Origin: Bacteroidia bacterium
GTDB lineage: Bacteria > Bacteroidota > Bacteroidia > CAILMK01 > JBBDIG01
Direction of reading: 5' to 3'
Assembly (NCBI GenBank): GCA_040880525.1
Contig: JBBDIG010000042.1
Coordinates: 1 to 64,000, forward strand
DNA: 64,000 nucleotides
Below, piece after piece: positions 1 through 64,000 of this stretch (positions within the stretch are counted from its first letter, which is position 1; each line of letters starts with the position of its first letter). Below the pieces are notes generated by a model, which saw only the letters and a list, made by a program, of their open reading frames with translations, made no database searches and was not told the DNA's origin. A program made the translations under genes and the position numbers.

Positions 1-59
1 GATTCGAACCGCTGTACGAGGTTTTGCAGACCTCTGCCTAGCCACTCGGCCACGGTACC
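1..59 (-). tRNA. tRNA-Cys (GCA), 3' end cut by the window edge
   Basis: Read on the minus strand this begins with the acceptor strand GGTACCG, followed by a D-arm (GCCGAGTGGCTAGGC), an anticodon stem GAGGT/ACCTC closing the 7-base loop CTGCAAA (anticodon GCA, cysteine) and the start of the T-arm with GGTTCGAATC. The 3' half of the T-arm and the acceptor lie outside the window. It lies downstream of rsmG on the same strand. Confidence 0.95.
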
Positions 60-129
60 TTTTTGTTAATGCGAATGCAAAAATAGCGAATATCTTTCCT
101 AAATGCTGGCCATAATTAAAGATTGCCGG

Positions 130-753
130 CTACAGTGCCACATGCACAACATTCTTTGTCTGAAAATATTCTTCATCAAAATAATCGGAAATGGGATAAA
201 CCATTACCCGCGCACGCTTTGGCAGCGCCCGCAACTCATCACTCAGGTCACCACCTTTGAGATAGAGGACGCCATTATACAGATGATTAAAAGAGGCTGT
301 AATGATCTTGTCGCGGACAAGGTTGCAGAACTCCGGAAGCCGTGTAACTGCCCGGCCTGTAATGAAATCGAATTCATCCTCAACCTGCTCCACCCTCGTT
401 TGCGCTACCTCAACATTGCCAAGTTCCAGGCGGGCCACCAGGTCTTTGGCCACCTTCACTTTTTTACCAATTGAATCTACTAAAAGAAAATGGCTGCCGG
501 GGAAAAGTATGGCCAGCGGCAAACCGGGAAAACCGCCTCCTGTGCCCACATCCATTATTGTAGTGCCACCCTTGAAACTAATAATACGGGCAATGGCGAG
601 GCTGTGCAGAATGTGCCGCTCCATCAGGTTCTCAATATCCTTGCGGCTTATCAGGTTGATCTTTTCGTTCCATTCCTTAATGCCGGTTTCGAGCGTCTGC
701 AATTGCTGTTGCTGTTTGTCCGTAAGGCCGGGAAAGTATCGGGTTATTTTCAT
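130..753 (-). CDS. rsmG: 16S rRNA (guanine-N7) methyltransferase RsmG (GidB)
   Basis: A 207-residue cytosolic SAM-dependent methyltransferase that, in the family, methylates N7 of G527 in 16S rRNA. Visible: the N-terminal region with LISRKDIENLMERHILHSL, typical of GidB, and the SAM-binding loop MDVGTGGGFPGLPLAI around residues 66-80, followed by VDSIGKKV at the second beta strand. The length matches the family. The ATG at 753 lies only 4 bases after the stop of the upstream glycosyltransferase gene, so the two are probably co-transcribed. No anomaly seen. Confidence 0.96.
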   Translation of the reverse strand: MKITRYFPGLTDKQQQQLQTLETGIKEWNEKINLISRKDIENLMERHILHSLAIARIISFKGGTTIMDVGTGGGFPGLPLAILFPGSHFLLVDSIGKKVKVAKDLVARLELGNVEVAQTRVEQVEDEFDFITGRAVTRLPEFCNLVRDKIITASFNHLYNGVLYLKGGDLSDELRALPKRARVMVYPISDYFDEEYFQTKNVVHVAL

Positions 754-757
754 GTGC

Positions 758-1879
758 TCACCAGTTGGATGGCTTTCGGCTCACCATCATAAACAACCCT
801 AACAGCGGGTAGAGAAACAATTGGAAAAGTATATCCAGCAACATCACCCACCAGGCCATGAACATCATTTTCAGCTTTTTAAGTGATAAAACAATAATGA
901 CAGCCCGGCTGAGGAAAACTCCGCCAAAAATGGCAGGCACGATATAATTCTGCGGATCGGCCACCATGACCGCAGCAAACAGCGCATAAAACAGGAAATT
1001 GATCCACCAACTCATCAGCAGGATCGCCCGGTGCTTTTTACGATAAAACTTTCCACTCGTAAGGTGCCGTCTTTTCTGGTACATCCACTGCGAAAAGTTT
1101 TCCTTCGGTTCGCTCAGAATATGGGTTTCGGGGCAAAGTTCAATAGCTACGTTCTCCTTGGTGGCGTGCTGATTCACGAAAAGATCATCATCCCCGGAAG
1201 CAACGCCAAGATGATTGGCAAAGCCTTTCCCACTGAAAAATAGCGAGCGCTTATATCCCATATTACGACCCACGCCCATATAGGGCATTCCGGCCAGCGC
1301 AAAGGAAAAATACTGGAATGCCGTGTGGAATGTTTCATATTGGATCAAAGTATTGATCAGATTTCCTTTTCGCATGTAGGGCGAGAACCCAAGCACTATG
1401 TCCTTTTCCTGTAGATTGCGTTGCATCAGCTTCAGCCATTGTTTGTCTCGCGGACGGCAATCAGCATCTGTAAATAGCAGGAATTCGTGATTGGCCCTTT
1501 TGATGGCCAGGGTCAATCCCAGCTTTTTCCCCTTGAAGTCGTGAATATGCTCCTCTACCTGAACCACCTGAAGGTGTGGATATTTCGCGCTGAGTTCTTC
1601 CAATAGTTCACGGGTGTTGTCAAAGGATTTGTCATTTACCACAATTACCTCGTAGCTCGAATAATCCTGCTCCAGAATGAGGGGCAAATACCTGCTCAGA
1701 TTCCGGGCCTCGTTCTTTGCACTGATAATTACCGAGACGGGCATTTCTCGTATCTGCGTATCGCAATCTACTTTGAACAGCGGCAGCCTGATGAAGAAGA
1801 AAAACAGAAAGATAAGTTCAGCAACCGAGACAACAAAAAATGCGATTTCGAGGATTTCAGGCCAGTTCAGCAAGGGCAT
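758..1879 (-). CDS. membrane-anchored family 2 glycosyltransferase
   Basis: 373 residues. An N-terminal hydrophobic segment (about 8-32) is followed by a GT-A domain starting PVSVIISAKNEARNLSRYL, with VIVVNDKSFDNT and the metal-binding FTDADCRP around residue 135. A QKRRHL motif near residue 265 resembles the QxxRW acceptor motif of processive family 2 enzymes. At least two further membrane helices lie in the C-terminal 90 residues. By family it transfers a sugar from a nucleotide sugar at the inner membrane; donor and acceptor cannot be read. It is upstream of rsmG with a 4-base gap, which gives no functional hint. ATG start at 1879. Confidence 0.85.
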   Translation of the reverse strand: MPLLNWPEILEIAFFVVSVAELIFLFFFFIRLPLFKVDCDTQIREMPVSVIISAKNEARNLSRYLPLILEQDYSSYEVIVVNDKSFDNTRELLEELSAKYPHLQVVQVEEHIHDFKGKKLGLTLAIKRANHEFLLFTDADCRPRDKQWLKLMQRNLQEKDIVLGFSPYMRKGNLINTLIQYETFHTAFQYFSFALAGMPYMGVGRNMGYKRSLFFSGKGFANHLGVASGDDDLFVNQHATKENVAIELCPETHILSEPKENFSQWMYQKRRHLTSGKFYRKKHRAILLMSWWINFLFYALFAAVMVADPQNYIVPAIFGGVFLSRAVIIVLSLKKLKMMFMAWWVMLLDILFQLFLYPLLGLFMMVSRKPSNW

Positions 1880-1895
1880 AGCGTATAATTTGCAG

Positions 1896-1903
1896 CAAAG
1901 CTA
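1896..1903 (-). promoter_or_regulatory. Bacteroidetes-type -7 element for the glycosyltransferase-rsmG unit
   Basis: On the minus strand the sequence reads TAGCTTTG, an exact match to TAnnTTTG, 16 bases upstream of the ATG at 1879. A TTG lies 16 bases further upstream (minus strand, around 1920-1922), slightly short spacing for a -33 element. Motif match only. Confidence 0.45.
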
Positions 1904-1975
1904 AAGCAAAAGCCAACCGCAACGATTGAAGAAATCTCCCAATTATTTACGAGCGCCTATCTCCTGTCGGTGTCA

Positions 1976-1983
1976 TATTTTTG
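1976..1983 (+). promoter_or_regulatory. -7 element directly before the DUF2279 gene
   Basis: TATTTTTG matches TAnnTTTG and ends 5 bases before the ATG at 1989. Transcription would begin at or next to the start codon, which suggests a leaderless message. No clear -33 TTG was found, so this is tentative. Confidence 0.35.
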
Positions 1984-1988
1984 AAGCA

Positions 1989-2951
1989 ATGGATTTAACA
2001 ATTCTCCGCGTCCTGTTTCTGATGTTCGTCTTGGCTTCCCCATCCCTGTTGTACTGCCAGTCTCCGCATCCCGATACCTTGAGTCTGCAATTACAGGAGG
2101 AGGATGTTTCTCCAACTGATACCGGCTATCATCCGGGCCGTGCAAGGCTGATAGCGGTTACCGGAGTTGCCCTCTATGCCGGAACGCTCATCGGGCTTAA
2201 CGAACTATGGTACAAGGATTTTGGCCGTAGCCGATTTCATTTATTTAATGACAGCCGCGAATGGCTGCAAATGGACAAGGCAGGACATGTGATTACCGCC
2301 TATCACGAAAGCTTGCTTGCCTATAAAGCCTGCAGGTGGAGCGGAGTGTCTGAAAATAAGTCCGCCTGGATCGGTGGCATTGCCGGTTTTGTACTTCAAA
2401 CTCCCATTGAAATACTGGACGGCTTCTCTGAAAAATGGGGCTTTTCATTGAGTGACCTGGCTGCCAATGCCGCAGGTTCCGTTATTTTTATTTCGCAGCA
2501 ACTGGCTTGGCAGGAACAAAAAGCTGTGCTCAAGTTCAGCTTCTCACCCACAAAATATGCACAGCATCGCCCCAACACCCTGGGAGACGGACTGATGCAG
2601 GAAATGCTGAAAGATTACAACGGGCAAACCATCTGGCTCTCCGTTCCGATTGCCGAATTCACTCCGAAGAAATGGCAAGTGCCGCCCTGGCTTTGCTTGT
2701 CAGCCGGATATGGCGCTGAAGGCATGATTGGCGCCATAGCCAATCCTGCCGAAGTGAATGGAAATCCTGTTCCGCCTTTTCCGCGCTACCGCCAATATTA
2801 TCTCAGCCTGGATGCCGACCTGGCCGGCATTGAAACAGGAAGCAAAACATGGAACACGGTTTTGGATGTAATTTCTTTTATTAAAATACCGGCTCCTGCT
2901 TTGGAATTAAATAAGGAGGATGGAATAAAAATGCATCTTTTACAATTTTAA
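1989..2951 (+). CDS. DUF2279-family exported protein
   Basis: 320 residues starting MDLTILRVLFLMFVLAS, a signal peptide probably cleaved near LLYCQ. The body contains WLQMDKAGHVITAYHES, GIAGFVLQTPIEILDGFS and WGFSLSDLAANAAG, which I recognise as the DUF2279 signature (conserved D-KAGH and DGFSxxWG motifs near a hydrophobic helix). Function in the family is unknown; a periplasmic or outer-membrane-associated place is likely. An in-frame TTG at 1926 would add 21 residues but breaks the signal peptide, so the ATG is preferred. Divergent from the glycosyltransferase gene. Confidence 0.75.
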   Translation: MDLTILRVLFLMFVLASPSLLYCQSPHPDTLSLQLQEEDVSPTDTGYHPGRARLIAVTGVALYAGTLIGLNELWYKDFGRSRFHLFNDSREWLQMDKAGHVITAYHESLLAYKACRWSGVSENKSAWIGGIAGFVLQTPIEILDGFSEKWGFSLSDLAANAAGSVIFISQQLAWQEQKAVLKFSFSPTKYAQHRPNTLGDGLMQEMLKDYNGQTIWLSVPIAEFTPKKWQVPPWLCLSAGYGAEGMIGAIANPAEVNGNPVPPFPRYRQYYLSLDADLAGIETGSKTWNTVLDVISFIKIPAPALELNKEDGIKMHLLQF

Positions 2952-3299
2952 TAAATTTTGAATTTATAATTAACCATTTTATTTTTAGACTATAAAGACA
3001 CACTAAATGATTCCCGTCTGGTCAAAAGGCCAGGAATTGGTTATTAGTCGTCCGTGGGTTTGGAGCCCTCTGACGGCTATACAGTCAGGGGGAAAAATAA
3101 GGTTAGGTTGCTTTTATTTTTCCTGTTACTAAGGTTTTTAAAAAAATGAAAATAAGACCAGGACTACTCGCTTCAGTACCTGTTCATCCTGCATTAATTT
3201 CATTAAAATAACAGTATATCCAAAATTATAAATAAAACTCCTTATTGAAAATTTATAAACAGAATTAAAAAATCCTGTTCAGTCATAAAATTCTAACGC
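2952..3299. other. 348-base gap with two or three hairpins and no gene
   Basis: AT-rich spacer between the DUF2279 gene and a convergent lipoprotein gene. A 6-bp hairpin with an AAAA loop lies at 3018-3033 (CTGGTC/GGCCAG). A 9-bp hairpin (CCCTCTGAC/GTCAGGGGG, with one G-T pair) lies at 3066-3092. An AT-rich stem of about 8 bp followed by T-rich DNA spans about 3093-3122. This could be a termination region or a small structured RNA. No reading frame worth calling. Confidence 0.4.
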
Positions 3300-4109
3300 T
3301 TATTGCTGTTGGACGTTCAGCTCTGGTAACACATCCTCCGTTGCGTTTTCTGGTTTGATAAATAAACTATCCTCCATGTTTATGAAAGAAATGCTGCCAA
3401 GCCTGAGATGAGACAGGGCTTTTGTTACGTCCGCTTTCTCATTCCATTCCCACAACCTCCATTCCGTGGCAACCGGAATTTTATTGACCATCACAAACTC
3501 ATCGTATATTAAAGCGTGTGGATCATCCTCAGCATTCTCTTCCGGCTTACCATAGGTTACGATGTAAGCCAATGCTTTTAATCGTTTCGTTTCCTGATCC
3601 ATGTATGCAATGTACCAGTCATCCGGGGTATCACCTACTCCTTCATCAAAGGTCAATTTAGCAGCAGGAAGTTCGGCTCCCTGCAAAGTACGGGTTCCAA
3701 GATCCGTCAAATGTGAGCCGGGATCGTTGAGCTTATAAGGTGCAGCCAGGAAGTAGGGCCACGTGAGCAAATGGAACCTTGCCTTTTGAAAACCGGTATC
3801 CGGCACCACCCACGCCTTTTCGCCATCAAATACAGCAATGCTGCCGTTGTCCAGTTCAAACCGTGATTTACTGCCGTTCGTCTCCATATACATCCACCCT
3901 GCGAACCGAACTTCTTCGCCTGAAAAATAAGCTATCCGTGTTTTTAGCACCTGCTCTTGTTGCCATGCTTCCTTCCTGTGTGCTTCCTCTATGGGATCAG
4001 CCCAGGCCCTGCCGTCAGCAGCAGCCGGAACCTTGTTATCGCCACCCCCGGCATCACAGGCCGTAAGCGCAATGAGCAATCCGAACCAAACATTTTTTAT
4101 ATTCTTCAT
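3300..4109 (-). CDS. putative lipoprotein, DUF6503-like or LolA-like fold
   Basis: 269 residues. The ATG at 4109 gives MKNIKNVWFGLLIALTACDA, a good lipoprotein signal with the lipobox cysteine at about residue 18. A longer frame would put extra charged residues before it and was not used. The body (SRFELDNGSIAVFDGEKAWV, then a region with WPYFLAAPYKL) looks like the LolA/LppX-type half-barrel seen in many Bacteroidetes lipoproteins of the DUF6503 type; that assignment is from memory and tentative. It is probably anchored in the envelope. No operon partner; both neighbours are on the other strand. Confidence 0.6.
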   Translation of the reverse strand: MKNIKNVWFGLLIALTACDAGGGDNKVPAAADGRAWADPIEEAHRKEAWQQEQVLKTRIAYFSGEEVRFAGWMYMETNGSKSRFELDNGSIAVFDGEKAWVVPDTGFQKARFHLLTWPYFLAAPYKLNDPGSHLTDLGTRTLQGAELPAAKLTFDEGVGDTPDDWYIAYMDQETKRLKALAYIVTYGKPEENAEDDPHALIYDEFVMVNKIPVATEWRLWEWNEKADVTKALSHLRLGSISFINMEDSLFIKPENATEDVLPELNVQQQ

Positions 4110-4347
4110 ACTATTTATTAAAGCAGATAGAGTGGAACAAAGATACTCGCTCCCGTTCCTTTGTTCCGTGCCGGGAACTTCGGGAGGCATTCTTTGAATC
4201 AAAACTATTTGTTACCATTGTATTTAAACGGGCTTGGCAGCTACAGGTCATTTTCGATCCTTTTTATCACTATATCAGGTTGTTGAAATTCCCGGGAAGA
4301 AAGCCTGAGAATGAAAAGTGCTGGTATCAAAATATATTTAGAGGAAG

Positions 4348-5268
4348 ATGAAGAAAAGATGGTTATCACAGGTACTGATCCTTACGGTTCTGTATATAAT
4401 CTTCGGTGGCATCTGGATTTTAATATCTGATCAGATGATGGCGGAAGTTTTCATTGATCCTCAAATGCTTATAAGCGGCCAAACGCTTAAAGGACTGTTT
4501 TTCATTGGTGTTACGGCCCTGCTGTTCTTCATAATTATCTCAGCATACCAGAGAAGAATTGATGCTATGAAAAGCCTCCTGGATAAGAAAAACCGGGACC
4601 TTAAGATATTCTTTGATCGAATGTCTCATGATTTGCGTGGGCCGGTAGCCACTATTCTTGGTCTTACAAACGTTGGAAAAAATTTTACGGAGAAAGAGGA
4701 CGTCCTGCATTTATTGGATCGGGTGGAACTGACGGCAAAAAAATCGGACAAAATCATTCAGGGACTTATAAAACTTACCGCTATCCTGGACCGGGAGGTG
4801 AGTCCTGAAATTATAGATGCCAGAACACTTATAGATGAGATCATTAAAGAAGAAAGACTGAGAACGATGGAGCAGGACTGGCCGGAAGTGCATAAAAAAA
4901 TTCCCGCCATTGCATTTGAAACCGATAAAAAGCTGCTCTCATTTGCCCTGCATGAGATTATCAAAAATGCGATTTTGTATCAAAACAAAACGACAGGCCA
5001 TGAGGTAGATATCAGCATTAAAGAGGTAAAGCGTAAACAACTGATCATCACCATTTGCGATACTGGCATCGGAATCAGCGCGAACCAGATGAAAAGGGTT
5101 TACGACCTCTTTTATCGCGGCTTGTCCAGCAAAGGGGCAGGAATAGGATTGTATACGGCTAATATGGCCATTGAAAAACTGCAGGGCAAACTGAATCTTG
5201 AAAACCGGCAAACCCAGGGGTCGGCTTTTACCATTTGGCTCCCCTGTCGCATCCATTCCCTTCAGTAA
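4348..5268 (+). CDS. small membrane histidine kinase
   Basis: 306 residues. Two N-terminal membrane helices (about 8-28 and 50-70) flank a short extracytoplasmic loop; there is no recognisable sensor domain. The H-box reads RMSHDLRGPVATILGL (His near residue 95). The ATPase domain shows an N-box (HEIIKNAIL), a G1 box (CDTGIGIS) and a G2 box (SKGAGIGLYTANMAI). The SHDLRGP form is shared with the PAS kinase at 29253-30512. No response regulator is adjacent, so it is an orphan; the substrate is unknown. ATG preceded by AGAGGAAG, a plausible ribosome site. Confidence 0.9.
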   Translation: MKKRWLSQVLILTVLYIIFGGIWILISDQMMAEVFIDPQMLISGQTLKGLFFIGVTALLFFIIISAYQRRIDAMKSLLDKKNRDLKIFFDRMSHDLRGPVATILGLTNVGKNFTEKEDVLHLLDRVELTAKKSDKIIQGLIKLTAILDREVSPEIIDARTLIDEIIKEERLRTMEQDWPEVHKKIPAIAFETDKKLLSFALHEIIKNAILYQNKTTGHEVDISIKEVKRKQLIITICDTGIGISANQMKRVYDLFYRGLSSKGAGIGLYTANMAIEKLQGKLNLENRQTQGSAFTIWLPCRIHSLQ

Positions 5269-5278
5269 TGCCCATCAC

Positions 5279-5312
5279 TTTGCTCCGGCTCCGTCCCTAC
5301 ACCTTACTTTTG
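5279..5312 (+). promoter_or_regulatory. fumC promoter
   Basis: TTTG at 5279-5282, a 22-base spacer and TACTTTTG at 5305-5312 match the Bacteroidetes housekeeping promoter pattern. The predicted start near 5318 leaves a leader of about 22 bases before the ATG at 5340. Confidence 0.6.
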
Positions 5313-5339
5313 TCCTGTTAAAATCAAGACAAAAGACAC

Positions 5340-6731
5340 ATGGAATATCGTACTGAAAAAGACAGCCTGGGTGAAGTTAAAGTGCCTGCCAAAAAATACT
5401 GGGGGGCACAAACCCAGCGATCAATAGAAAATTTTAAAATTGGTGGCCAGCAAATGCCAATGGAAATTATTCGTGGATTCGCCATTCTCAAAAAGGCGGC
5501 TGCACAAACGAATGTTGAACTTGGTGTACTCTCTCAGGAAAAGTCAGACCTGATCGGCAAAGTTTGCGATGAAATACTCAAAGGGAAGCATGACGAGCAG
5601 TTTCCGCTGGTGGTGTGGCAAACCGGCTCCGGAACGCAGAGCAACATGAATGTGAATGAAGTGATCGCCAACCGGGGCCACGTGTTGCAGGGCGGTGAAC
5701 TTTCTGATACGGGTAAAGTGCTTCATCCAAATGATGATGTAAATAAGTCGCAATCCAGCAATGACACTTTCCCTACGGCTATGCACATTGCCGTGTACAA
5801 AATGGTGATGGAGACCACGATTCCCGGGCTCAGAAAATTACGGGACGCGCTGAAGAAAAATGCCAGAGATTTTGACAACATCATTAAAATAGGGCGCACT
5901 CACTTTATGGATGCCACGCCTCTCACGCTGGGCCAGGAGTTCTCAGGATACCACTCGCAGGCAGAGCATTCGCTCCGCTGCATTGAGAATGCATTGCCCC
6001 ACGTGGCCGAACTTGCTTTGGGCGGCACAGCCGTGGGCACAGGATTAAATGCCCCAAAGCACTATGACAAGAAAGTGGTGGCGCGCATTGCCCGTCTGTC
6101 AGGATACGACTTTGTACCTGCGGAAAATAAATTCGAAGCACTGGCTGCTCATGATGCGATGGTGGAAATGAGCGGAGCTTTGAAACGCGCTGCCGTTGCG
6201 CTGATGAAAATTGCCAACGATATACGAATGTTAGCCTCCGGCCCGCGCAGTGGAATCGGGGAGATTATTATTCCTGCAAATGAACCCGGATCTTCCATTA
6301 TGCCGGGAAAGGTAAACCCCACCCAGCCGGAAGCCATAACGATGGTTTGCGCACAGGTGATCGGTAACGATACGGCAGTAACCATAGGAGGAATGAATGG
6401 CCAATTTGAGTTAAATGTCTTTAAACCTGTGATAGCTTTCAACGTGCTGATGAGCGCCCGGCTTATTGGAGATGCCTGCGTTTCATTCACAGAAAATTGT
6501 GTGGCGGGCATAGAGCCTGACGAAGCACGCATAGACCAAAATCTGCACAATTCGCTCATGCTGGTGACTGCGCTTAATTCTCACATCGGCTACGATAAGG
6601 CAGCCCAAATAGCCAAGAAGGCGCATCAGGAGGGAACTACCTTAAAAGCAGCCGCCACAGACCTGGGCATTCTTACAGAAGAGGAATTTGATAGATATGT
6701 GGATCCTGCAAGGATGGTGGGGAGAGATTAG
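5340..6731 (+). CDS. fumC: fumarate hydratase class II
   Basis: 463 residues, full length for the iron-independent fumarase that interconverts fumarate and malate in the TCA cycle. Visible: [17 protein letters not shown] near residue 98, the H-P-N-D-DVN-QSSND segment around 125-140, the TPLTLGQE region, and the family signature [11 protein letters not shown] at about 317-327 containing the catalytic serine loop. Single gene with its own promoter; the next gene is convergent. No anomaly. Confidence 0.98.
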
Positions 6732-6786
6732 AGGATCGAAAAGCAATTTTATCATTAGCAGGGAAATCCTGTGAATACATTACGAA

Positions 6787-7779
6787 CTATGCGTCTATCA
6801 GCCTTAGATCGTACGCGTAACGCATGTAGTTGTAAAAGTAGTAGAGTAAAAATATGACCAGGAAAATAAAGGCCTCCCAGCGGTCCAGCTTAAAGTTTTT
6901 GCCTGTAAACATGGCCGTCAGCAGCAGGACGCTGGCTCCCAGCATTATATACATATCCACATTCATCACGGGGTCATAAGCCAGGGGGTGAATTATAAGG
7001 CTGACGCCCAGCACCAGCAGGATGTTGAAAATAGTGGAGCCTACAATATTGCCGACTGCGATATCACTTTTCTTCCTGAAAGCGGCCACTGCCGAGGTCG
7101 CCAGTTCCGGCAGGCTGGTGCCGGCAGCTACGATGGTGAGAGCAATTATCTGCTCGCTCATCCGAAAGTGGCGCGCTATGGTGATGGCACTATTCACCAC
7201 AAGGTCTCCGCCCCAAATCAATCCGCCCAGGCCAAGAATGCAGTACATAGCCGTTTTCCAGCGTGAAAGCATATCCACCGGATCTGTTTCGATGGCATCA
7301 TCCTGGGCAATGTGAAAAAATTCGTAAAGGTTGAAGATGATAAAAAATACGACCAGGGCTATTCCTTCAGCGAGGCCGAGAATATTGGAGCGGATGCCAA
7401 ACCAGCTATACTGATTCACCAGGAAGAGCAAAAGCAGGACAGCAAAGAGCATAAATGGAAACTCGCTTTTTACGGTCCTGGATTTCACCGCCAGCGGATA
7501 GATGAGGCCGCTGATGCCAAGAATTGCAAGCATATTAAAATTATTGCTTCCAATGACATTTCCAAAAACAATATCACTGCTGCCTTTTCCGGCTGCAATA
7601 ATGTTTACTACAAGTTCCGGGGTGGAAGTTCCGAAAGCCACTACGGTCATACCGATTACGATTTCGGAAATATTAAAGCGTTTGGCAAGTGAGGAGGCAC
7701 CCTTTACAAGCCACTCGGCTCCTACCAGCAACAGGACCATACCACCAACGAAAAACAGGATGTTCAGAAATACCGGCAC
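6787..7779 (-). CDS. calcium/sodium antiporter, CaCA family (YrbG-like)
   Basis: 330 residues with about ten membrane helices. Two inverted alpha repeats are clear: IVIGMTVVAFGTSTPEL with NVIGSNNFN in the N-terminal half, and ALTIVAAGTSLPEL with NIVGSTIFN in the C-terminal half. The paired acidic residues of GTSTPE/GTSLPE are the ion-binding sites in this family. It probably exchanges Na+ (perhaps with K+) for Ca2+ at the inner membrane. The start is a GTG at 7779; no ATG is available before the first helix. It may share transcription with purK-purE (about 30-base gap). Confidence 0.93.
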   Translation of the reverse strand: MPVFLNILFFVGGMVLLLVGAEWLVKGASSLAKRFNISEIVIGMTVVAFGTSTPELVVNIIAAGKGSSDIVFGNVIGSNNFNMLAILGISGLIYPLAVKSRTVKSEFPFMLFAVLLLLFLVNQYSWFGIRSNILGLAEGIALVVFFIIFNLYEFFHIAQDDAIETDPVDMLSRWKTAMYCILGLGGLIWGGDLVVNSAITIARHFRMSEQIIALTIVAAGTSLPELATSAVAAFRKKSDIAVGNIVGSTIFNILLVLGVSLIIHPLAYDPVMNVDMYIMLGASVLLLTAMFTGKNFKLDRWEAFIFLVIFLLYYFYNYMRYAYDLRLIDA

Positions 7780-7808
7780 CTAATGGTTTATATTAAAGAG
7801 TGAATAAT

Positions 7809-8297
7809 TTACAACTCAATTTCTGAATGACGCCTCACTTTATCCTTCAGGCTTTCCTTGAATTTTATGAGATGGTCTGCAACTTCGGGTTCCGAGGTAG
7901 CGACAATTTGAGCAGCCAGGATCCCTGCGTTTCGGGCGGCATCCAGCGCTACTGTGGCTACCGGCACACCTTCAGGCATTTGCAGGATGGACAACACTGA
8001 ATCCCAGCCGTCCAGGCTTTTGGCCGATTTGATGGGCACTCCGATTACCGGCAAATGCGTCAGAGAAGCCACCATGCCCGGAAGATGCGCTGCCCCTCCT
8101 GCTCCGGCTATGATCACTGACAGGCCGCGTTCCGCAGCCGATTTTGCATATTCAAACATCATCTCCGGTGTGCGATGGGCAGAAATTACCCGTATCTCAT
8201 GGCGCACCCCAAGTTCGGTGAGCACAAAGGCAGCATCCTGCATAATATTGAGATCGCTTCGGCTGCCCATTATAATTCCTACTAACGGATGGTTCAT
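7809..8297 (-). CDS. purE: 5-(carboxyamino)imidazole ribonucleotide mutase
   Basis: 162 residues, the class I PurE that converts N5-CAIR to CAIR in purine synthesis. [16 protein letters not shown] at the N-terminus, the SAHRTPE motif and [13 protein letters not shown] around residues 70-85 are diagnostic. The start codon overlaps the purK stop (ATGA), so translation is coupled, and purK supplies its substrate. Confidence 0.98.
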
Positions 8298-9436
8298 ACT
8301 AGTACCTTTAAGATTTTCTTGATTTGTTGTGCCTTTTCATGCGCTTCTTTCACGCTCAAATCTACTACTGTTACATGGCCCATTTTGCGTCCGGGCCGGG
8401 TTTCATTTTTCCCATACAAATGTAGTTTCACTCCGTCCATTTCAAGCGCCTCTTTAATGCCATGATAACTGGCCACACCTGAAACTTCCGGCTCCCCCAG
8501 CAAATTGATCATAACGGCCGGCATCATTAAGGAAGGGTTGCCCAGCGGCAAACCCAGGATAGCGCGTAGCAACTGCTGATATTGCGAAGTATGGCAGGCT
8601 TCAATGGTATGATGGCCGCTGTTGTGCGGGCGGGGCGCGCATTCATTTACCAGCAGTTCTCCGTTTTTATCAATAAACATTTCCACTGCCAGAATACCCA
8701 CAATCCCTAATTTATCAGCAACATCCTTGGCCAGGGTTACCGCCTCCTCTTGCTGCTTTTTGGTAATGTGGGCCGGAGCCACCAGGTATTCCACCAGATT
8801 GTATGCAGGATGAAATTCCATCTCCACCGGATCAAATGCCTGCATGTGTCCCTCAATATCCCGCGCTACAATTACAGAAATTTCCTTCTCAATATCCAGC
8901 ATCGCTTCCATTACGCTCGGCTCCTCAAATGTATCCTCAAAGTGTCCTTCTTCATAAATCTTAAATATGCCCCGACCGTCATATCCTTCCCGTCTTAATT
9001 TTTGTACATAAGGCATCTTTTCTCCAAACTCTTTTACTGAGGGCTTTCCTTTAATTAAGACAAAAGGTGCCGTTGGGATCTTATGCTTCTGATAGAACTG
9101 CTTCTGTTCGCCTTTGTCCTGAATGATGCGGATAACGGATGGTTGCGGATATACAGGGGTTCCTTCCTTCTCCAGTTTTTCGAGTGCCTCCACGTTCACA
9201 TTCTCAATTTCAATGGTAATCATGTCCACTGATTTTCCGAACTGATAAACAGTATCGAAATCCTGAAAACTGCCTTTGGTGAAACGGCTGCAGATACGGC
9301 TGCAAGGCGCATTGGCAGCAGGATCCAGCACATCTGCAGTAATATTGAGATCAATGCAGTCCTGAATGAGCATTCGTCCTAGCTGCCCTCCTCCCAAAAT
9401 GCCAAGCCTGAAGCCGCCAGAAAAGTAATTCTTCAT
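8294..9436 (-). CDS. purK: 5-(carboxyamino)imidazole ribonucleotide synthase
   Basis: 380 residues, ATP-grasp enzyme that makes N5-CAIR from AIR, bicarbonate and ATP. It opens with [15 protein letters not shown], carries [16 protein letters not shown] in the ATP-grasp region and [18 protein letters not shown] near residue 270. First gene of a purK-purE pair with a 4-base overlap. ATG at 9436 follows a GGGGGAA-rich ribosome site. Confidence 0.98.
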
Positions 9437-9473
9437 AAAATTCCCCCGCCTTTTGTGATTGATGGATACGCGG

Positions 9474-9481
9474 CAAATCTA
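9474..9481 (-). promoter_or_regulatory. -7 element for purK-purE
   Basis: On the minus strand TAGATTTG matches TAnnTTTG exactly, about 37 bases before the purK ATG. No convincing -33 TTG at normal spacing. Motif evidence only. Confidence 0.4.
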
Positions 9482-9648
9482 ACTGAATAATGGCATTATA
9501 ATCCGGTTGTTCATAATGTCCACCTGGTCTTTTCATATTCTGAAAACAGCTCATTTTTGAAACTAAATGTTTTTAAACAATCCAAGAATATTGGCGTTTT
9601 TCAACTAACAATTTCTCTCATGCAAACCAACTTAAAAATTCAGGTATT

Positions 9649-10143
9649 ATGTCAAAAATGAAAAATCTTGAGGATTTATTCCTCCACGAATTAAAGGATC
9701 TTTACAGCGCTGAAGATCAATTGGTTGAAGCACTTCCAAAAATGGAAAAAGCAGCGACCGACAACCAGTTAAAGCGTGCTTTCAGCGACCATCTTGAGGA
9801 GACAAAGCGCCACAAACAACGCCTTGAGGAAATAGGCGAAAAACTCGGTCATAAACTCACTGGCGAAAAGTGCAAAGCAATGGCCGGCCTGGTGAAAGAA
9901 GGCGAAGATATGATTGATGAGGATGCTGAAGCCCGTGTAAAAGATGCCGGGCTGATCGCTGCCGCACAACGGGTAGAGCATTATGAAATTTCTGGATATG
10001 GCACAGCGCATCACTTTGCTATGGAACTCGGCCACAATGACTTGGCTGACCTCCTGAACCAAACGCTTAATGAAGAGAAAAACGCTGACCAGAAGCTGAA
10101 CAACCTGGCTACCCAGCGCATCAACCAAAAAGCTGAAGCATAA
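9649..10143 (+). CDS. YciE/YciF-type ferritin-like protein (DUF892)
   Basis: 164 residues, all helical. LEDLFLHELKDLYSAEDQL opens the protein and is the DUF892 signature; later EETKRHKQRLEEIGE, AAAQRVEHYEISGYGTA and a final helix with NQTLNEEKNADQKLN supply the Glu and His positions of a ferritin-like four-helix bundle. Known members form di-metal bundles and are linked to stress (salt, osmotic, oxidative), but no enzymatic role is established. Single gene ended by a strong terminator at 10167-10200. ATG preceded by an AT-rich leader. Confidence 0.93.
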   Translation: MSKMKNLEDLFLHELKDLYSAEDQLVEALPKMEKAATDNQLKRAFSDHLEETKRHKQRLEEIGEKLGHKLTGEKCKAMAGLVKEGEDMIDEDAEARVKDAGLIAAAQRVEHYEISGYGTAHHFAMELGHNDLADLLNQTLNEEKNADQKLNNLATQRINQKAEA

Positions 10144-10166
10144 ACTTCCTTCAACTTTGCATGTTG

Positions 10167-10200
10167 AAAAGCCCGCAGACCTTACTCTGCGGGCTTTTTT
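10167..10200 (+). terminator. Rho-independent terminator after the DUF892 gene
   Basis: AAAGCCCGCAGA and TCTGCGGGCTTT form a GC-rich stem of about 12 bp with a short CCTTAC loop, followed by TTTTTT. It is 24 bases after the stop codon. Confidence 0.93.
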
Positions 10201-10273
10201 ATGAAACAAAGAAATTGGTAAATATCAGCGGGCATAGCCGGTAGCGAATATTTTCCAGCCATCCCAAACTATT

Positions 10274-10281
10274 TAATTTTG
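10274..10281 (+). promoter_or_regulatory. -7 element directly before the ion channel gene
   Basis: TAATTTTG matches TAnnTTTG and ends 6 bases before the ATG at 10288, so the transcript may be leaderless. No clear -33 element. Confidence 0.3.
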
Positions 10282-10287
10282 ACCGCC

Positions 10288-11115
10288 ATGTATGGAAAAG
10301 AAAAACTGAGTGGCTGGCGGCTCCGGCTCCATGTTATCATCTTTGAAGCAGATACACCGGCAGGAAAATTCTTTGATCTGGCCTTGCTAATAGTGATTCT
10401 GCTTAGTGTTGTTGCAATCATGTTAGAGAGCGTGGAGGAGATCAGAGCCGAATACGGCACAACCCTCCGGGTAATTGAGTATTGTGTTACCGGCCTTTTT
10501 ACCATTGAATATATATTAAGGATAGTGAGTACCGGCAAGCCCTGGCGATATATCTTCAGCTTTTTCGGCATTGTGGATATGATCTCCTTCCTGCCTACTT
10601 ATCTCAGCTTTTTCCTGGTGGGCTCGCAGTTTATGCTTGTGATCAGAGCCATTCGCCTCTTACGTGTATTCCGGGTGCTGAAACTCACCCGCTATTTAGG
10701 AGAAGCCGCAGTATTAAGAAGGGCCTTAAGCAACAGCTTCGAAAAGATTATCGTCTTTTTAGGGACAGTTCTGGTGCTGACGGTTATTATCGGAGCAGCC
10801 ATGTACCTCATTGAAGGTCCTGAAAATGGATTTACCAGCATTCCAAAAAGTATTTACTGGTCCATCGTTACGCTCACTACGGTAGGATATGGAGATATTT
10901 CTCCGCAAACGGTGCCGGGACAAATGCTTGCTTCCATTGTAATGTTGATGGGATATGGAATTATTGCCGTACCTACGGGCCTTGTTAGTGTGGAATATTC
11001 GCGCGCCTTTCAATCCAGCATTAGCGCTGAGACCTCCTGCCAAAATTGCGGGACAGCAGAACTTCCGGCTGATTCTAATTTTTGTAAAAGTTGTGGCCAT
11101 CCTATAAACCACTAA
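10288..11115 (+). CDS. voltage-gated-like K+ channel with a C-terminal zinc ribbon
   Basis: 275 residues. Six membrane helices of the Kv type are visible. The voltage-sensor-like S4 reads RAIRLLRVFRVLKLTR with Arg or Lys about every third position, and the pore carries the K+ selectivity filter TLTTVGYGDISP near residue 200. After the last helix there is a short tail with two CxxC knuckles (CQNCG and CKSCG), a zinc-ribbon pattern. The channel part matches the bacterial ion transport family; the ribbon is an added cytosolic domain whose ligand is unknown. An in-frame TTG at 10279 is less likely than the ATG. Isolated gene. Confidence 0.93.
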   Translation: MYGKEKLSGWRLRLHVIIFEADTPAGKFFDLALLIVILLSVVAIMLESVEEIRAEYGTTLRVIEYCVTGLFTIEYILRIVSTGKPWRYIFSFFGIVDMISFLPTYLSFFLVGSQFMLVIRAIRLLRVFRVLKLTRYLGEAAVLRRALSNSFEKIIVFLGTVLVLTVIIGAAMYLIEGPENGFTSIPKSIYWSIVTLTTVGYGDISPQTVPGQMLASIVMLMGYGIIAVPTGLVSVEYSRAFQSSISAETSCQNCGTAELPADSNFCKSCGHPINH

Positions 11116-11620
11116 ATTACTCCGATAATTCCCAGCCCCACATTCTTCTTTTATTCAATATATCCGATAGCTTTTTGAATTTGCTTTTGTTCATACATTT
11201 TTATCCTCGTCCAGCGCAATCGCTTTCTATTTTTATTCTTCCCCCCACGCTCTGATTTATATTTATTGAAAATATAAAATGTAAAATGATTTCTGATAAA
11301 GTTTCTTCCGGCTCATCCCGTTGTTGCGGGAGGCTGCCGTGGTAATAAAAGCCGAAAATATCGTCTCAGACACACCATATTCCCGTTCAGAAGAATAAGT
11401 GAATGTTTGCGCAACAATAAAGTACCTGATGTAAGTTTTGGTACTATATTTCTGCTATTTAAATAATTAATTTTTTTTAATGCTGCTCCGGGAATCTTAA
11501 TAATCTGAAATTGTTTTAAAAGAAAAATTCTTACAGCCGCAATGAAGCATACGAATTTAGTATTCCACAGGAAGGTTCGGCCAGTAGATTTGTGTCATAA
11601 AATAAAAGCATACTGACGTT
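11116..11620. other. 505-base gap without a gene
   Basis: AT-rich DNA with many short frames, none convincing. A small stem AGTACC/GGTACT lies at 11421-11445 and a CCCG/CGGG stem near 11317-11330. The only likely functional site is a TAGATTTG at 11585-11592, listed separately. Confidence 0.5.
11585..11592 (+). promoter_or_regulatory. -7 element before the beta-helix gene
   Basis: TAGATTTG matches TAnnTTTG exactly. The predicted start at about 11597 gives a leader of about 24 bases to the ATG at 11621. The -33 side is not clear. Confidence 0.4.
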
Positions 11621-12775
11621 ATGGGAAAAGCCACACCTACCATATTCCCCAATTCAACCACCCGGCAATTCCGGCCTGCAACCGGAGATAATTTACCTGA
11701 AACTGCAGGAAAGGAACCGCTGATTATTGATGACCAGTATATAACTAAGGAAACGGTGCTTAACAAGCGGGGCGTAGGCATTGATTATATTATTACTCAA
11801 AAACTGATGATCAGTTCTCGGCTGATCATTGAAGAAGGCGTGGAAATCTGCTTTACCAAAAATGCCGGAATTGAATTTCGTGGCAATGGTAAATTAAAAG
11901 CCCAGGGCAGCGCCACAGCTCCTATAATTTTTAGAGGCGCAGAACCTGATCATGGTTTTTGGCGGGGAATATATTTTAACAATGATACTTCAGGAAATAT
12001 TCTGGAGCATTGCCATTTGCTGCATGGTGGGGGTAGCAGTTTTGACGGGCTTGAGGTCCATGCCAACCTTCGGCTGAAGTCGGGAGCAGAAGGCGGGGGA
12101 ATTGCGCTCAGCCATTGTACATTTAATGAAAGCGGAGGTGATGGTATACACATAGGCTCCGGAAACTATAACCTCACCCGGTTTAATAATAATACCATGC
12201 AATATAACCTGCGGGCTCCGCTGAGCCTTGAAGCCGGCTTGTTAGGCGTGCTGGATGGACTCAATTCCGTTTGCGGATACAATGGATTAAATTGTGTGGA
12301 AGTGCGGGGGGGCCGGGTATTCGGAAAATGCCAGGTAAAGGATGCCGGTATTCCTTATTTATTCAAGGATATATCAATGATCGGATACGGTTCCACTTCA
12401 GCATTCATGACTATTGCTGAAGGCGTGGAAATAAAATTTGCAGGCGATGCAAGGATTGTGGTGACCTCTATGGGCAGTATTCAATTGCAAGGGTCTAAGG
12501 ACGATCCGGTTCATTTCGGCTCATCCGAAAAAAAGAAAACAATCCCTGTCAAAGTACACCCCTTGGATGCCGGACTGATGCTGAACTTTTACTGGTATGC
12601 CCTTCAACCTGCTGTGCTGGTTACAGCCCTCAACCTGGGATATGTGAAAAAGCCAAGCTTACTTTCCGGTTCTCCGGATCAAATGGTAGTGATAGGCGGT
12701 AATCTAAATGAGTCGTCACATGCAGCGATTCCCGCCCGGCTGAAGCGGGGCCGTAAATATCGCCTGGCCGGGTAA
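11621..12775 (+). CDS. right-handed parallel beta-helix protein
   Basis: 384 residues. The segment MISSRLIIEEGVEICFTKN, then IEFRGNGKLKAQGSATAPI and IIFRG, is the standard opening of Bacteroidetes beta-helix proteins, followed by coil-forming turns (GGIALSHCTFNESGGDGIHI, NLTRFNNNTMQYN). A second similar opening (FMTIAEGVEIKFAGDARIVV) appears near residue 265, so there may be two helical blocks. Such folds usually bind or cleave polysaccharides, but no catalytic residues are recognisable. Oddly, there is no signal peptide and an in-frame stop lies just upstream (TAA at about 11600), so it cannot be extended. The C-terminal 60 residues are unrecognised. Confidence 0.7.
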   Translation: MGKATPTIFPNSTTRQFRPATGDNLPETAGKEPLIIDDQYITKETVLNKRGVGIDYIITQKLMISSRLIIEEGVEICFTKNAGIEFRGNGKLKAQGSATAPIIFRGAEPDHGFWRGIYFNNDTSGNILEHCHLLHGGGSSFDGLEVHANLRLKSGAEGGGIALSHCTFNESGGDGIHIGSGNYNLTRFNNNTMQYNLRAPLSLEAGLLGVLDGLNSVCGYNGLNCVEVRGGRVFGKCQVKDAGIPYLFKDISMIGYGSTSAFMTIAEGVEIKFAGDARIVVTSMGSIQLQGSKDDPVHFGSSEKKKTIPVKVHPLDAGLMLNFYWYALQPAVLVTALNLGYVKKPSLLSGSPDQMVVIGGNLNESSHAAIPARLKRGRKYRLAG

Positions 12776-12938
12776 TGCTGCCCTGGCCGAACAAGTCTTC
12801 TCTTCTGACATAGCCCGTTCCCCGTTCATCCGGGTCTTATTCCCGTTCGTTCTATTCCCTGTTTAATTTAGCCTTATAAAAGTTCATATTTGCCAGCAGA
12901 TAAGGGAAATTCTCTTCCCGTAGAAAATGCAGTAAATA

Positions 12939-13349
12939 ATGAGGCTATTAAAATTTAGAATATATAATTATCGAAAATGGCGGTTGCTGCTTCTCCTCAT
13001 GTCTTTTTTCTTTGGGGCTACAAGCTGCTATTATGATAACGAAGAGGAGTTATATCCGGCTACCGGCAGCAATTGCGATACTACAACCGTGAGCTTTGTC
13101 AATGATATTAAGCCGATCCTCGTAACGAGCTGTATACGGGCCGGATGCCACGCCAGCAGCGCTCCCGCAGTTGGAATTTCTCTCGAAAGCCATAGCGGTG
13201 TAAAAGCCGTTGCTGAAGACGGACGATTGGCTGCCGCTGTAACACATAGCGGTGCTGCTGTTCCCATGCCTTATAATGAGCCTAAACTACTCGATTGCCA
13301 GGTGAATACAATTATTGCCTGGGTAAATCAAGGTGCCCTAAACAACTGA
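12939..13349 (+). CDS. lipoprotein with a CX4CH cytochrome-like motif
   Basis: 136 residues. A lipoprotein signal (LLLLMSFFFGATSC) is followed by VSFVNDIKPILVTSCIRAGC and then H, so the potential haem motif is C-I-R-A-G-C-H, CX4CH rather than the usual CXXCH. The rest (GISLESHSGVKAV, MPYNEPKLLDCQVNTIIAWV) resembles the cytochrome-c-like domains of Bacteroidetes and Planctomycetes lipoproteins, with a possible axial Met at PMPYNE. Whether haem is attached is unknown. It lies 9 bases before the DUF5777 barrel gene, a pairing I recall from other Bacteroidetes, and probably acts in the envelope with it. Confidence 0.75.
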   Translation: MRLLKFRIYNYRKWRLLLLLMSFFFGATSCYYDNEEELYPATGSNCDTTTVSFVNDIKPILVTSCIRAGCHASSAPAVGISLESHSGVKAVAEDGRLAAAVTHSGAAVPMPYNEPKLLDCQVNTIIAWVNQGALNN

Positions 13350-13358
13350 CGACTCCCC

Positions 13359-14249
13359 ATGAACTACAGGCCAATTCTTTTCATGCTTTCCCTGTTTCTT
13401 CTCTCTAATATCCAGCTATATGGCCAGGAAGATCTGATGCAAATGCTGGAAGAGGAAGAGGAGGAAGAAACCGTTTATACTTATGCTACTTTTAAATCCA
13501 CTCGCGTGGTGAATGCACATTCCCTGGAAAATGTAGGTGGAGGCGTATTGGATTTTCGCATATCCCATCGCTTTGGCCGGGTGAATTCCGGAGCCTACGA
13601 ATTCTTTGGTTTAGATGGCGCACAGATCAGGCTGGGACTGGAATATGGCCTGACGGACTGGTTGATGGTTGGCGTAGGGAGGAGCAGCTTTGAAAAAACC
13701 TATGACGGTTTCGTAAAAGGTAAGCTCCTGCGTCAAAGCACAGGCAAGAAAACAATGCCCATTTCGCTGAGCTGGTTTTCCAGCATCGCAGTTAAAACCA
13801 TCCGGTGGCCGGAGCCTGACCGGGAGAATTACTTTAGTTCCCGGCTGGATTTTACCCACCAGATTATTTTCGGGCGAAAAGTCAATGAAAACTTCAGTTT
13901 CCAGATTTCACCCACGCTGGTTCACCGGAACCTGGTTGAGAATACCCAATTACAGAATGATGTCTTCGCCATAGGAATCGCGGCCCGGCAAAAGCTCACG
14001 CCCAGCGTTTCCCTGAATGCGGAATATTGGTACGTTCTGCCAGATCAGATAGCCGATAACAAAACCCAATCCCTCTCCTTTGGATTTGATATAGAGACGG
14101 GCGGCCATGTTTTCCAACTTCATTTTACCAATTCTCCCGGAATGATCGAACGCGGTTTCATCACAGAAACAGAAGGCGATTGGTTATTAGGTGATATCCA
14201 TTTCGGTTTCAATATCTCCAGAGTTTTTACATTGGTATCAGAAAAATAG
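13359..14249 (+). CDS. DUF5777-family outer-membrane beta-barrel
   Basis: 296 residues with a signal peptide (MNYRPILFMLSLFLLSNIQL, cleaved near YGQ), a short acidic stretch of consecutive Glu residues around 30-38, then alternating amphipathic strands. FKSTRVVNAHSLENV and LDFRISHRFGRVN near the start of the mature protein are typical of DUF5777. The predicted place is the outer membrane. Co-directional with the CX4CH lipoprotein (9-base gap), so the pair probably works together. Function unknown. Confidence 0.8.
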   Translation: MNYRPILFMLSLFLLSNIQLYGQEDLMQMLEEEEEEETVYTYATFKSTRVVNAHSLENVGGGVLDFRISHRFGRVNSGAYEFFGLDGAQIRLGLEYGLTDWLMVGVGRSSFEKTYDGFVKGKLLRQSTGKKTMPISLSWFSSIAVKTIRWPEPDRENYFSSRLDFTHQIIFGRKVNENFSFQISPTLVHRNLVENTQLQNDVFAIGIAARQKLTPSVSLNAEYWYVLPDQIADNKTQSLSFGFDIETGGHVFQLHFTNSPGMIERGFITETEGDWLLGDIHFGFNISRVFTLVSEK

Positions 14250-14682
14250 CTGCAGACTTTTATCCCTAGCCATTTTTCCACTGGAATTTTAGCTTTCTTT
14301 TAATCTCAGTGGTTTCGTAATCCCATTTATTATTTAATTTAATACTGAATATCAGGATGAAAACTCATCGACCGGGAGAGTCTACCTGTCTGAAATTTTG
14401 AAGTTGAAGTTCAATTTACACTAAAGAGGCCGGGCCTTTTAAATTTCTCACATTTCTAAAACCCGGGGTTCAAAAAAATTTTAGCCCTTTTTATCTCCGA
14501 ATAACCATTTTCCGAATTCGAGACAGAATTCCGGGCCAGTCAGAAGCAGGTTAGTCAGGATTTCTTACAGTGGCAAGCAGAAGGCATTTTCCGAGTTGCG
14601 GAGACTGTACTCATCTTAGACATTTGCTCTTGTCAAAACGATAACAGAACAAGGTTTTTTAAATACAAGAAACAGGTTTTCA

Positions 14683-14690
14683 TAGGTTTG
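14683..14690 (+). promoter_or_regulatory. -7 element for the MBL-rhodanese gene
   Basis: TAGGTTTG matches TAnnTTTG. A start near 14696 would put the hairpin at 14711-14740 in a leader of about 130 bases. The -33 side is only a T-run. Confidence 0.4.
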
Positions 14691-14710
14691 TTTTTGGGTT
14701 GGTTGGGGAG

Positions 14711-14740
14711 ATAGCCGCACCGGGATTCTGGTGCGGCTAT
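14711..14740 (+). terminator. terminator-like hairpin in the leader of the MBL-rhodanese gene
   Basis: ATAGCCGCACC and GGTGCGGCTAT form a perfect 11-bp stem with an 8-base loop, followed by TTTCTGTTT. On the minus strand no T-run follows, so it points to plus-strand transcription. It lies 85 bases before the ATG at 14825. It either ends upstream transcripts or acts as an attenuator of the gene behind it. Confidence 0.6.
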
Positions 14741-14824
14741 TTTCTGTTTACACCCTGGCAGTGCTGCACTGCTTGCAGAATTGGATTGTATAGCTCTAAC
14801 TTTGGCCCTCTAAAACATCCCAAC

Positions 14825-16153
14825 ATGAACGTCCATCAATTTTATGATGAAGGTCTTGCTCACGCATCATACGCAGTTGTGAGCGAGGGAGAGATGGCGG
14901 TAGTTGACCCTGCACGGGATCCGCAACCATACCTTGATCTTGCAGAGAAATTGGGCGCAACGATCAAAGCCGTAATTGAAACCCACCCTCATGCAGACTT
15001 TGTAAGCAGCCATGCGGAACTGGCCCGTAAAGCAGGAGCTAAGATCTATACAAGCAAGCTTGCCGCGCCCTCCTATACTTTCACCGGCTTTGACGAAGGA
15101 GACGCGTTGCATATTGGCAATGTAACCTTCAGGCCGCTCAACACGCCCGGCCATTCGCCTGACAGCATCAGCGTGGTACTATATGATGACGGCAATTCGG
15201 CATACGGAGTATTTACGGGCGATACACTGTTTGTGGGGGATGTAGGCCGCCCGGATTTACGCGAGGCAGCGGGAAACCTCCGGGCAAAGAAAGAAGAACT
15301 TGCAAGCCAGATGTATGACAGCCTGCGCAATAAACTCATGCGGCTTCCAAGAGAAACGCGGGTTTATCCGGCTCATGGCCCCGGTTCGCTTTGCGGAAGG
15401 GCTATGGGGAATGAGCGAACCAGCACAATAGGCAAAGAAGTTTCTCAAAATTATGCGTTGCAAGACATGCCCCAGGATGACTTCGTGAAGTTGCTCCTGG
15501 AGAATCAGCCTTTTATGCCAAAATATTTTGGGTATGATGTAGAGGTAAACCGGAAAGGGGCAAAGGATCTGGAAAGCAGTATTCAAAATGTCCACAAGGA
15601 AAAGCCAGGATATCAACCAGAAGATAAAATCATAGTAGTGGATGGAAGAAATCAATCATCATTTAAGGCGGGACATTATCCCAACTCAATCAATATACCT
15701 GACGGGCTCAAGTTTGAAACTTGGCTGGGAAGCATCATAGAGCCGGATGAGGAATTTTATCTGACGGCAGAGGATGACAATGCCATCAACACTCTAATCC
15801 GGAAGGCATCTAAAATCGGCTATGAGCAAAATATAAAAGCAGCTTTCATTGCCAAACCCGCAGAGCCCGTTAAAAGCGCGCATCTCAACAAAGAAGAATT
15901 TGATCGTAACGAAGGCAATTACACCATCCTTGATATTCGAAATCAACCCGAAATAGATGAAGGAAAAATTTTCGAGGAGAGTCTTCACATTCCATTGCAC
16001 CAGTTGAGGGAACGAATATCAGAGATACCATCAGATAAGCCAATAGTGGTACATTGCGCAGGCGGTTACCGTTCGGCAGCCGGGGCCAGCATTCTGGAAA
16101 ATACGCTTAATGTCCCTGTGTATGATTTGGGTGAAAGCATTCGTAACTATTGA
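14825..16153 (+). CDS. MBL-fold hydrolase with two rhodanese domains (persulfide dioxygenase-like)
   Basis: 442 residues. The metallo-beta-lactamase domain (about 1-235) shows ETHPHADFVSSHAELA (HxHxD metal site), TPGHSPDS, FTGDTLFVGDVGRPDL and YPAHGPGS, as in the ETHE1/persulfide dioxygenase group, which oxidises glutathione persulfide to sulfite. Two rhodanese domains follow. The first (about 260-345) has no active-site Cys at the expected loop (EEFYLTAEDD). The second (about 365-442) has VHCAGGYRSAAG with the Cys. It probably acts in cytosolic sulfane-sulfur handling. The ATG at 14825 fits the domain start; a TTG further upstream would translate through the leader hairpin. Confidence 0.9.
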   Translation: MNVHQFYDEGLAHASYAVVSEGEMAVVDPARDPQPYLDLAEKLGATIKAVIETHPHADFVSSHAELARKAGAKIYTSKLAAPSYTFTGFDEGDALHIGNVTFRPLNTPGHSPDSISVVLYDDGNSAYGVFTGDTLFVGDVGRPDLREAAGNLRAKKEELASQMYDSLRNKLMRLPRETRVYPAHGPGSLCGRAMGNERTSTIGKEVSQNYALQDMPQDDFVKLLLENQPFMPKYFGYDVEVNRKGAKDLESSIQNVHKEKPGYQPEDKIIVVDGRNQSSFKAGHYPNSINIPDGLKFETWLGSIIEPDEEFYLTAEDDNAINTLIRKASKIGYEQNIKAAFIAKPAEPVKSAHLNKEEFDRNEGNYTILDIRNQPEIDEGKIFEESLHIPLHQLRERISEIPSDKPIVVHCAGGYRSAAGASILENTLNVPVYDLGESIRNY

Positions 16154-16302
16154 TCATCAAACATCCATCAATATACTATACGTACAGATTTGTCGGCCTG
16201 CCCAATAGCAAGGCCTTCATGATTAGTGAACTACCGAATAAGCCTACTTTTTCACAATTAAACACCCAAGAGCAGGGAAGGCCATATTAAATAAAGCCGG
16301 TG

Positions 16303-16332
16303 TTGTTTTTCTTTTCAAATCAGATAGATTTG
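16303..16332 (+). promoter_or_regulatory. promoter of the cytochrome oxidase operon
   Basis: TTG at 16303-16305, a 19-base spacer and TAGATTTG at 16325-16332 match the Bacteroidetes housekeeping promoter. The predicted start near 16338 lies 45 bases before the coxB ATG. Confidence 0.55.
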
Positions 16333-16382
16333 CACCTGTTTTTCCGAGGCATTCTCCTCTTACAAATTCGTCATTTTATTCT

Positions 16383-17873
16383 ATGAATATTCTGAGCCTG
16401 AAGAAGAACGGGATGATAAGACCGCTGATCTTACTGCTGCTGTTCTTACCCGTTTTATCTCAAACCACCTTAGCCCAGGACGTAGCTGCCGGGGAGAAGC
16501 TATTCCAGCAAAATTGTACGCAATGCCATAAGTTAGGCAGCAAACTCATTGGTCCTGACCTGCTAGGGGTCAATGATCGTCTTGAGGAAGAATGGCTTAT
16601 ACGTTTCATCCACAACTCGCAGGAAGTTATTAATAGTGGCGATGAATACGCTCAGAACCTCTTTGAGCAATACAATAACGTGCTGATGCCCCCAGCTCCG
16701 CTTGATGATAATGAAATTCGATCGGTGCTGGCATATATTGAAAATGAAACGACTACAAGGGCACAGGCCACTGCTGAAACAGCGGATATTCCTGGACAGG
16801 GAGAGGTCACGTCTAAATCTGATCTGTCATCAGATATGCTGTTTCAGTTTCTGATTGCAGCCATCATCCTCGTTTTACTGGTGATTTTTGGCCTTACATT
16901 GAGCATCCTCCGCAAGGTCATGGCGCTGAATGATAAAAAAGCCATGATGGAAATTGATTGGCAAACGCTGAGTCCGCGTCTTTTGCTGGCTTTTCTCATT
17001 ATCGGTCTTTGTGCAACTGCTTATGAATTTATCGTACACGGAGCGATGACGTTGCCCGTAGCCTCCTCGGAACACGGAGTTGAGCTTGACCTGCTTTTCA
17101 ACATTACACTTGGAATAACGCTGCTGGTGTTTTTGATAACACAGGTTCTCCTATTCTACTTTACATATAAGTATGGCAGGACAGAAAAGAATAAAAATAA
17201 AAAGGCGCTGTTTTATCCGGAAAACAACAAACTTGAACTTTTCTGGACATTGGTTCCTGCCGTGGTCCTATTTGTACTGATATTCTTCGGATTCCGTACC
17301 TGGCAGGAAATTACGGATTCACCTGAAAAGCCGGAAGTAGAAATTGAGATCTTCGCCTACCAGTTTGGATGGCAGGCGCGTTATCCCGGGCCTGATGGCG
17401 TTCTGGGCCGCAGCGATTTCCGGCTCATTTCAGTGGACAATCCGCTGGGCCTGGATTTCGAGGATGAAAATGCCCAGGACGATAAAATTACTTCTGAATT
17501 GCATTTGCCAGTGGACCGCGAAGTCCTTTTCAAATTCAGGGCAAGGGATGTAATTCACGCAGCTTTCTTCCCGCATTTTCGCGCACAGATGTATTGTGTA
17601 CCCGGAATGCCCACCCAATTTAAGTTCCGGCCCACAGTAACCACAGAAGAAATGCGCGAACTGGTGGAAAATGAAGAATTCAATTATGAACTGGCCTGTA
17701 ACCAGATATGTGGTGCAGCGCATTTTAATATGCGCATGGAGATTTTTGTTGACGAGCTTCCCGAATACGATACCTGGGTAGGTGAACAATCAGCATTTTA
17801 CTCAACATATCAGAATTCTGTTGAGGACGGCACAGCCTCAATAGCACCGGTTTCGGTTACCCCTATAAAATAA
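16383..17873 (+). CDS. coxB: cytochrome c oxidase subunit II with N-terminal cytochrome c domain
   Basis: 496 residues. Signal peptide (1-31), a cytochrome c domain with NCTQCHKLGSKLIGPDL and a possible axial Met at NVLMPP (about 35-120), then four membrane helices (about 155-178, 200-222, 236-262, 283-305). The CuA domain has HxxxFFPHFRAQMYCVPGM and CNQICGAAHFNM (C-x3-C-x3-H-x2-M), so the copper site is intact. It accepts electrons and passes them to subunit I. In the caa3 oxidases I know, the cytochrome c is at the C-terminus; here it is N-terminal. First gene of the operon. No alternative-complex-III genes are next to it. Confidence 0.93.
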   Translation: MNILSLKKNGMIRPLILLLLFLPVLSQTTLAQDVAAGEKLFQQNCTQCHKLGSKLIGPDLLGVNDRLEEEWLIRFIHNSQEVINSGDEYAQNLFEQYNNVLMPPAPLDDNEIRSVLAYIENETTTRAQATAETADIPGQGEVTSKSDLSSDMLFQFLIAAIILVLLVIFGLTLSILRKVMALNDKKAMMEIDWQTLSPRLLLAFLIIGLCATAYEFIVHGAMTLPVASSEHGVELDLLFNITLGITLLVFLITQVLLFYFTYKYGRTEKNKNKKALFYPENNKLELFWTLVPAVVLFVLIFFGFRTWQEITDSPEKPEVEIEIFAYQFGWQARYPGPDGVLGRSDFRLISVDNPLGLDFEDENAQDDKITSELHLPVDREVLFKFRARDVIHAAFFPHFRAQMYCVPGMPTQFKFRPTVTTEEMRELVENEEFNYELACNQICGAAHFNMRMEIFVDELPEYDTWVGEQSAFYSTYQNSVEDGTASIAPVSVTPIK

Positions 17874-17903
17874 CAGATTCTCAGTAAATTAAGGAAAAAG
17901 ATC

Positions 17904-19808
17904 ATGGCGCAAACAGCGGCTATTCACACTGAAGAAATACATCACCACGAGCATTCGCATCATAAAGAGACTTTCATTACGAAGTACATCTTTAGCCAGG
18001 ATCATAAAACCATTGCCAAGCAATACCTCATCACAGGTATCGTCATGGGTTTTATTGGTGGTTTTCTCTCAGTTCTTTTCAGAATGCAGCTTGCCTGGCC
18101 AGATGATACCTTTCCCTGGCTGGAAATAGTGCTGGGAGGTTGGGCTCCCGGAGGACGAATTGATCCTAACTTCTACATGTCCCTGGTCACCATTCATGGT
18201 ACCATCATGGTGTTCTTCGTACTTACCGCAGGACTTTCAGGCACTTTTTCCAACCTGTTGATTCCGCTGCAATGCGGAGCACGGGATATGGCTTCGCCCT
18301 TTCTGAATATGCTGTCTTATTGGCTCTTCTTCCTTTCCTGCGTTGTTATGCTTTCCTCATTTTTAGTGGAGACTGGGCCTGCTTCAGGAGGTTGGACCGT
18401 TTATCCTCCTCTTAGTGCTTTGCCTGCAGCCATGCCCGGATCCGGAATGGGAATGACCTTATGGCTCTTCTCAATGGCGCTCTTTATTGCTTCAGTACTT
18501 ATGGGCGGCCTTAATTATATAAGTACTATTCTGAATATGCGGACTAAGGGCATGAGCATGACCAAACTGCCGCTAACCATCTGGGCTTTATTCCTGACAG
18601 CGGTTCTGGGGCTTCTCACCTTTCCAGTACTTTTTGCCGCTGCCCTGCTGCTTATTTTTGACCGCACATTAAACACTGCCTTTTTCCTTTCCGATATATG
18701 GATTAATGGTGCCCCGCTCATAGATCAAACCGGGGGCAGTTCAATTCTTTGGCAGCACCTGTTTTGGTTTCTCGGCCACCCGGAAGTATACATTGTAATA
18801 TTACCGGCATTTGGAATTACTTCCGAAATATTGTCAATACAGTCGCGAAAGCCGATTTTTGGATACCGGGCTATGATCGGATCATTGCTGGCCATTTCAC
18901 TCCTCTCTTTTCTTGTATGGGGCCATCACATGTTCGTTACGGGAATGAATCCATTCCTGGGTTCTGTATTCCTGTTTACTACACTGTTAATTGCAATTCC
19001 TTCTGCGGTTAAAGTATTTAACTGGCTTGCTACGCTATGGCGCGGGAAAATTGATTTTTCATCAGGAATGCTCTTCTCAATTGGAGTGGTTTCTCTGTTT
19101 ATATCGGGCGGGTTGACTGGAATTTTTCTTGGAAATGCAGCCGTGGACATCCCCCTGCATAATACCTATTTCGTAGTAGCTCACTTTCATATTGTGATGG
19201 GAAGTTCAGCAATCTTCGGAATGTTTGCCGGAGTATATCATTGGTTTCCGAAGATGTTCGGGCGAATGATGAACAGATCACTGGGTAGCCTTCACTTCTT
19301 CCTCACCTTCGCTTCTGTTTACATGGTATTTTTCCCCATGCACTTTATTGGAATTGGTGGAGTTCCCAGAAGATACTATTCCTTTACTTCTTTTGATTTT
19401 GCCAATATCTGGATGGACCTGAATATTTTTATTACCCTTTCTGCGATCCTTGGATTCGGGGCTCAGTTTATTTTCCTTTATAATTTTTTCCATAGTATTT
19501 ATAAAGGAAAGAAGGCTTCACGCAATCCCTGGAAAGCCAATACGCTGGAATGGACAACACCATTAAGACCAGGACATGGAAACTGGCCAGGCCCTATTCC
19601 TGAAGTGCATCGCTGGCCTTATGATTACAGCCATCCTGATACGAAGCTGGAATATATTCCGCAAACTATTAGCGATGAAGACCTTGCAGCAGGAATTGAC
19701 TATGACAGCGAATCCTATGACCCGATTAAACATACCACTTCTCCTTATGCAGAACGATCGGATTATATAGTGGAGGAGCATGAGGAAGAAAGGGAAAAAG
19801 GAGAATAA
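17904..19808 (+). CDS. coxA: cytochrome c oxidase subunit I
   Basis: 634 residues with about 12 membrane helices. Haem and CuB ligands are present: TIHGTIMVFF in helix II, FWFLGHPEVYIVILP with the proton-relay Glu in helix VI, WGHHMFVTGMNP in helix VII and HNTYFVVAHFHIVMG in helix X. It is the catalytic, proton-pumping subunit at the inner membrane, an A-type haem-copper oxidase. A His-rich N-terminal tail (HTEEIHHHEHSHH) precedes the first helix and may aid copper binding; this is an inference. It follows coxB and its stop overlaps the ctaA start by one base. Confidence 0.97.
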   Translation: MAQTAAIHTEEIHHHEHSHHKETFITKYIFSQDHKTIAKQYLITGIVMGFIGGFLSVLFRMQLAWPDDTFPWLEIVLGGWAPGGRIDPNFYMSLVTIHGTIMVFFVLTAGLSGTFSNLLIPLQCGARDMASPFLNMLSYWLFFLSCVVMLSSFLVETGPASGGWTVYPPLSALPAAMPGSGMGMTLWLFSMALFIASVLMGGLNYISTILNMRTKGMSMTKLPLTIWALFLTAVLGLLTFPVLFAAALLLIFDRTLNTAFFLSDIWINGAPLIDQTGGSSILWQHLFWFLGHPEVYIVILPAFGITSEILSIQSRKPIFGYRAMIGSLLAISLLSFLVWGHHMFVTGMNPFLGSVFLFTTLLIAIPSAVKVFNWLATLWRGKIDFSSGMLFSIGVVSLFISGGLTGIFLGNAAVDIPLHNTYFVVAHFHIVMGSSAIFGMFAGVYHWFPKMFGRMMNRSLGSLHFFLTFASVYMVFFPMHFIGIGGVPRRYYSFTSFDFANIWMDLNIFITLSAILGFGAQFIFLYNFFHSIYKGKKASRNPWKANTLEWTTPLRPGHGNWPGPIPEVHRWPYDYSHPDTKLEYIPQTISDEDLAAGIDYDSESYDPIKHTTSPYAERSDYIVEEHEEEREKGE

Positions 19809-20824
19809 TGTCCTCCTCCTATCATAAAGGTACAGTTTATAAGAAGCTGGGGCTTATCACACTGTTCTTCCTCTTCGGCCTTATTTTGATTGGCGGAATA
19901 GTACGAACTACAGGTGCTGGTATGGGATGTCCTGACTGGCCGCAGTGTTTTGGTATGTGGATACCACCTACAAACGTTTCTCAACTCCCTGAAAATTATC
20001 AGGAAATATATAAAGATCACGGATACGCTTCAATGGAATTTAATGCCGTCAGGACCTGGACAGAATATATAAACAGGTTGTTTGGAGCACTCACGGGCTT
20101 GTTCATACTCGCCACACTCATAGCCTCCTTTCCTTATCTTAAGCGGGACAGCACCGTCTTCTATCTTTCCCTTGCGGCTTTCCTGATGGTATGTTTTGAA
20201 GGATGGCTGGGTGCCAAAGTTGTAGCTTCAAACCTCGCTCCCAAGATGGTTACCATTCACTTGCTTGTGGCATTTCTCATTGTGGCCACGCTTATTTATG
20301 CATTATTGAGGGCTTATCATTTGCCTCCAAATTCTCTGAGCAACACAGGAAGTGGTCAATATAAAACCATTCAACTTATTGCTATTCCGGCTATCGTTGT
20401 TACGCTGGTCCAGGTGATTATAGGAACGTTCGTAAGGCAGGAAGTGACGGAGCTTACCCATCTCCTTCCTTCTGCAGAATCCTGGCTTGTTCAAAGTGCA
20501 GCAACTTTGCCTTTGCACCGCTCCCTTGCCTGGCTCGTCATTGCTACCAATGGTTTATTGATCTACATGATCATCAAAAAATTCGGGTGGAAAGGAGAAA
20601 TAATTTGGGCAGCCGTAGGTGTATGCCTGGTAACTGCAGCCCAGATCTTGACAGGAATTCTGCTCACCTACTTTGGATTCCCTCCCGCAGCTCAGGCACT
20701 GCATATTTTACTGGCAGCAATGCTTTTCGGTTTTCAAATATGGATTTTAGGAATCGCAAGCCTTGCCATCCGGTACAATGAAGTTGAAAGGAAAAGTTTA
20801 AAATTTGAATTTTCACTAAAATAA
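19808..20824 (+). CDS. ctaA: haem A synthase (COX15/CtaA family)
   Basis: 338 residues, eight membrane helices. GGIVRTTGAGMGCPDWPQCF near the N-terminus and the His residues in membrane segments (VTIHLLVAF, TLPLHRSLAW, ALHILLAAMLF) fit CtaA, which oxidises the haem O methyl group to make haem A for the oxidase next to it. It overlaps coxA by one base (TAATG), so translation is coupled, and ctaB starts directly after its stop. Confidence 0.93.
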   Translation: MSSSYHKGTVYKKLGLITLFFLFGLILIGGIVRTTGAGMGCPDWPQCFGMWIPPTNVSQLPENYQEIYKDHGYASMEFNAVRTWTEYINRLFGALTGLFILATLIASFPYLKRDSTVFYLSLAAFLMVCFEGWLGAKVVASNLAPKMVTIHLLVAFLIVATLIYALLRAYHLPPNSLSNTGSGQYKTIQLIAIPAIVVTLVQVIIGTFVRQEVTELTHLLPSAESWLVQSAATLPLHRSLAWLVIATNGLLIYMIIKKFGWKGEIIWAAVGVCLVTAAQILTGILLTYFGFPPAAQALHILLAAMLFGFQIWILGIASLAIRYNEVERKSLKFEFSLK

Positions 20825-21739
20825 ATGATCTTTCAAAAAACATATCACACACATGCCCTACCCGGAATTTATCTCCGGCAAAAACTGTCGGATTACGGCC
20901 AGTTGGTAAAATTCCGCCTTACCGTCATGGTGATCTTCTCCACTTTTGCCGGCTTCCTTTTAGGATCAGGCTTACAGGTGGACTGGTTTCAACTCATAAT
21001 GATTCTCGTGGGAGGATTTATGATAGTTGGCGCTGCAAATGGCATCAACCAGATCATAGAGCGCGATGCTGACAAAAAGATGAGGCGGACGGAAAACAGG
21101 CCCCTCGCTCAAAACAGGCTGGCCGTCTGGGAGGCCGCAGTATTTTGTATAATCCTGGGGCTGAGCGGTGTGCTGCTGCTGGGTTTCGTTCATAATCCGC
21201 TTACAGGCTGGCTTTCGTTTGCTTCCCTCGTCCTTTATGCATTTGTTTACACACCCTTAAAAAAGCACTCGCCCATTGCCGTTTTTGTAGGTGCCATTCC
21301 CGGAGCTTTGCCCCCCGCCATCGGATATGCTGGCGCCACTGGCTCCATTGACGGAATTGCGATTTCTTTGTTTCTTATTCAGTTTATCTGGCAATTCCCG
21401 CACTTCTGGGCAATTGCCTGGGTGCTTCAGGAGGATTATCAGCGGGCGGGATATAATCTTCTTCCTCTGGGGGGCGAAAAAAACAGGCGGGGCGCATTTC
21501 AGATTGTAATGTTTTCGATGTTGATCATTCCGGTTAGCATTTTACCGGCAGTACTGGGAATAGGAGGAGTAGTTTCGGCAATAGCAGGTTTAGCCGGAGG
21601 AATATATTTGCTGGCGCGGAGCATGGTATTATTCAGAAGGCTGGATGACCCCTCAGCACGGAAGCTGATGTACGCTTCCTTTATTTACATTCCTGCCGTT
21701 TTTCTCATCTTTATTCTGGACAGATTTTTCATTGTATAA
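20825..21739 (+). CDS. ctaB: haem O synthase (protohaem IX farnesyltransferase)
   Basis: 304 residues. The UbiA-type motif NGINQIIERDADKKMRRTEN is intact around residues 70-90, with nine or so membrane helices. It farnesylates haem B to haem O, the substrate of CtaA. No gap to ctaA (TAA then ATG). Confidence 0.95.
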   Translation: MIFQKTYHTHALPGIYLRQKLSDYGQLVKFRLTVMVIFSTFAGFLLGSGLQVDWFQLIMILVGGFMIVGAANGINQIIERDADKKMRRTENRPLAQNRLAVWEAAVFCIILGLSGVLLLGFVHNPLTGWLSFASLVLYAFVYTPLKKHSPIAVFVGAIPGALPPAIGYAGATGSIDGIAISLFLIQFIWQFPHFWAIAWVLQEDYQRAGYNLLPLGGEKNRRGAFQIVMFSMLIIPVSILPAVLGIGGVVSAIAGLAGGIYLLARSMVLFRRLDDPSARKLMYASFIYIPAVFLIFILDRFFIV

Positions 21740-21742
21740 AAA

Positions 21743-22321
21743 ATGGTTGAAGCTAAAATATTGCAAGGCGAAAAGAGAAACTATATCGTCCATCCGGTAA
21801 GATTCAACTTGTGGCTTTTTCTTGTGACTGTAACCATGCTATTTATGGCCTTCACAAGTGCATATATCGTCAGGCGCGCAGAAGGGAACTGGCTCTATTT
21901 CGATCTACCCATTCTGTTTGCAGTTACCACGGGCATTATCGTATTCGCCAGCGTTTTATTGCAGGCAGCCGTTTATGCCGCCAGGAAAAATGAGTTGGCC
22001 TGGTTGAAAATATTGCTCTGGGGAACAACACTTTTCGGCCTTGCATTCGTAACGGGGCAATTCTTAGCCTGGCAGGATTTGGTTGCGAATAAAATTTTTG
22101 TTTCCGGAAATGTTGCGGGTACCTTTCTTTATATAATTTCGGGGCTTCACGCCATTCACGTTGTGGGAGGTATTGTTGTGCTGGGCGCAACCTTGTATTC
22201 AACCTATCATTACAAAGTACATTCAAAAGAAATGTTGAGGATAAGCCTTTGTACTACGTACTGGCATTTTATGACGATACTTTGGGTTTACCTTTACATT
22301 TTCCTCTTGCTTTTCAGATAA
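21743..22321 (+). CDS. cytochrome c oxidase subunit III, first copy
   Basis: 192 residues, five membrane helices of the COX3 type. TSAYIVRRAEGNWLYFDLP near residue 35 and SGLHAIHVVGGIVVLGATL and YWHFMTILWVYLYIF at the C-terminus mark the family. It is the shorter, divergent copy; Bacteroidetes often have two subunit III genes in tandem. It begins 3 bases after ctaB. Confidence 0.9.
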   Translation: MVEAKILQGEKRNYIVHPVRFNLWLFLVTVTMLFMAFTSAYIVRRAEGNWLYFDLPILFAVTTGIIVFASVLLQAAVYAARKNELAWLKILLWGTTLFGLAFVTGQFLAWQDLVANKIFVSGNVAGTFLYIISGLHAIHVVGGIVVLGATLYSTYHYKVHSKEMLRISLCTTYWHFMTILWVYLYIFLLLFR

Positions 22322-22352
22322 GCTTAACTAAGATCAGAAAGAACGAAACAAT

Positions 22353-23015
22353 ATGTCAGCAGAATCAACAACAATTCCTAAAAACGTCTCGCGATGGAGC
22401 GGAGGCATAGTCCCAATGGGATCGAGTTACGGGAAGCTCATGATGTGGTTTTTCCTCCTCTCTGATGCCTTTACATTTTCCACGCTGCTCGTCACGTACG
22501 GATTCATCAGAATCGGGAGTGAAAAGTGGGCTAATCCGGAAGCGGTTTTTAAGGATGTTCCCTTCATTCATGGCGTAGAACTGCCATTGGTTTTTGTAGG
22601 AATCATGACCTTTATTCTCATCACAAGCAGCGTTACTATGGTGCTGGGAGTAGAGGCCGGCCATAGGATGGACCGGAAAGCGGTTGAAAAATATATGCTG
22701 CTGACCATATTGGGTGGCGCTGCCTTTTTAGGATGCCAGGCTTGGGAATGGTCTCACCTTATTGTTGGAGGAACCACTATCTACGGCAATCCATGGGGAG
22801 ATTTGATGTTTGGCCAGTTGTTTTTTATCATCACTGGGTTTCATGGATTTCATGTTTTTAGCGGCCTTGTCATCCTATTTATTGTTTATTTAATGGTGAA
22901 AAATAAAACGCTGGAGAAAAGAGGCCATTATGAAATGGTGGAAAAAGTAGGTTTGTACTGGCACTTTGTGGATTTGGTGTGGGTATTTGTCTTTACATTG
23001 TTTTACTTAATCTAA
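22353..23015 (+). CDS. cytochrome c oxidase subunit III, second copy
   Basis: 220 residues, six membrane helices. GSSYGKLMMWFFLLSDAFTF at the start, QAWEWSHLI with the conserved Glu region, ITGFHGFHVFSGLVILFIVY and YWHFVDLVWVFVFTLFYLI at the end place it in COX3. It shares the HGFHV/YWHF motifs with the gene before it, with 31 bases between them. Confidence 0.93.
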   Translation: MSAESTTIPKNVSRWSGGIVPMGSSYGKLMMWFFLLSDAFTFSTLLVTYGFIRIGSEKWANPEAVFKDVPFIHGVELPLVFVGIMTFILITSSVTMVLGVEAGHRMDRKAVEKYMLLTILGGAAFLGCQAWEWSHLIVGGTTIYGNPWGDLMFGQLFFIITGFHGFHVFSGLVILFIVYLMVKNKTLEKRGHYEMVEKVGLYWHFVDLVWVFVFTLFYLI

Positions 23016-23035
23016 AGATTATTTAAGAAGAAAAA

Positions 23036-23404
23036 ATGAGCGAGCATAACGAGCACATGGAAGCAGTTGAAGCCGGAATTCATAATCCGGAATCAAATAC
23101 ATCTGAAATATGGAGAGCCTTCTGGATTTTGTTGGGACTTACGGTTGCTGAGTTTCTCATAGCACTTGCCTTGCCTGATTCGATTAAAGAAGCGATAGGT
23201 GGCAAGCCTACTATAGATGCTATTTTCCTGATCCTTACCGTTTTTAAAGCTTTCTATATTGTAGCGTATTTCATGCACCTGAAGCATGAAAAAATATCAC
23301 TGGTTTATTCGATTGTGGTACCCATGATCTTTGTTTTGTACCTGATCGCGCTGCTGATTTATGAAGGCTCAAATTATTTGGATTGGGGCATTATGAACCG
23401 CTAG
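23036..23404 (+). CDS. cytochrome c oxidase subunit IV (prokaryotic type)
   Basis: 122 residues with three membrane helices. WRAFWILLGLTVAEFLIALA, LTVFKAFYIVAYFMHLKHEK and a final helix match the small bacterial subunit IV family (CoxD/CtaF), where the FYIVAYFMHL stretch is the most conserved part. It stabilises the oxidase. The sco gene starts right after its stop codon. Confidence 0.9.
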   Translation: MSEHNEHMEAVEAGIHNPESNTSEIWRAFWILLGLTVAEFLIALALPDSIKEAIGGKPTIDAIFLILTVFKAFYIVAYFMHLKHEKISLVYSIVVPMIFVLYLIALLIYEGSNYLDWGIMNR

Positions 23405-24025
23405 ATGGACAGAAAGCGAGCATACCTGCTCCTGGTAGTGTTTCTGGTTTTTATTCTTCCAGTTCTCATAATTTTGATCTTGAAAACAGGAAAGACTGAA
23501 TATAAAAACCTGCCGGTATATGGTAGTCAAACATTTGATCCCAACACCAGAGATAGCATTTCACACAAAGTCCCTCCCTTCAGCCTGAAAAATACATCAG
23601 GCCATCCATTTAAATCTGAAGAATTAAACGGATCGGTATACGTGGTAAGCTTACATCCGGTTCATTGTGATGACACCTGTAGAAAAGTCCAGGAACAACT
23701 CTTGCGAGTCCAAAACTCTTACACTCATATTGAAAATGTGATGATCGTAAGCCTGTTCCCGAAAGACGGATCAGCCAGCGGATCAGAAAATTTCGCTTTA
23801 CAAAACGAAATTGACACGCAGCGCTGGAAATTGCTGACAGCCAATTCCGATGAAATAAATGACTTATGGGAGCAAGGTTACCTGCAGGAGGAAGCAGCGC
23901 ATCAAAATCTTGTACTTACAGATCAATATGGCAGAATAAGAGGGATTTATGATGGCACGCAACGAGAAGAGGGTAAACGCCTGATGGATGAAATAAATCT
24001 ATTATTAAGGATGGATGGAAAGTAA
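23405..24025 (+). CDS. SCO1/SenC-family copper chaperone
   Basis: 206 residues. One N-terminal membrane anchor (about 7-27) and a thioredoxin-like domain facing the periplasm. The copper-binding CxxxC appears as HCDDTCRKV, and the distal His at EEAAHQNLVLTDQYG. It delivers copper to the CuA site of subunit II. It follows subunit IV with no gap and overlaps the DUF420 gene by 11 bases. Confidence 0.9.
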   Translation: MDRKRAYLLLVVFLVFILPVLIILILKTGKTEYKNLPVYGSQTFDPNTRDSISHKVPPFSLKNTSGHPFKSEELNGSVYVVSLHPVHCDDTCRKVQEQLLRVQNSYTHIENVMIVSLFPKDGSASGSENFALQNEIDTQRWKLLTANSDEINDLWEQGYLQEEAAHQNLVLTDQYGRIRGIYDGTQREEGKRLMDEINLLLRMDGK

Positions 24026-24560
24026 ACCTCTGATCAGAGAAAAATTCTGGTTTTTTATCATTGCAGTGGTTTCAGTTTTGGTGGTTGGCCTCGTTGTGCT
24101 TTTGATCTTACGTGCCGAGCAAATCGATCAATTCCATCCTGATATATACATTCTTCCAAAACTCAATGCCATATTAAATTCTGCTACATTCGTCATGCTG
24201 CTTGCCGGCTTTTTCTTCATAATGAAAAAAAACATCCGGTATCATCAATATTGCATGGTCACTGCATTAACCCTTTCGGTATTTTTTCTTGTATCCTACA
24301 TAATCTATCATTCCAATGCACCTTCCACTAAATTTGAAGGTGAAGGAACTATACGGGCGGTTTATTTTTTCCTGCTTTTAACGCACATTGTTCTCGCTGC
24401 CGTTGTTGTTCCCCTTGCGTTGCTCACGATCTTTAGGATATGGAATTTGCAAATACTACAGCATAAGAAGATTGCCAGATGGACGTTGCCGATCTGGTTG
24501 TACGTAAGTGCCACAGGCATCATTGTTTATTTAATGATTAAACCTTACTATCCGGTTTGA
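24015..24560 (+). CDS. DUF420 membrane protein of the oxidase operon
   Basis: 181 residues, five membrane helices. LPKLNAILNSATFVMLLAGF, NIRYHQYCMVTALTLS and FLLLTHIVLAAVVVPLALLT are typical of DUF420, whose conserved His residues suggest a role in oxidase assembly or metal supply, but the function is not established. The start overlaps sco by 11 bases; the next gene begins 5 bases after its stop. Confidence 0.88.
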   Translation: MESKPLIREKFWFFIIAVVSVLVVGLVVLLILRAEQIDQFHPDIYILPKLNAILNSATFVMLLAGFFFIMKKNIRYHQYCMVTALTLSVFFLVSYIIYHSNAPSTKFEGEGTIRAVYFFLLLTHIVLAAVVVPLALLTIFRIWNLQILQHKKIARWTLPIWLYVSATGIIVYLMIKPYYPV

Positions 24561-24565
24561 GAAAA

Positions 24566-24817
24566 ATGAAATCGATAAAAACTTATACCCTGCTGATGTT
24601 CTTCTTTACAGCCTCTATGGTTATTTTGCCATCATCAGATGCTAATGCACAGTGTCCGATGTGTAAAGCATCAGTGGAAAGCGCAATGCACGAAAAAGGG
24701 AATACGAAAGGGTTAGGGCTGAATGATGGCATTCTCTACTTGCTTGCGGCACCTTATCTGGCTGCACTGATCATCGGAGGATTTTGGTATAAAAACTATC
24801 GCCTCAAGCATCATTGA
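24566..24817 (+). CDS. small exported membrane protein with a CPMC motif
   Basis: 83 residues. Signal-like helix (about 5-25), then ANAQCPMCKASVESAM and a C-terminal membrane helix (YLLAAPYLAALIIGGFWY). I recall short CPMC proteins of this kind at the end of Bacteroidetes oxidase operons; the CPMC pair could bind a metal or act as a thiol pair, but no function is known. The ATG at 24566 is preferred over an in-frame TTG at 24557. Probably the last gene of the operon. Confidence 0.7.
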   Translation: MKSIKTYTLLMFFFTASMVILPSSDANAQCPMCKASVESAMHEKGNTKGLGLNDGILYLLAAPYLAALIIGGFWYKNYRLKHH

Positions 24818-24911
24818 TCCGAAATTCCGGTGCAACTTATTACAGCAGGACAGAAGAAGATGGCATCAAGTATATTTGCCCCTGTAATGAAAGCTATACT
24901 GAAAGTAGAAT

Positions 24912-25361
24912 ATGAGTGAAGAAATGGATTCAGGAGCAAAGACGATCATGCTCATAGATGACGAAGAAATAGATAACCTGATCAATGGAAAGATTGTGGA
25001 AAAAAGTGGACTTGGGAAACCTCGCTATGTTTTTAAAGAATCCACTGCGGCTATAGAGTTCTTACGGATTATGAGCAAGCAGGAAACTGAAGCCGACCAG
25101 CCATTCCCTGATTTAATTTTTCTTGATATTAATATGCCCTTGCTGGATGGTTTTCAATTTTTGAATTTATTCGATTCATTGCCGGAGGAGCAGCGCAAAG
25201 AGACTTTCATTATTATGCTATCTTCCTCCATCAATCCTGAGGATAAAGCCCGGGCACTTAGCAACAAGCATGTATTGGCATTTCTTACCAAGCCCTTGTC
25301 TCATTCCGTTTTGAATGAGGTGAAAACTATGCTACAGACCAGAGAAGGAAGGAAAATTTAG
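24912..25361 (+). CDS. stand-alone response regulator receiver protein
   Basis: 149 residues, only a receiver domain. TIMLIDDEEIDNLINGKI has the acidic pair; the phosphoacceptor Asp is in LIFLDINMPLLDGFQF (about residue 77), followed by MLSSSINPED and a FLTKPL lysine. No output domain. It overlaps the 3' end of the convergent STAS-like gene by four bases. The nearest kinase in this group is the PAS kinase at 29253-30512; a partnership is only inferred. Confidence 0.92.
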   Translation: MSEEMDSGAKTIMLIDDEEIDNLINGKIVEKSGLGKPRYVFKESTAAIEFLRIMSKQETEADQPFPDLIFLDINMPLLDGFQFLNLFDSLPEEQRKETFIIMLSSSINPEDKARALSNKHVLAFLTKPLSHSVLNEVKTMLQTREGRKI

Positions 25362-25756
25362 TCGGACCTTTTATATCGCTCCAACCATTTCAGCGCACTA
25401 TCCATTTCATTGAAAAGCTTAAGCGGAAGCTTTGGCTGATTAAAAGTGACAAAAATATTGGCCATTATGCGGTTGGCTGACGATTCCACAATGAAAGCAG
25501 CGGCAATGAGGCCGGAAGTGGAGCTACTGGTGGCAAGAAAATCCCTTGCCTCCTTAGTAATGGACTTAATGTTCCTCACGTCCATGCAGATCGGATAACT
25601 TTTCCCACCTGTAACCTTCAGCCTGTCATTCACAGTATTCTTGGCCGTTTCCAGATCAAAGACAGTATTTTCCTTAATAACCCCTATTAAAATCTGATCC
25701 TCAATCCACAGTCGCCAATAAGGGGTCTCAATCTCGTTATCTTTCTTATTGTCCAT
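25358..25756 (-). CDS. STAS/SEC14-like (DUF7793) protein, copy 1
   Basis: 132 residues, no signal or membrane helix. The core motifs are CMDVRNIKSITKEARDFLAT and ANIFVTFNQPKLPLKLFNE, then ALKWLERY at the end. It is clearly paralogous to the gene at 28798-29190: both contain ITK-ARD-LAT, MAN and P-K-F-ALKWL or AMKWL. I recall this pattern as the STAS/SEC14-like group found in Bacteroidetes (DUF7793); function unknown. The two copies flank the PLP/GNAT fusion gene. Confidence 0.72.
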   Translation of the reverse strand: MDNKKDNEIETPYWRLWIEDQILIGVIKENTVFDLETAKNTVNDRLKVTGGKSYPICMDVRNIKSITKEARDFLATSSSTSGLIAAAFIVESSANRIMANIFVTFNQPKLPLKLFNEMDSALKWLERYKRSD

Positions 25757-26325
25757 TGCAGCGAATTTACTCTTTAACTTTCATTTTTCTTTATTCCTTT
25801 CTGCTCTTACTCTATAAATTCTTCAACCGGGACTTTGGGTTTCGTCAGCAAAAATCCATTTTTATATGTTAAATATCACCCGGTAGCCGTTGATTTGCTT
25901 TCCCCTTCAATTGTTTTAACTATATATTTCAGTTGTATCATACTTTCGCTTTTATGTTTTTCATTATTATTGGATGAAGTTCTTACACACGATATTCCCT
26001 GAACTATAAACTGATACTCTGGTGAAGTACAGATATAAAAAGATCACTTAATTCAATTATAGTATTGATGTTCAGCACTTTAACATAAATCATATACTTA
26101 TTTATAACATACCATTCACTTAGTTTCTACGGAAGGAATTATGCTTAGACCCATGCCTATATCAGTGCAAGAACCTCTTCTATCTTACACCTGTAAGGAC
26201 GCTATAGAATTATAAGGTTGTTACACTATCTATGGAGATAATTTAGCTCCATCAAACCAATACTACTAATAGTAAGTCCCAGCCTCTTAAATTAATTTAA
26301 TCCCAATTCCACTTTTAGATCCCTA
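25757..26325. other. 569-base AT-rich gap upstream of the PLP/GNAT gene
   Basis: No gene, terminator or clear TAnnTTTG site was found. The region is visibly more AT-rich than the flanking genes and should hold the promoters of both divergent genes, but I cannot point to them. Confidence 0.5.
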
Positions 26326-28758
26326 ATGAAGAAAAGCAGACACCATAATTTTATCGACACGATTGATGAAATTGCTAGCATTGCCACTGAGAGGAAAATT
26401 GCACATCTCCATACTGAAGATGCCGTATTAAATGGTCGCATTATTACTGTCAACAATCAGGAACTTGTCCACTTTGGTTCATGCAGCTACCTTGGGCTGG
26501 AGGTAAACGATGAACTAAAGGAAGGAGCAATCGAAGCCGTCTTGAAATATGGTACTCAGTTCTCCTCCTCCCGTTCGTATATTGGTATTGGTTTATATAA
26601 CGAGCTAGAGACTCTTGTTAGTCAAATGTTTGGAAATGAAGTTGTAATTGCGCCTTCCACAACATTGGCCCATATTGCAGCTATTCCCGTTTTGGTTTCT
26701 GATGAAGATGCCATTATTCTCGACCAGCAGGTCCACATGAGCGTACAATCAGCCGTTCAGTTAACCAGGCATCGTGGCGTACATATAGAAGTGATCCGGC
26801 ACAACAGAATGGACAAGCTTGAGGAGCGGGTTATCGCCCTCAGCCAGAAACACGCTAAGATCTGGTACATGGCCGATGGTGTATATTCAATGTACGGAGA
26901 TTTTGCCCCCATTTATGAGATTGCGGCATTAATGGATAAATATGAGCAGCTTAATCTGTATGTAGATGATGCGCACGGAATGAGTTGCTTTGGAAAGAAT
27001 GGGCGCGGGTACATCCTTAATGAGGTGGAACAAACCGAGAAAATGGTGGTGACATCTTCTATGGCCAAAGCTTTTGGAACTGGCGGTGGCATTATGTGCT
27101 TTAAAAATAAGGCATGGAAGGATAAAGTAAAGAAATGCGGGGCCACCCTCATCTATTCCGGCCCCATTCAGCCTCCTATGCTTGGGGCTTCCATCGCTTC
27201 AGCTAGAATTCATTTATCAGACGAAATATACAGACTTCAGGATAATCTCCAGGAGCGTATACATTATTGTCATTCACTTCTGGAGGGCTACGGACTTCCT
27301 GTAATTTCAAATTCTAAAACACCCGTCTTTTTTGTAGGAGTAGGATTACCTAAAGTGGGGTATAACCTGGTGAAGCGACTGATGGAGGAGGGCCATTATA
27401 CCAACCTGGGAATTTTCCCGGCCGTAGCTATCAAGAACACAGGTATCCGATTTACAATTACAAACCACCACACCTTTCAGGATATTGAAAGGTTGGTGAG
27501 TAGCATTGCTGCAAACCTCCCCAGAGCATTGGAAGAGGAAAATCGCAATATATTCGATGTATATCAAGCATTTGGACTGAAGAGCCAACCAGGTGAGCAA
27601 CTCCTCCCCGCACCGGTCAAAAACAGCTCCTATAGTATTCAGCATGAACAGAGCATTGAAAATATTGACAGAAAACTTTGGAACACGCTCTTTGCCGGAC
27701 AGGGAACCTTTGACTGGGACGGAATGAAATTTATCGAAATGGCCTCTTCCGGAAATGAACTCCCTGAGCATAACTGGGAATTTCATTACTTCATAATCCG
27801 CAATATGGAAGGGAAAGTTGTGCTCGCTACCTTTTTCTCTTTAGCCTTATGGAAAGATGATATGCTTTCTCCGGCAGCTATTTCCAGGCAAGTAGAAGAG
27901 GCGAGACAAACAGACCCTTATTATCTTACGTCTAAAGTTCTTTCTATGGGGTCAATGGCTTCAGAAGGTAACCATCTCTACCTCAATAAGCAACAAGGCG
28001 ATTGGAAAGAAGCAATGGCGTTGTTGCTTGACACGGTTAGTGAATTACAGGAAAAAACGGGAGCCACCAGCGTGACCTTGCGGGATTTTAGTGGCGAAGA
28101 TGAAGAGCTCACTATATTTTTACAGGACGAAGGATTTGTGAAGATCACCATGCCGGAAACTCATGTGGTGAAGGAAATGACTTGGTCTGACACTGAAGAA
28201 TATCTTAATAGCCTCTCAAAGAGATCAAAGCGACATATAAAGTACGATGTGCTTCGCCATGAACACATGTTCGACATTGAAGTAAAACAGCAACTCAGCG
28301 AGGCCGAACGAGAAAAATTCTATGAGCTCTACCGGAATGTGAAGGACAAAAGTTACGATGTAAACGTATTTGCCTATCCTGAACGGCTCCTTGAGATTAT
28401 GAATGAATATGACAACTGGGAGTTCGTATGCATTAAGTTAAAACCAGAATTCGATGATCGCGCTGAACGGCAACCCATCGCCATGTTCTTCGGCTATCAT
28501 AATGACGATAGCTATTCCGCGCCCGTTGTGGGAATTGACTATGATTATCTTCACTCCCATAAGATTTACAAGCAGGCACTTTATCAGATGGTAAAAAGGG
28601 CTTGGCAGCTAAAGAAACAAAAGTGCTATCTGGGATTTACGGCTACTATGGAAAAGCAAAAGCTGGGTGCCATCGTAGAGAACCGTGTGGCTTACGTTCA
28701 GGCGAAGGATAATTATAATATGGCGGTATTGGGTATGATGAGTGCCGCAGGAAACTGA
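26326..28758 (+). CDS. AONS-family PLP acyltransferase fused to a GNAT domain
   Basis: 810 residues. The first 410 are an alpha-oxoamine synthase: FGSCSYLGLEVND, GTQFSSSRSYIG, YVDDAHGMSCFGKNGRG (Asp about 215, His about 217) and the PLP lysine in SSMAKAFGTGGG (Lys about 248). Such enzymes condense an amino acid with an acyl-CoA or acyl-ACP (serine palmitoyl-, cysteate acyl- or glycine acyltransferases). Residues 440-810 form a GNAT-like half with long alpha/beta stretches (SKRSKRHIKYDVL, FYELYRNVKDKSYDVNVFAY). In Bacteroidetes the fusion is a known annotation and may make sphingolipids or sulfonolipids; the substrate here is not readable. Flanked by two STAS-like paralogs. Confidence 0.88.
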   Translation: MKKSRHHNFIDTIDEIASIATERKIAHLHTEDAVLNGRIITVNNQELVHFGSCSYLGLEVNDELKEGAIEAVLKYGTQFSSSRSYIGIGLYNELETLVSQMFGNEVVIAPSTTLAHIAAIPVLVSDEDAIILDQQVHMSVQSAVQLTRHRGVHIEVIRHNRMDKLEERVIALSQKHAKIWYMADGVYSMYGDFAPIYEIAALMDKYEQLNLYVDDAHGMSCFGKNGRGYILNEVEQTEKMVVTSSMAKAFGTGGGIMCFKNKAWKDKVKKCGATLIYSGPIQPPMLGASIASARIHLSDEIYRLQDNLQERIHYCHSLLEGYGLPVISNSKTPVFFVGVGLPKVGYNLVKRLMEEGHYTNLGIFPAVAIKNTGIRFTITNHHTFQDIERLVSSIAANLPRALEEENRNIFDVYQAFGLKSQPGEQLLPAPVKNSSYSIQHEQSIENIDRKLWNTLFAGQGTFDWDGMKFIEMASSGNELPEHNWEFHYFIIRNMEGKVVLATFFSLALWKDDMLSPAAISRQVEEARQTDPYYLTSKVLSMGSMASEGNHLYLNKQQGDWKEAMALLLDTVSELQEKTGATSVTLRDFSGEDEELTIFLQDEGFVKITMPETHVVKEMTWSDTEEYLNSLSKRSKRHIKYDVLRHEHMFDIEVKQQLSEAEREKFYELYRNVKDKSYDVNVFAYPERLLEIMNEYDNWEFVCIKLKPEFDDRAERQPIAMFFGYHNDDSYSAPVVGIDYDYLHSHKIYKQALYQMVKRAWQLKKQKCYLGFTATMEKQKLGAIVENRVAYVQAKDNYNMAVLGMMSAAGN

Positions 28759-28797
28759 CGATTCCTGAAGGGCAGAAAACCACCCTTAAAAGGATGA

Positions 28798-29190
28798 TCA
28801 TTCCAGAAATTGCCTGAGCCATTTCATGGCTTGCTCCTCATCAGTGAATACTTTGAAGGGCATTGCCGGTTTATTGATCATCATGTAAAAATTCGCCATC
28901 ACCTTACTCACTTTTGAATCTATGAGCAATGCCCCGGCTGTCACGTTTGCTACGGCTTCCTCCGTTGCCAGATAATCCCGCGCATCTTTGGTTATGGACT
29001 TCACAATCCTTGCATCCAAAAGCACAGGAAAGCTTATATTTTGGCTCTTTTCGAGCCTGAGTTTCACTGTTTCTTTGGCAATTTCCAGATCCCAGGTCAG
29101 GGCCTTTGCAAATCGAATTCGCATGATCCCGTGGTCAATATTGATCTCTAAGAAGTCGCCATTCTCTTTACCCTCGGCATCTGATATCAT
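28798..29190 (-). CDS. STAS/SEC14-like (DUF7793) protein, copy 2
   Basis: 130 residues from the ATG at 29190, or 134 from a GTG at 29202. It shares ITKDARDYLAT, VMANFYMMINKPAMPFKVF and AMKWLRQF with copy 1 at 25358-25756. It lies convergent to the PLP/GNAT gene and just downstream of the PAS kinase, with which it may be co-transcribed. No catalytic residues. As with copy 1, the function is unknown; a regulatory or lipid-related role is only a guess from the name of the fold. Confidence 0.7.
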   Translation of the reverse strand: MISDAEGKENGDFLEINIDHGIMRIRFAKALTWDLEIAKETVKLRLEKSQNISFPVLLDARIVKSITKDARDYLATEEAVANVTAGALLIDSKVSKVMANFYMMINKPAMPFKVFTDEEQAMKWLRQFLE

Positions 29191-29252
29191 TCGTTTAGCC
29201 ACTTATTTATGGGACTAAGTTATAACAATATTCAAGATAAACAGATTTCGGG

Positions 29253-30512
29253 CTAAGCTGTAGCGTCTATAGAATCTTCAAGCTTTGAATCAATATCAGA
29301 TAAGTCCGGTATAAAAACCGAAAAAGTTGAACCTTTACCGAAGGAGCTTACCAGGCTTATCTGGCCCTGAAGTTTTTCTACACTACTTTGGACAATAAAT
29401 AACCCCAGGCCACTGCCCTTGGAACCTGTATCGCCCCGGTAGAACATGTTAAATACCTGAGACGAAACCTCTTCAGTCATGCCTTTCCCATTGTCCATAA
29501 TATCTATCACAACCCCCTTTGTATGATCACTGATGCTGATCTTGACCCAGCTTTGTTCTGAATCTGGGTTGCGGTATTTCACACCGTTATCTATCAGGTT
29601 CTGAAGTATAGAGCGTAATATCTTCGTGTCATTTTTTATACTGCGGGTCTGATTTTCCACTAGGTCAATACGGGTTGCTTTGAATTCAGGAAGATGCTGC
29701 AAGCTTGAAACAATATCCTCAATGAGCCCCCTGAAGTCAATTTTGCTCAATTGCAAGGAACTATAAGAAATCATTGTAAATTCCATCAGATCCGTGAGCA
29801 CCAGGTTTAGCTTTTCAGCGCTGCGACCAATGAGCTCGATGTAATGATCCTTTATATCAGGACTCTGCTCATCCTTTACCAAATCCACTAAACCCATCAT
29901 TGACGCTAGAGGCCCTCTCAAATCATGTGAAGCCTTGTATACGAAAGTATTAAGCGCATCATTCTTCGACTTCAGCATTTTCTCCGTTTTCTTTATTAGC
30001 GAAATATCCTTCGCAATATGCACGGTACCCGTTATATTGTTGCGCTTATCATACAGAAGTGAACTGGAAATGGACACCGGAATAGAATCCCCGTCTTTTG
30101 TAATAAAAACCCACTCTATGTTATGCAGGTGCCCCTTTTCATTAAGCGCGGAGGTGATTTCATCATAGCTGATCTCCGATTCATAATTGCCAAATAAAAA
30201 ACTGAAGTCCTTTCCTACTAATTCATGTTCCTCATATGAAAGCACATTACAAACTGCCGGATTGATCTTTTGAACCGTGTTGTCAGGGTTCAGGACTATG
30301 AGCATATCCACAATGCCACGATAAATACTCTCCAGGTAATCGCGTGAAACGGTAGTGGCCTCCAATTCCTCCCCAAGCATATTGATCCCGATAATGATTG
30401 AATCCAGTTCATCACGATTATCGGAGATCTCACCCTTCACCTTGAAGTTTCCTGAAGCTATCGCCAGGAACAATTCGGTGATCTTCTCAATCCTGTCGTC
30501 TTCTTGTTCCAT
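29253..30512 (-). CDS. PAS-domain sensor histidine kinase, cytosolic
   Basis: 419 residues, no membrane helix. A short N-terminal helical region, a PAS domain (about 60-180: IVDMLIVLNPDNTVQKINPA, ending IAKDISLIKKTEK), then the H-box KASHDLRGPLASMMGLVDL, an N-box (LQNLIDNGVKYRN), and the G boxes DIMDNGKGMTEE and GSKGSGLGLFIVQSSVEKL. The H-box type is the same as in the kinase at 4348-5268. ATG at 30512 is preferred over a TTG at 30527. It may pair with the orphan receiver at 24912-25361, which is on the far side of the PLP gene. Confidence 0.92.
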   Translation of the reverse strand: MEQEDDRIEKITELFLAIASGNFKVKGEISDNRDELDSIIIGINMLGEELEATTVSRDYLESIYRGIVDMLIVLNPDNTVQKINPAVCNVLSYEEHELVGKDFSFLFGNYESEISYDEITSALNEKGHLHNIEWVFITKDGDSIPVSISSSLLYDKRNNITGTVHIAKDISLIKKTEKMLKSKNDALNTFVYKASHDLRGPLASMMGLVDLVKDEQSPDIKDHYIELIGRSAEKLNLVLTDLMEFTMISYSSLQLSKIDFRGLIEDIVSSLQHLPEFKATRIDLVENQTRSIKNDTKILRSILQNLIDNGVKYRNPDSEQSWVKISISDHTKGVVIDIMDNGKGMTEEVSSQVFNMFYRGDTGSKGSGLGLFIVQSSVEKLQGQISLVSSFGKGSTFSVFIPDLSDIDSKLEDSIDATA

Positions 30513-30881
30513 TTCCCTGTTTCTCAAGCAACAATTATTGTTTTACGTCTTTTGTTTCGCAGCATTCATCCTACAATAATGTATCTTTCTTCGCTGATGA
30601 ATTGCAAATCACCATAATAATTGCCGTTAAAAAGTAAAATTTTAGACAAACTGAGGATTTTTCTTCGCAAATAATAAAATAAGTTCCATTCATGGAATTA
30701 TCTTGTTGTTTTATTTTTTTATCAATAGAGTTAACCTGCTCCATTCAGAGCAACCTGATTTAGTGTAAAAACGGGCCAATATACATTGGTGCAAAAGTAC
30801 ATACGGTAATCTTCCCCTTATGTCTGCTTTAAGCTTTATTAGCTACTTCTTCTTTCAGTTGAAAAATTTTGTTTGATTAAA
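30513..30881. other. 369-base gap between divergent genes, no gene
   Basis: AT-rich and without a convincing reading frame, terminator or exact TAnnTTTG site. It should hold the promoters of the PAS kinase and of mnmD. Confidence 0.45.
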
Positions 30882-31562
30882 ATGGAATCCCCTATACACC
30901 GTATTCTTACTCTTACACATGACGGATCATCAACCATCTATCTTCCAGCTTTACATGAACATTACCATTCAATACATGGAGCTTGGCAGGAATCCTTGCA
31001 CGTATATATAAATACAGGGCTGAAAGCATTGCCGCCCTTGCAGGAGGTCCATATCCTGGAGATGGGCTTTGGAACCGGCCTCAACGCACTGCAATCATGG
31101 GAACATGCACTGCAAAATAACATCAGGATCTTTTACACCACCATTGAAGCGTATCCCCTAACGGAAGAGGATTGGGCGCTACTCAACTATCCGCAGTTCA
31201 GCAAGAATGAGGGTGCAGAAGAACGAATGCACCAACTTCACCAGGCAGAATGGGGAAACTGGCAAACGCTCTCTCCAAACTTCAGCCTGCTCAAACATTC
31301 TGCAACCATCCAGGAAATTGAACTCACATCAGGCTATGATGTAGTTTTTTACGATGCATTTGCTCCCCGCGTACAACCGGAGCTTTGGACCGAGAAAATA
31401 TTTCGTAAAATTTCCAGCTATATGAAACCGGGTGGAATTCTGGTTACTTATTGCGCAGCCGGAGCCGTGAAAAAAAATTTAATTGCAGCAGGATTCAGCA
31501 TTTTTGCTATGCCCGGCCCTCCGGGAAAGCGTGAAATAACCAAAGCCCTGAAACCCGTCTGA
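30882..31562 (+). CDS. mnmD: tRNA (mnm5s2U34) methyltransferase MnmD
   Basis: 226 residues, equal to the MTase half of MnmC without the oxidoreductase half. LEMGFGTGLNALQSW is the SAM site near residue 63, YDVVFYDAFAPRVQPELWT and GGILVTYCAAGAVKKNL are the conserved motif IV region. It completes the mnm5s2U modification at the wobble base of tRNA. The ATG at 30882 is preferred over TTG at 30873. The next gene, a lipoprotein, is co-directional but unrelated. Confidence 0.9.
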   Translation: MESPIHRILTLTHDGSSTIYLPALHEHYHSIHGAWQESLHVYINTGLKALPPLQEVHILEMGFGTGLNALQSWEHALQNNIRIFYTTIEAYPLTEEDWALLNYPQFSKNEGAEERMHQLHQAEWGNWQTLSPNFSLLKHSATIQEIELTSGYDVVFYDAFAPRVQPELWTEKIFRKISSYMKPGGILVTYCAAGAVKKNLIAAGFSIFAMPGPPGKREITKALKPV

Positions 31563-31621
31563 TACATTTCAGATTGCCAGATGGAACGAAAACTTTACAG
31601 CAGAAACTACTATTTATTGAA

Positions 31622-32131
31622 ATGATAAGATCAGTACTTTTTTTCCCGCTCTTGGTAATGATTTCCTGCGGTGGCCAACGAATTACGGAGGACGATCGAA
31701 TTGTGGAACCAAGATGCGATTCCATATTTCTGGATACTGAACAAGGTACGCTCAATGGGCTGACACCCGACATGCCCCAGGAGATCATTAAAGAGCAATT
31801 GCCTTGTTTTACTGGCGATACTCCGGATAGCTCAGACTTCAATTGCGGGGGCGGTGTATTCTTCCGTGACCGGGGATTTTTCTTTTATACCTTTTTGAAA
31901 TTCATCGAAATACGGAAAGGATTCGGTGGAAGATCCACCCATGATTTGCTGCTGGGGAAAACGCCTGGGGATGTACGCGAACTCTATGGCCGCCCTTCGG
32001 AATTCAGCCCACCCGACTTCTATCTCTATCCGATGGGATATGGATGCCTCCGCATTAATTTTCTTAGCAACACCGTGACGAAAGTTGCCGTCCACTACGT
32101 CCCATGTGAAGAGGTCGAAACCTGTGAATAG
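31622..32131 (+). CDS. putative lipoprotein of unknown function
   Basis: 169 residues. The ATG at 31622 yields MIRSVLFFPLLVMISCGG, a lipoprotein signal with Cys at about residue 16. The body has several Cys residues (NCGGGVFF, GYGCLRINFL, VPCEEVETC) and no family I recognise. A frame start 48 bases upstream would add charged residues ahead of the signal and was dropped. It lies in the same direction as mnmD and ends before the promoter of the AGCS gene. Confidence 0.6.
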   Translation: MIRSVLFFPLLVMISCGGQRITEDDRIVEPRCDSIFLDTEQGTLNGLTPDMPQEIIKEQLPCFTGDTPDSSDFNCGGGVFFRDRGFFFYTFLKFIEIRKGFGGRSTHDLLLGKTPGDVRELYGRPSEFSPPDFYLYPMGYGCLRINFLSNTVTKVAVHYVPCEEVETCE

Positions 32132-32149
32132 TCAATCCTTTGGGTTCCC

Positions 32150-32179
32150 TTTGTTTTGATACCTCAATTGATACTTTTG
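32150..32179 (+). promoter_or_regulatory. promoter of the AGCS transporter gene
   Basis: TTTG at 32150-32153, an 18-base spacer and TACTTTTG at 32172-32179 match the Bacteroidetes promoter. The predicted start near 32186 is about 31 bases before the ATG. Confidence 0.7.
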
Positions 32180-32216
32180 TAAACTTTCAAACGCCACTAC
32201 GAACAAGCTTTCAGCA

Positions 32217-33992
32217 ATGAGAAAACTTTATGCACTCTTCATTTTCCTCACAGCCTTCAACTGCCTGGCAGCACAGGAAGATCAACCTGAACCGGAAAAG
32301 ACACTGGATGACCGCATCAATGAAAACTTTCAGCCTGTGGTCGAGGTGCTGGAAAAAGTTTTCTTCTGGGATCCTTTCGAGGCTATAGGATTGTATGATC
32401 CCGTAGTATACAAAGATGATGGCGCCCCTTTTCTTAATGAGCGCATTGAGGGATTTGCTACCGTGCAAGCGGGCTCCGACACAGTGTATGGAGCCAATTC
32501 TGATTTCAATGATCTGGAACCAGGAATGCAGATAGTGCTGGGAGATAAACTGGTACGGATAAAAAAAGTGCTGAGCAGCCAGCAAATAGTATTGCAGAAG
32601 CCTTCAGAAAAAGATCATAACCAGGTTACTTATGGGTTGCCTTTGAGAAACAGCATTCCCATCGTTGTGGTATGGCTGGCTTTCGGAGCCTTATTTTTTA
32701 CCCTGTACCTGGGGTTCATAAATATTCGCGCATTCCGCCATGCAATTGATCTGGTTCGTGGGGTATTTGACAATCCAAAAGATGCCGGAGAAGTTTCTCA
32801 CTTCCAGGCGCTCACCACGGCTCTATCCGCTACCGTGGGTTTAGGGAACATCGCAGGTGTGGCCGTGGCCATTTCATTAGGCGGGCCGGGCGCTACGTTT
32901 TGGATGATCGTTCTGGGACTACTCGGCATGAGCTCCAAATTTGTTGAATGTACTTTGGGGTTAAAATACAGAACGATCAATGCCAAGGGTGAAGTCTCCG
33001 GAGGGCCCATGTATTATCTCAGTACCGCCCTGAAGAAAAAGAAAATGGGCGGTCTGGGCAAAGTCCTCGCGGTGATGTTCGCCATTTTGTGTGTGCTGGC
33101 CTCTTTTGGTGGCGGCAACATGTTCCAGGCCAACCAATCATTTGCACAGCTCTCGGGGCAATTCCCAATTTTTGCAGGCAACGGAGCCTACTATGGTTTG
33201 GTGCTGGCCATTTTAGTGGCCGTAGTGATCATTGGCGGAATAAAGAGCATCGCACGCGTTACCGATAAGGTCGTTCCGTTCATGGGCATTCTCTATGTCA
33301 CCTGTGCCCTCATCATTATCGGACTTCATATAACTGAAATAGGATCCGTATTCATGTTGATATTTGATGGCGCCTTTGATCCGGGAGCCATGAAAGGCGG
33401 AGTCATCGGAGTTCTGATAGTAGGGTTTCAGAGAGCCGCATTTTCCAACGAAGCAGGCGTAGGATCTGCCTCCATTGCCCACTCTGCGGCAAAAACGCCA
33501 GAACCGGTAAGCGAAGGAATTGTAGCCCTGCTTGAACCATTTGTGGACACTGTGGTGATCTGCACGATGACAGCATTGGTGATTCTCTTCACCGGCCGCC
33601 ATGGCGGAGGCTATACAATGGAAGGCGCTGAGTTAACCTCCAATGCCTTTGGGAGTATCATCACCTGGTTTCCGGAAGTTCTGGTGCTGATTATTTTCCT
33701 CTTCGCCTTCAGTACTATGATCTCCTGGTCTTATTACGGATTAAAGGCCTGGACCTACCTGCTGGGAGGAAGTAAATGGGCCGATCTCAGTTACAAAATC
33801 CTGTTTCTTGGTTTCATTGTGCTGGGTGCTTCCAGTGGCCTGGGAGCCGTTATTGATTTTTCTGACATGATGATCCTGGCAATGGCTTTCCCGAATATCC
33901 TGGGCCTGCTCATCCTGGCGCCTGAAGTTAAGAAAGACCTCCAGTCCTATCTCTCCCGCGTGAAGAGTGGCGCCATTAAACGCTATAAATAG
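32217..33992 (+). CDS. alanine/glycine:cation symporter (AGCS family) with a long N-terminal domain
   Basis: 591 residues. Signal-like helix (1-19) followed by about 115 residues outside the membrane ([19 protein letters not shown], a possible small domain), then the AGCS core from about residue 142: [20 protein letters not shown], the family signature, [32 protein letters not shown] and [20 protein letters not shown]. It probably takes up alanine or glycine with Na+ at the inner membrane. AGCS proteins without such an extension are about 450-500 residues, so the N-terminus is extra. Convergent with the Nudix gene, with no base between the stops. Confidence 0.92.
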
Positions 33993-34643
33993 CTATCCGG
34001 CCTTTTTCCAGTTCTTCAGGATTTCTGCCAGTTCGCTTATCATCATGGCGGTGGCTCCCCAAATCGTAAATTCATTCAATGCATAATATGGAGTCGTGAG
34101 TTTAAGTCCGCTCCATGTTGTGATCTGCTTTTCCTTTACAGTAGTTTCCTGCACGAGGGCTTTGACCGGAACCGGGATAATCTCTGCAACCTCAAAGGGA
34201 TCTGCACGGAAAGCAGGAACCGAAGCAGCATACGCCAGGACAGGCGTCACCAAAAAATTGCTGGGAGGAATATACAAGGGAGAAAGCTGGCCAAGCAGCC
34301 TTATTTCTTCACGTTGCACACCGATCTCTTCATTTGCTTCGCGAAGTGCAGTGTGCACTACAGATTCATCGCCCTCCTCCATCCGGCCTCCGGGAAAAGC
34401 CACCTGCCCGCTATGCACGCCTTCATATACAGGACGCAGGATCAACGGAACCATTACCTGCCCTGCCTCCGGATAAAACACCAGCAGAACGCCTGCCTGA
34501 CGCGGATTTAACCTTCCTGCTGATTCCATCGTCCGCTCTCGTCTCCTCTGGGGTGCCATCCGGTATTGTACAGGTTCTCCCGGCAAAGGCTCAGAAAGCC
34601 GGTCCCGCATGTACATTAAGAAATCCTCAAAAAAGTGAGTCAT
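33993..34643 (-). CDS. Nudix hydrolase, CoA pyrophosphatase type
   Basis: 216 residues. The Nudix box GRMEEGDESVVHTALREANEEIG is complete (G-x5-E-x7-REUXEE). Before it, VMVPLILRPVYEGVHSGQVA followed by FPGG matches the NudL/CoAse type (UPF0035 motif), which cleaves CoA and its derivatives. A cytosolic housekeeping enzyme. The stop codon abuts the stop of the AGCS gene. Confidence 0.9.
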   Translation of the reverse strand: MTHFFEDFLMYMRDRLSEPLPGEPVQYRMAPQRRRERTMESAGRLNPRQAGVLLVFYPEAGQVMVPLILRPVYEGVHSGQVAFPGGRMEEGDESVVHTALREANEEIGVQREEIRLLGQLSPLYIPPSNFLVTPVLAYAASVPAFRADPFEVAEIIPVPVKALVQETTVKEKQITTWSGLKLTTPYYALNEFTIWGATAMMISELAEILKNWKKAG

Positions 34644-34791
34644 ATAATTTTAATTCCTGAAAAGTCGCGAAATTCTCTGATAACAAAAGTTGATATACCG
34701 GTGCGATTAACATTGTGGCAGGAAATGATGTTTTATGGGGCATTGAATAAGCCAATCTTCAATTTCTGTTTTAATACTTAGTTTTTAACGT

Positions 34792-37700
34792 ATGAATATT
34801 TCAATAAGAGCAAAACTGGCAATCCTCATCCTGGTCCTCTTAATACCGGTTATTTTTATTGGTGTAAATAAAATTTATGAAGAATATAATTTTAGAATAA
34901 AGCTTCGGGCCGTACAGGAGCACGTAAATGAAACCAAAATCATAGCACGCTTTATCCATGAACTTGAACAAGAACGTGCCCTCTCCCTGGTATACCTGGC
35001 AGCCGCAACCCATAGCAATCTGAAAGCACTGCATGCTCAGCGCGAACAAACAGATATAGTCTTCCAAAAGATATGGACAAATGAAGCTATAAGCCAAGAC
35101 AATATCCTATACACAGTGCAGGATAAACTGCTAATGTCCCGCGATCAAATTGATAAACATTCCATCTCAAATACAGAAGCAGAAAAGGATTTTATTGAAA
35201 TGGCAACCCTGCTTATTGAGAACGCAATAAATAAAGCAAACCTATCTTCCATCCATGATCTACAAGTCCGAGATGATATTAAAACCCATTTCCATCTGGT
35301 GGAAGGGAAAGATGAGTTCGGCAAGTTGCGCATTTCGATCCTTCGTTTTGCCGACTTAAATGACACGCTGTTTTTCGACCCTCTGAAATTTGCTCAGCGC
35401 AAAGGTGCATTCAACACCTACATGAAGGAATTTGAGCGCACGGCACCGGCTGAAGTGTTGAATGTTTATGAATCGCTCACACAATTGCCGGAATATACTT
35501 CTGTATTAAATCTTACTGATTCCATTTATGCAGAAGAATTTCTCTCCATGAATATGGGCATTCAGCAGGTATATCCCCAATTGGAGGAAGCTATGAGCCT
35601 TTTAAGGCAGGCTGAGGAGTTTTCGATGAACCATCTCATTGACCGGGTTAAAAACCAGATCGCTGAAACTGACCGGCTATTGTGGTTAGTTTCCGTGATG
35701 ATCCTGCTTTTATTGGCCGCTGCCATATTTCTGAGCTGGACCATCTTCAGCACCATCAGTATTTCGGTAAAACGGCTTAAAAAGGGTGCCCGCAAAGTAG
35801 CTGTCGGGGATAATAACACAAACATCACAGTCGCATCAGGAGATGAATTAGGAGAACTGGCCGCGATTTTCAATGACCTTGTGCGCAATAACCAGATCCT
35901 TGCGGAGCGCGCTGACCAGATCGGTGAAGGAAACTATGAACTACCGGTTCCCGTACGCAGCGAAAAGGATGAGCTTGGGAATGCCCTGGATAAAATGCGG
36001 CTGAACCTGAAAGAACTTTCTGAGAAAGACCGCAAACGACATTATATCCTCGAAGGCATCATTTCTCTCAATGAAACTTTACAGACCTTTCAAAATCTTG
36101 ATGACATATCTCAGCCCGCCCTGAATGTGCTTTGCGAATATTCCAATGCCCGCGTGGGTGGCCTCTACCTCACCAATGGACAGGATGATGAACACCTGAC
36201 GCTAAAAGGAACTTACGCCATAAACCGTGAAAAGGTGGAAGCACCGGAAATTGATACCAGAACCGGGCTGGTGGCGCAGTCACTACAAAAACAGGAAGCC
36301 ATATTGATTGAGGATGCTCCCCCTGACTACATTAAAGTAACCTCCGGCCTGGGCAGCGCTCCGCTGAAACACCTGATGATATTGCCGCTGCTTCATGAAA
36401 CGGCTGTGGTTGGCGCCATTGAAGTAGGCTCTATCAATGGCTTCACCGCTGCGGAACAGGAATTCCTGCGGCAGGCGGCTGAGAAAATTTCCGTGGCATT
36501 TTATACGCTGAGTGCAAACCAGCGCCTGCAAACACTCCTGGGAAAAACTCAGCAACAGACAGAGGAACTGCGTACACAAGAGGAAGAATTGCGGCAAACC
36601 AATAAGGAATTGCGCCAGAAGGCCGAAATGCTACAACAATCAGAAGAAGTGCTGAGAACACAACAGGAAGAACTGCGGCAAACCAACGAAGAGTTGGAAG
36701 GACAAACACAGCGTCTCCGCGCATCAGAAGAAGAAATGAAAACCCAGCAGGAGGAACTGCAGGAAAAAAATACGCAGCTTGAGGAAAAAACGCAGCAGCT
36801 TGAAGAGCAGAATGAGGAGATGCAACGCAAAAATCGCGAGCTGGAAAATGCAAGAAAAGATATTGACAGGAAAGCACGCGAACTCGAAGTAACCGGAAAG
36901 TATAAATCAGAATTCCTTGCGAACATGAGCCATGAACTTCGTACGCCCCTCAACAGCATCCTCATCCTGGCGCGCCTCCTCACCGATAACAAGAACAACT
37001 CGCTCTCAGAGAAACAGGTGGAATTTGCACAGATGATCCATCAGTCCGGCAATGACCTGCTCAGGCTCATCAATGAAATACTTGATATTTCTAAAATAGA
37101 AGCAGGTAAAGTGGAATTAAATCCTGAAGATATTAACCTCCGCGAACTGGACATTACGCAGGGACTGGAACAGGTTGCACAGCAAAGAAAGATTGACCTC
37201 AGCATAGAAAGGGATGAAAATCTGCCTCCATCCGTTTTTTCTGATAAACATCGGCTGTTGCAGGTTTTGCGCAATTTGATTAGCAATGCTCTGAAGTTTA
37301 CCCATGAAGGCGGAAAGGTTAAAGTGCAGATCAGCAAGGCACAAGAGGAAACTTACCGAAGCAGGCATTTGAATGAGGCAAAAGCCGTCATCGCTTTTTC
37401 GGTATCTGATACCGGGATCGGGATACCTGAAAACAAACGGGAGGCTATATTCCAGGCATTTCAGCAAGCCGAATCTTCCATCAGCCGAAATTATGGCGGA
37501 ACCGGCCTGGGGCTCTCCATCAGCCGCGAAATCACTACTTTGCTGGGCGGCCAAATAGACCTTGAAAGCGAAGTGGGAAAAGGAAGCACTTTTACGCTGA
37601 TGATCCCGGACCGGATCCCGGATGAAATTATTCAGGATCTGACAGAAAAAGAGACATCAAATACTGAAGAGGCAGCAGCAGCCGCGCAGCCAGAAAACGC

Positions 37701-38985
37701 TCCGCTTCCCGTCCCGGCTTATGAAAGCGCTCCGACAAAACAAATTGAAGCACCAACAGTAAAAAACAATCCCGTTTTTAATTTTAAAGACAGCAGGGGA
37801 AACATTCAGCCGGATGACCCTGTAATCCTGATTTTGGAAAACGATCCTCAGTTTGCGCAAGTGCTCCATGAATTTGCGATAGGGCGAAGTTTTAAAACCC
37901 TGGTCTCAAACCAGGGAGATGAAGGTCTCCGGCTGGCTAAACAATACAAGCCGGAAGCGATCATTCTGGATCTGAACCTTGCCGAAGTGGACGGCTACAC
38001 GGTACTGAATCGTCTGAAGTCGAATCCCGCACTTGTGAATATTCCTGTACAGGTTTTATCCGGCCAGGACAAGGAGGAGTTAATTATGGGCATGGGAGCC
38101 GATGGATATGCAAGGAAACCGGTTGCGACCCATCAGCTTGAGCAACTCTTTAAAAACCTTAGTGAAAATCTAAATGAAGAAATTAAAAGTATATTGATAA
38201 TAGAGGATAACGAAGTGCATAACAAAGCCATTGAAGAACTGATTTGCAGGCACGGCAGCCGGTGTTTGTCAGCGCTGAGTGGTGAGGAAGCGCTGGACGT
38301 GCTTGCGAAAGAGAAAATAGATTGCGTGGTGCTGGATCTTAATTTACCTGACATTAGCGGCTTCGACCTTCTGGAGCGAATTAAAAAGAAAGATCAGTTT
38401 AAGAACCTGCCATGTATCGTTTACTCAGGCAGAAATCTGACGCGTGAAGAGGAAAAGCGATTGAAAAAGCATTCAGGCGCCATCGTTTTAAAAACCGCCT
38501 TTTCTTACGACCGCCTCCTTGATGAGGTAAATCTGTTCCTCCACCATATAGGAGCAGATTTGCCACAGGAAAAAACAGAAAAGCTGAAGCCATATATTCC
38601 TGAGAAAGCCCTGACCAATAAAAAAGTGGTGCTGGCTGATGATGACATCCGGAATGTATACGCGCTTCACAACGTGTTGGAAGAAGAAGGAATGATCGTT
38701 TTTACCGCAGAGAATGGGAAAGAAGCGATTGACCTTCTGCACCGCGAAATGGACATTGACATTGTTCTGATGGACATTATGATGCCGGTGATGGATGGAT
38801 ATGAGGCTATGCGAAAAATCAGGGAACAGGAAGAATTTGCCAGGTTGCCCATCATTGCCCTCACGGCCAAAGCCATGCGGGGTGATCGCGAAAAATGCAT
38901 TGAGGCAGGAGCCTCGGATTATCTTGCCAAGCCCGTGGACAAGGAAAAACTCATAGGATTAATGCGGGTTTTGCTATATCAATAG
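34792..38985 (+). CDS. hybrid sensor kinase: NIT-HAMP-GAF-coiled coil-HK-three receivers
   Basis: 1397 residues. First membrane helix about 8-26; a periplasmic NIT-like domain with IHELEQERALSLVYLAA; second helix about 298-322; HAMP (325-375); GAF (about 420-555); a coiled coil with four 28-residue repeats (593-704); H-box EFLANMSHELRTPLNSILIL (His about 714); ATPase motifs SDTGIGIPENK and GGTGLGLSISREI. Three receivers follow with Asp at about 1060 (IILDLNLAEV), 1182 (VVLDLNLPD) and 1327 (IVLMDIMMPVMDG). First gene of a cluster with CheR, CheB and another kinase. The signal it senses is unknown; NIT domains in other bacteria bind nitrate or nitrite. Confidence 0.93.
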   Translation: MNISIRAKLAILILVLLIPVIFIGVNKIYEEYNFRIKLRAVQEHVNETKIIARFIHELEQERALSLVYLAAATHSNLKALHAQREQTDIVFQKIWTNEAISQDNILYTVQDKLLMSRDQIDKHSISNTEAEKDFIEMATLLIENAINKANLSSIHDLQVRDDIKTHFHLVEGKDEFGKLRISILRFADLNDTLFFDPLKFAQRKGAFNTYMKEFERTAPAEVLNVYESLTQLPEYTSVLNLTDSIYAEEFLSMNMGIQQVYPQLEEAMSLLRQAEEFSMNHLIDRVKNQIAETDRLLWLVSVMILLLLAAAIFLSWTIFSTISISVKRLKKGARKVAVGDNNTNITVASGDELGELAAIFNDLVRNNQILAERADQIGEGNYELPVPVRSEKDELGNALDKMRLNLKELSEKDRKRHYILEGIISLNETLQTFQNLDDISQPALNVLCEYSNARVGGLYLTNGQDDEHLTLKGTYAINREKVEAPEIDTRTGLVAQSLQKQEAILIEDAPPDYIKVTSGLGSAPLKHLMILPLLHETAVVGAIEVGSINGFTAAEQEFLRQAAEKISVAFYTLSANQRLQTLLGKTQQQTEELRTQEEELRQTNKELRQKAEMLQQSEEVLRTQQEELRQTNEELEGQTQRLRASEEEMKTQQEELQEKNTQLEEKTQQLEEQNEEMQRKNRELENARKDIDRKARELEVTGKYKSEFLANMSHELRTPLNSILILARLLTDNKNNSLSEKQVEFAQMIHQSGNDLLRLINEILDISKIEAGKVELNPEDINLRELDITQGLEQVAQQRKIDLSIERDENLPPSVFSDKHRLLQVLRNLISNALKFTHEGGKVKVQISKAQEETYRSRHLNEAKAVIAFSVSDTGIGIPENKREAIFQAFQQAESSISRNYGGTGLGLSISREITTLLGGQIDLESEVGKGSTFTLMIPDRIPDEIIQDLTEKETSNTEEAAAAAQPENAPLPVPAYESAPTKQIEAPTVKNNPVFNFKDSRGNIQPDDPVILILENDPQFAQVLHEFAIGRSFKTLVSNQGDEGLRLAKQYKPEAIILDLNLAEVDGYTVLNRLKSNPALVNIPVQVLSGQDKEELIMGMGADGYARKPVATHQLEQLFKNLSENLNEEIKSILIIEDNEVHNKAIEELICRHGSRCLSALSGEEALDVLAKEKIDCVVLDLNLPDISGFDLLERIKKKDQFKNLPCIVYSGRNLTREEEKRLKKHSGAIVLKTAFSYDRLLDEVNLFLHHIGADLPQEKTEKLKPYIPEKALTNKKVVLADDDIRNVYALHNVLEEEGMIVFTAENGKEAIDLLHREMDIDIVLMDIMMPVMDGYEAMRKIREQEEFARLPIIALTAKAMRGDREKCIEAGASDYLAKPVDKEKLIGLMRVLLYQ
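36568..36903 (+). repeat. four 84-base coding repeats in the hybrid kinase
   Basis: Four units of 28 codons start at 36568, 36652, 36736 and 36820. The first two share LRTQ-EEL-RQTN and the third reads MKTQQEELQEKN; the fourth is more diverged. Twenty-eight residues equal four heptads, so the repeats continue the coiled coil in register up to the H-box. Confidence 0.85.
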
Positions 38986-39073
38986 TTAATGTTCCAATTC
39001 AAACACTTTTCCTGTTGTACCTATTAATATAACTACTAAAACAGGGAAATGAATATTGGAAACTCCTGCACTC

Positions 39074-39889
39074 ATGCTATTGAATGATGATAAAATTGAT
39101 CACCTGCTTCAGGAAGTTATAACCCACTATGGTTATGACTTCTGGGACTATTCGCGGGCTTCTCTTTCCAGGCGCATCCGGAGGTTTATGGTGCAAAAAC
39201 AGATCAGCACGATTGGGGAATTGGAAAAGCGGCTGCTCGAAAACGAGTTCTTCTTTGAGCTATTTGTGGAAGAACTGACGGTAAACGTTACAGAGATGTA
39301 CCGCGACCCTACATTTTATCAGGCTGTGAAAAAGATCGTCATTCCGAAACTGGCCACCTATCCATCGCTCAAAATATGGCATGCCGGCTGTTCCACAGGC
39401 GAGGAGGTTTACTCACTTGCCATCCTTCTGCATGAGGCCAACCTGCTGGAGAGAACCGTGATTTATGGCACAGACATCAATCAAAAATCACTGGAGCAGG
39501 GCCGCTCCGGCATTTTTCCGCTCCGGTACATGGATGAGTACAATCAAAATTACAAGGAATCCGGTGGGGAAAGTGATTTGAAGGACTATTATAAAGGCCA
39601 GTATTCAGGGGCATTATTCCACCGGTTCCTCCGCGATAAGATCATTTTCTCGGCCCACAATCTGGTAAGCGATCAGTCATTCAATGAATTCAACTTCATA
39701 ATCTGTCGCAACGTTCTCATTTATTTCAATAAAAAACTACAGAACAGGGTGATGAAGCTATTTTTAAATAGCCTGCCCGTATACGGTTTATTGGGTTTGG
39801 GATCCAAAGAATCGCTTACCCTTTCTGCTTACTTTCAAAATTTTGAGCCGGTAGTTCAGGAGGAAAGAATTTTCAGGAGAATATTATAA
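39074..39889 (+). CDS. CheR-type SAM-dependent protein-glutamate methyltransferase
   Basis: 271 residues. The N-terminal helical domain (YGYDFWDYSRASLSRRIRRF) and the catalytic domain with FFELFVEELTVNVTEMYRDP, IWHAGCSTGEEVYSLAILL and the NVLIYF motif are the CheR family. It should methylate glutamates on a receptor or kinase. No chemoreceptor or CheA is in the window; the kinase upstream is the natural target. The start may instead be a TTG at 39056. Confidence 0.9.
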   Translation: MLLNDDKIDHLLQEVITHYGYDFWDYSRASLSRRIRRFMVQKQISTIGELEKRLLENEFFFELFVEELTVNVTEMYRDPTFYQAVKKIVIPKLATYPSLKIWHAGCSTGEEVYSLAILLHEANLLERTVIYGTDINQKSLEQGRSGIFPLRYMDEYNQNYKESGGESDLKDYYKGQYSGALFHRFLRDKIIFSAHNLVSDQSFNEFNFIICRNVLIYFNKKLQNRVMKLFLNSLPVYGLLGLGSKESLTLSAYFQNFEPVVQEERIFRRIL

Positions 39890-39914
39890 AAATTTGAAAT
39901 TGTAACACGGAAGA

Positions 39915-40472
39915 GTGGAGAAAATAATAGTCATAGGAGCCTCATTAGGCGGATTCGATATTTTCAGGAAAATTCTGGGGGGATTGCCTGCAGACTATCC
40001 CTGGCCGGTGGTGGCGGTGCAGCATCGCACCAAGTCGGGTCGCAATGAGCTCACTGAACTGCTACATCACGAGACCAGGATTTCAGTAAAAGAAGCTGAA
40101 GACAAAGAAAAGCCATTGCCTGGCACCGCTTATTTTGCTCCGGCCAATTATCATTTGCTCATTGGGAAAGACCGCCACATGGCTTTGGATATTTCTGAAA
40201 AGCTGAACTACAGCCGCCCCAGTATTGACGCTTTATTCGAGTCGGCAGCGGAAGCCCTGGGGCAGGATCTGGTGGCCATTCTGCTTTCAGGGGCAAATCA
40301 TGATGGCAGTGCCGGACTGAAAATGGTACAAGACCTTAGCGGAACCATCATTGTACAAGACCCCGCTGAAGCTGATGCTCCCGAAATGCCCCTGGCCGGA
40401 ATTGCAGCCGCAGATCCTGATCGTATTTATACCGTCAGCCAAATTTTGGATTACCTTTTATTGATTAAGTGA
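39915..40472 (+). CDS. CheB-type methylesterase without a receiver domain
   Basis: 185 residues, only the catalytic domain. IVIGASLGGFD holds the catalytic Ser, VAVQHRTKSGRN the His, and LLSGANHDGSAGLKMV the Asp, so the triad is complete. It should remove methyl esters set by CheR. The start is a GTG at 39915 behind a GGAAGA ribosome site. Its stop codon directly precedes the ATG of the REC-PAS-HK gene. Confidence 0.9.
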   Translation: MEKIIVIGASLGGFDIFRKILGGLPADYPWPVVAVQHRTKSGRNELTELLHHETRISVKEAEDKEKPLPGTAYFAPANYHLLIGKDRHMALDISEKLNYSRPSIDALFESAAEALGQDLVAILLSGANHDGSAGLKMVQDLSGTIIVQDPAEADAPEMPLAGIAAADPDRIYTVSQILDYLLLIK

Positions 40473-41972
40473 ATGGTGAAGGATAGACACGAAGAGGAAA
40501 GTGTAAAAATACTTTTGGTAGATGATAAGCCTAAGAATTTATATGCACTTGAAGAATTGCTTGCAGCCGATAACAGAACTATTCTCAAAGCGGGATCGGG
40601 CCGGCTGGCGCTGAAGATGGCGCTGCAGGAAGATGTTGCCCTCATCCTGCTGGACGTGCAGATGCCCGAAATGAGCGGCTTTGAGGTGGCTGAACTGCTC
40701 AAGGGTAATAACCGTACGCGCAATATTCCCATCATCTTCGTCACTGCCATTAATAAAGAAGAGAAGTATGTGAAGCGCGGCTATGAATCAGGCGCGGTAG
40801 ATTATCTCTTCAAACCTATAGACCCGGAGATCACAGCCGCTAAAGTTTCTGCTTTCATCAAGATCTTCCGGCAGCAAAAGGTACTGGAAGAGCAGAATAG
40901 GAGGATGGAAAAGCTTTCTATGCTGGTTCAAAATTCTGCAGATATAATGTGCATTCTGAACAGTGATGACCTCACCATTGAGGAAGTGAACCCTTGCTGG
41001 AAAAACTATTTAGGGTATAGTACGGAAGAAGTGAAAGGCACCAATTTCCTCATTTACCTCGTGCAGGAAAAAGCCCCCGAAATCCGGGACCTGTTGAATC
41101 CCGCAAGTGCCGACAACAAAATAACATTGAACTACGATGCCGAAATGGTGGGAAAGGACGGCTCCCATAAATGCATCAACTGGAATTCGCGCTACAAGGA
41201 CGGGCAGTGGTACAGCAATGGCCGGGACGTTGCAGAGCAGAGAGAAGTTCAGAAACACCGCGAAGAACTGGTGGAGCACCTGCAGCGAGCCAATGCCCAA
41301 CTTGACCGGTACGCCCATACCATTGCTCACGACCTGAAAACACCCCTGCGCGGCATCAATTCGCTCACGCACTGGCTTGCCCATGATTACCGGGATAAAT
41401 TTGATGAAGAGGGACAGGCCAAACTGGATCTCATCATCAGCCGCACCACGTATTTATATAAACTCCTTGATGATATCCTGCTTTATTCCACACTGGACAA
41501 GGCCAATCTTGAAGATGCTGAATTGCAGGATCTGAATGACATTATTCAGGAGGAAATAAAAGCAATGAAAATTCCCGGGCATATTGAGGTAAAACTGGAA
41601 AACAAGCTGCCTAGTATCAATATGCTGCAAAAGCACGTAAGGCTCATTTTCCACCATCTCATCGCGAATTCAGTGAAGTTCATGGATAAAAGGAAAGGCA
41701 TCATCCGCATCGCGTACAGAATAACAGAAAACCAGCCTGCAATTAGCATTACTGACAACGGGACAGGGATTGAGCAGAAATATTTCACCAAGATCTTTGC
41801 ATTATTTCAAACATTGAGTAATGATAACGAGGATATCTCAACGGGCGTTGGCCTTCCGGTCGTAAAAAAAGTTTTGGAACTATATGGCGCAGATATACGG
41901 GTTGACAGCAAAGTAGGCGAGTTCACCACATTTACCCTCAGCTTTCCGAAAGAGCGGGTAGAAGACCAATAA
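40473..41972 (+). CDS. REC-PAS histidine kinase
   Basis: 499 residues, no membrane helix. An N-terminal receiver (ILLVDDKPKNLYALEELL, Asp near 60 in LILLDVQMPEMSGFEVAE), a PAS domain (about 145-265: DIMCILNSDDLTIEEVNPCW), and a kinase with the H-box RYAHTIAHDLKTPLRGINSL (His 286) and G boxes TDNGTGIEQKY and TGVGLPVVKKVL. The H-box is of the phytochrome-like type. It probably takes phosphate from the hybrid kinase of the same cluster, or acts as a relay. TGA and ATG to CheB are adjacent. Confidence 0.92.
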   Translation: MVKDRHEEESVKILLVDDKPKNLYALEELLAADNRTILKAGSGRLALKMALQEDVALILLDVQMPEMSGFEVAELLKGNNRTRNIPIIFVTAINKEEKYVKRGYESGAVDYLFKPIDPEITAAKVSAFIKIFRQQKVLEEQNRRMEKLSMLVQNSADIMCILNSDDLTIEEVNPCWKNYLGYSTEEVKGTNFLIYLVQEKAPEIRDLLNPASADNKITLNYDAEMVGKDGSHKCINWNSRYKDGQWYSNGRDVAEQREVQKHREELVEHLQRANAQLDRYAHTIAHDLKTPLRGINSLTHWLAHDYRDKFDEEGQAKLDLIISRTTYLYKLLDDILLYSTLDKANLEDAELQDLNDIIQEEIKAMKIPGHIEVKLENKLPSINMLQKHVRLIFHHLIANSVKFMDKRKGIIRIAYRITENQPAISITDNGTGIEQKYFTKIFALFQTLSNDNEDISTGVGLPVVKKVLELYGADIRVDSKVGEFTTFTLSFPKERVEDQ

Positions 41973-42058
41973 GAATAATTCCGGCTGACAAGCTGCACTG
42001 TTCCGTGAAAATCTAATCCCACTGCTATCCGGATTTCCACCTTACGATCCTCCTGAAT

Positions 42059-42107
42059 GCCCTGCTCCGTAAGCGTATGATTTATTTCCTACGTTACGGG
42101 GCAGGGC
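42059..42107. repeat. long inverted repeat between convergent genes
   Basis: GCCCTGCTCCGTAA at 42059-42072 pairs with TTACGGGGCAGGGC at 42094-42107, 14 bp with one G-T pair, loop of 21 bases. There is no T-run on either side, so it is not a standard terminator. Function unknown. Confidence 0.6.
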
Positions 42108-42133
42108 GGGCATCGCTAAAAAACATGTGGCCA

Positions 42134-42171
42134 TAAAAAAACCGCCTTGCAACACAATGCTGCAAGACGGC
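42134..42171 (-). terminator. terminator of the outer-membrane barrel gene
   Basis: On the minus strand CCGTCTTGCA and TGCAAGGCGG form a 10-bp stem with one G-T pair, followed by TTTTTTT. It lies about 40 bases after the stop at 42208. Confidence 0.88.
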
Positions 42172-42207
42172 TCTTAACGTCAATTTCCCCTTTTTTTGTG
42201 CTGTAAT

Positions 42208-42822
42208 CTATTCATTAATAGGCACTGCCAGGTAAAGCTGCAGGACCGAGTTATTCGCACCGGTGCGAATCATTTCATTTCCATTTATAACCGCCATATC
42301 ATCATTTTCAATAGAATTAAACCCACTGCTGTAGCGAAGGCCTAAATTGAAAGTATTGAAATTATATTCAAATCCTAATGCAAGACCGATATCCACACTG
42401 CTGAAATTGCTTTGGTCATTCAACTCCCAGGTCTCAGAAGTTTCTCTGTCCTCGCACCGGTAATTAACATGCGCCAGGTAAGAGAACTGCGGCCCAAAAT
42501 GGAAATCGAGCCGGGGACTCACATCGAATATTACCAATAGCGGAATATCGAGATAATCGAGCCGGGCGTTAATATTCTTGCCCTCTGAGGTAAATCTCGC
42601 TCCTTTCATTGAATACATCACTTCCGGCTGGATTGACCCGCTACCGTATACGGGAATATTGAAGTACAATCCTGCATGGAATCCGGGCCTCATGTTTTGC
42701 GAAAAATCATTCAGGGAGAGGTTCGATAAATTTAATCCGCCTTTAGCACCAAGATTTACCTGGGAAAAAGCAGGGACCGATACAATAAGGAACAGGGCGA
42801 GTGTGTGGATGAAGTATTTCAT
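42208..42822 (-). CDS. outer-membrane beta-barrel protein (porin-like, PorT type)
   Basis: 204 residues. Signal peptide MKYFIHTLALFLIVSVPAFS, then VNLGAKGGLNLSNLSLND, typical of the OMP_b-brl_2/PorT family, and alternating strands such as GFHAGLYFNIPVYGSGSIQP and IGLALGFEYNFNTFNLGLRYS to the C-terminus. It is probably a small outer-membrane barrel. Single gene ended by its own terminator. Function unknown. Confidence 0.85.
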   Translation of the reverse strand: MKYFIHTLALFLIVSVPAFSQVNLGAKGGLNLSNLSLNDFSQNMRPGFHAGLYFNIPVYGSGSIQPEVMYSMKGARFTSEGKNINARLDYLDIPLLVIFDVSPRLDFHFGPQFSYLAHVNYRCEDRETSETWELNDQSNFSSVDIGLALGFEYNFNTFNLGLRYSSGFNSIENDDMAVINGNEMIRTGANNSVLQLYLAVPINE

Positions 42823-43210
42823 GACTTTGTGTTTTAAAAATTTGAACGCCTACTAAAACTACGTACCTGTATTTGTGTGTTATTACGTACGTGCATATAT
42901 AAGTATATTTTCGGATGCTTTGTTTAATAAAATTTAAATTTTCTGATGTAACGAAGGATTATTCTTTTGATAATCTGCATTTTGACACAGGCAAGGTGTC
43001 AAAATTTCTTGCGGTTTTTTCTTCGACATTCTGCCTACGTATTTAATGCTAACCTCTTCAGGTAAATACCGCTACAAAAGTCTGTCAGCCGATTAATTCC
43101 TTTGGCACTGAATAGCGGCCAGATAATTCAGATGTAAGGTTGCGGCAACAGCTCCCGTATTTTAAGCTCCGCGGCCAGCTACTTTCGCTATCTCATTAAA
43201 TCGGTGCACA
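42823..43210. other. 388-base gap with a 10-bp hairpin and no gene
   Basis: No convincing gene. A perfect 10-bp inverted repeat ATTTTGACAC/GTGTCAAAAT with loop AGGCAAG lies at 42979-43005 and is followed on the plus strand by a T-rich stretch. It could be an orphan terminator or an operator. Confidence 0.4.
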
Positions 43211-43318
43211 ATGGACATAGCAAGTGCTCTTCTCGCCATCTTCATAGTCCTCTTCATCAGACTATGCTACGTTATCGTGCGAAACAGTATCCGTGAGATG
43301 AACAGATTGGAGGAGTAG
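43211..43318 (+). CDS. 35-residue membrane microprotein
   Basis: A short frame: a hydrophobic helix of about 17 residues (ALLAIFIVLFIRLCYVIV) followed by a basic and acidic tail with SIREMNRLEE. It is too short for normal gene calling, but a second diverged copy of the same design lies at 43408-43551, which argues that the first is real. A TACTTTCG, one mismatch from TAnnTTTG, is about 20 bases upstream. Function unknown. Confidence 0.5.
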   Translation: MDIASALLAIFIVLFIRLCYVIVRNSIREMNRLEE

Positions 43319-43378
43319 CCAATATTTACAATGTACCAGGCCCCAGCTATCAGTGAAAGCTTACTCCCAGTGCAGGAG

Positions 43379-43398
43379 ATTCCTGCCTTCGCAGGAAT
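43379..43398. repeat. short palindromic repeat, ATTCCTGC/GCAGGAAT
   Basis: Eight-base arms around a CTTC loop. It resembles small intergenic palindromic repeats (dRS3-like ATTCC...GGAAT) of other bacteria. Only one copy in this window. Confidence 0.6.
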
Positions 43399-43407
43399 GA
43401 CAGACCC

Positions 43408-43551
43408 CTCCTCATTGTCATTTTTGCCCTCCTGTTTATAAGGCTGCGCTATGTGTTTGGCCGGGGCCGGATCCGGGAACTGAACCGCACTGAAAATCAG
43501 GAAGAGTTGCTGAAGTCAGTTGAACCGGGCTCTTCCGGGAATTTAGGTTGA
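43408..43551 (+). pseudogene. decayed second copy of the microprotein
   Basis: The frame from 43408 reads LLIVIFALLFIRLRYV and then RIRELNRTENQEE before a stop at 43549. It matches the 35-residue protein at 43211-43318 (FIRL-YV, IRE-NR), with a longer tail. There is no start codon in frame; the reading frame runs back through the palindrome at 43379-43398 to a stop. It looks like a tandem duplicate whose start was lost. Confidence 0.45.
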
Positions 43552-43738
43552 CAGCTTGTTGCCCGGGATCAGAGGGGCGTTTTGGATGCAGGTTGGGAAG
43601 GGGCTGAAACAGGTCTTTGCCAAGGCTGCTGAAGTGGCTCACGAAGTCAGGAAGCTTTTTGTCAATGTTGTAACAAAACCATCCTTCTTTCCTCTTATTT
43701 GTGCACATCTTATTAATCAATCAAAATCATGAAACTAC

Positions 43739-43770
43739 TTGACGAATAGGTGGTAACCCCTTTATCTTTG
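43739..43770 (+). promoter_or_regulatory. promoter of the lipoprotein gene at 43852
   Basis: TTG at 43739-43741, a 21-base spacer and TATCTTTG at 43763-43770. The predicted start near 43777 leaves a leader of about 75 bases. Confidence 0.5.
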
Positions 43771-43851
43771 TAAACATATTCGGCCGGCAATTATGTAATA
43801 ATTCAATATTTTTATGATAGCCAAATAGATCTCACCCCGTATTATAACTGT

Positions 43852-44604
43852 ATGAAGCTCTGTGGACTTTCAGTTTTAGTTTTGCTCTTTGTTATAAATT
43901 CGTGTAATGATGTTAAGCAGACCAATACGGGCGTAATGGTCTTAAACAAAACAACTGAAATCTGGAATCTTGAGATTTATGAAAATCCCACAAAGATTGA
44001 TGCTGACGGCAATGTTCAGTGTGCGAATTATAGCAGAAGAAAAATTACCGGGAATACCTTCGATGTATGGGCGCATAGCCTCCAATCCGTATTATCAATT
44101 TTATTAGAAACAAAGAAGAATTTTATCGTAATAAATAATGCCGTGCCCATTAAATTTCTTGAAATTCATTATTATAGCAAAGATTCTTCTGTCCCGTGGG
44201 ACAAGAAATGGCTATTACAACAAATCATAGAAACTTATGACCTTGATATAGATACCAGTTATAGAACTACAGAAGTATTTAAGCTGATTATAGCCGATAC
44301 TGCTAAGTTAAATAACGCTCTTGCCCCTGACCAAACAATTCAAGGATATATCCAAAAAGGCAATAATTTAACGATGCCCGGCAGTACATTATCCACCTTG
44401 ACTAATGAATTAAATTCAATAGTATCCCAACTTATTTTGTCAGATGTAATTGATAATGAAGTATATTCATTTAAAATAAGGGTCAATTCCATTTCAAGTA
44501 TCCAAAGCGATCTTGAAGAAATGTACGGTTTGGCTTTAGTAAAAGATACTATGGTTATTCCGTACTATAAGGTAGATCATAATGAAAGTTATGAAACCCC
44601 GTAA
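43852..44604 (+). CDS. lipoprotein, divergent DUF3738-like
   Basis: 250 residues. Lipoprotein signal with LLFVINSC. In order it shows KWLLQQIIETYDLDIDTSYR followed by TTEVFKLIIADTAKL, then MPGSTLSTLTNEL, NEVYSFKI and SIQSDLEEMYGLALVKDTM. This order resembles the DUF3738 (TIGR03435) layout: a low-identity helix, a VY-L strand and a final LxxxYGLxL segment. The assignment is by pattern and tentative. The gene is more AT-rich than its neighbours, which may mean transfer. Downstream is a convergent nucleotidyltransferase gene. Confidence 0.55.
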   Translation: MKLCGLSVLVLLFVINSCNDVKQTNTGVMVLNKTTEIWNLEIYENPTKIDADGNVQCANYSRRKITGNTFDVWAHSLQSVLSILLETKKNFIVINNAVPIKFLEIHYYSKDSSVPWDKKWLLQQIIETYDLDIDTSYRTTEVFKLIIADTAKLNNALAPDQTIQGYIQKGNNLTMPGSTLSTLTNELNSIVSQLILSDVIDNEVYSFKIRVNSISSIQSDLEEMYGLALVKDTMVIPYYKVDHNESYETP

Positions 44605-44691
44605 TTGTTGTTCCTTCTGAACATATTCCTTGTGGCTTTGGAAACCCTCATTTTTATTTGTGACATTTAACACTCCTGAAAATTCAGGTTT

Positions 44692-45672
44692 TTATTCAGC
44701 CTTTATTCTTCCGCCAAATATGCCGGCAAGGGCCAGGTAGTGGGGCAGGTGTTTTTGGTTGTAATTATACATTTTATCAAAAAATACAAACCGCCTTTTG
44801 AGCAGATCAGAAGATGTGGAGGTAGCATAGGGAACTCCGAAGCGGAAATTGTTCAGCCGGTTATTGAGCCGGTAAAGCTTCCTTCCGCCCAGCGCAGTAA
44901 TGAATGGAGGGATCATCACGCCCCGCCTTTCTATCTTCAGTTCTGCACGTTTATACAAACGGGCATGCTTTGAATATTGCATTTCGCGCACCGGCAGGTA
45001 CATCTGGAATTTCTCGAAAGCCCGTACACAGTAATGCTCAAGCTCCTGATGAAAATCCTGAAACCACTCCCCTACCATTTCGTTGGTGACTTTCCCGCTA
45101 AACCACCGATTCCGGTAGCTTATGAGTTGATTCACCATTTCATGCAAAGGACCGGAGGAAGTCCCCAAAAATTCCAGGTCGAACAGAATGGCTTTTACGC
45201 TGAGAAAAAGAGATCGGAGATTCAGAATGCCATAGTGGTGCTCCGTGGTACGGGAAATCAGGTTGGCCAGCAGAAATTCCAGGGCGATTTGCTCCTTTAG
45301 TTCTGTTTCCTCAGCAGGTTTCATCCTGGCCGGTTTAAAGCTTTCCTTTCCCCACAGCAACTTATAATTATGATAAAATGTGTACTGTTGCGATTCGCGG
45401 AGATGCGATTCTGAAATACCGAAGCAGGCGTGCGTAAAGAGGTACTGCCCCTTTTCTCCGAGCTTTTTCACGGGATTGAGGCCGGATCGCACATCATCTT
45501 TAAACACGGCAATTATATCAAGGTCTGAGATGCCCGGTGTTGTCATTCCTCCAATCTGGTAAACCGACAGTATTCCTTCCTGCTTTTGCAGCAATGCCCC
45601 AATCTCATCTATTACTTCATGATAATCCTGCAGTGAGCATTCCCTGGGTTGATTTATGATTTTATATCTCAT
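44692..45672 (-). CDS. nucleotidyltransferase-fold protein of the polysaccharide locus, second
   Basis: 326 residues. The NTase motif GGMTTPGISDLDIIAVF near residues 37-52 has the G-G then D-L-D metal site. The rest is helical and rich in aromatic residues and I do not recognise it (LFTHACFGISESHLRES, RRGVMIPPFITALGG). The ATG at 45672 overlaps the stop of the gene before it (ATGA); this favours it over a TTG at 45699. The substrate is unknown; by place it may act in the surface polysaccharide pathway. Confidence 0.7.
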   Translation of the reverse strand: MRYKIINQPRECSLQDYHEVIDEIGALLQKQEGILSVYQIGGMTTPGISDLDIIAVFKDDVRSGLNPVKKLGEKGQYLFTHACFGISESHLRESQQYTFYHNYKLLWGKESFKPARMKPAEETELKEQIALEFLLANLISRTTEHHYGILNLRSLFLSVKAILFDLEFLGTSSGPLHEMVNQLISYRNRWFSGKVTNEMVGEWFQDFHQELEHYCVRAFEKFQMYLPVREMQYSKHARLYKRAELKIERRGVMIPPFITALGGRKLYRLNNRLNNFRFGVPYATSTSSDLLKRRFVFFDKMYNYNQKHLPHYLALAGIFGGRIKAE

Positions 45673-46673
45673 GGCATCTTCTTCAGCATTAGATAACAAA
45701 ACGATTTTAGATTGTCATAAAATTCAGACGATAAGCGGGCTGACAGGTCAGGCGGAATTCCGGGGCCGGATTGCTTCTTTCTTCGCACCATCAGCGGATT
45801 GAGGCTCATCATTTCCTTCCGCTCCTTTTTGCTCATTTCGTAGTGCCAGTCTTTTCGAATGCGGCTCACCTCATCCATTATGAACCATTCATCCTTTGTA
45901 AAATCCTTTTTTGCCTCGCTAAAACTCTCTCGTTTATAAATTCCATTACCGGTTTCGGCCTGGACATATAAAGCGGGCAAAAGCATAAATTCACTGGTCA
46001 ACCCTTTTAATTGATACATCGTCTGCGGATAATCCCGCTTTTCCAGCTTGTTTATGATGCTGCCTGCCAGGTTTTTTAAGGGCGTAATATAATCTGCTTC
46101 TTTATTTAAATATAATTTCAAGTGCAAACCCTGGTCTGTAAGCAATGATTTGGCATTATCAAATAACTGATGCGGAAAATAAGTTTGCGGATAATGCTGC
46201 AAGTCGCTCTCTGTGAGCACAAACCATCCGTGGTGCTGAAGCGGATCGAACCGCTGCATGATGTACCGGGCGCGATGCAGCCGGGACGCAACTTTTGCCA
46301 GTTTCGCAGGATCGGACACCACGGAATCTTTAAGTATCACCAACGCATCAAAATCACTGTAGGCTATTTCCTCGCTAGTGCCCAGGCTTCCGTGAACATA
46401 CGCTCCGGCCAGCTCACCCTGTAAATGCATCAGCAGGAAATCCATCATTTCAAGAACAAAAGGATTTTCCCCTTTATAAATATCAATTGATTTTGGGATT
46501 GAATGGCCTTGCAGAGCGGGAGGATGATTTGTTCTGAACAATGAGGATATTGCTCTCGCGGCAATCCTGAAGTACAAGTGCGGATTGACCACTGCAGCAG
46601 CCATTTCTATTGGGGAAGAAGGCTGCAGATTAATATACTTCTGAAGCTTTTTTCTTGTAGCCGCCTCCATCAT
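45669..46673 (-). CDS. nucleotidyltransferase-fold protein of the polysaccharide locus, first
   Basis: 334 residues. AYVHGSLGTSEEIAYSDFDA with VIL near residues 88-110 is the NTase signature (GS...D-x-D). An N-terminal part of about 80 residues precedes it. It is only distantly like the next gene, sharing the fold, not close sequence. It is coupled by 4-base overlaps both to the sulfotransferase before it and to the second NTase after it. Function unknown; a pair of NTases next to a sulfotransferase is unusual. Confidence 0.7.
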   Translation of the reverse strand: MMEAATRKKLQKYINLQPSSPIEMAAAVVNPHLYFRIAARAISSLFRTNHPPALQGHSIPKSIDIYKGENPFVLEMMDFLLMHLQGELAGAYVHGSLGTSEEIAYSDFDALVILKDSVVSDPAKLAKVASRLHRARYIMQRFDPLQHHGWFVLTESDLQHYPQTYFPHQLFDNAKSLLTDQGLHLKLYLNKEADYITPLKNLAGSIINKLEKRDYPQTMYQLKGLTSEFMLLPALYVQAETGNGIYKRESFSEAKKDFTKDEWFIMDEVSRIRKDWHYEMSKKERKEMMSLNPLMVRRKKQSGPGIPPDLSARLSSEFYDNLKSFCYLMLKKMP

Positions 46674-47455
46674 TCCGGGGAATTCACGGCTCTCAGGTCT
46701 GTCAGATATCCTGCTATCACTTCCTTCTCACGCGGGGTGAGCACTTCCTCCCAGGATCCTATCTCGCCCTTATGAATATGATCGCTATGGAGCAAAGTTT
46801 TTTCATGTATCTTTTCTGTTCCTACCCGGCCAAAGAATGGAGTGATCTTCTTCGTGGTTTCTTTGCCAATAGTGGAATGCAGCAGGCTGCCCACTTTGGT
46901 GCGAATGGAGCGGAGCAAATTAAAAGTGACCACATTTCCTTTGAGCTTTTCCAACTCCTCTTTCTGATTCTTCAAACTGTATTTGAGGGCTAGGCGCTTC
47001 ACTTCCTCTTCCATTACATCCAGGTGCAGAAATTGCGAAATTTCCGTGATAGCGCGATGCGGATGCATAATGATCAATTCATAATCCTGGATCAGAATGC
47101 CGGGGATGGAGGTCCATTTCCGGTAGTTGTTCCAGGCCTTCTCCAGATGGCCATTCTCAATTACCCAGTCCAGCCTTTTCTGATTTCTCACCATGAGGGA
47201 GGCTGCCACATCCCGTAAATCGCGATGGCTGTAAATGGCTTTGCCGGTGCCAGCCATTACGTCTTCAGTTGCAGCCGGCAGCGCTTCGTGCATTTTTACG
47301 ATCACCTCGTCCCCTGAATCAATTAGCTCCGCCAGCTTTCCGACACCGGTAAATCCTGAACGCATTCCCCGATTTCTGGATTCCAGCAACTCTCCCACGA
47401 TATTATATTGCCAGGTAGAGCCCGACCTGATCATGCCACAACAGTAATATCTCAT
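46670..47455 (-). CDS. sulfotransferase-family protein
   Basis: 261 residues. CGMIRSGSTWQYNIVGELL near the N-terminus is the 5'-phosphosulfate-binding loop, and YSHRDLRDVAASLMVR near residue 85 the 3'-phosphate-binding motif of PAPS sulfotransferases. So it probably moves sulfate from PAPS to a sugar or other acceptor. In a polysaccharide locus the acceptor would be the polymer, which is an inference. The ATG at 47455, behind GGAAAGG, is preferred over a TTG at 47494 that would overlap the upstream gene. Confidence 0.85.
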   Translation of the reverse strand: MRYYCCGMIRSGSTWQYNIVGELLESRNRGMRSGFTGVGKLAELIDSGDEVIVKMHEALPAATEDVMAGTGKAIYSHRDLRDVAASLMVRNQKRLDWVIENGHLEKAWNNYRKWTSIPGILIQDYELIIMHPHRAITEISQFLHLDVMEEEVKRLALKYSLKNQKEELEKLKGNVVTFNLLRSIRTKVGSLLHSTIGKETTKKITPFFGRVGTEKIHEKTLLHSDHIHKGEIGSWEEVLTPREKEVIAGYLTDLRAVNSPE

Positions 47456-47480
47456 TTCCTTTCCGGTTATATTTTCATTA

Positions 47481-48665
47481 TTAACAGTTGCCAATGCGCT
47501 GCATAAAGTTCTTCATCACCAATGCCCGCTTTTTAAAGGTGATCTCTTTCACATCTTCCAATCCTTTTTTTCCAATTCTCTCTCCTTCTTCCTTATTCTC
47601 AATCGCCTTTTGAATTCCGGAGATCAATGATTCCAGGTCTTCAGGATTTACGAATATCGCATTCTGCTCGTTCAGAACGTCCCTGGTTGCAGGATATTCG
47701 GGAGTGATAATAGGATTGCCTGCGAGCATGTATTCGCATACTTTATTGGGAAAATTATATTCCACAAAATGGTCGTCTTTAGTGTAATATGAAATCAATG
47801 CATCGGCAGCGGTCTGGTAATAAATGACTTCAGTATAGTCTACGATGTAGCCCGTTAAAGTAACGTTCTCCACCTTTCTTTCCCTGCACCACTTTTCGTA
47901 ATACGCTACCACATCCGGCTTGCCCCCCGTCAGTAGGAACTGGTATTGCGGAAGCCTTGCAGCGGCATCAAGGATAAAATGTGCTTCCCGCTGTGTTTTA
48001 AAGAGCTTGCCGGTATACACCACCAGCGGTTTTTTACCGGTGTATCCAATATGTTTGCGCGCCACTGCTTTGGATACTCTTGTTTTCAACTGGTGCTCAG
48101 TAATTGGATTCAGGGAAACTTCCATCCGGGCAGGGTCAAGATCAAGGTATTTCTCCAGGTGCTCGGTGATGGTAGAGTTGGTGCCGATTATTGCATCTGC
48201 ATTCCGGTATACCCAGGTAAACCGGCCTATCATCTTTATTTCATGTGCCCAATGAATTATGGTAAACTTCCGGGCCCGCTTAGGATACAGTTTCCGGATG
48301 AGCAAGTGCGGAATGAGCAACGAAGAATTCCTGGACATTACCATCACGCATTCATCACTGTTGCGGCCGGCTGCCAGTGCTTTCATAAAATGCCGGGAGT
48401 TCAGCATATTGATAATTGCAAAATGCTTTGCTCCTGCCACAATATCCTTAAAATTGGTATTGAGATAAGTGATCTTGAATTTGGTTTTTACGCCATACAT
48501 ATCAAATACCTCTTCCTTTTTCACATTGTCTTTCCGGTAAACATAGGGGACGATCAGTTCTACGTCTACGCCATTTTCTGCAAATCCTTCACAAATTCGC
48601 ATATCCCCGATCTGATTGGTGCGGGGGCGTAAAATGTCGTATTGCGTGTAGTAAAGTAATTTCAT
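47481..48665 (-). CDS. glycosyltransferase, GT4 type
   Basis: 394 residues. An N-terminal RIC-F-E sugar-acceptor domain (MRICEGFAENGVDVELIVPY), a GT-B C-terminal half with GKKPLVVYTGKLFKTQREA and FPNKVCEYMLAGNPIITPEY (the E-x7-E region). It transfers a sugar from a nucleotide donor while retaining the anomeric configuration. Part of the polysaccharide cluster, 25 bases before the sulfotransferase ATG. Confidence 0.9.
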   Translation of the reverse strand: MKLLYYTQYDILRPRTNQIGDMRICEGFAENGVDVELIVPYVYRKDNVKKEEVFDMYGVKTKFKITYLNTNFKDIVAGAKHFAIINMLNSRHFMKALAAGRNSDECVMVMSRNSSLLIPHLLIRKLYPKRARKFTIIHWAHEIKMIGRFTWVYRNADAIIGTNSTITEHLEKYLDLDPARMEVSLNPITEHQLKTRVSKAVARKHIGYTGKKPLVVYTGKLFKTQREAHFILDAAARLPQYQFLLTGGKPDVVAYYEKWCRERKVENVTLTGYIVDYTEVIYYQTAADALISYYTKDDHFVEYNFPNKVCEYMLAGNPIITPEYPATRDVLNEQNAIFVNPEDLESLISGIQKAIENKEEGERIGKKGLEDVKEITFKKRALVMKNFMQRIGNC

Positions 48666-48671
48666 TCTTAG

Positions 48672-50030
48672 TTATTTCAGTTCATTACCAATTTCAGATT
48701 GCAGGCTGTTTAATCGTTTATAGGTAAGGCCGGTGAATGCAATAATAATTATCATTTTAAGAACAAGATGCCCAATGGCAGCACCTTCGGCACCCATTGC
48801 CGGGATGAGATACCATGCCAGTCCGCCTCCGGCAGCAATGGCCACCGCATAGACATAAAACCTGAACTTAATAATGCCGAGGCTCTGGATCATTGAGAGA
48901 TTCCAGAAGAAAACGGAAGCCATCGTAGCTGCCATAAAAAGATAAAAGAAAGAGGCTGAAGCTCCGGCATATTCATCTCCATAAAACAGCGTGATGATCC
49001 ATTCATTTAAATAGAACATGCCCACCAAAAATACAAGCGAGGGCAGCAAGGATACGCCCGTGATACGGAAAAGCATCTTCTTTATGTCTCTGTATTTCCC
49101 TTTCGAGATTAAGGAGCTGAGTTGTGGGAAGATGGTGTATTTAAGCGGATCGGTAATGATGAGGATGGAAAATGCCAGCTTCTTCGCTACGGCATAGAGA
49201 CCAACTGCAGCGGGTCCGGCCAAAGCCGCCAGCAGAAGCACATCGCCTTTGTTCATGATGGTGATGACGGATTGCCCTACAGAATTCCCAAAGGTAAACT
49301 GTGTCATTTCCTTTCGTTCGGCACTGATTAGGGCCATTTTGCTTTTTGCATAGGGCAACAGTTCTGCACGCAACTCCCACATAGCCATCCCATTGATGAT
49401 AAGACTGTTGAGCAGCTTAGCCGCGATTACAGCTACAAAAAAATAGGTGAGATTTCGGGGGTACAGGTAGATGGTGAACGCAATAATGCTGAATTCCACC
49501 ACCGCCATCACAATTTGAACGAGGGAGTTAAATTTAAATTTATCGAAAATCCTGAGAAGGGCTGTGCTAAGATTATCAAAAAGGAAAACACAGGCTACCA
49601 TTGCATAAAAGACGATAAACCAATAAAGGCCATCCTGCTCAATAAAGGTATCATAAGAAAAGGTGATCAGGATCGCGATGATAAAAACGCTGGCAACCGC
49701 AGAAATGAGGGAAACAAACGCACCGGCTTTGAGAAGCGCCACCAGTTGATCGGTGCGGTTCCGGGTACGGAATGCTGCTCCGAACTTTATCAGGCTGGTC
49801 GGCACGTTAAAGTTGAAGAACTGCTGAACCGTCTCTACAAATGCTACTACAATAGCATACGTACCATATAGCTCTGCTCCCAATCCTCTTGCCACCACAA
49901 TAGACCGAAGAAATACCAGCCCCGTCCTGAAGAGGTTAGCCATCAAAACCCATGAACTGTTCTTGATGAGTATTTTTGATTGCTTATCAAATAGCCTGGC
50001 AGGAGAGAACTTCTTGGCTACAAACTTCAC
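48672..50030 (-). CDS. polysaccharide flippase, Wzx type
   Basis: 452 residues with about 12-14 membrane helices and no catalytic motif. The N-terminus (SSWVLMANLFRTGLVFLRSI then VVARGLGAELYGTYAIVVAF) matches the MATE/MOP-type polysaccharide exporters. It should carry lipid-linked repeat units across the inner membrane. The start is a GTG at 50030; no ATG fits the first helix better. It precedes the GT4 gene by 6 bases. Confidence 0.9.
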   Translation of the reverse strand: MKFVAKKFSPARLFDKQSKILIKNSSWVLMANLFRTGLVFLRSIVVARGLGAELYGTYAIVVAFVETVQQFFNFNVPTSLIKFGAAFRTRNRTDQLVALLKAGAFVSLISAVASVFIIAILITFSYDTFIEQDGLYWFIVFYAMVACVFLFDNLSTALLRIFDKFKFNSLVQIVMAVVEFSIIAFTIYLYPRNLTYFFVAVIAAKLLNSLIINGMAMWELRAELLPYAKSKMALISAERKEMTQFTFGNSVGQSVITIMNKGDVLLLAALAGPAAVGLYAVAKKLAFSILIITDPLKYTIFPQLSSLISKGKYRDIKKMLFRITGVSLLPSLVFLVGMFYLNEWIITLFYGDEYAGASASFFYLFMAATMASVFFWNLSMIQSLGIIKFRFYVYAVAIAAGGGLAWYLIPAMGAEGAAIGHLVLKMIIIIAFTGLTYKRLNSLQSEIGNELK

Positions 50031-50107
50031 GTGATGGGACAGACTAAATTAGCGAGTGGAACACTGTTTTTTCAGAGGCCTTTTAGAAAAGTTGCCGGAG
50101 GTGACCA

Positions 50108-52516
50108 TCAGGCTTTAGCTTTTGCCTTGCGCGAGAATAGTTTTAAACCCTTCCTCCGTTCCTTCTTCTCTGAGGAATTTCCATATCCGTAACCGTAGCC
50201 ATAGTTCAGGTTTGAGCCAGAGGTCAAATCATTTACAAGAATGCCAATATTCTTCAGTTCTCCTCTTGCGAAATATTCATTGATCACTGCCATAGACTGT
50301 ACTTTAGTTACGTTCTGCCGGATCATATAGATCATAATATCAGCATTCTTGGCCACCATCGGTGAATCTGCCACAAGTCCAAGGGGAGACGAATCCAGAA
50401 CGATATAATCATATCGTTCTTTCAGTTTGCTCACCAATTCATCAAATCTCTTGCTGCCGAGCAGTTCAGCCGGGTTGGGAGGAACAGGACCCGCCACAAC
50501 CAGATCCAGGTTAGGATCATGGGTAGTGGTTAAAATATCATCAAGATCAGCACGGTAGCTCAAATAATCGCTTAAGCCCTTTTCAGCGGTTATCTTCAAG
50601 TCCATCACCATGCGGGGTTTTCTCAGGTCTGTTTCAATGAGCGCCACCTTTTGATTCCCCAGGGCAAGAATATTTGCCAGGCTGCCGGAGCAGAAGGTTT
50701 TGCCTTCGCTGAAGCTTGCAGATGTTACCATGATCACAGGACTTTCAATATTCCTGATAAAGTACTGGAGATTGGTCTTTACAAACCGGAATGCCTCCGC
50801 CATCACTGACTGGGGTCTGGGCTTTACAAGCAGCGAAGGCTCTCCATGGCTCGAAGGCACTGTACCCAAAATAGGAATGGTGGTACCTTCAGTTACCTGA
50901 TCCAGGGTTCTCACTTTATTATCCATTACATCAAACAGCACCACGCCAATCACCGGAATGAGCAATCCTGCGATGAGGCCTATTACATAGTTCAGGGATT
51001 TGTTTGTAGCAAGAGGAGGCTGCCCAAAATCCTTGGCTTTGTCCAGTATCCGGTGGTTAGAAGAATTGGAAGCTATCGTTATTCCGGTTTCAGCGCGTTT
51101 CTCGCTAAGAAAGCTCACCAATTTATCATTTAACTCAAATTTCCTTTTCAGGTCAATATATTCCTGCTCATTCTTAGGCACGTTGCGCAGTTGACCTTCC
51201 AACTGCCCAATACGCCTTGATAGCTGCGAAATTGTGATCTCATTGGAACTCAAGGCATTTTTTACATTCTCCTCCAGCACCCGCTTGGTATACTGCATTT
51301 CATCCTTTTTCTTTTGCAGCACCTCATCGGTTTTCTTTCCGATAATAGAGCTGTAGGATGATGCCTCGCTGCTCTGGTCACGCAGTTTCTGAAGAATATC
51401 CATTATCTGCGTTTCATTGACTCCCACCATGGAAGGAGAAACAATATCAGCATAATTATCATGGGTACGCAGATAGTTCTGAAGGTATAAGAGATACCGA
51501 TTGGTGAGTTCAGCCGTGGCCCTTTCATTCTCCATATTCAATAACTGCTGAATCAGGTTGCTGGATTCAACTCCCAGATCTATCACCCGCTTTGTAGACC
51601 GGAATTCCGCGAAATTCGTTTCCGCTTCCTCTAAACTATCTTTCATACCTACCAACTCGCTATCAATAAAATCCAACGCATTCCTGCCAATTGCATTTTT
51701 TTCATGCAAATCAAATTCGATATATTTCTGTGCCAATGAATTAAGGAAGTCTGCAACTTTGGATTTGTTGGTACCCGGCAGGTAAAGCTCCATGATTGAA
51801 GCGTTTGTTTCTATTTTCAGTGCAGAACGGTAACTGGAAACAAGCTGATTAATATTGTTAAAAGTAAAGTAATAATTTTCTCCTTTTAACCTTTTCCCGC
51901 TTTCTTCAGCCGGCAACAACAGCCTGAAGCGAAAATAGTCCGTTTCAATCCAGTCGCCAAGACGGAAGGTGTTAGAGAATTTATACTCGCGGAGTATCTT
52001 CTCGGTTTCATCAGTCCTGTAGTCTATCGTCTTGATATCTTCGGATTTTATCTCCAGCCGGAATTGGTCCTCGCTTTGGAAATGTATTTGGATTGGCGAA
52101 CCCAGCAGTTGAACGTGGCTCGTATCATAGTCAACTATAAAGGGCAGACTGCTATACAATTCCAGCTTCTTTGATCCATGATCAGCAAAATAGGTAATCT
52201 CCAATCCCAGGCTTCTGACCGTTTGCTCTATCAATAGCCTGGACTTGACGATCTCCATTTCGTTATCAATAGATGACATTTTATTGCCGGGAAGCTCCAT
52301 CTCCAGAATGTCTTCCGGAGTACTTACGTTATTCACCAGAATGGTGGTGGACAGTTGGTATACCGGAGTGATGTCCTTGTTTATAAAATACACCAGCACC
52401 AGGGCTGCGATTATGCATGGGATAATTATCTTCCACCGCTTTATAATCCTGGTAATGAAATACTTGATATCCTGCGTATCTGTATTCTTAGTCTCCTGAA
52501 AATTCCTGTTTTGCAT
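50108..52516 (-). CDS. Wzc-type polysaccharide co-polymerase and tyrosine autokinase
   Basis: 802 residues from the ATG at 52516, 5 bases after the Wza stop. The N-terminal Wzz domain with one helix near residue 32, a long coiled coil, a second helix (about 500-520, YVIGLIAGLLIPVIGVVLF), then the kinase with a Walker A-like SASFSEGKTFCSGSLA, a Walker A' region (VALIETDLRKPRM) and a tyrosine-rich tail NYGYGYGYG. It controls chain length and export of the polymer together with Wza. An in-frame TTG at 52525 was rejected. Confidence 0.94.
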   Translation of the reverse strand: MQNRNFQETKNTDTQDIKYFITRIIKRWKIIIPCIIAALVLVYFINKDITPVYQLSTTILVNNVSTPEDILEMELPGNKMSSIDNEMEIVKSRLLIEQTVRSLGLEITYFADHGSKKLELYSSLPFIVDYDTSHVQLLGSPIQIHFQSEDQFRLEIKSEDIKTIDYRTDETEKILREYKFSNTFRLGDWIETDYFRFRLLLPAEESGKRLKGENYYFTFNNINQLVSSYRSALKIETNASIMELYLPGTNKSKVADFLNSLAQKYIEFDLHEKNAIGRNALDFIDSELVGMKDSLEEAETNFAEFRSTKRVIDLGVESSNLIQQLLNMENERATAELTNRYLLYLQNYLRTHDNYADIVSPSMVGVNETQIMDILQKLRDQSSEASSYSSIIGKKTDEVLQKKKDEMQYTKRVLEENVKNALSSNEITISQLSRRIGQLEGQLRNVPKNEQEYIDLKRKFELNDKLVSFLSEKRAETGITIASNSSNHRILDKAKDFGQPPLATNKSLNYVIGLIAGLLIPVIGVVLFDVMDNKVRTLDQVTEGTTIPILGTVPSSHGEPSLLVKPRPQSVMAEAFRFVKTNLQYFIRNIESPVIMVTSASFSEGKTFCSGSLANILALGNQKVALIETDLRKPRMVMDLKITAEKGLSDYLSYRADLDDILTTTHDPNLDLVVAGPVPPNPAELLGSKRFDELVSKLKERYDYIVLDSSPLGLVADSPMVAKNADIMIYMIRQNVTKVQSMAVINEYFARGELKNIGILVNDLTSGSNLNYGYGYGYGNSSEKKERRKGLKLFSRKAKAKA

Positions 52517-52521
52517 CAGAA

Positions 52522-53331
52522 TCAATTATTATTAAGAATGTTATAAAAGAGCAAAATGGGAGTAGTAAAGGAGAGGACGGTGAGGGCGATCGTAAACCCT
52601 GATGTTCTTGAACCGATTATTCGCGTAATGGTCATAGGCTCCACATAAATTATATCGTCTGCTCTGATGTAAAAAAACTCCGAGGAAAGGAATTCCCGCT
52701 TGGTAAGGTCCAAAGTATGAACAGTAATGGTATCTCCCGTTGTTCGCAAAAGCTTTACCTTTTTTCTCCTGGCTGTCTCCAGCAAATCCCCCGTTTCAGC
52801 AATTGCATCGAAGATTGAAACCTGCTCCTTAAAAAAAGTATATTGCCCCGGCAGCCTTACCTCTCCCAAAATGGTTACCCTGGTTCCGGGTATTCTTACG
52901 GTTACAAAAGCTCCTTTATATTGCTGCGAAATCGAATCCTGAAGTTCTTTTTCCAGTTCCTCCACACTTTTGCCATCCACAAAATATTTCCCAAAAAGCG
53001 GCAGCTCTATATAACCTTCCCGGTCCACCGTATAGCCATTCATGTAAAACTGTGCATCGCTAAAGGCAACTCCCGTACCCGTCCGGTTTTGATAGACTCT
53101 CTTTAATATATCATTCGTCTCCTCGTAAAGAGAGGATAGCTGAACGAACAACATATCATTTGCCCGGATAATGTATGAGTTCTGCTGATGGGGATTTACA
53201 TAAGTGGTCTTCCCTTTTTCATCGCCTTTTGCCTGGAGATAAACAATCTTCCTGTTGGAGACGCAACCAGACATAAGAAATGAACCTGCTATTAGAAGGA
53301 GCAGGATGATCCTGAAGTGCTTAATTTCCAT
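52522..53331 (-). CDS. polysaccharide export lipoprotein, Wza/BexD type
   Basis: 269 residues. Lipoprotein signal (LLLIAGSFLMSGC), the poly-export domain (YIIRANDMLFVQLSSLYEE, DREGYIELPLFGKYFVDG) and an SLBB domain (TRVTILGEVRLPGQYTFF). C-terminal helix about 248-266. It forms the outer-membrane export channel in the family. Upstream of the Wzc gene, same direction. A TATTTTTG at 53434-53441 (minus strand) may be its -7 element. Confidence 0.93.
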   Translation of the reverse strand: MEIKHFRIILLLLIAGSFLMSGCVSNRKIVYLQAKGDEKGKTTYVNPHQQNSYIIRANDMLFVQLSSLYEETNDILKRVYQNRTGTGVAFSDAQFYMNGYTVDREGYIELPLFGKYFVDGKSVEELEKELQDSISQQYKGAFVTVRIPGTRVTILGEVRLPGQYTFFKEQVSIFDAIAETGDLLETARRKKVKLLRTTGDTITVHTLDLTKREFLSSEFFYIRADDIIYVEPMTITRIIGSRTSGFTIALTVLSFTTPILLFYNILNNN

Positions 53332-53433
53332 AATTTTCCCAAAAATACTGTCGGATGATCTAGAGTCCTTTCCCGATAATCAGACCATCCGGATGCTGTG
53401 AAAAAAAATCTTTCCCGTTTTTTTTTGAACCTG

Positions 53434-53441
53434 CAAAAATA
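53434..53441 (-). promoter_or_regulatory. -7 element before the Wza gene
   Basis: On the minus strand TATTTTTG matches TAnnTTTG, about 100 bases before the ATG at 53331. The leader then contains an imperfect inverted repeat (CGGATGATC/GACCATCCG near 53353-53395). No clear -33 element. Confidence 0.35.
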
Positions 53442-53486
53442 GTTTAAACATTCCAACAATGGTTTTCCAAGCCTATCTTCCTTCAT

Positions 53487-53593
53487 TGCTAAAATAGCCA
53501 ATCTATTTTTAGCAGATTAGGAATAAGGAACACAACGCTCAATATAAACTTTATAGGTGGGGTGGGGAATGAACTGCTAAGCCAAACTTAGCA
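53487..53593. repeat. two related hairpins in the gap between the sugar transferase and Wza genes
   Basis: Hairpin A at 53487-53514 has arms TGCTAAAATAG and CTATTTTTAGCA around CCAAT. Hairpin B at 53575-53593 has TGCTAAG and CTTAGCA around CCAAA, directly after the sugar transferase stop. Both begin TGCTAA, contain CCAA in the loop and end TTAGCA. No T-run follows, so they are not simple terminators. Confidence 0.5.
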
Positions 53594-53596
53594 TAG

Positions 53597-54709
53597 CTAC
53601 TTGCTGCGTGCCTGCCTGGCAACTATATTATAAATAGCCTTCCAAAAATATTTTATGTCCGTCAGTATCGGATTTTTTTGATAGGCTCTTAAATATCTCA
53701 ATTCAGATTGCTGTATTTCTTCCAGCGTTTCAGGCATGTCTACATAGAACGGAGGAATCAGGCCGGGTTTAAATTTCAGCCTTTCTTCCTGCAGTTCCGG
53801 GCTGTAAAGGCTGAGGTAATGACTGCTCAGCGGCCTTACACCTACCAATTTCATCTCTCCCTTCAATAGATTCCATACCATTGGCAGTTCATCCAGCCAA
53901 AACTTCCGCAGCACCTTGCCGGCAGCAGAAACCCTGAAGTCCTCTTTGAATTTCCCTCCTTTGTCGAGGTTATTCATCTGATAAATGTATTCCTGCAAAT
54001 ATTCGGAATAGGCATACATGGTCCGCAGTTTATAAACCAGGATCGGCTTCCCGTTCTTGCCTATTCGTTTCATCTTGAAAATAGGACCATAAGAGGCATT
54101 CTTATCGAAAGTAGGTTCCTTTACCTTCTCTACTACATAATACTTTTTATATCCAATAATGCGCTGATCAACAATCTTAAAACCATTTTTATATAACCGG
54201 CCTAGCGTTTCTGTATTCGAAATGACCTGGTTCCGTCCAGCCGTCATTTTAAAGTAAAGGCTACGGGTAAAACTAAGCTTTGGACATATCCTTTTGAATA
54301 CAAAATCGCAGCTATAATAGAGACGCGCATACGTGGTGTGAAACTTATCCAAAATCCGTTGCTTCCTGAGTGAATATGTTTCTGCACAACAAATGAAGCG
54401 GCCACCGGTAGAGAGCTTTTCATTAACCGTCTCAAAGAAATGGTTAATGTCACTTATGTCATTGATACGTTTAAGGTTGACTATATTCTGGTAGTAGGCC
54501 TGGGGTAGATTCCGGATATTGAAAGCGGTTCTGGTCTTGAGAACACAGGTGTATGGTGAATCAGTATCCACATGAGCAGATATGTAATCTACGATTTCCG
54601 AATCAGAGTCAAAAGCTATCTGTTTCTCAATGCCTTGTTCAGCCGCAATGTCCATTTCCAGTGCATTGGCCACAAAGCGATCCTCTTCCGTTGTAAATAC
54701 TACTCCCAT
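53597..54709 (-). CDS. sugar transferase with a methyltransferase-like N-terminus and no membrane helix
   Basis: 370 residues. The C-terminal part (about 205-370) is a bacterial sugar-1-phosphate transferase: RIGKNGKPILVYKLRTM, the catalytic DE of FWLDELPMVWNLLKGEM, LVGVRPLSSHY and FKPGLIPP. The usual KR-x-FDI membrane helix before this is missing; the domain starts at YGPIFKMKRIG. The first 195 residues resemble a SAM-methyltransferase fold in their order (NLKRINDISDINHFFETVNE, LSTGGRFICC, YKNGFKIVDQRIIG) but lack a clear SAM loop. Classic members load the first sugar phosphate onto undecaprenyl phosphate; here the membrane link is unclear. First gene of the polysaccharide locus. Confidence 0.8.
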   Translation of the reverse strand: MGVVFTTEEDRFVANALEMDIAAEQGIEKQIAFDSDSEIVDYISAHVDTDSPYTCVLKTRTAFNIRNLPQAYYQNIVNLKRINDISDINHFFETVNEKLSTGGRFICCAETYSLRKQRILDKFHTTYARLYYSCDFVFKRICPKLSFTRSLYFKMTAGRNQVISNTETLGRLYKNGFKIVDQRIIGYKKYYVVEKVKEPTFDKNASYGPIFKMKRIGKNGKPILVYKLRTMYAYSEYLQEYIYQMNNLDKGGKFKEDFRVSAAGKVLRKFWLDELPMVWNLLKGEMKLVGVRPLSSHYLSLYSPELQEERLKFKPGLIPPFYVDMPETLEEIQQSELRYLRAYQKNPILTDIKYFWKAIYNIVARQARSK

Positions 54710-55152
54710 AGCTTTGATTGTTAAAAAGTGAACTAACCGTTTTTCCTCAAAAATATATTTTTCATGTCATTCAATAGGTTTTTGTAGATTGTGAGAGCAA
54801 AGGTATTAAAATATATTATAAATTTCACATAATGATAAAAAAGATATTATTATGTCCACTTCTTACATGATTAACGTACTGTTCTATCAAAAACACTATT
54901 TACAGAGGAGGAGAAGTATTTTGAACAGGCCTTAGATCAATAATCCTTATGAAGCTTAAAGATGCTGATAATTACCGATAAATTGCATCTAAGGCTTTGC
55001 AAAGTTAATAAATCTTACAGAAGCTATAATTGTTCATGGAAAAGGAAAAAAGTTGTGTTTTCATCTATAAAATATTCTGAAGTATACCATGTTTCCCAAA
55101 CATATTCCAGCGATAGAGTTGAATGGAGAACAGGAAAAAACCTCATTCATAA
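54710..55152. other. gap of about 440 bases upstream of the polysaccharide locus
   Basis: AT-rich and without a convincing gene; short frames on the plus strand around 54962-55183 run into the terminator stem. On the minus strand TACCTTTG at 54798-54805 matches TAnnTTTG and is the best promoter candidate for the sugar transferase gene, with a leader of about 80 bases. Confidence 0.5.
54798..54805 (-). promoter_or_regulatory. -7 element for the sugar transferase gene
   Basis: TACCTTTG on the minus strand, exact TAnnTTTG. No clear -33. Confidence 0.4.
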
Positions 55153-55178
55153 AAATACCGGAGGCGTCTCCGGTATTT
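55153..55178 (-). terminator. terminator of the DUF2795 gene
   Basis: AAATACCGGAG and CTCCGGTATTT form a perfect 11-bp stem with a 4-base loop; on the minus strand TTTTT ends the stem. It lies about 40 bases after the stop at 55218 and could also work on the plus strand. Confidence 0.88.
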
Positions 55179-55217
55179 CTTAGTCATGCATATAATAGTC
55201 CTGATGAGAGGCTGGCC

Positions 55218-55439
55218 CTAAAGCTCGTCTTCATTGAAGAAGTATTCATCGTGGGTAGGATAATCCGGCCAGATTTCTTCGATTGCCTCGTAAGGCTCGC
55301 CATCATCCTCCAGTTCCTGCAGGTTTTCAATGAGTTCAAGAGGCGCCCCTGAACGAATGGCGTAATCAATGAGCTCATCTTTAGTAGCTGGCCAGGGGGC
55401 GTCATCAAGATGTTGAGCCAGTTCTAAAGTCCAATACAT
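55218..55439 (-). CDS. DUF2795-family small acidic protein
   Basis: 73 residues. MYWTLELAQHLDDAPWPATK, DELIDYAIRSGAP and VIENLQELEDDGEPYEAIEE-like helices match DUF2795, small proteins common in Bacteroidetes with no known function. Strongly acidic C-terminus. A TACTTTTG (minus strand, 55463-55470) is a good -7 element 23 bases before the ATG. Divergent from mfd. Confidence 0.88.
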   Translation of the reverse strand: MYWTLELAQHLDDAPWPATKDELIDYAIRSGAPLELIENLQELEDDGEPYEAIEEIWPDYPTHDEYFFNEDEL

Positions 55440-55462
55440 AAATACATCCTTTAATTTTGCCG

Positions 55463-55470
55463 CAAAAGTA
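55463..55470 (-). promoter_or_regulatory. -7 element for the DUF2795 gene
   Basis: TACTTTTG on the minus strand matches TAnnTTTG; no clear -33 TTG. Confidence 0.45.
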
Positions 55471-55517
55471 AAATTTCTACTATAAAATATTGGTGATGTT
55501 AAAATTTACCTGAAAGA

Positions 55518-55525
55518 TAATTTTG
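55518..55525 (+). promoter_or_regulatory. -7 element for mfd
   Basis: TAATTTTG matches TAnnTTTG. A TTG at 55490-55492 lies 25 bases upstream, somewhat long for a -33. The ATG is at 55576. Confidence 0.4.
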
Positions 55526-55575
55526 ACACACCTGAATCCTGAATTTTGGCCGGTGGGCCACTCAGAACATAATGA

Positions 55576-58500
55576 ATGAAAAAGGTAGTTTTGCCGACCG
55601 CAAATGGTCTTTTTCAAAAAATCCACGGTTGGCAAAACTTGAACCATAAAGAGCTCATTCAACGATACCGGCAGCAGCCGCAAATAGAAGAGATTTGTGC
55701 TTCCCTGTCACTGTCTTCAAAGGTGAATCTTCATCTTAAAGGATTGGTTGGTTCTTCCAAAAGCCTCGTGGCCGCTTCTGTATTTGAATCTGCTGACCTC
55801 TTTCATCTTTATATCCTGCCTTCCAGAGAGGAGGCTTCTTATTTTGCAGATGACCTTGCAACGTTTCAGGAACCGAAACAGGTGCTCTTTTTCCCATCTC
55901 CTTTTAAAAAAGAGGGCAGTTATGACAGGATCAGCAATACGGCCATCATGGAGCGTACAGAGGTTATTGACCGGCTCAAACGAAGCAAAAGGCCACTCCA
56001 CCTCGTAACATATCCCGAAGCCCTGTGCGAGAAAATCGCTTCAAGAGAGGATCTTCAGCAGAATACTTTCGATCTGAAGGTAGGAGACGATCTGGATGTG
56101 GATTTTGCGATTGACTTTCTCGTGGATTCCGATTTTGAACGCACGGATTTCGTATATGAACCGGGCACTTTCTCTATTCGCGGAGGTATCATTGACATAT
56201 TTTCCTACGCTTACGAATTGCCCTACCGCATCGAACTATATGAAGACAAGATCGAATCCATCCGGGCTTTCGATCTTGACTCCCAGCTTTCTATGCGGAA
56301 CATGAGCTCTATCAGCATTGTACCCAATCTGGATGAAAATCAGAACATACTTCTCCGGGTAAGCCTGCTTGAATTTATAGATAAAAATACAGTCCTGTGG
56401 AGCGCTGACCTTTCCTATTGTCTTAGCCTGCTGAAGAAGATTGTGGCATCGGCACAAGAAGTTTTTAATGCTAATCCAGAGATCATTCCCGTGGCTGCTG
56501 ATGAATTTTTAATCGAAGAAAAAACATTCCGGAAAAAACTGCAGGAATTCAGGATAGTTGAAATGTCAGCTAAATCCCACTTTAAGGCCGGGAAAACGTA
56601 TGAATTCAACATTACTCCACAGCCTCCTTTCAATCGAAATTTTGACCTGCTGGCAGAATCGCTCTCAGCCAATAGCGCAAAACGCTTCCGGAACCTGATC
56701 TTTTCCGAATCTGCCAAACAGGTGGAGCGTATCTATGCTATTTTCCAGGATCTGGAGAAAGATGTTGAGTTCACTCCTATCTATAAAAGCCTGTCAGAAG
56801 GATTCATAGATTCTTCCACCAACATTGCCGTATTTACTGAACATCAGATCTTTTCGCGCTACCACCGCTCACGCTACAACAAATCTTTTTCAGGAAAGCA
56901 GGCACTGACCCTGAAAGAGCTCTATGAACTGAAGCCTGGCGACTTCGTAACGCACATTGATCATGGAGTGGGAATCTTCTCAGGACTGGAAAAAATTGAA
57001 GTGAATGGGAAAATGAATGAGGCCGTGAGGCTTTCATACAAGGACAACGACCTCCTGTATGTCAATATCCATTCACTGCACAAAATCTCGCGGTTTATTG
57101 GGAAAGAAGGTAAAAAGCCCAGGCTCAATAAGCTCGGCACGAATACCTGGGAAAACCTGAAGAATAAGACGAAGAAGAAAGTAAAAGATATTGCCCGCGA
57201 TCTTATTAAACTTTATGCAGAACGAAAGGCGCGTACAGGATTCGCGTTTCAGCCGGATACTTATCTGCAAACTGAGTTGGAAGCATCCTTTATATATGAA
57301 GATACGCCAGATCAGGGAAAATCTACAGAAGATGTAAAACGCGACATGGAGGCACCCCACCCCATGGATCGTCTGGTATGCGGGGATGTGGGTTTTGGGA
57401 AAACGGAGATCGCCATCAGGTCTGCCTTCAAAGCTGCAACAGATGGAAAACAGGTGGCTGTGCTCGTGCCTACCACAGTGCTGGCGGCTCAGCACCATAA
57501 AACGTTTACGGAGCGGCTGAAGGATTTCCCGGTTACCATTGATTATGTGTCGCGGTTTAAAAGCACCCAGCAACAGCGCAACACGCTGGAGCGGCTTTCG
57601 GAAGGCAAGCTGGATATTCTCATCGGAACTCACCGACTGCTGGGTAAGGACATTAAGTTTAAAGACCTTGGCCTTTTAATTATTGATGAAGAACAAAAAT
57701 TTGGCGTAGCAGCCAAAGAGAAACTCCGGGCCTTAAAGGTAAACGTGGATACATTGACGCTGACGGCCACTCCTATCCCGCGTACATTGCAGTTTTCACT
57801 AATGGGCTCCCGGGATTTATCCGTGATCAATACACCTCCGCCCAACCGACAGCCCATTGAAACTACGGTGACCCTCTTTGACCAGGAACTGATACGGGAT
57901 GCCATTGAATATGAAATGGACCGTGGGGGCCAGATATTTTTTGTGCATAACCGCATCAAGGATATCCACCAGATGGCCGATCTGATCCGTGCACTGGTGC
58001 CACAGGCCAAAGTAGGCATAGGCCACGGACAAATGGAGGGAAAGGAGCTGGAAGAGGTAATGATGAATTTCGTGGAAGGATTCTATGATGTTCTGGTTTC
58101 TACCAGCATTATAGAATCAGGACTGGATATTTCTAATGCCAATACCATCATCATCAATCAGGCGCAGAACTTTGGCCTGAGCGATCTCTACCAGATGCGG
58201 GGCCGGGTGGGCCGGAGCAACCAAAAAGCGTATGCCTACCTGCTTACTCCTCCGAAAGTAGCCATGACAAGCGAAGCCCGCAAACGCCTCGCGGCTATTG
58301 AGGAGTTCTCTGAACTAGGCAGTGGATTCCACATTGCGATGAAGGACCTTGATATCCGGGGAGCTGGAAACCTGCTTGGGGCCGAACAAAGTGGTTTTAT
58401 CAGCGAGATAGGTTTTGATATGTATCAGAAAATCCTGGATGAAGCGATGCATGAACTCAGGGACGAGGAGTTCAAAGACCTGTTTTCGGGAAAGGATGAC

Positions 58501-58965
58501 CGGCCTCTGGTTTACGAATGTCAAATTGATACCGATTTTGAATTATTGATCCCGGACAAATATATCAGCAATGTGAACGAACGGGTTTCCATTTACAATG
58601 AAATGAATCAGGTGAAAAATGAGGAAGCCCTGCTGACCTTTCAGAAACATCTGACGGATCGTTTCGGAAAAATCCCGAAGCAAACACTGGAGCTCATGGA
58701 CGCCATCCGTCTGAAGTGGCTGGCGCAAAATGCAGGAATAGGAAAGATCAACCTGAAGAATCAAAAACTCAAGGCCAGTTTTGCTGCTAATGCTGACAGC
58801 GACTATTACCAATCAGCCCCGTTTGGCCGCATTCTGCAATATGTTCAGGATCACCCTCAGCAGTGCAAATTCGAGCAAAAAGGCGAGCAACTGACGCTAA
58901 GGTTACATCCTGTGCGATCCATTCATGAGGCACTTTCTGTTTTTCATGCGTTTATAGCATCCTGA
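55576..58965 (+). CDS. mfd: transcription-repair coupling factor Mfd
   Basis: 1129 residues, full length. UvrB-like N-terminus (VAASVFESADLFHLYILPSR, RGGIIDIFSY), the RNA-polymerase-binding RID/CarD part (LKPGDFVTHIDHGVGIFSGL about 455), the helicase with Walker A CGDVGFGKTEIA (about 605), IDEEQKFGV and TATPIPRTLQFSLMGSRD, ending with the TRCF C-terminal domain. It releases stalled RNA polymerase and recruits nucleotide-excision repair. Single gene. Confidence 0.97.
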   Translation: MKKVVLPTANGLFQKIHGWQNLNHKELIQRYRQQPQIEEICASLSLSSKVNLHLKGLVGSSKSLVAASVFESADLFHLYILPSREEASYFADDLATFQEPKQVLFFPSPFKKEGSYDRISNTAIMERTEVIDRLKRSKRPLHLVTYPEALCEKIASREDLQQNTFDLKVGDDLDVDFAIDFLVDSDFERTDFVYEPGTFSIRGGIIDIFSYAYELPYRIELYEDKIESIRAFDLDSQLSMRNMSSISIVPNLDENQNILLRVSLLEFIDKNTVLWSADLSYCLSLLKKIVASAQEVFNANPEIIPVAADEFLIEEKTFRKKLQEFRIVEMSAKSHFKAGKTYEFNITPQPPFNRNFDLLAESLSANSAKRFRNLIFSESAKQVERIYAIFQDLEKDVEFTPIYKSLSEGFIDSSTNIAVFTEHQIFSRYHRSRYNKSFSGKQALTLKELYELKPGDFVTHIDHGVGIFSGLEKIEVNGKMNEAVRLSYKDNDLLYVNIHSLHKISRFIGKEGKKPRLNKLGTNTWENLKNKTKKKVKDIARDLIKLYAERKARTGFAFQPDTYLQTELEASFIYEDTPDQGKSTEDVKRDMEAPHPMDRLVCGDVGFGKTEIAIRSAFKAATDGKQVAVLVPTTVLAAQHHKTFTERLKDFPVTIDYVSRFKSTQQQRNTLERLSEGKLDILIGTHRLLGKDIKFKDLGLLIIDEEQKFGVAAKEKLRALKVNVDTLTLTATPIPRTLQFSLMGSRDLSVINTPPPNRQPIETTVTLFDQELIRDAIEYEMDRGGQIFFVHNRIKDIHQMADLIRALVPQAKVGIGHGQMEGKELEEVMMNFVEGFYDVLVSTSIIESGLDISNANTIIINQAQNFGLSDLYQMRGRVGRSNQKAYAYLLTPPKVAMTSEARKRLAAIEEFSELGSGFHIAMKDLDIRGAGNLLGAEQSGFISEIGFDMYQKILDEAMHELRDEEFKDLFSGKDDRPLVYECQIDTDFELLIPDKYISNVNERVSIYNEMNQVKNEEALLTFQKHLTDRFGKIPKQTLELMDAIRLKWLAQNAGIGKINLKNQKLKASFAANADSDYYQSAPFGRILQYVQDHPQQCKFEQKGEQLTLRLHPVRSIHEALSVFHAFIAS

Positions 58966-58997
58966 GCAATACTTTCCTTTCTACAATTCCTGCAACG

Positions 58998-59076
58998 TAA
59001 TCCGATATTATTATGATATAAATGGATCCTAATCCGAAATAATTATGATATATTTGGATTACAATCCGATATTATG
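58998..59076 (+). repeat. three near-tandem 32-base repeats ahead of the DUF4143 gene
   Basis: Units start at 58998, 59030 and 59062 with TAATCCGATATTATTATGAT, TAATCCGAAATAATTATGAT and CAATCCGATATTATGAT. The first two are 32 bases; the third runs into the ATG at 59074. Inverted pairs GGAT(T)..(A)ATCC sit at the junctions, for example GGATTACAATCC at 59056-59067. Confidence 0.8.
59049..59056 (+). promoter_or_regulatory. -7 element inside the second repeat
   Basis: TATATTTG matches TAnnTTTG and leaves a leader of about 12 bases before the ATG at 59074. It overlaps the inverted pair at the next junction, so a protein bound there would block it. Confidence 0.5.
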
Positions 59077-60198
59077 ATAAAACGCGTTCAGCTTGAATTT
59101 GCCATAGAGCGACTTTTTAAGGGAAAGGCGCTCATCATTTTTGGTGGCAGGCAGGTAGGGAAAACTACCTTTTGCGAACAGCTTCTGGTACGGGTGGACC
59201 GCAAGACACTTCGTCTGAACGGAGATGATGCCGATACCCGTGAATTGCTGCGACAGCCCAATGCCACGCTCCTCCGGCAAATCATTGGCGACCACGAAAT
59301 CCTCTTTATTGACGAAGCCCAGCGAATAGAGGAGGCCGGGCTGCTGCTGAAGATCATTGTGGACCAGATACCGGAGGTACAAGTGATAGCTACCGGCTCC
59401 TCCTCGTTTGAACTGGCCGGCAGCATCAATGAGCCGCTTACTGGCAGGAAGTACGTGCTACAGCTTTCGCCCTTCTCATTTCAGGAGTTGATACAGGAAA
59501 CCGATTTCCTGACCGAGAGGCGGCTGCTGGAACAACGACTGGTCTATGGCGCCTATCCTGAAATTGTAGTAAAGCCACAACAAGCAGAGGAGCACCTGAA
59601 GCTGATTGCCGAGAGCTATCTTTACAAAGACCTGTTTCAGCTTGAGAAAATAAAGAAGCCGCGCCTTTTCCAAAAGATCGTAAAAGCGCTTGCCCTGCAG
59701 GTGCAGAATGAGGTGAGCTCGCAGGAAATAAGCCGGCTGGTACAGGCAGATGGGAAAACCGTGGAAAAGTACATTGACCTGCTCGAACAGGCTTTTGTAA
59801 TATTCATCCTGCCCTCCTACAGCCGCAATGTGCGAAACGAGATCAGGAAAGGAAAGAAAATCTACTTTTACGACAACGGGATCATCAATGCCATTACGGG
59901 GAATTTCAATCCGGTTATTTCCAGAAGCGATATAGGTGCGCTATGGGAAAACTACGTGGTGAGCGAGCGCAGGAAGTTCCTGCAACAACAAAATATCAAT
60001 GCCGCAACTTATTTCTGGCGTACTACTCAAAAGCAGGAGATTGATTACATTGAAGAAACATCGGATGAACTTTTAGCCGCAGAAATTAAATGGAATCCAA
60101 AAACAAAAGCTAAAATTCCTTTGACTTTTAAAAATGCTTATCCGGAGGCTAAAACTAAATTAATTACACCCGATAATTTTTATGAATTTTTAAAATGA
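59074..60198 (+). CDS. AAA ATPase with DUF4143 domain
   Basis: 374 residues. Walker A FGGRQVGKTTFCEQL near residue 27, Walker B HEILFIDEAQRIEEAGLLL, a sensor region VQVIATGSSSFELAG, and a winged-helix-like middle part. The C-terminal DUF4143 domain has EIDYIEE followed by LAAEIKWNP, a pattern like PD-(D/E)XK nucleases (E-x-D...E-x-K). This family is widespread in Bacteroidetes and Archaea; its role is unknown. No partner gene. It sits between 32-base repeats and a TerC-like stump, as if inserted. Confidence 0.9.
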   Translation: MIKRVQLEFAIERLFKGKALIIFGGRQVGKTTFCEQLLVRVDRKTLRLNGDDADTRELLRQPNATLLRQIIGDHEILFIDEAQRIEEAGLLLKIIVDQIPEVQVIATGSSSFELAGSINEPLTGRKYVLQLSPFSFQELIQETDFLTERRLLEQRLVYGAYPEIVVKPQQAEEHLKLIAESYLYKDLFQLEKIKKPRLFQKIVKALALQVQNEVSSQEISRLVQADGKTVEKYIDLLEQAFVIFILPSYSRNVRNEIRKGKKIYFYDNGIINAITGNFNPVISRSDIGALWENYVVSERRKFLQQQNINAATYFWRTTQKQEIDYIEETSDELLAAEIKWNPKTKAKIPLTFKNAYPEAKTKLITPDNFYEFLK

Positions 60199-60334
60199 GG
60201 GAAGCCATTGGCATCCCCTGGATATTTCGCTATCCCTTGCTATTGTGGGAAGTATAATTGCCGTCTCAATACTCGCCTCCCTGCTATTTCCCAGGAAAGG
60301 AATGAATCCGGTTGATCCCTACCCCGGCCAATAA
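60194..60334 (+). pseudogene. C-terminal stump of a TerC-like membrane protein
   Basis: In frame after a TAA at 60191-60193 the DNA reads HWHPLDISLSLAIVGSII and SILASLLFPRKGMNPVD to a stop at 60332-60334. This matches the last membrane helix and tail of TerC-family proteins (hydrophobic helix ending SLLFP-K). There is no start and no rest of the gene; the frame overlaps the end of the DUF4143 gene by 5 bases. Confidence 0.5.
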
Positions 60335-60362
60335 ATTTCGTCCGAAAAAAATCTCTAAAAAA

Positions 60363-60412
60363 TTTGCGCAAGTGATCTTTTGCACATATATTTGCAAGCG
60401 ATTGTTTGCGCA
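60363..60412 (+). promoter_or_regulatory. promoter and putative ArsR operator
   Basis: TTTG at 60363-60366, a 20-base spacer and TATATTTG at 60387-60394 form a promoter. Around it TTTGC-type repeats occur at 60363, 60379, 60391 and 60405, and inverted pairs TGCGCAA/TTGCACA and TGCAA/TTGCGCA can be drawn. Such pairs on a promoter fit self-regulation by the ArsR gene that follows. Confidence 0.55.
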
Positions 60413-60421
60413 TTAAAGGAA

Positions 60422-60748
60422 ATGATGAGAAGAGATGTTTTTCATGCGATTGCCGATCCTACACGGAGGGCTATTCTGACTTTGCTGGCGGTTCAGGCCT
60501 TGACTCCAAATGCCATTGCGGGTCATTTTGATACAACCCGGCAAGCCGTGTCCAATCACATCAGAATATTGGCTGAATGCGAATTATTGAAGCAGGAAAA
60601 GCAAGGACGAGAAATCATTTATCATTTCAATCCTGACAAGATGGACGAAGTAAATATTTGGCTTGAAAAGCTGAGAGAACTTTGGGAAACCCGGTTCGGC
60701 CAGCTTGACCAGGTTCTGAAAAAGATGGATTCCAAAAATAAATCATAA
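60422..60748 (+). CDS. ArsR-family transcriptional regulator
   Basis: 108 residues from ATG 60422 (or 107 from ATG 60425). [20 protein letters not shown] and [20 protein letters not shown] show the winged helix-turn-helix; no Cys metal site is visible, so it is of the type paired with SRPBCC proteins, not a metal sensor. First gene of a four-gene operon. It probably represses its own promoter. An upstream TTG at 60380 would overlap the promoter and is rejected. Confidence 0.92.
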
Positions 60749-60769
60749 ACCAATTAAAAATTCAAACAC

Positions 60770-61273
60770 ATGAAAAAGACACTATTTATGGATTTCTCCG
60801 TGGACAAGGAGGAAAATCAAATCAATGTAAAACGTGAATTTGCCGCGCCCCTGAAAAACGTTTGGGCCGCATGGACGGAGAGTGAATTGCTTGACCAATG
60901 GTGGGCACCCAAGCCGTATAAAACAAAGACCAAAAGCATGGATTTCCGCGAAGGTGGAATGTGGCTTTACGCAATGGTTAGCCCAGAAGGACAGAAACAC
61001 TGGTGCCGCAATGATTATGAAAAAATAAGCCACCACAAAAACTTCAACTCTGTGGACTCTTTCTGTGACGAAGAAGGAAATATCAACACCGATTTTCCCA
61101 GCGCACTTTGGGAAACAAGATTTAACGCATCAGAGGGTTCTACTTTCGTAAACGTGCAAACCACCTACGATACGCTTGCCGACCTGGAAAAGATCCTCGA
61201 AATGGGCGTACAGGAAGGACTTACCGCAGCCCTTGAAAACCTCGATGAATTGCTCGAGGCTCAAACGAAATAG
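60770..61273 (+). CDS. SRPBCC (AHSA1-like) protein
   Basis: 167 residues. VKREFAAPLKNVWAAWTESE followed by LLDQWWAP is the AHSA1 start, and DFREGGMWLYAM and FVNVQTTYDTLADLEKIL follow the family order. It forms a hydrophobic cavity that binds an unknown small molecule. Such genes regularly follow ArsR genes of this type. It starts 21 bases after the ArsR stop and ends just before the hydrolase. Confidence 0.9.
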   Translation: MKKTLFMDFSVDKEENQINVKREFAAPLKNVWAAWTESELLDQWWAPKPYKTKTKSMDFREGGMWLYAMVSPEGQKHWCRNDYEKISHHKNFNSVDSFCDEEGNINTDFPSALWETRFNASEGSTFVNVQTTYDTLADLEKILEMGVQEGLTAALENLDELLEAQTK

Positions 61274-61274
61274 C

Positions 61275-62075
61275 ATGACGAATTTTGTAAAATCAAAAGA
61301 TGGGACCCAGATTGCCACTACCCGTGTTGGCAGAGGGCCTCATCTTGTTTTGGTGGACGGAGCATTCTGCCATCGGAAGTTCGGACCAAATGAAGCGCTT
61401 GCCAATCAATTAAAGAAAGACTTCACGGTGACGATCTATGACCGGAGAGGACGTGGAGAAAGCGGAAACACCTTGCCCTACAAAGTGGAGCGGGAAATTG
61501 AGGACTTGGAAGCCATCATAAACAGTTTGGATCAATCCGTTTCGGTTTATGGGATCTCATCCGGAGCAGCGCTGGCTTTGGAGGCAGCAAATGCAGGTCT
61601 TCCCATTCACAAGCTGGCGCTATACGAAGCCCCATTTATAGTGGATGATTCGCGGAAGCCGCTTCGTGACGATTATTTAGAAAGGCTCCAAACCTACACT
61701 GAGAGCGGACAGAATGGCAAAGTGGTGTCGAGTTTTATGAAGGATGGCGTAGGCCTGCCGGGATTTGTCGTATTCATGATGCGCCTGATGCCTTCTTGGA
61801 AAAAGCTCAGAAAACTCGCCCCTACTGTGATTTACGATACGCTCATATTAGGCGAAACGGGAACCGGTAAACCATTGAGCGCAGATAAATGGCCGGGTGT
61901 AAAAGTGGAGACTTTGGTAATCAGTGGCAGCAAGAGCGAAAAATGGGCGCAAAACTCGATGAAGCAATTGGCAACGGTCCTTCCCAACGCAAATCACCTC
62001 AGTCTTCGTGGTCAGACACACATGGTTAAGCCAAAGGTGTTGGCCCCGGAACTGATCAGGTTTTTCAGCAGATAA
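61275..62075 (+). CDS. alpha/beta hydrolase
   Basis: 266 residues. HLVLVDGAFCHRKFGP near the start, IYDRRGRGES, the nucleophile elbow VYGISSGAALAL (G-I-S-S-G), and a His near the end (LRGQTHMVKP) give a complete fold. Substrate unknown. The ATG at 61275 lies just after the SRPBCC stop. Part of the ArsR operon. Confidence 0.9.
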   Translation: MTNFVKSKDGTQIATTRVGRGPHLVLVDGAFCHRKFGPNEALANQLKKDFTVTIYDRRGRGESGNTLPYKVEREIEDLEAIINSLDQSVSVYGISSGAALALEAANAGLPIHKLALYEAPFIVDDSRKPLRDDYLERLQTYTESGQNGKVVSSFMKDGVGLPGFVVFMMRLMPSWKKLRKLAPTVIYDTLILGETGTGKPLSADKWPGVKVETLVISGSKSEKWAQNSMKQLATVLPNANHLSLRGQTHMVKPKVLAPELIRFFSR

Positions 62076-62194
62076 TCAAAAACTAATTTCGGCAACTTCT
62101 GAAAATAGCCTTAAGAGGTGGAAAATTTAGTTTTCCAATGACTTTAGCGATTAAACTTTTCCAATTATTAAAACACAGATTCAATCTTGAACTC

Positions 62195-62556
62195 ATGACA
62201 CTATCAGAAAAAATTGATCAATACATCGAAAAGACCGGTGACTGGAGAGGCGAAATGACAAAGGGATCCGGCAGATTGTGGATGAAGTTGAGCCCGGTAT
62301 TGTAGAAGAATGGAAGTGGAATTCCCCGGTCTTTACGCACCACGGGATGGTTTGCAGCCCAGGAGCGTTCAAGAACCATGTAGGGCTGACATTCTTTTAG
62401 GGTGCTCAATTTGAGAATCCGAACGGTTTGTTTAACAGCGGCCTGGATTCAAAAAATGCATGTTCCATCAATTTCAAAAAGGGCGACCCGCTCAATGAAC
62501 CCGGATTAAGGGAACTTGTCAGAACTGCTTTTGCATACAATGCCTCTAAAAGTTAG
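62195..62556 (+). pseudogene. broken DUF1801 gene
   Basis: Starts MTLSEKIDQYIEKTGDWRGE. A one-base loss between about 62255 and 62265 shifts the frame to IRQIVDEVEPGIVEEWKW, then VFTHHGMVCSPGAFKNHVGL and TFF; a TAG at 62398-62400 replaces a likely Lys, and GAQFENPNGLFNSGLDSKNA and INFKKGD follow to the stop at 62554. The pieces together are a DUF1801 domain. Last in the ArsR operon, whose other members are intact. Confidence 0.85.
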
Positions 62557-62604
62557 CTGGCAATAATGCATTTTGGAAATTTAGCCTGTGGCAGGGCCGC
62601 ATTT

Positions 62605-63894
62605 TCATTTGTCGGAATCCTTTCCGGAATCCTGCACCTTCTTTTTCATATCCAATATTTGATGCCCCATCTTATCCCGCTTGGTTTGCAGGTATATTTC
62701 GTTGTGCTCATTAGGATCTATTTCCACCGGCACACGCTCCACGATCTCAAGGCCGTAGCCTAAAATTCCTGCGCGTTTTGATGGATTGTTGGTGAGGAGC
62801 CTCATCTTCTTTATGCCGAGATCTCGGAGTATTTGGGCGCCCACGCCATAATCGCGCTGGTCCATTTTAAATCCGAGATGAAGGTTGGCCTCCACAGTGT
62901 CCATTCCCTGTTCCTGAAGTTGGTACGCGCGCAGTTTATTTACCAGCCCGATTCCCCGGCCCTCCTGATTCATATACAGCACTACGCCTTTTCCTTCCTG
63001 CTGAACCATCTGCATGGCATGATGCAATTGTGGCCCGCAGTCGCAGCGGAAAGAGCCGAAAATATCGCCTGTAACGCAGGAGGAATGCACACGGACCAAT
63101 ACAGGTTCTTCTTCATCCCATGTTCCTTTTATCAGGGCCAGGTGTACTTCTCCGGTGGTCGTTTGGCGGTAGGCGCGCAAAAGGAAATCGCCATACTCTG
63201 TAGGCATATTTACCTCGATCACCCGCTCTATCAGGGTTTCCGTCTTCAACCGGTAGTTGATCAGATCTTTGATGGAAATAATCTTGAGCTTATGCTTTTT
63301 GGCCATTTTAAGAAGCTGGGGAAGCCGCGCCATAGAGCCGTCATCATTCATAATTTCCACGATGAGCCCGGCAGGTTCAAAGCCTGCGAGCCTTGCCAGA
63401 TCAATGGCAGCTTCGGTGTGGCCGGTGCGTCTAAGTACGCCTCCTTCCTTAGCTTTTAATGGGAAAATATGCCCCGGCCGCGCAAAATCGCTTCCCTTAA
63501 TTTCGGGGTCTACCAGCGCCTTCACCGTCTTAGCCCGGTCAGAAACGGAGATGCCCGTGGTCGTTCCGTGTCCTTTCAGATCAATGGAAACGGTAAAAGG
63601 GGTTTCGTGCAGTGCAGTATTGTCGCTCACCATGAGGTCAAGATTAAGCTCTTCGCAGCGGCTCTCAACCAGAGGCGCGCAAATGAGGCCCCGGGCTTCC
63701 TTAGCCATAAAATTGATTAGCTCAGGGGTGGCATTCCGGGCGGCTGTAACCAGGTCACCCTCGTTTTCGCGGTCTTCATCATCCACCACAATCACCATCT
63801 TCCCTGCCTTTATATCCTCAATGGCATCAGGAATAGAATTAAATTGATTACTGGTTTCGTTGGGTGGGTTTCCAGATGTTTGATTCGACTCCAT
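62605..63894 (-). CDS. ribBA: bifunctional DHBP synthase / GTP cyclohydrolase II
   Basis: 429 residues. The first half (about 20-225) has [16 protein letters not shown] and [16 protein letters not shown], the RibB domain that makes 3,4-dihydroxy-2-butanone 4-phosphate. The second half has [20 protein letters not shown] with the Zn cysteines and [15 protein letters not shown], the RibA domain that opens the GTP ring. Both are first steps in riboflavin synthesis. The ATG at 63894 fits; no FMN riboswitch was seen in the 106 bases upstream. Confidence 0.96.
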
Positions 63895-64000
63895 AGATAA
63901 ATCTTAAAAAGCCTGTTAACAAGGCTAAATTCATTAAATAGAAATGGGAAATGAAACGGAGCAGCACCAGATGCAGGCCCAATTTCCTGAAAAGAAGGTC
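63895..64000. other. partial upstream region of ribBA
   Basis: Short piece at the window edge. On the minus strand a frame that enters at 64000 stays open for about 30 codons; it may be the end of another gene, but it cannot be judged here. No riboswitch motif seen. Confidence 0.3.

Follow-up and report, generated by a model that had tools for sequence, protein, structure and literature searches.

Background

The described systems closest to the locus reported here are the small monotopic phosphoglycosyl transferase (PGT) PglC of Campylobacter (PDB 8e37, 8g1n) and the large monotopic PGTs WbaP and WcaJ (PDB 8t53, 9s7s), which combine PF13727 with PF02397. A reentrant membrane helix (RMH) has been stated for all members of the PglC-type superfamily (PMC10519829). 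In PglC this helix packs against three amphipathic helices at the membrane interface, and Lys7 of the RMH pairs with Asp169; the K7A variant is inactive and the Asp169 equivalent is needed for activity (PMC6133551). The RMH is regarded as essential in PglC (PMC10519829, PMC6133551). Arg145 of PglC has been proposed to bind undecaprenyl phosphate (PMC10519829), and the DUF of WbaP binds uridine nucleotides and mediates dimerisation (PMC10942596). A third group to be considered is that of the class I methyltransferases whose substrates are membrane lipids (UbiG/Coq3, Coq5 and CMAS), among which UbiG possesses an insert that binds membrane lipid (PMC4796655).

The protein described below resembles PglC in its core fold (Foldseek E 7.7e-9), its catalytic dyad and the residues R88, R112 and D169. 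It differs in having no RMH, no Lys-Arg or Ser-Pro motif and no R145, and also in the addition of an N-terminal domain (N-domain), a Trp at position 91, a Glu for D157 and an aromatic-rich C-terminal helix. The best explanation, for which a probability of about 0.58 is estimated, is that it is an active initiating (priming) PGT of a Wzx/Wza/Wzc-type exopolysaccharide cluster, belonging to an RMH-less PglC/WbaP-type subfamily and docked peripherally on the membrane.

Identification of the gene and its family

The gene lies within a 64-kb window, this being the whole stretch of DNA that was analysed. Its features are as follows.

53597..54709, minus strand: RMH-less sugar-1-phosphate transferase gene, 370 aa, ATG start, no transmembrane (TM) segment
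54125..54598, minus strand: methyltransferase-like N-domain, residues ~38-195, SAM-binding half missing (AlphaFold2, Foldseek, weak CMAS match)
54242..54376, minus strand: inserted helices between beta5 and alphaE, residues 112-156 (AlphaFold2), a proposed membrane-facing element
53621..54085, minus strand: catalytic core, residues 209-363, matching Bac_transf from profile position 35, with PglC-type catalytic residues conserved
53888..53902, minus strand: interfacial segment FWLDE, residues 270-274, with Trp at PglC position 91 in 83 of 85 family members
53888..53893, minus strand: Asp273-Glu274 dyad (D93-E94 of PglC), in 85 of 85 family members
53618..53671, minus strand: C-terminal amphipathic helix, residues 347-364, with Asp351 (D169 of PglC) and aromatic enrichment

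The Pfam model Bac_transf matched residues 209-363 over profile positions 35-178 of 179 (E=3.4e-27), and polyprenyl glycosylphosphotransferase models of NCBIfam also matched, all below threshold. In the four other Bac_transf proteins of this genome (two of 472-476 aa and two of 208-239 aa) the match starts at profile position 1. A frame error or truncation of the 370-aa ORF was ruled out, as the frame is open and homologues are of equal length. Both the Pfam match, which is above cut-off, and Foldseek matches to PglC and WbaP place the core fold in the PglC-type superfamily.

From 84,980 species genomes scanned, at least 573 relatives or candidates were obtained, and the best 80 loci were analysed. 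Nearly all of these 80 belong to Bacteroidota; the remainder are a few MAGs of Ignavibacteria and Chlorobiota, plus a single record labelled as an archaeon. The joining of this N-domain to a PGT core, already remarked on in the initial annotation, was met again at no fewer than 80 homologous loci and is therefore more than chance. Bac_transf was matched by all 85 aligned members. Among 60 Bacteroidia genomes drawn as a sample, Bac_transf matches starting at positions 33-35 were found, among the matches listed, in 10 genomes (G000, G013, G014, G023, G033, G042, G046, G052, G054 and G060), and the genomes matched by an N-domain profile were the same ones (10/10 both ways, again among the matches listed). 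N-domain and RMH-less core are obligate partners. The N-domain was matched in 17 of the 119 Bacteroidia genomes sampled, with no stand-alone N-domain among these 17 matches, and in 23 of 296 genomes sampled across the phylum; the latter figure includes a weak match (L174) that was rejected as a family member, being an unrelated oxidoreductase. Annotation or searches based on the RMH would miss this family of predicted priming enzymes. Across the phylum sample, the only short N-domain ORF (247 aa) is found at locus L163 (genome G292), where two family members lie in tandem (1906-2985 and 3331-4071) and the contig ends within the second.

Conservation of the catalytic core

The initial annotation had read the catalytic core as complete, and this reading held: KLRTM (residues 227-231), LDELP (272-276), VRPLS (291-295) and KPGL (314-317) are all present, with D273, E274, R268, R292, K227 and M231 among the catalytic residues. 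Equivalents of PglC R47, K59, M63, R79, R88, D93, E94, N100, R112, P113, G135 and Y160 are found in 84-85 of the 85 members, and that of D169 in 79/85 when aligned to PglC. As the 85 members are diverse, this conservation indicates purifying selection on catalysis. It also speaks strongly against a catalytically dead relict or pseudoenzyme, which is considered highly improbable even though an element required for the activity of PglC has been lost (PMC6133551) and the genome offers four canonical PGTs as alternatives. Enzymatic activity is thus probable, with phosphosugar transfer to polyprenyl phosphate as the predicted function.

Several other positions have changed with respect to PglC and are fixed or nearly so, namely D157 to Glu (85/85), R145 to Pro (82/85), S91 to Trp (83/85) and Q97 to Met (81/85). 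Following the KPG motif, a conserved (L/C)IPPxxxDxPxT motif replaces the stretch that contains Arg145 in PglC; at this position, Arg is present in 9 of 21 canonical enzymes. This replacement, together with the loss of the RMH, could be taken to mean that the acceptor is something other than membrane-embedded undecaprenyl phosphate, such as another lipid or a soluble or protein-bound acceptor. That is quite unlikely, however, as R88, the second Arg proposed to bind the acceptor, is kept in 84/85 members, a TM bundle is kept in 50/80 relatives, and the genes lie within Wzx/Wza/Wzc clusters with no further PGT nearby.

Absence of the reentrant membrane helix

The absence of a membrane helix from this sugar transferase, as first annotated, was confirmed. 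Profile positions 1-34 of Bac_transf have no counterpart in the protein, no RMH is present in its AlphaFold2 model, and a membrane helix in residues 150-210, which would have contradicted the annotation, was not found. In each of 85 homologues, the Kyte-Doolittle mean over 19 residues peaks at 1.43 or less across the N-domain and core, whereas the RMHs of 22 canonical enzymes have means of at least 2.33, with no overlap between the two sets. When family members were read one by one, the Bac_transf match began at profile positions 31-36. Loss of the RMH is a trait of the whole family, seen in every member examined. Of the salt bridge between Lys7 and Asp169 in PglC, the 370-aa protein retains the Asp (D351) and lacks the Lys.

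An argument against the best explanation comes from PglC: with the K7A variant inactive and the Asp169 equivalent required (PMC6133551), losing the RMH and having nothing in its stead should abolish activity. The family lacks a feature by which the monotopic PGTs are defined, and is very probably a variant that works like one. It is a widespread, unnamed family that departs from the published universality of the RMH (PMC10519829), although it may have been noticed earlier in surveys of the superfamily. With its catalytic residues intact, such a natural family offers a direct test of what the RMH is needed for, and its soluble-looking members offer material for structural work.

Structure of the N-terminal domain

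The N-terminal ~195 residues had been described as methyltransferase-like without a SAM loop, and the structural analysis agreed. An AlphaFold2 model built from 85 sequences reached a pLDDT of 86 and a pTM of 0.79, with a pLDDT of about 90 or higher over most of the N-domain. Foldseek with this model returned PglC and WbaP first (through the core), followed by class I methyltransferases (Coq5, CmoA and others). Nearly all matches listed after the PGTs were methyltransferases, with TM-scores that are low because about half of the methyltransferase fold is missing. The structure comparison of a relative with four TM segments agreed with that of the TM-less protein. No known fold unrelated to methyltransferases was found for this region.

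By our own reading of the model, the strands at residues 54-57, 73-81, 99-109, 177-185 and 188-195 correspond to beta3, beta4, beta5, beta6 and beta7. The modelled domain would thus consist of the beta3/beta4-alphaD-beta5...beta6-beta7 part of the fold, with the SAM-binding half (beta1-alphaA-beta2) missing. The glycine-rich SAM motif I is likewise lacking, a GxGxG-type motif being present in only 1/85 members. CMAS was matched weakly by 13/85 members. A profile of the N-domain gave no significant match to E. coli UbiG or Cfa with hhalign, so its methyltransferase ancestry rests mainly on fold; against PDB sequences, the profile matched a single methyltransferase at E=0.4. In summary, the fold of the N-domain appears to be that of UbiG/Coq3, Coq5 and CMAS, and its insert seems to sit where UbiG has the membrane-binding one, after the Gly-Gly strand and before the next long helix. 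Unlike these enzymes, it has neither SAM motif I nor the first strands, and it is never found alone. In one divergent member (L173:2348-3643), a winged-helix-like N-terminus as in the dimerisation domains of O-methyltransferases was recognised by eye; it has no Pfam match.

Transmembrane bundles among relatives

The 370-aa protein represents a TM-less form without a four-TM bundle. A fused N-terminal 4-TM bundle is present in 50 and absent in 30 of the best 80 of at least 573 relatives, and a third form of 648-684 aa carries two tandem copies of the bundle, giving 8 TM segments (L164-L168, L177 and L178). On a quick tree, TM state required nine changes by parsimony, of which supported branches force one; support is weak and the tree is unrooted, so it gives no direction of change. 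Two TM-less members (L169:2153-3574 and L170:2888-4285) have an N-terminal extension of ~130 aa, that of L169 resembling a transposase HTH (HTH_Tnp_1, E 3e-4, below cut-off).

The bundle of most relatives shows weak homology to that of the canonical large PGTs (profile match at E about 1e-4). The window protein shares the core with WbaP and WcaJ but has neither TM bundle nor RMH, and the methyltransferase-like domain replaces PF13727. No PF13727 precedes its core, and this model was matched anywhere in only 7/48 of the 4-TM relatives. As the N-domain sits between TM bundle and core, the position of the WbaP DUF, it might be a regulatory or dimerisation domain in place of PF13727, concerned with UMP sensing or dimer contact and not with docking, membrane contact being made by the core helices and any TM bundle. 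The 4-TM relatives, already anchored by their bundle, fit such a role. It nevertheless seems unlikely, as the N-domain is restricted to RMH-less cores, a hint that its role has to do with the helix they lack, and its most interface-favourable part is the insert described below.

The initial annotation had also raised the idea of a separate small membrane partner. This was not borne out: no recurring or bundle-like multi-TM ORF of less than 260 aa adjoins the 30 TM-less homologues, no small multi-TM gene adjoins the family gene in the 64-kb window, and most relatives carry a fused bundle instead, in some cases duplicated. A related proposal is that the TM-less form depends for its function on a complex with an integral membrane protein, for which the neighbouring Wzc or Wzx would be examples. 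Wza and/or Wzc do follow closely behind several TM-less members (that of the window, L090, L101, L103, L126 and L130), but many others are located away from either gene, and with no dedicated small partner beside the 30 TM-less members this proposal is rather unlikely.

Proposed mode of membrane association

The preferred reading of peripheral docking draws on three elements of the protein. Firstly, the most interface-favourable 19-residue window of the 370-aa protein (residues 127-145) falls in the N-domain insert, modelled as helices 112-122, 125-144 and 146-156. The insert has the consensus YYxxDFxxKRxxPK...YF (more fully YYxxDFxxKRVFPK...IYF), and its R140 is present in 84/85 members. Taken by itself, the insert helix has no significant hydrophobic moment (p=0.11). 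Secondly, the helix before the dyad has a Wimley-White sum of -1.67 in the family versus +0.73 in 22 canonical enzymes, and the position occupied by Trp in FWLDE is Ser, Lys or Arg in canonical enzymes. Thirdly, the C-terminal helices are amphipathic (p about 0.01-0.03), with 5.6 aromatic residues in the C-terminal helix versus 2.5 in canonical enzymes.

The aromatic interfacial helices of the core, the interface-favourable insert and the precedent of UbiG make peripheral docking the most economical mechanism. The TM-less form would sit peripherally on the membrane, held by the aromatic-rich core helices (the FWxDE segment and the C-terminal helices) and by the inserted helices of the N-domain, the latter in a manner that may resemble UbiG, whose insert occupies the corresponding part of the fold. 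A further probable role of the N-domain is to brace the core at the place of the RMH, and a basic residue such as R140 may stand in for Lys7 of PglC as the partner of D351. Docking by core helices and insert together is suggested by these properties, and the insert could instead be a buried lid. The more general proposal, that this RMH-less lineage works by means of a repurposed, SAM-less methyltransferase domain with a lipid-facing insert, the RMH being dispensable for the chemistry, is put forward tentatively, at somewhat short of even odds.

Genomic context

The gene is followed downstream by genes for polysaccharide export and assembly.

52522..53331, minus strand: Wza-type polysaccharide export lipoprotein, the next gene downstream (Pfam Poly_export 9.3e-13, SLBB)
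50108..52525, minus strand: Wzc-type chain-length regulator and tyrosine autokinase (Pfam Wzz, GNVR, AAA_31; NCBIfam TIGR01007 over cut-off)
48672..50030, minus strand: Wzx-type flippase (Pfam Polysacc_synt 2.3e-16)
47481..48665, minus strand: GT4-type glycosyltransferase (Pfam Glyco_trans_1_4 1.3e-14)

A sulfotransferase gene likewise lies downstream on the same strand. No canonical PGT was found elsewhere in the window, nor within ~8 kb of the family gene in any of 80 loci (BLASTP to reference enzymes, where contig sequence reached that far). As about one would be expected by chance, this zero is supporting and not decisive for the role of priming enzyme.

It should also be noted that the polysaccharide cluster contains two tandem genes for proteins of ~335 aa (44692-45699 and 45669-46673, both on the minus strand), which have no match in Pfam or NCBIfam and show nucleotidyltransferase-like motifs (GSLGTSEEIAYSDFD; GGMTTPGISDLDI). 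A secreted-looking protein of ~540 aa recurs near the family gene, usually adjoining it, in 40/80 loci (e.g. L036:4812-6431); a Wzi-like label for it was unconfirmed, as Pfam gave no match. A DUF354 protein is found near the family gene in 22/80 loci (e.g. L041:4706-5827). Elsewhere in the window (26326-28758, plus strand), an 810-aa fusion of a class I/II aminotransferase with a GNAT-like domain was observed.
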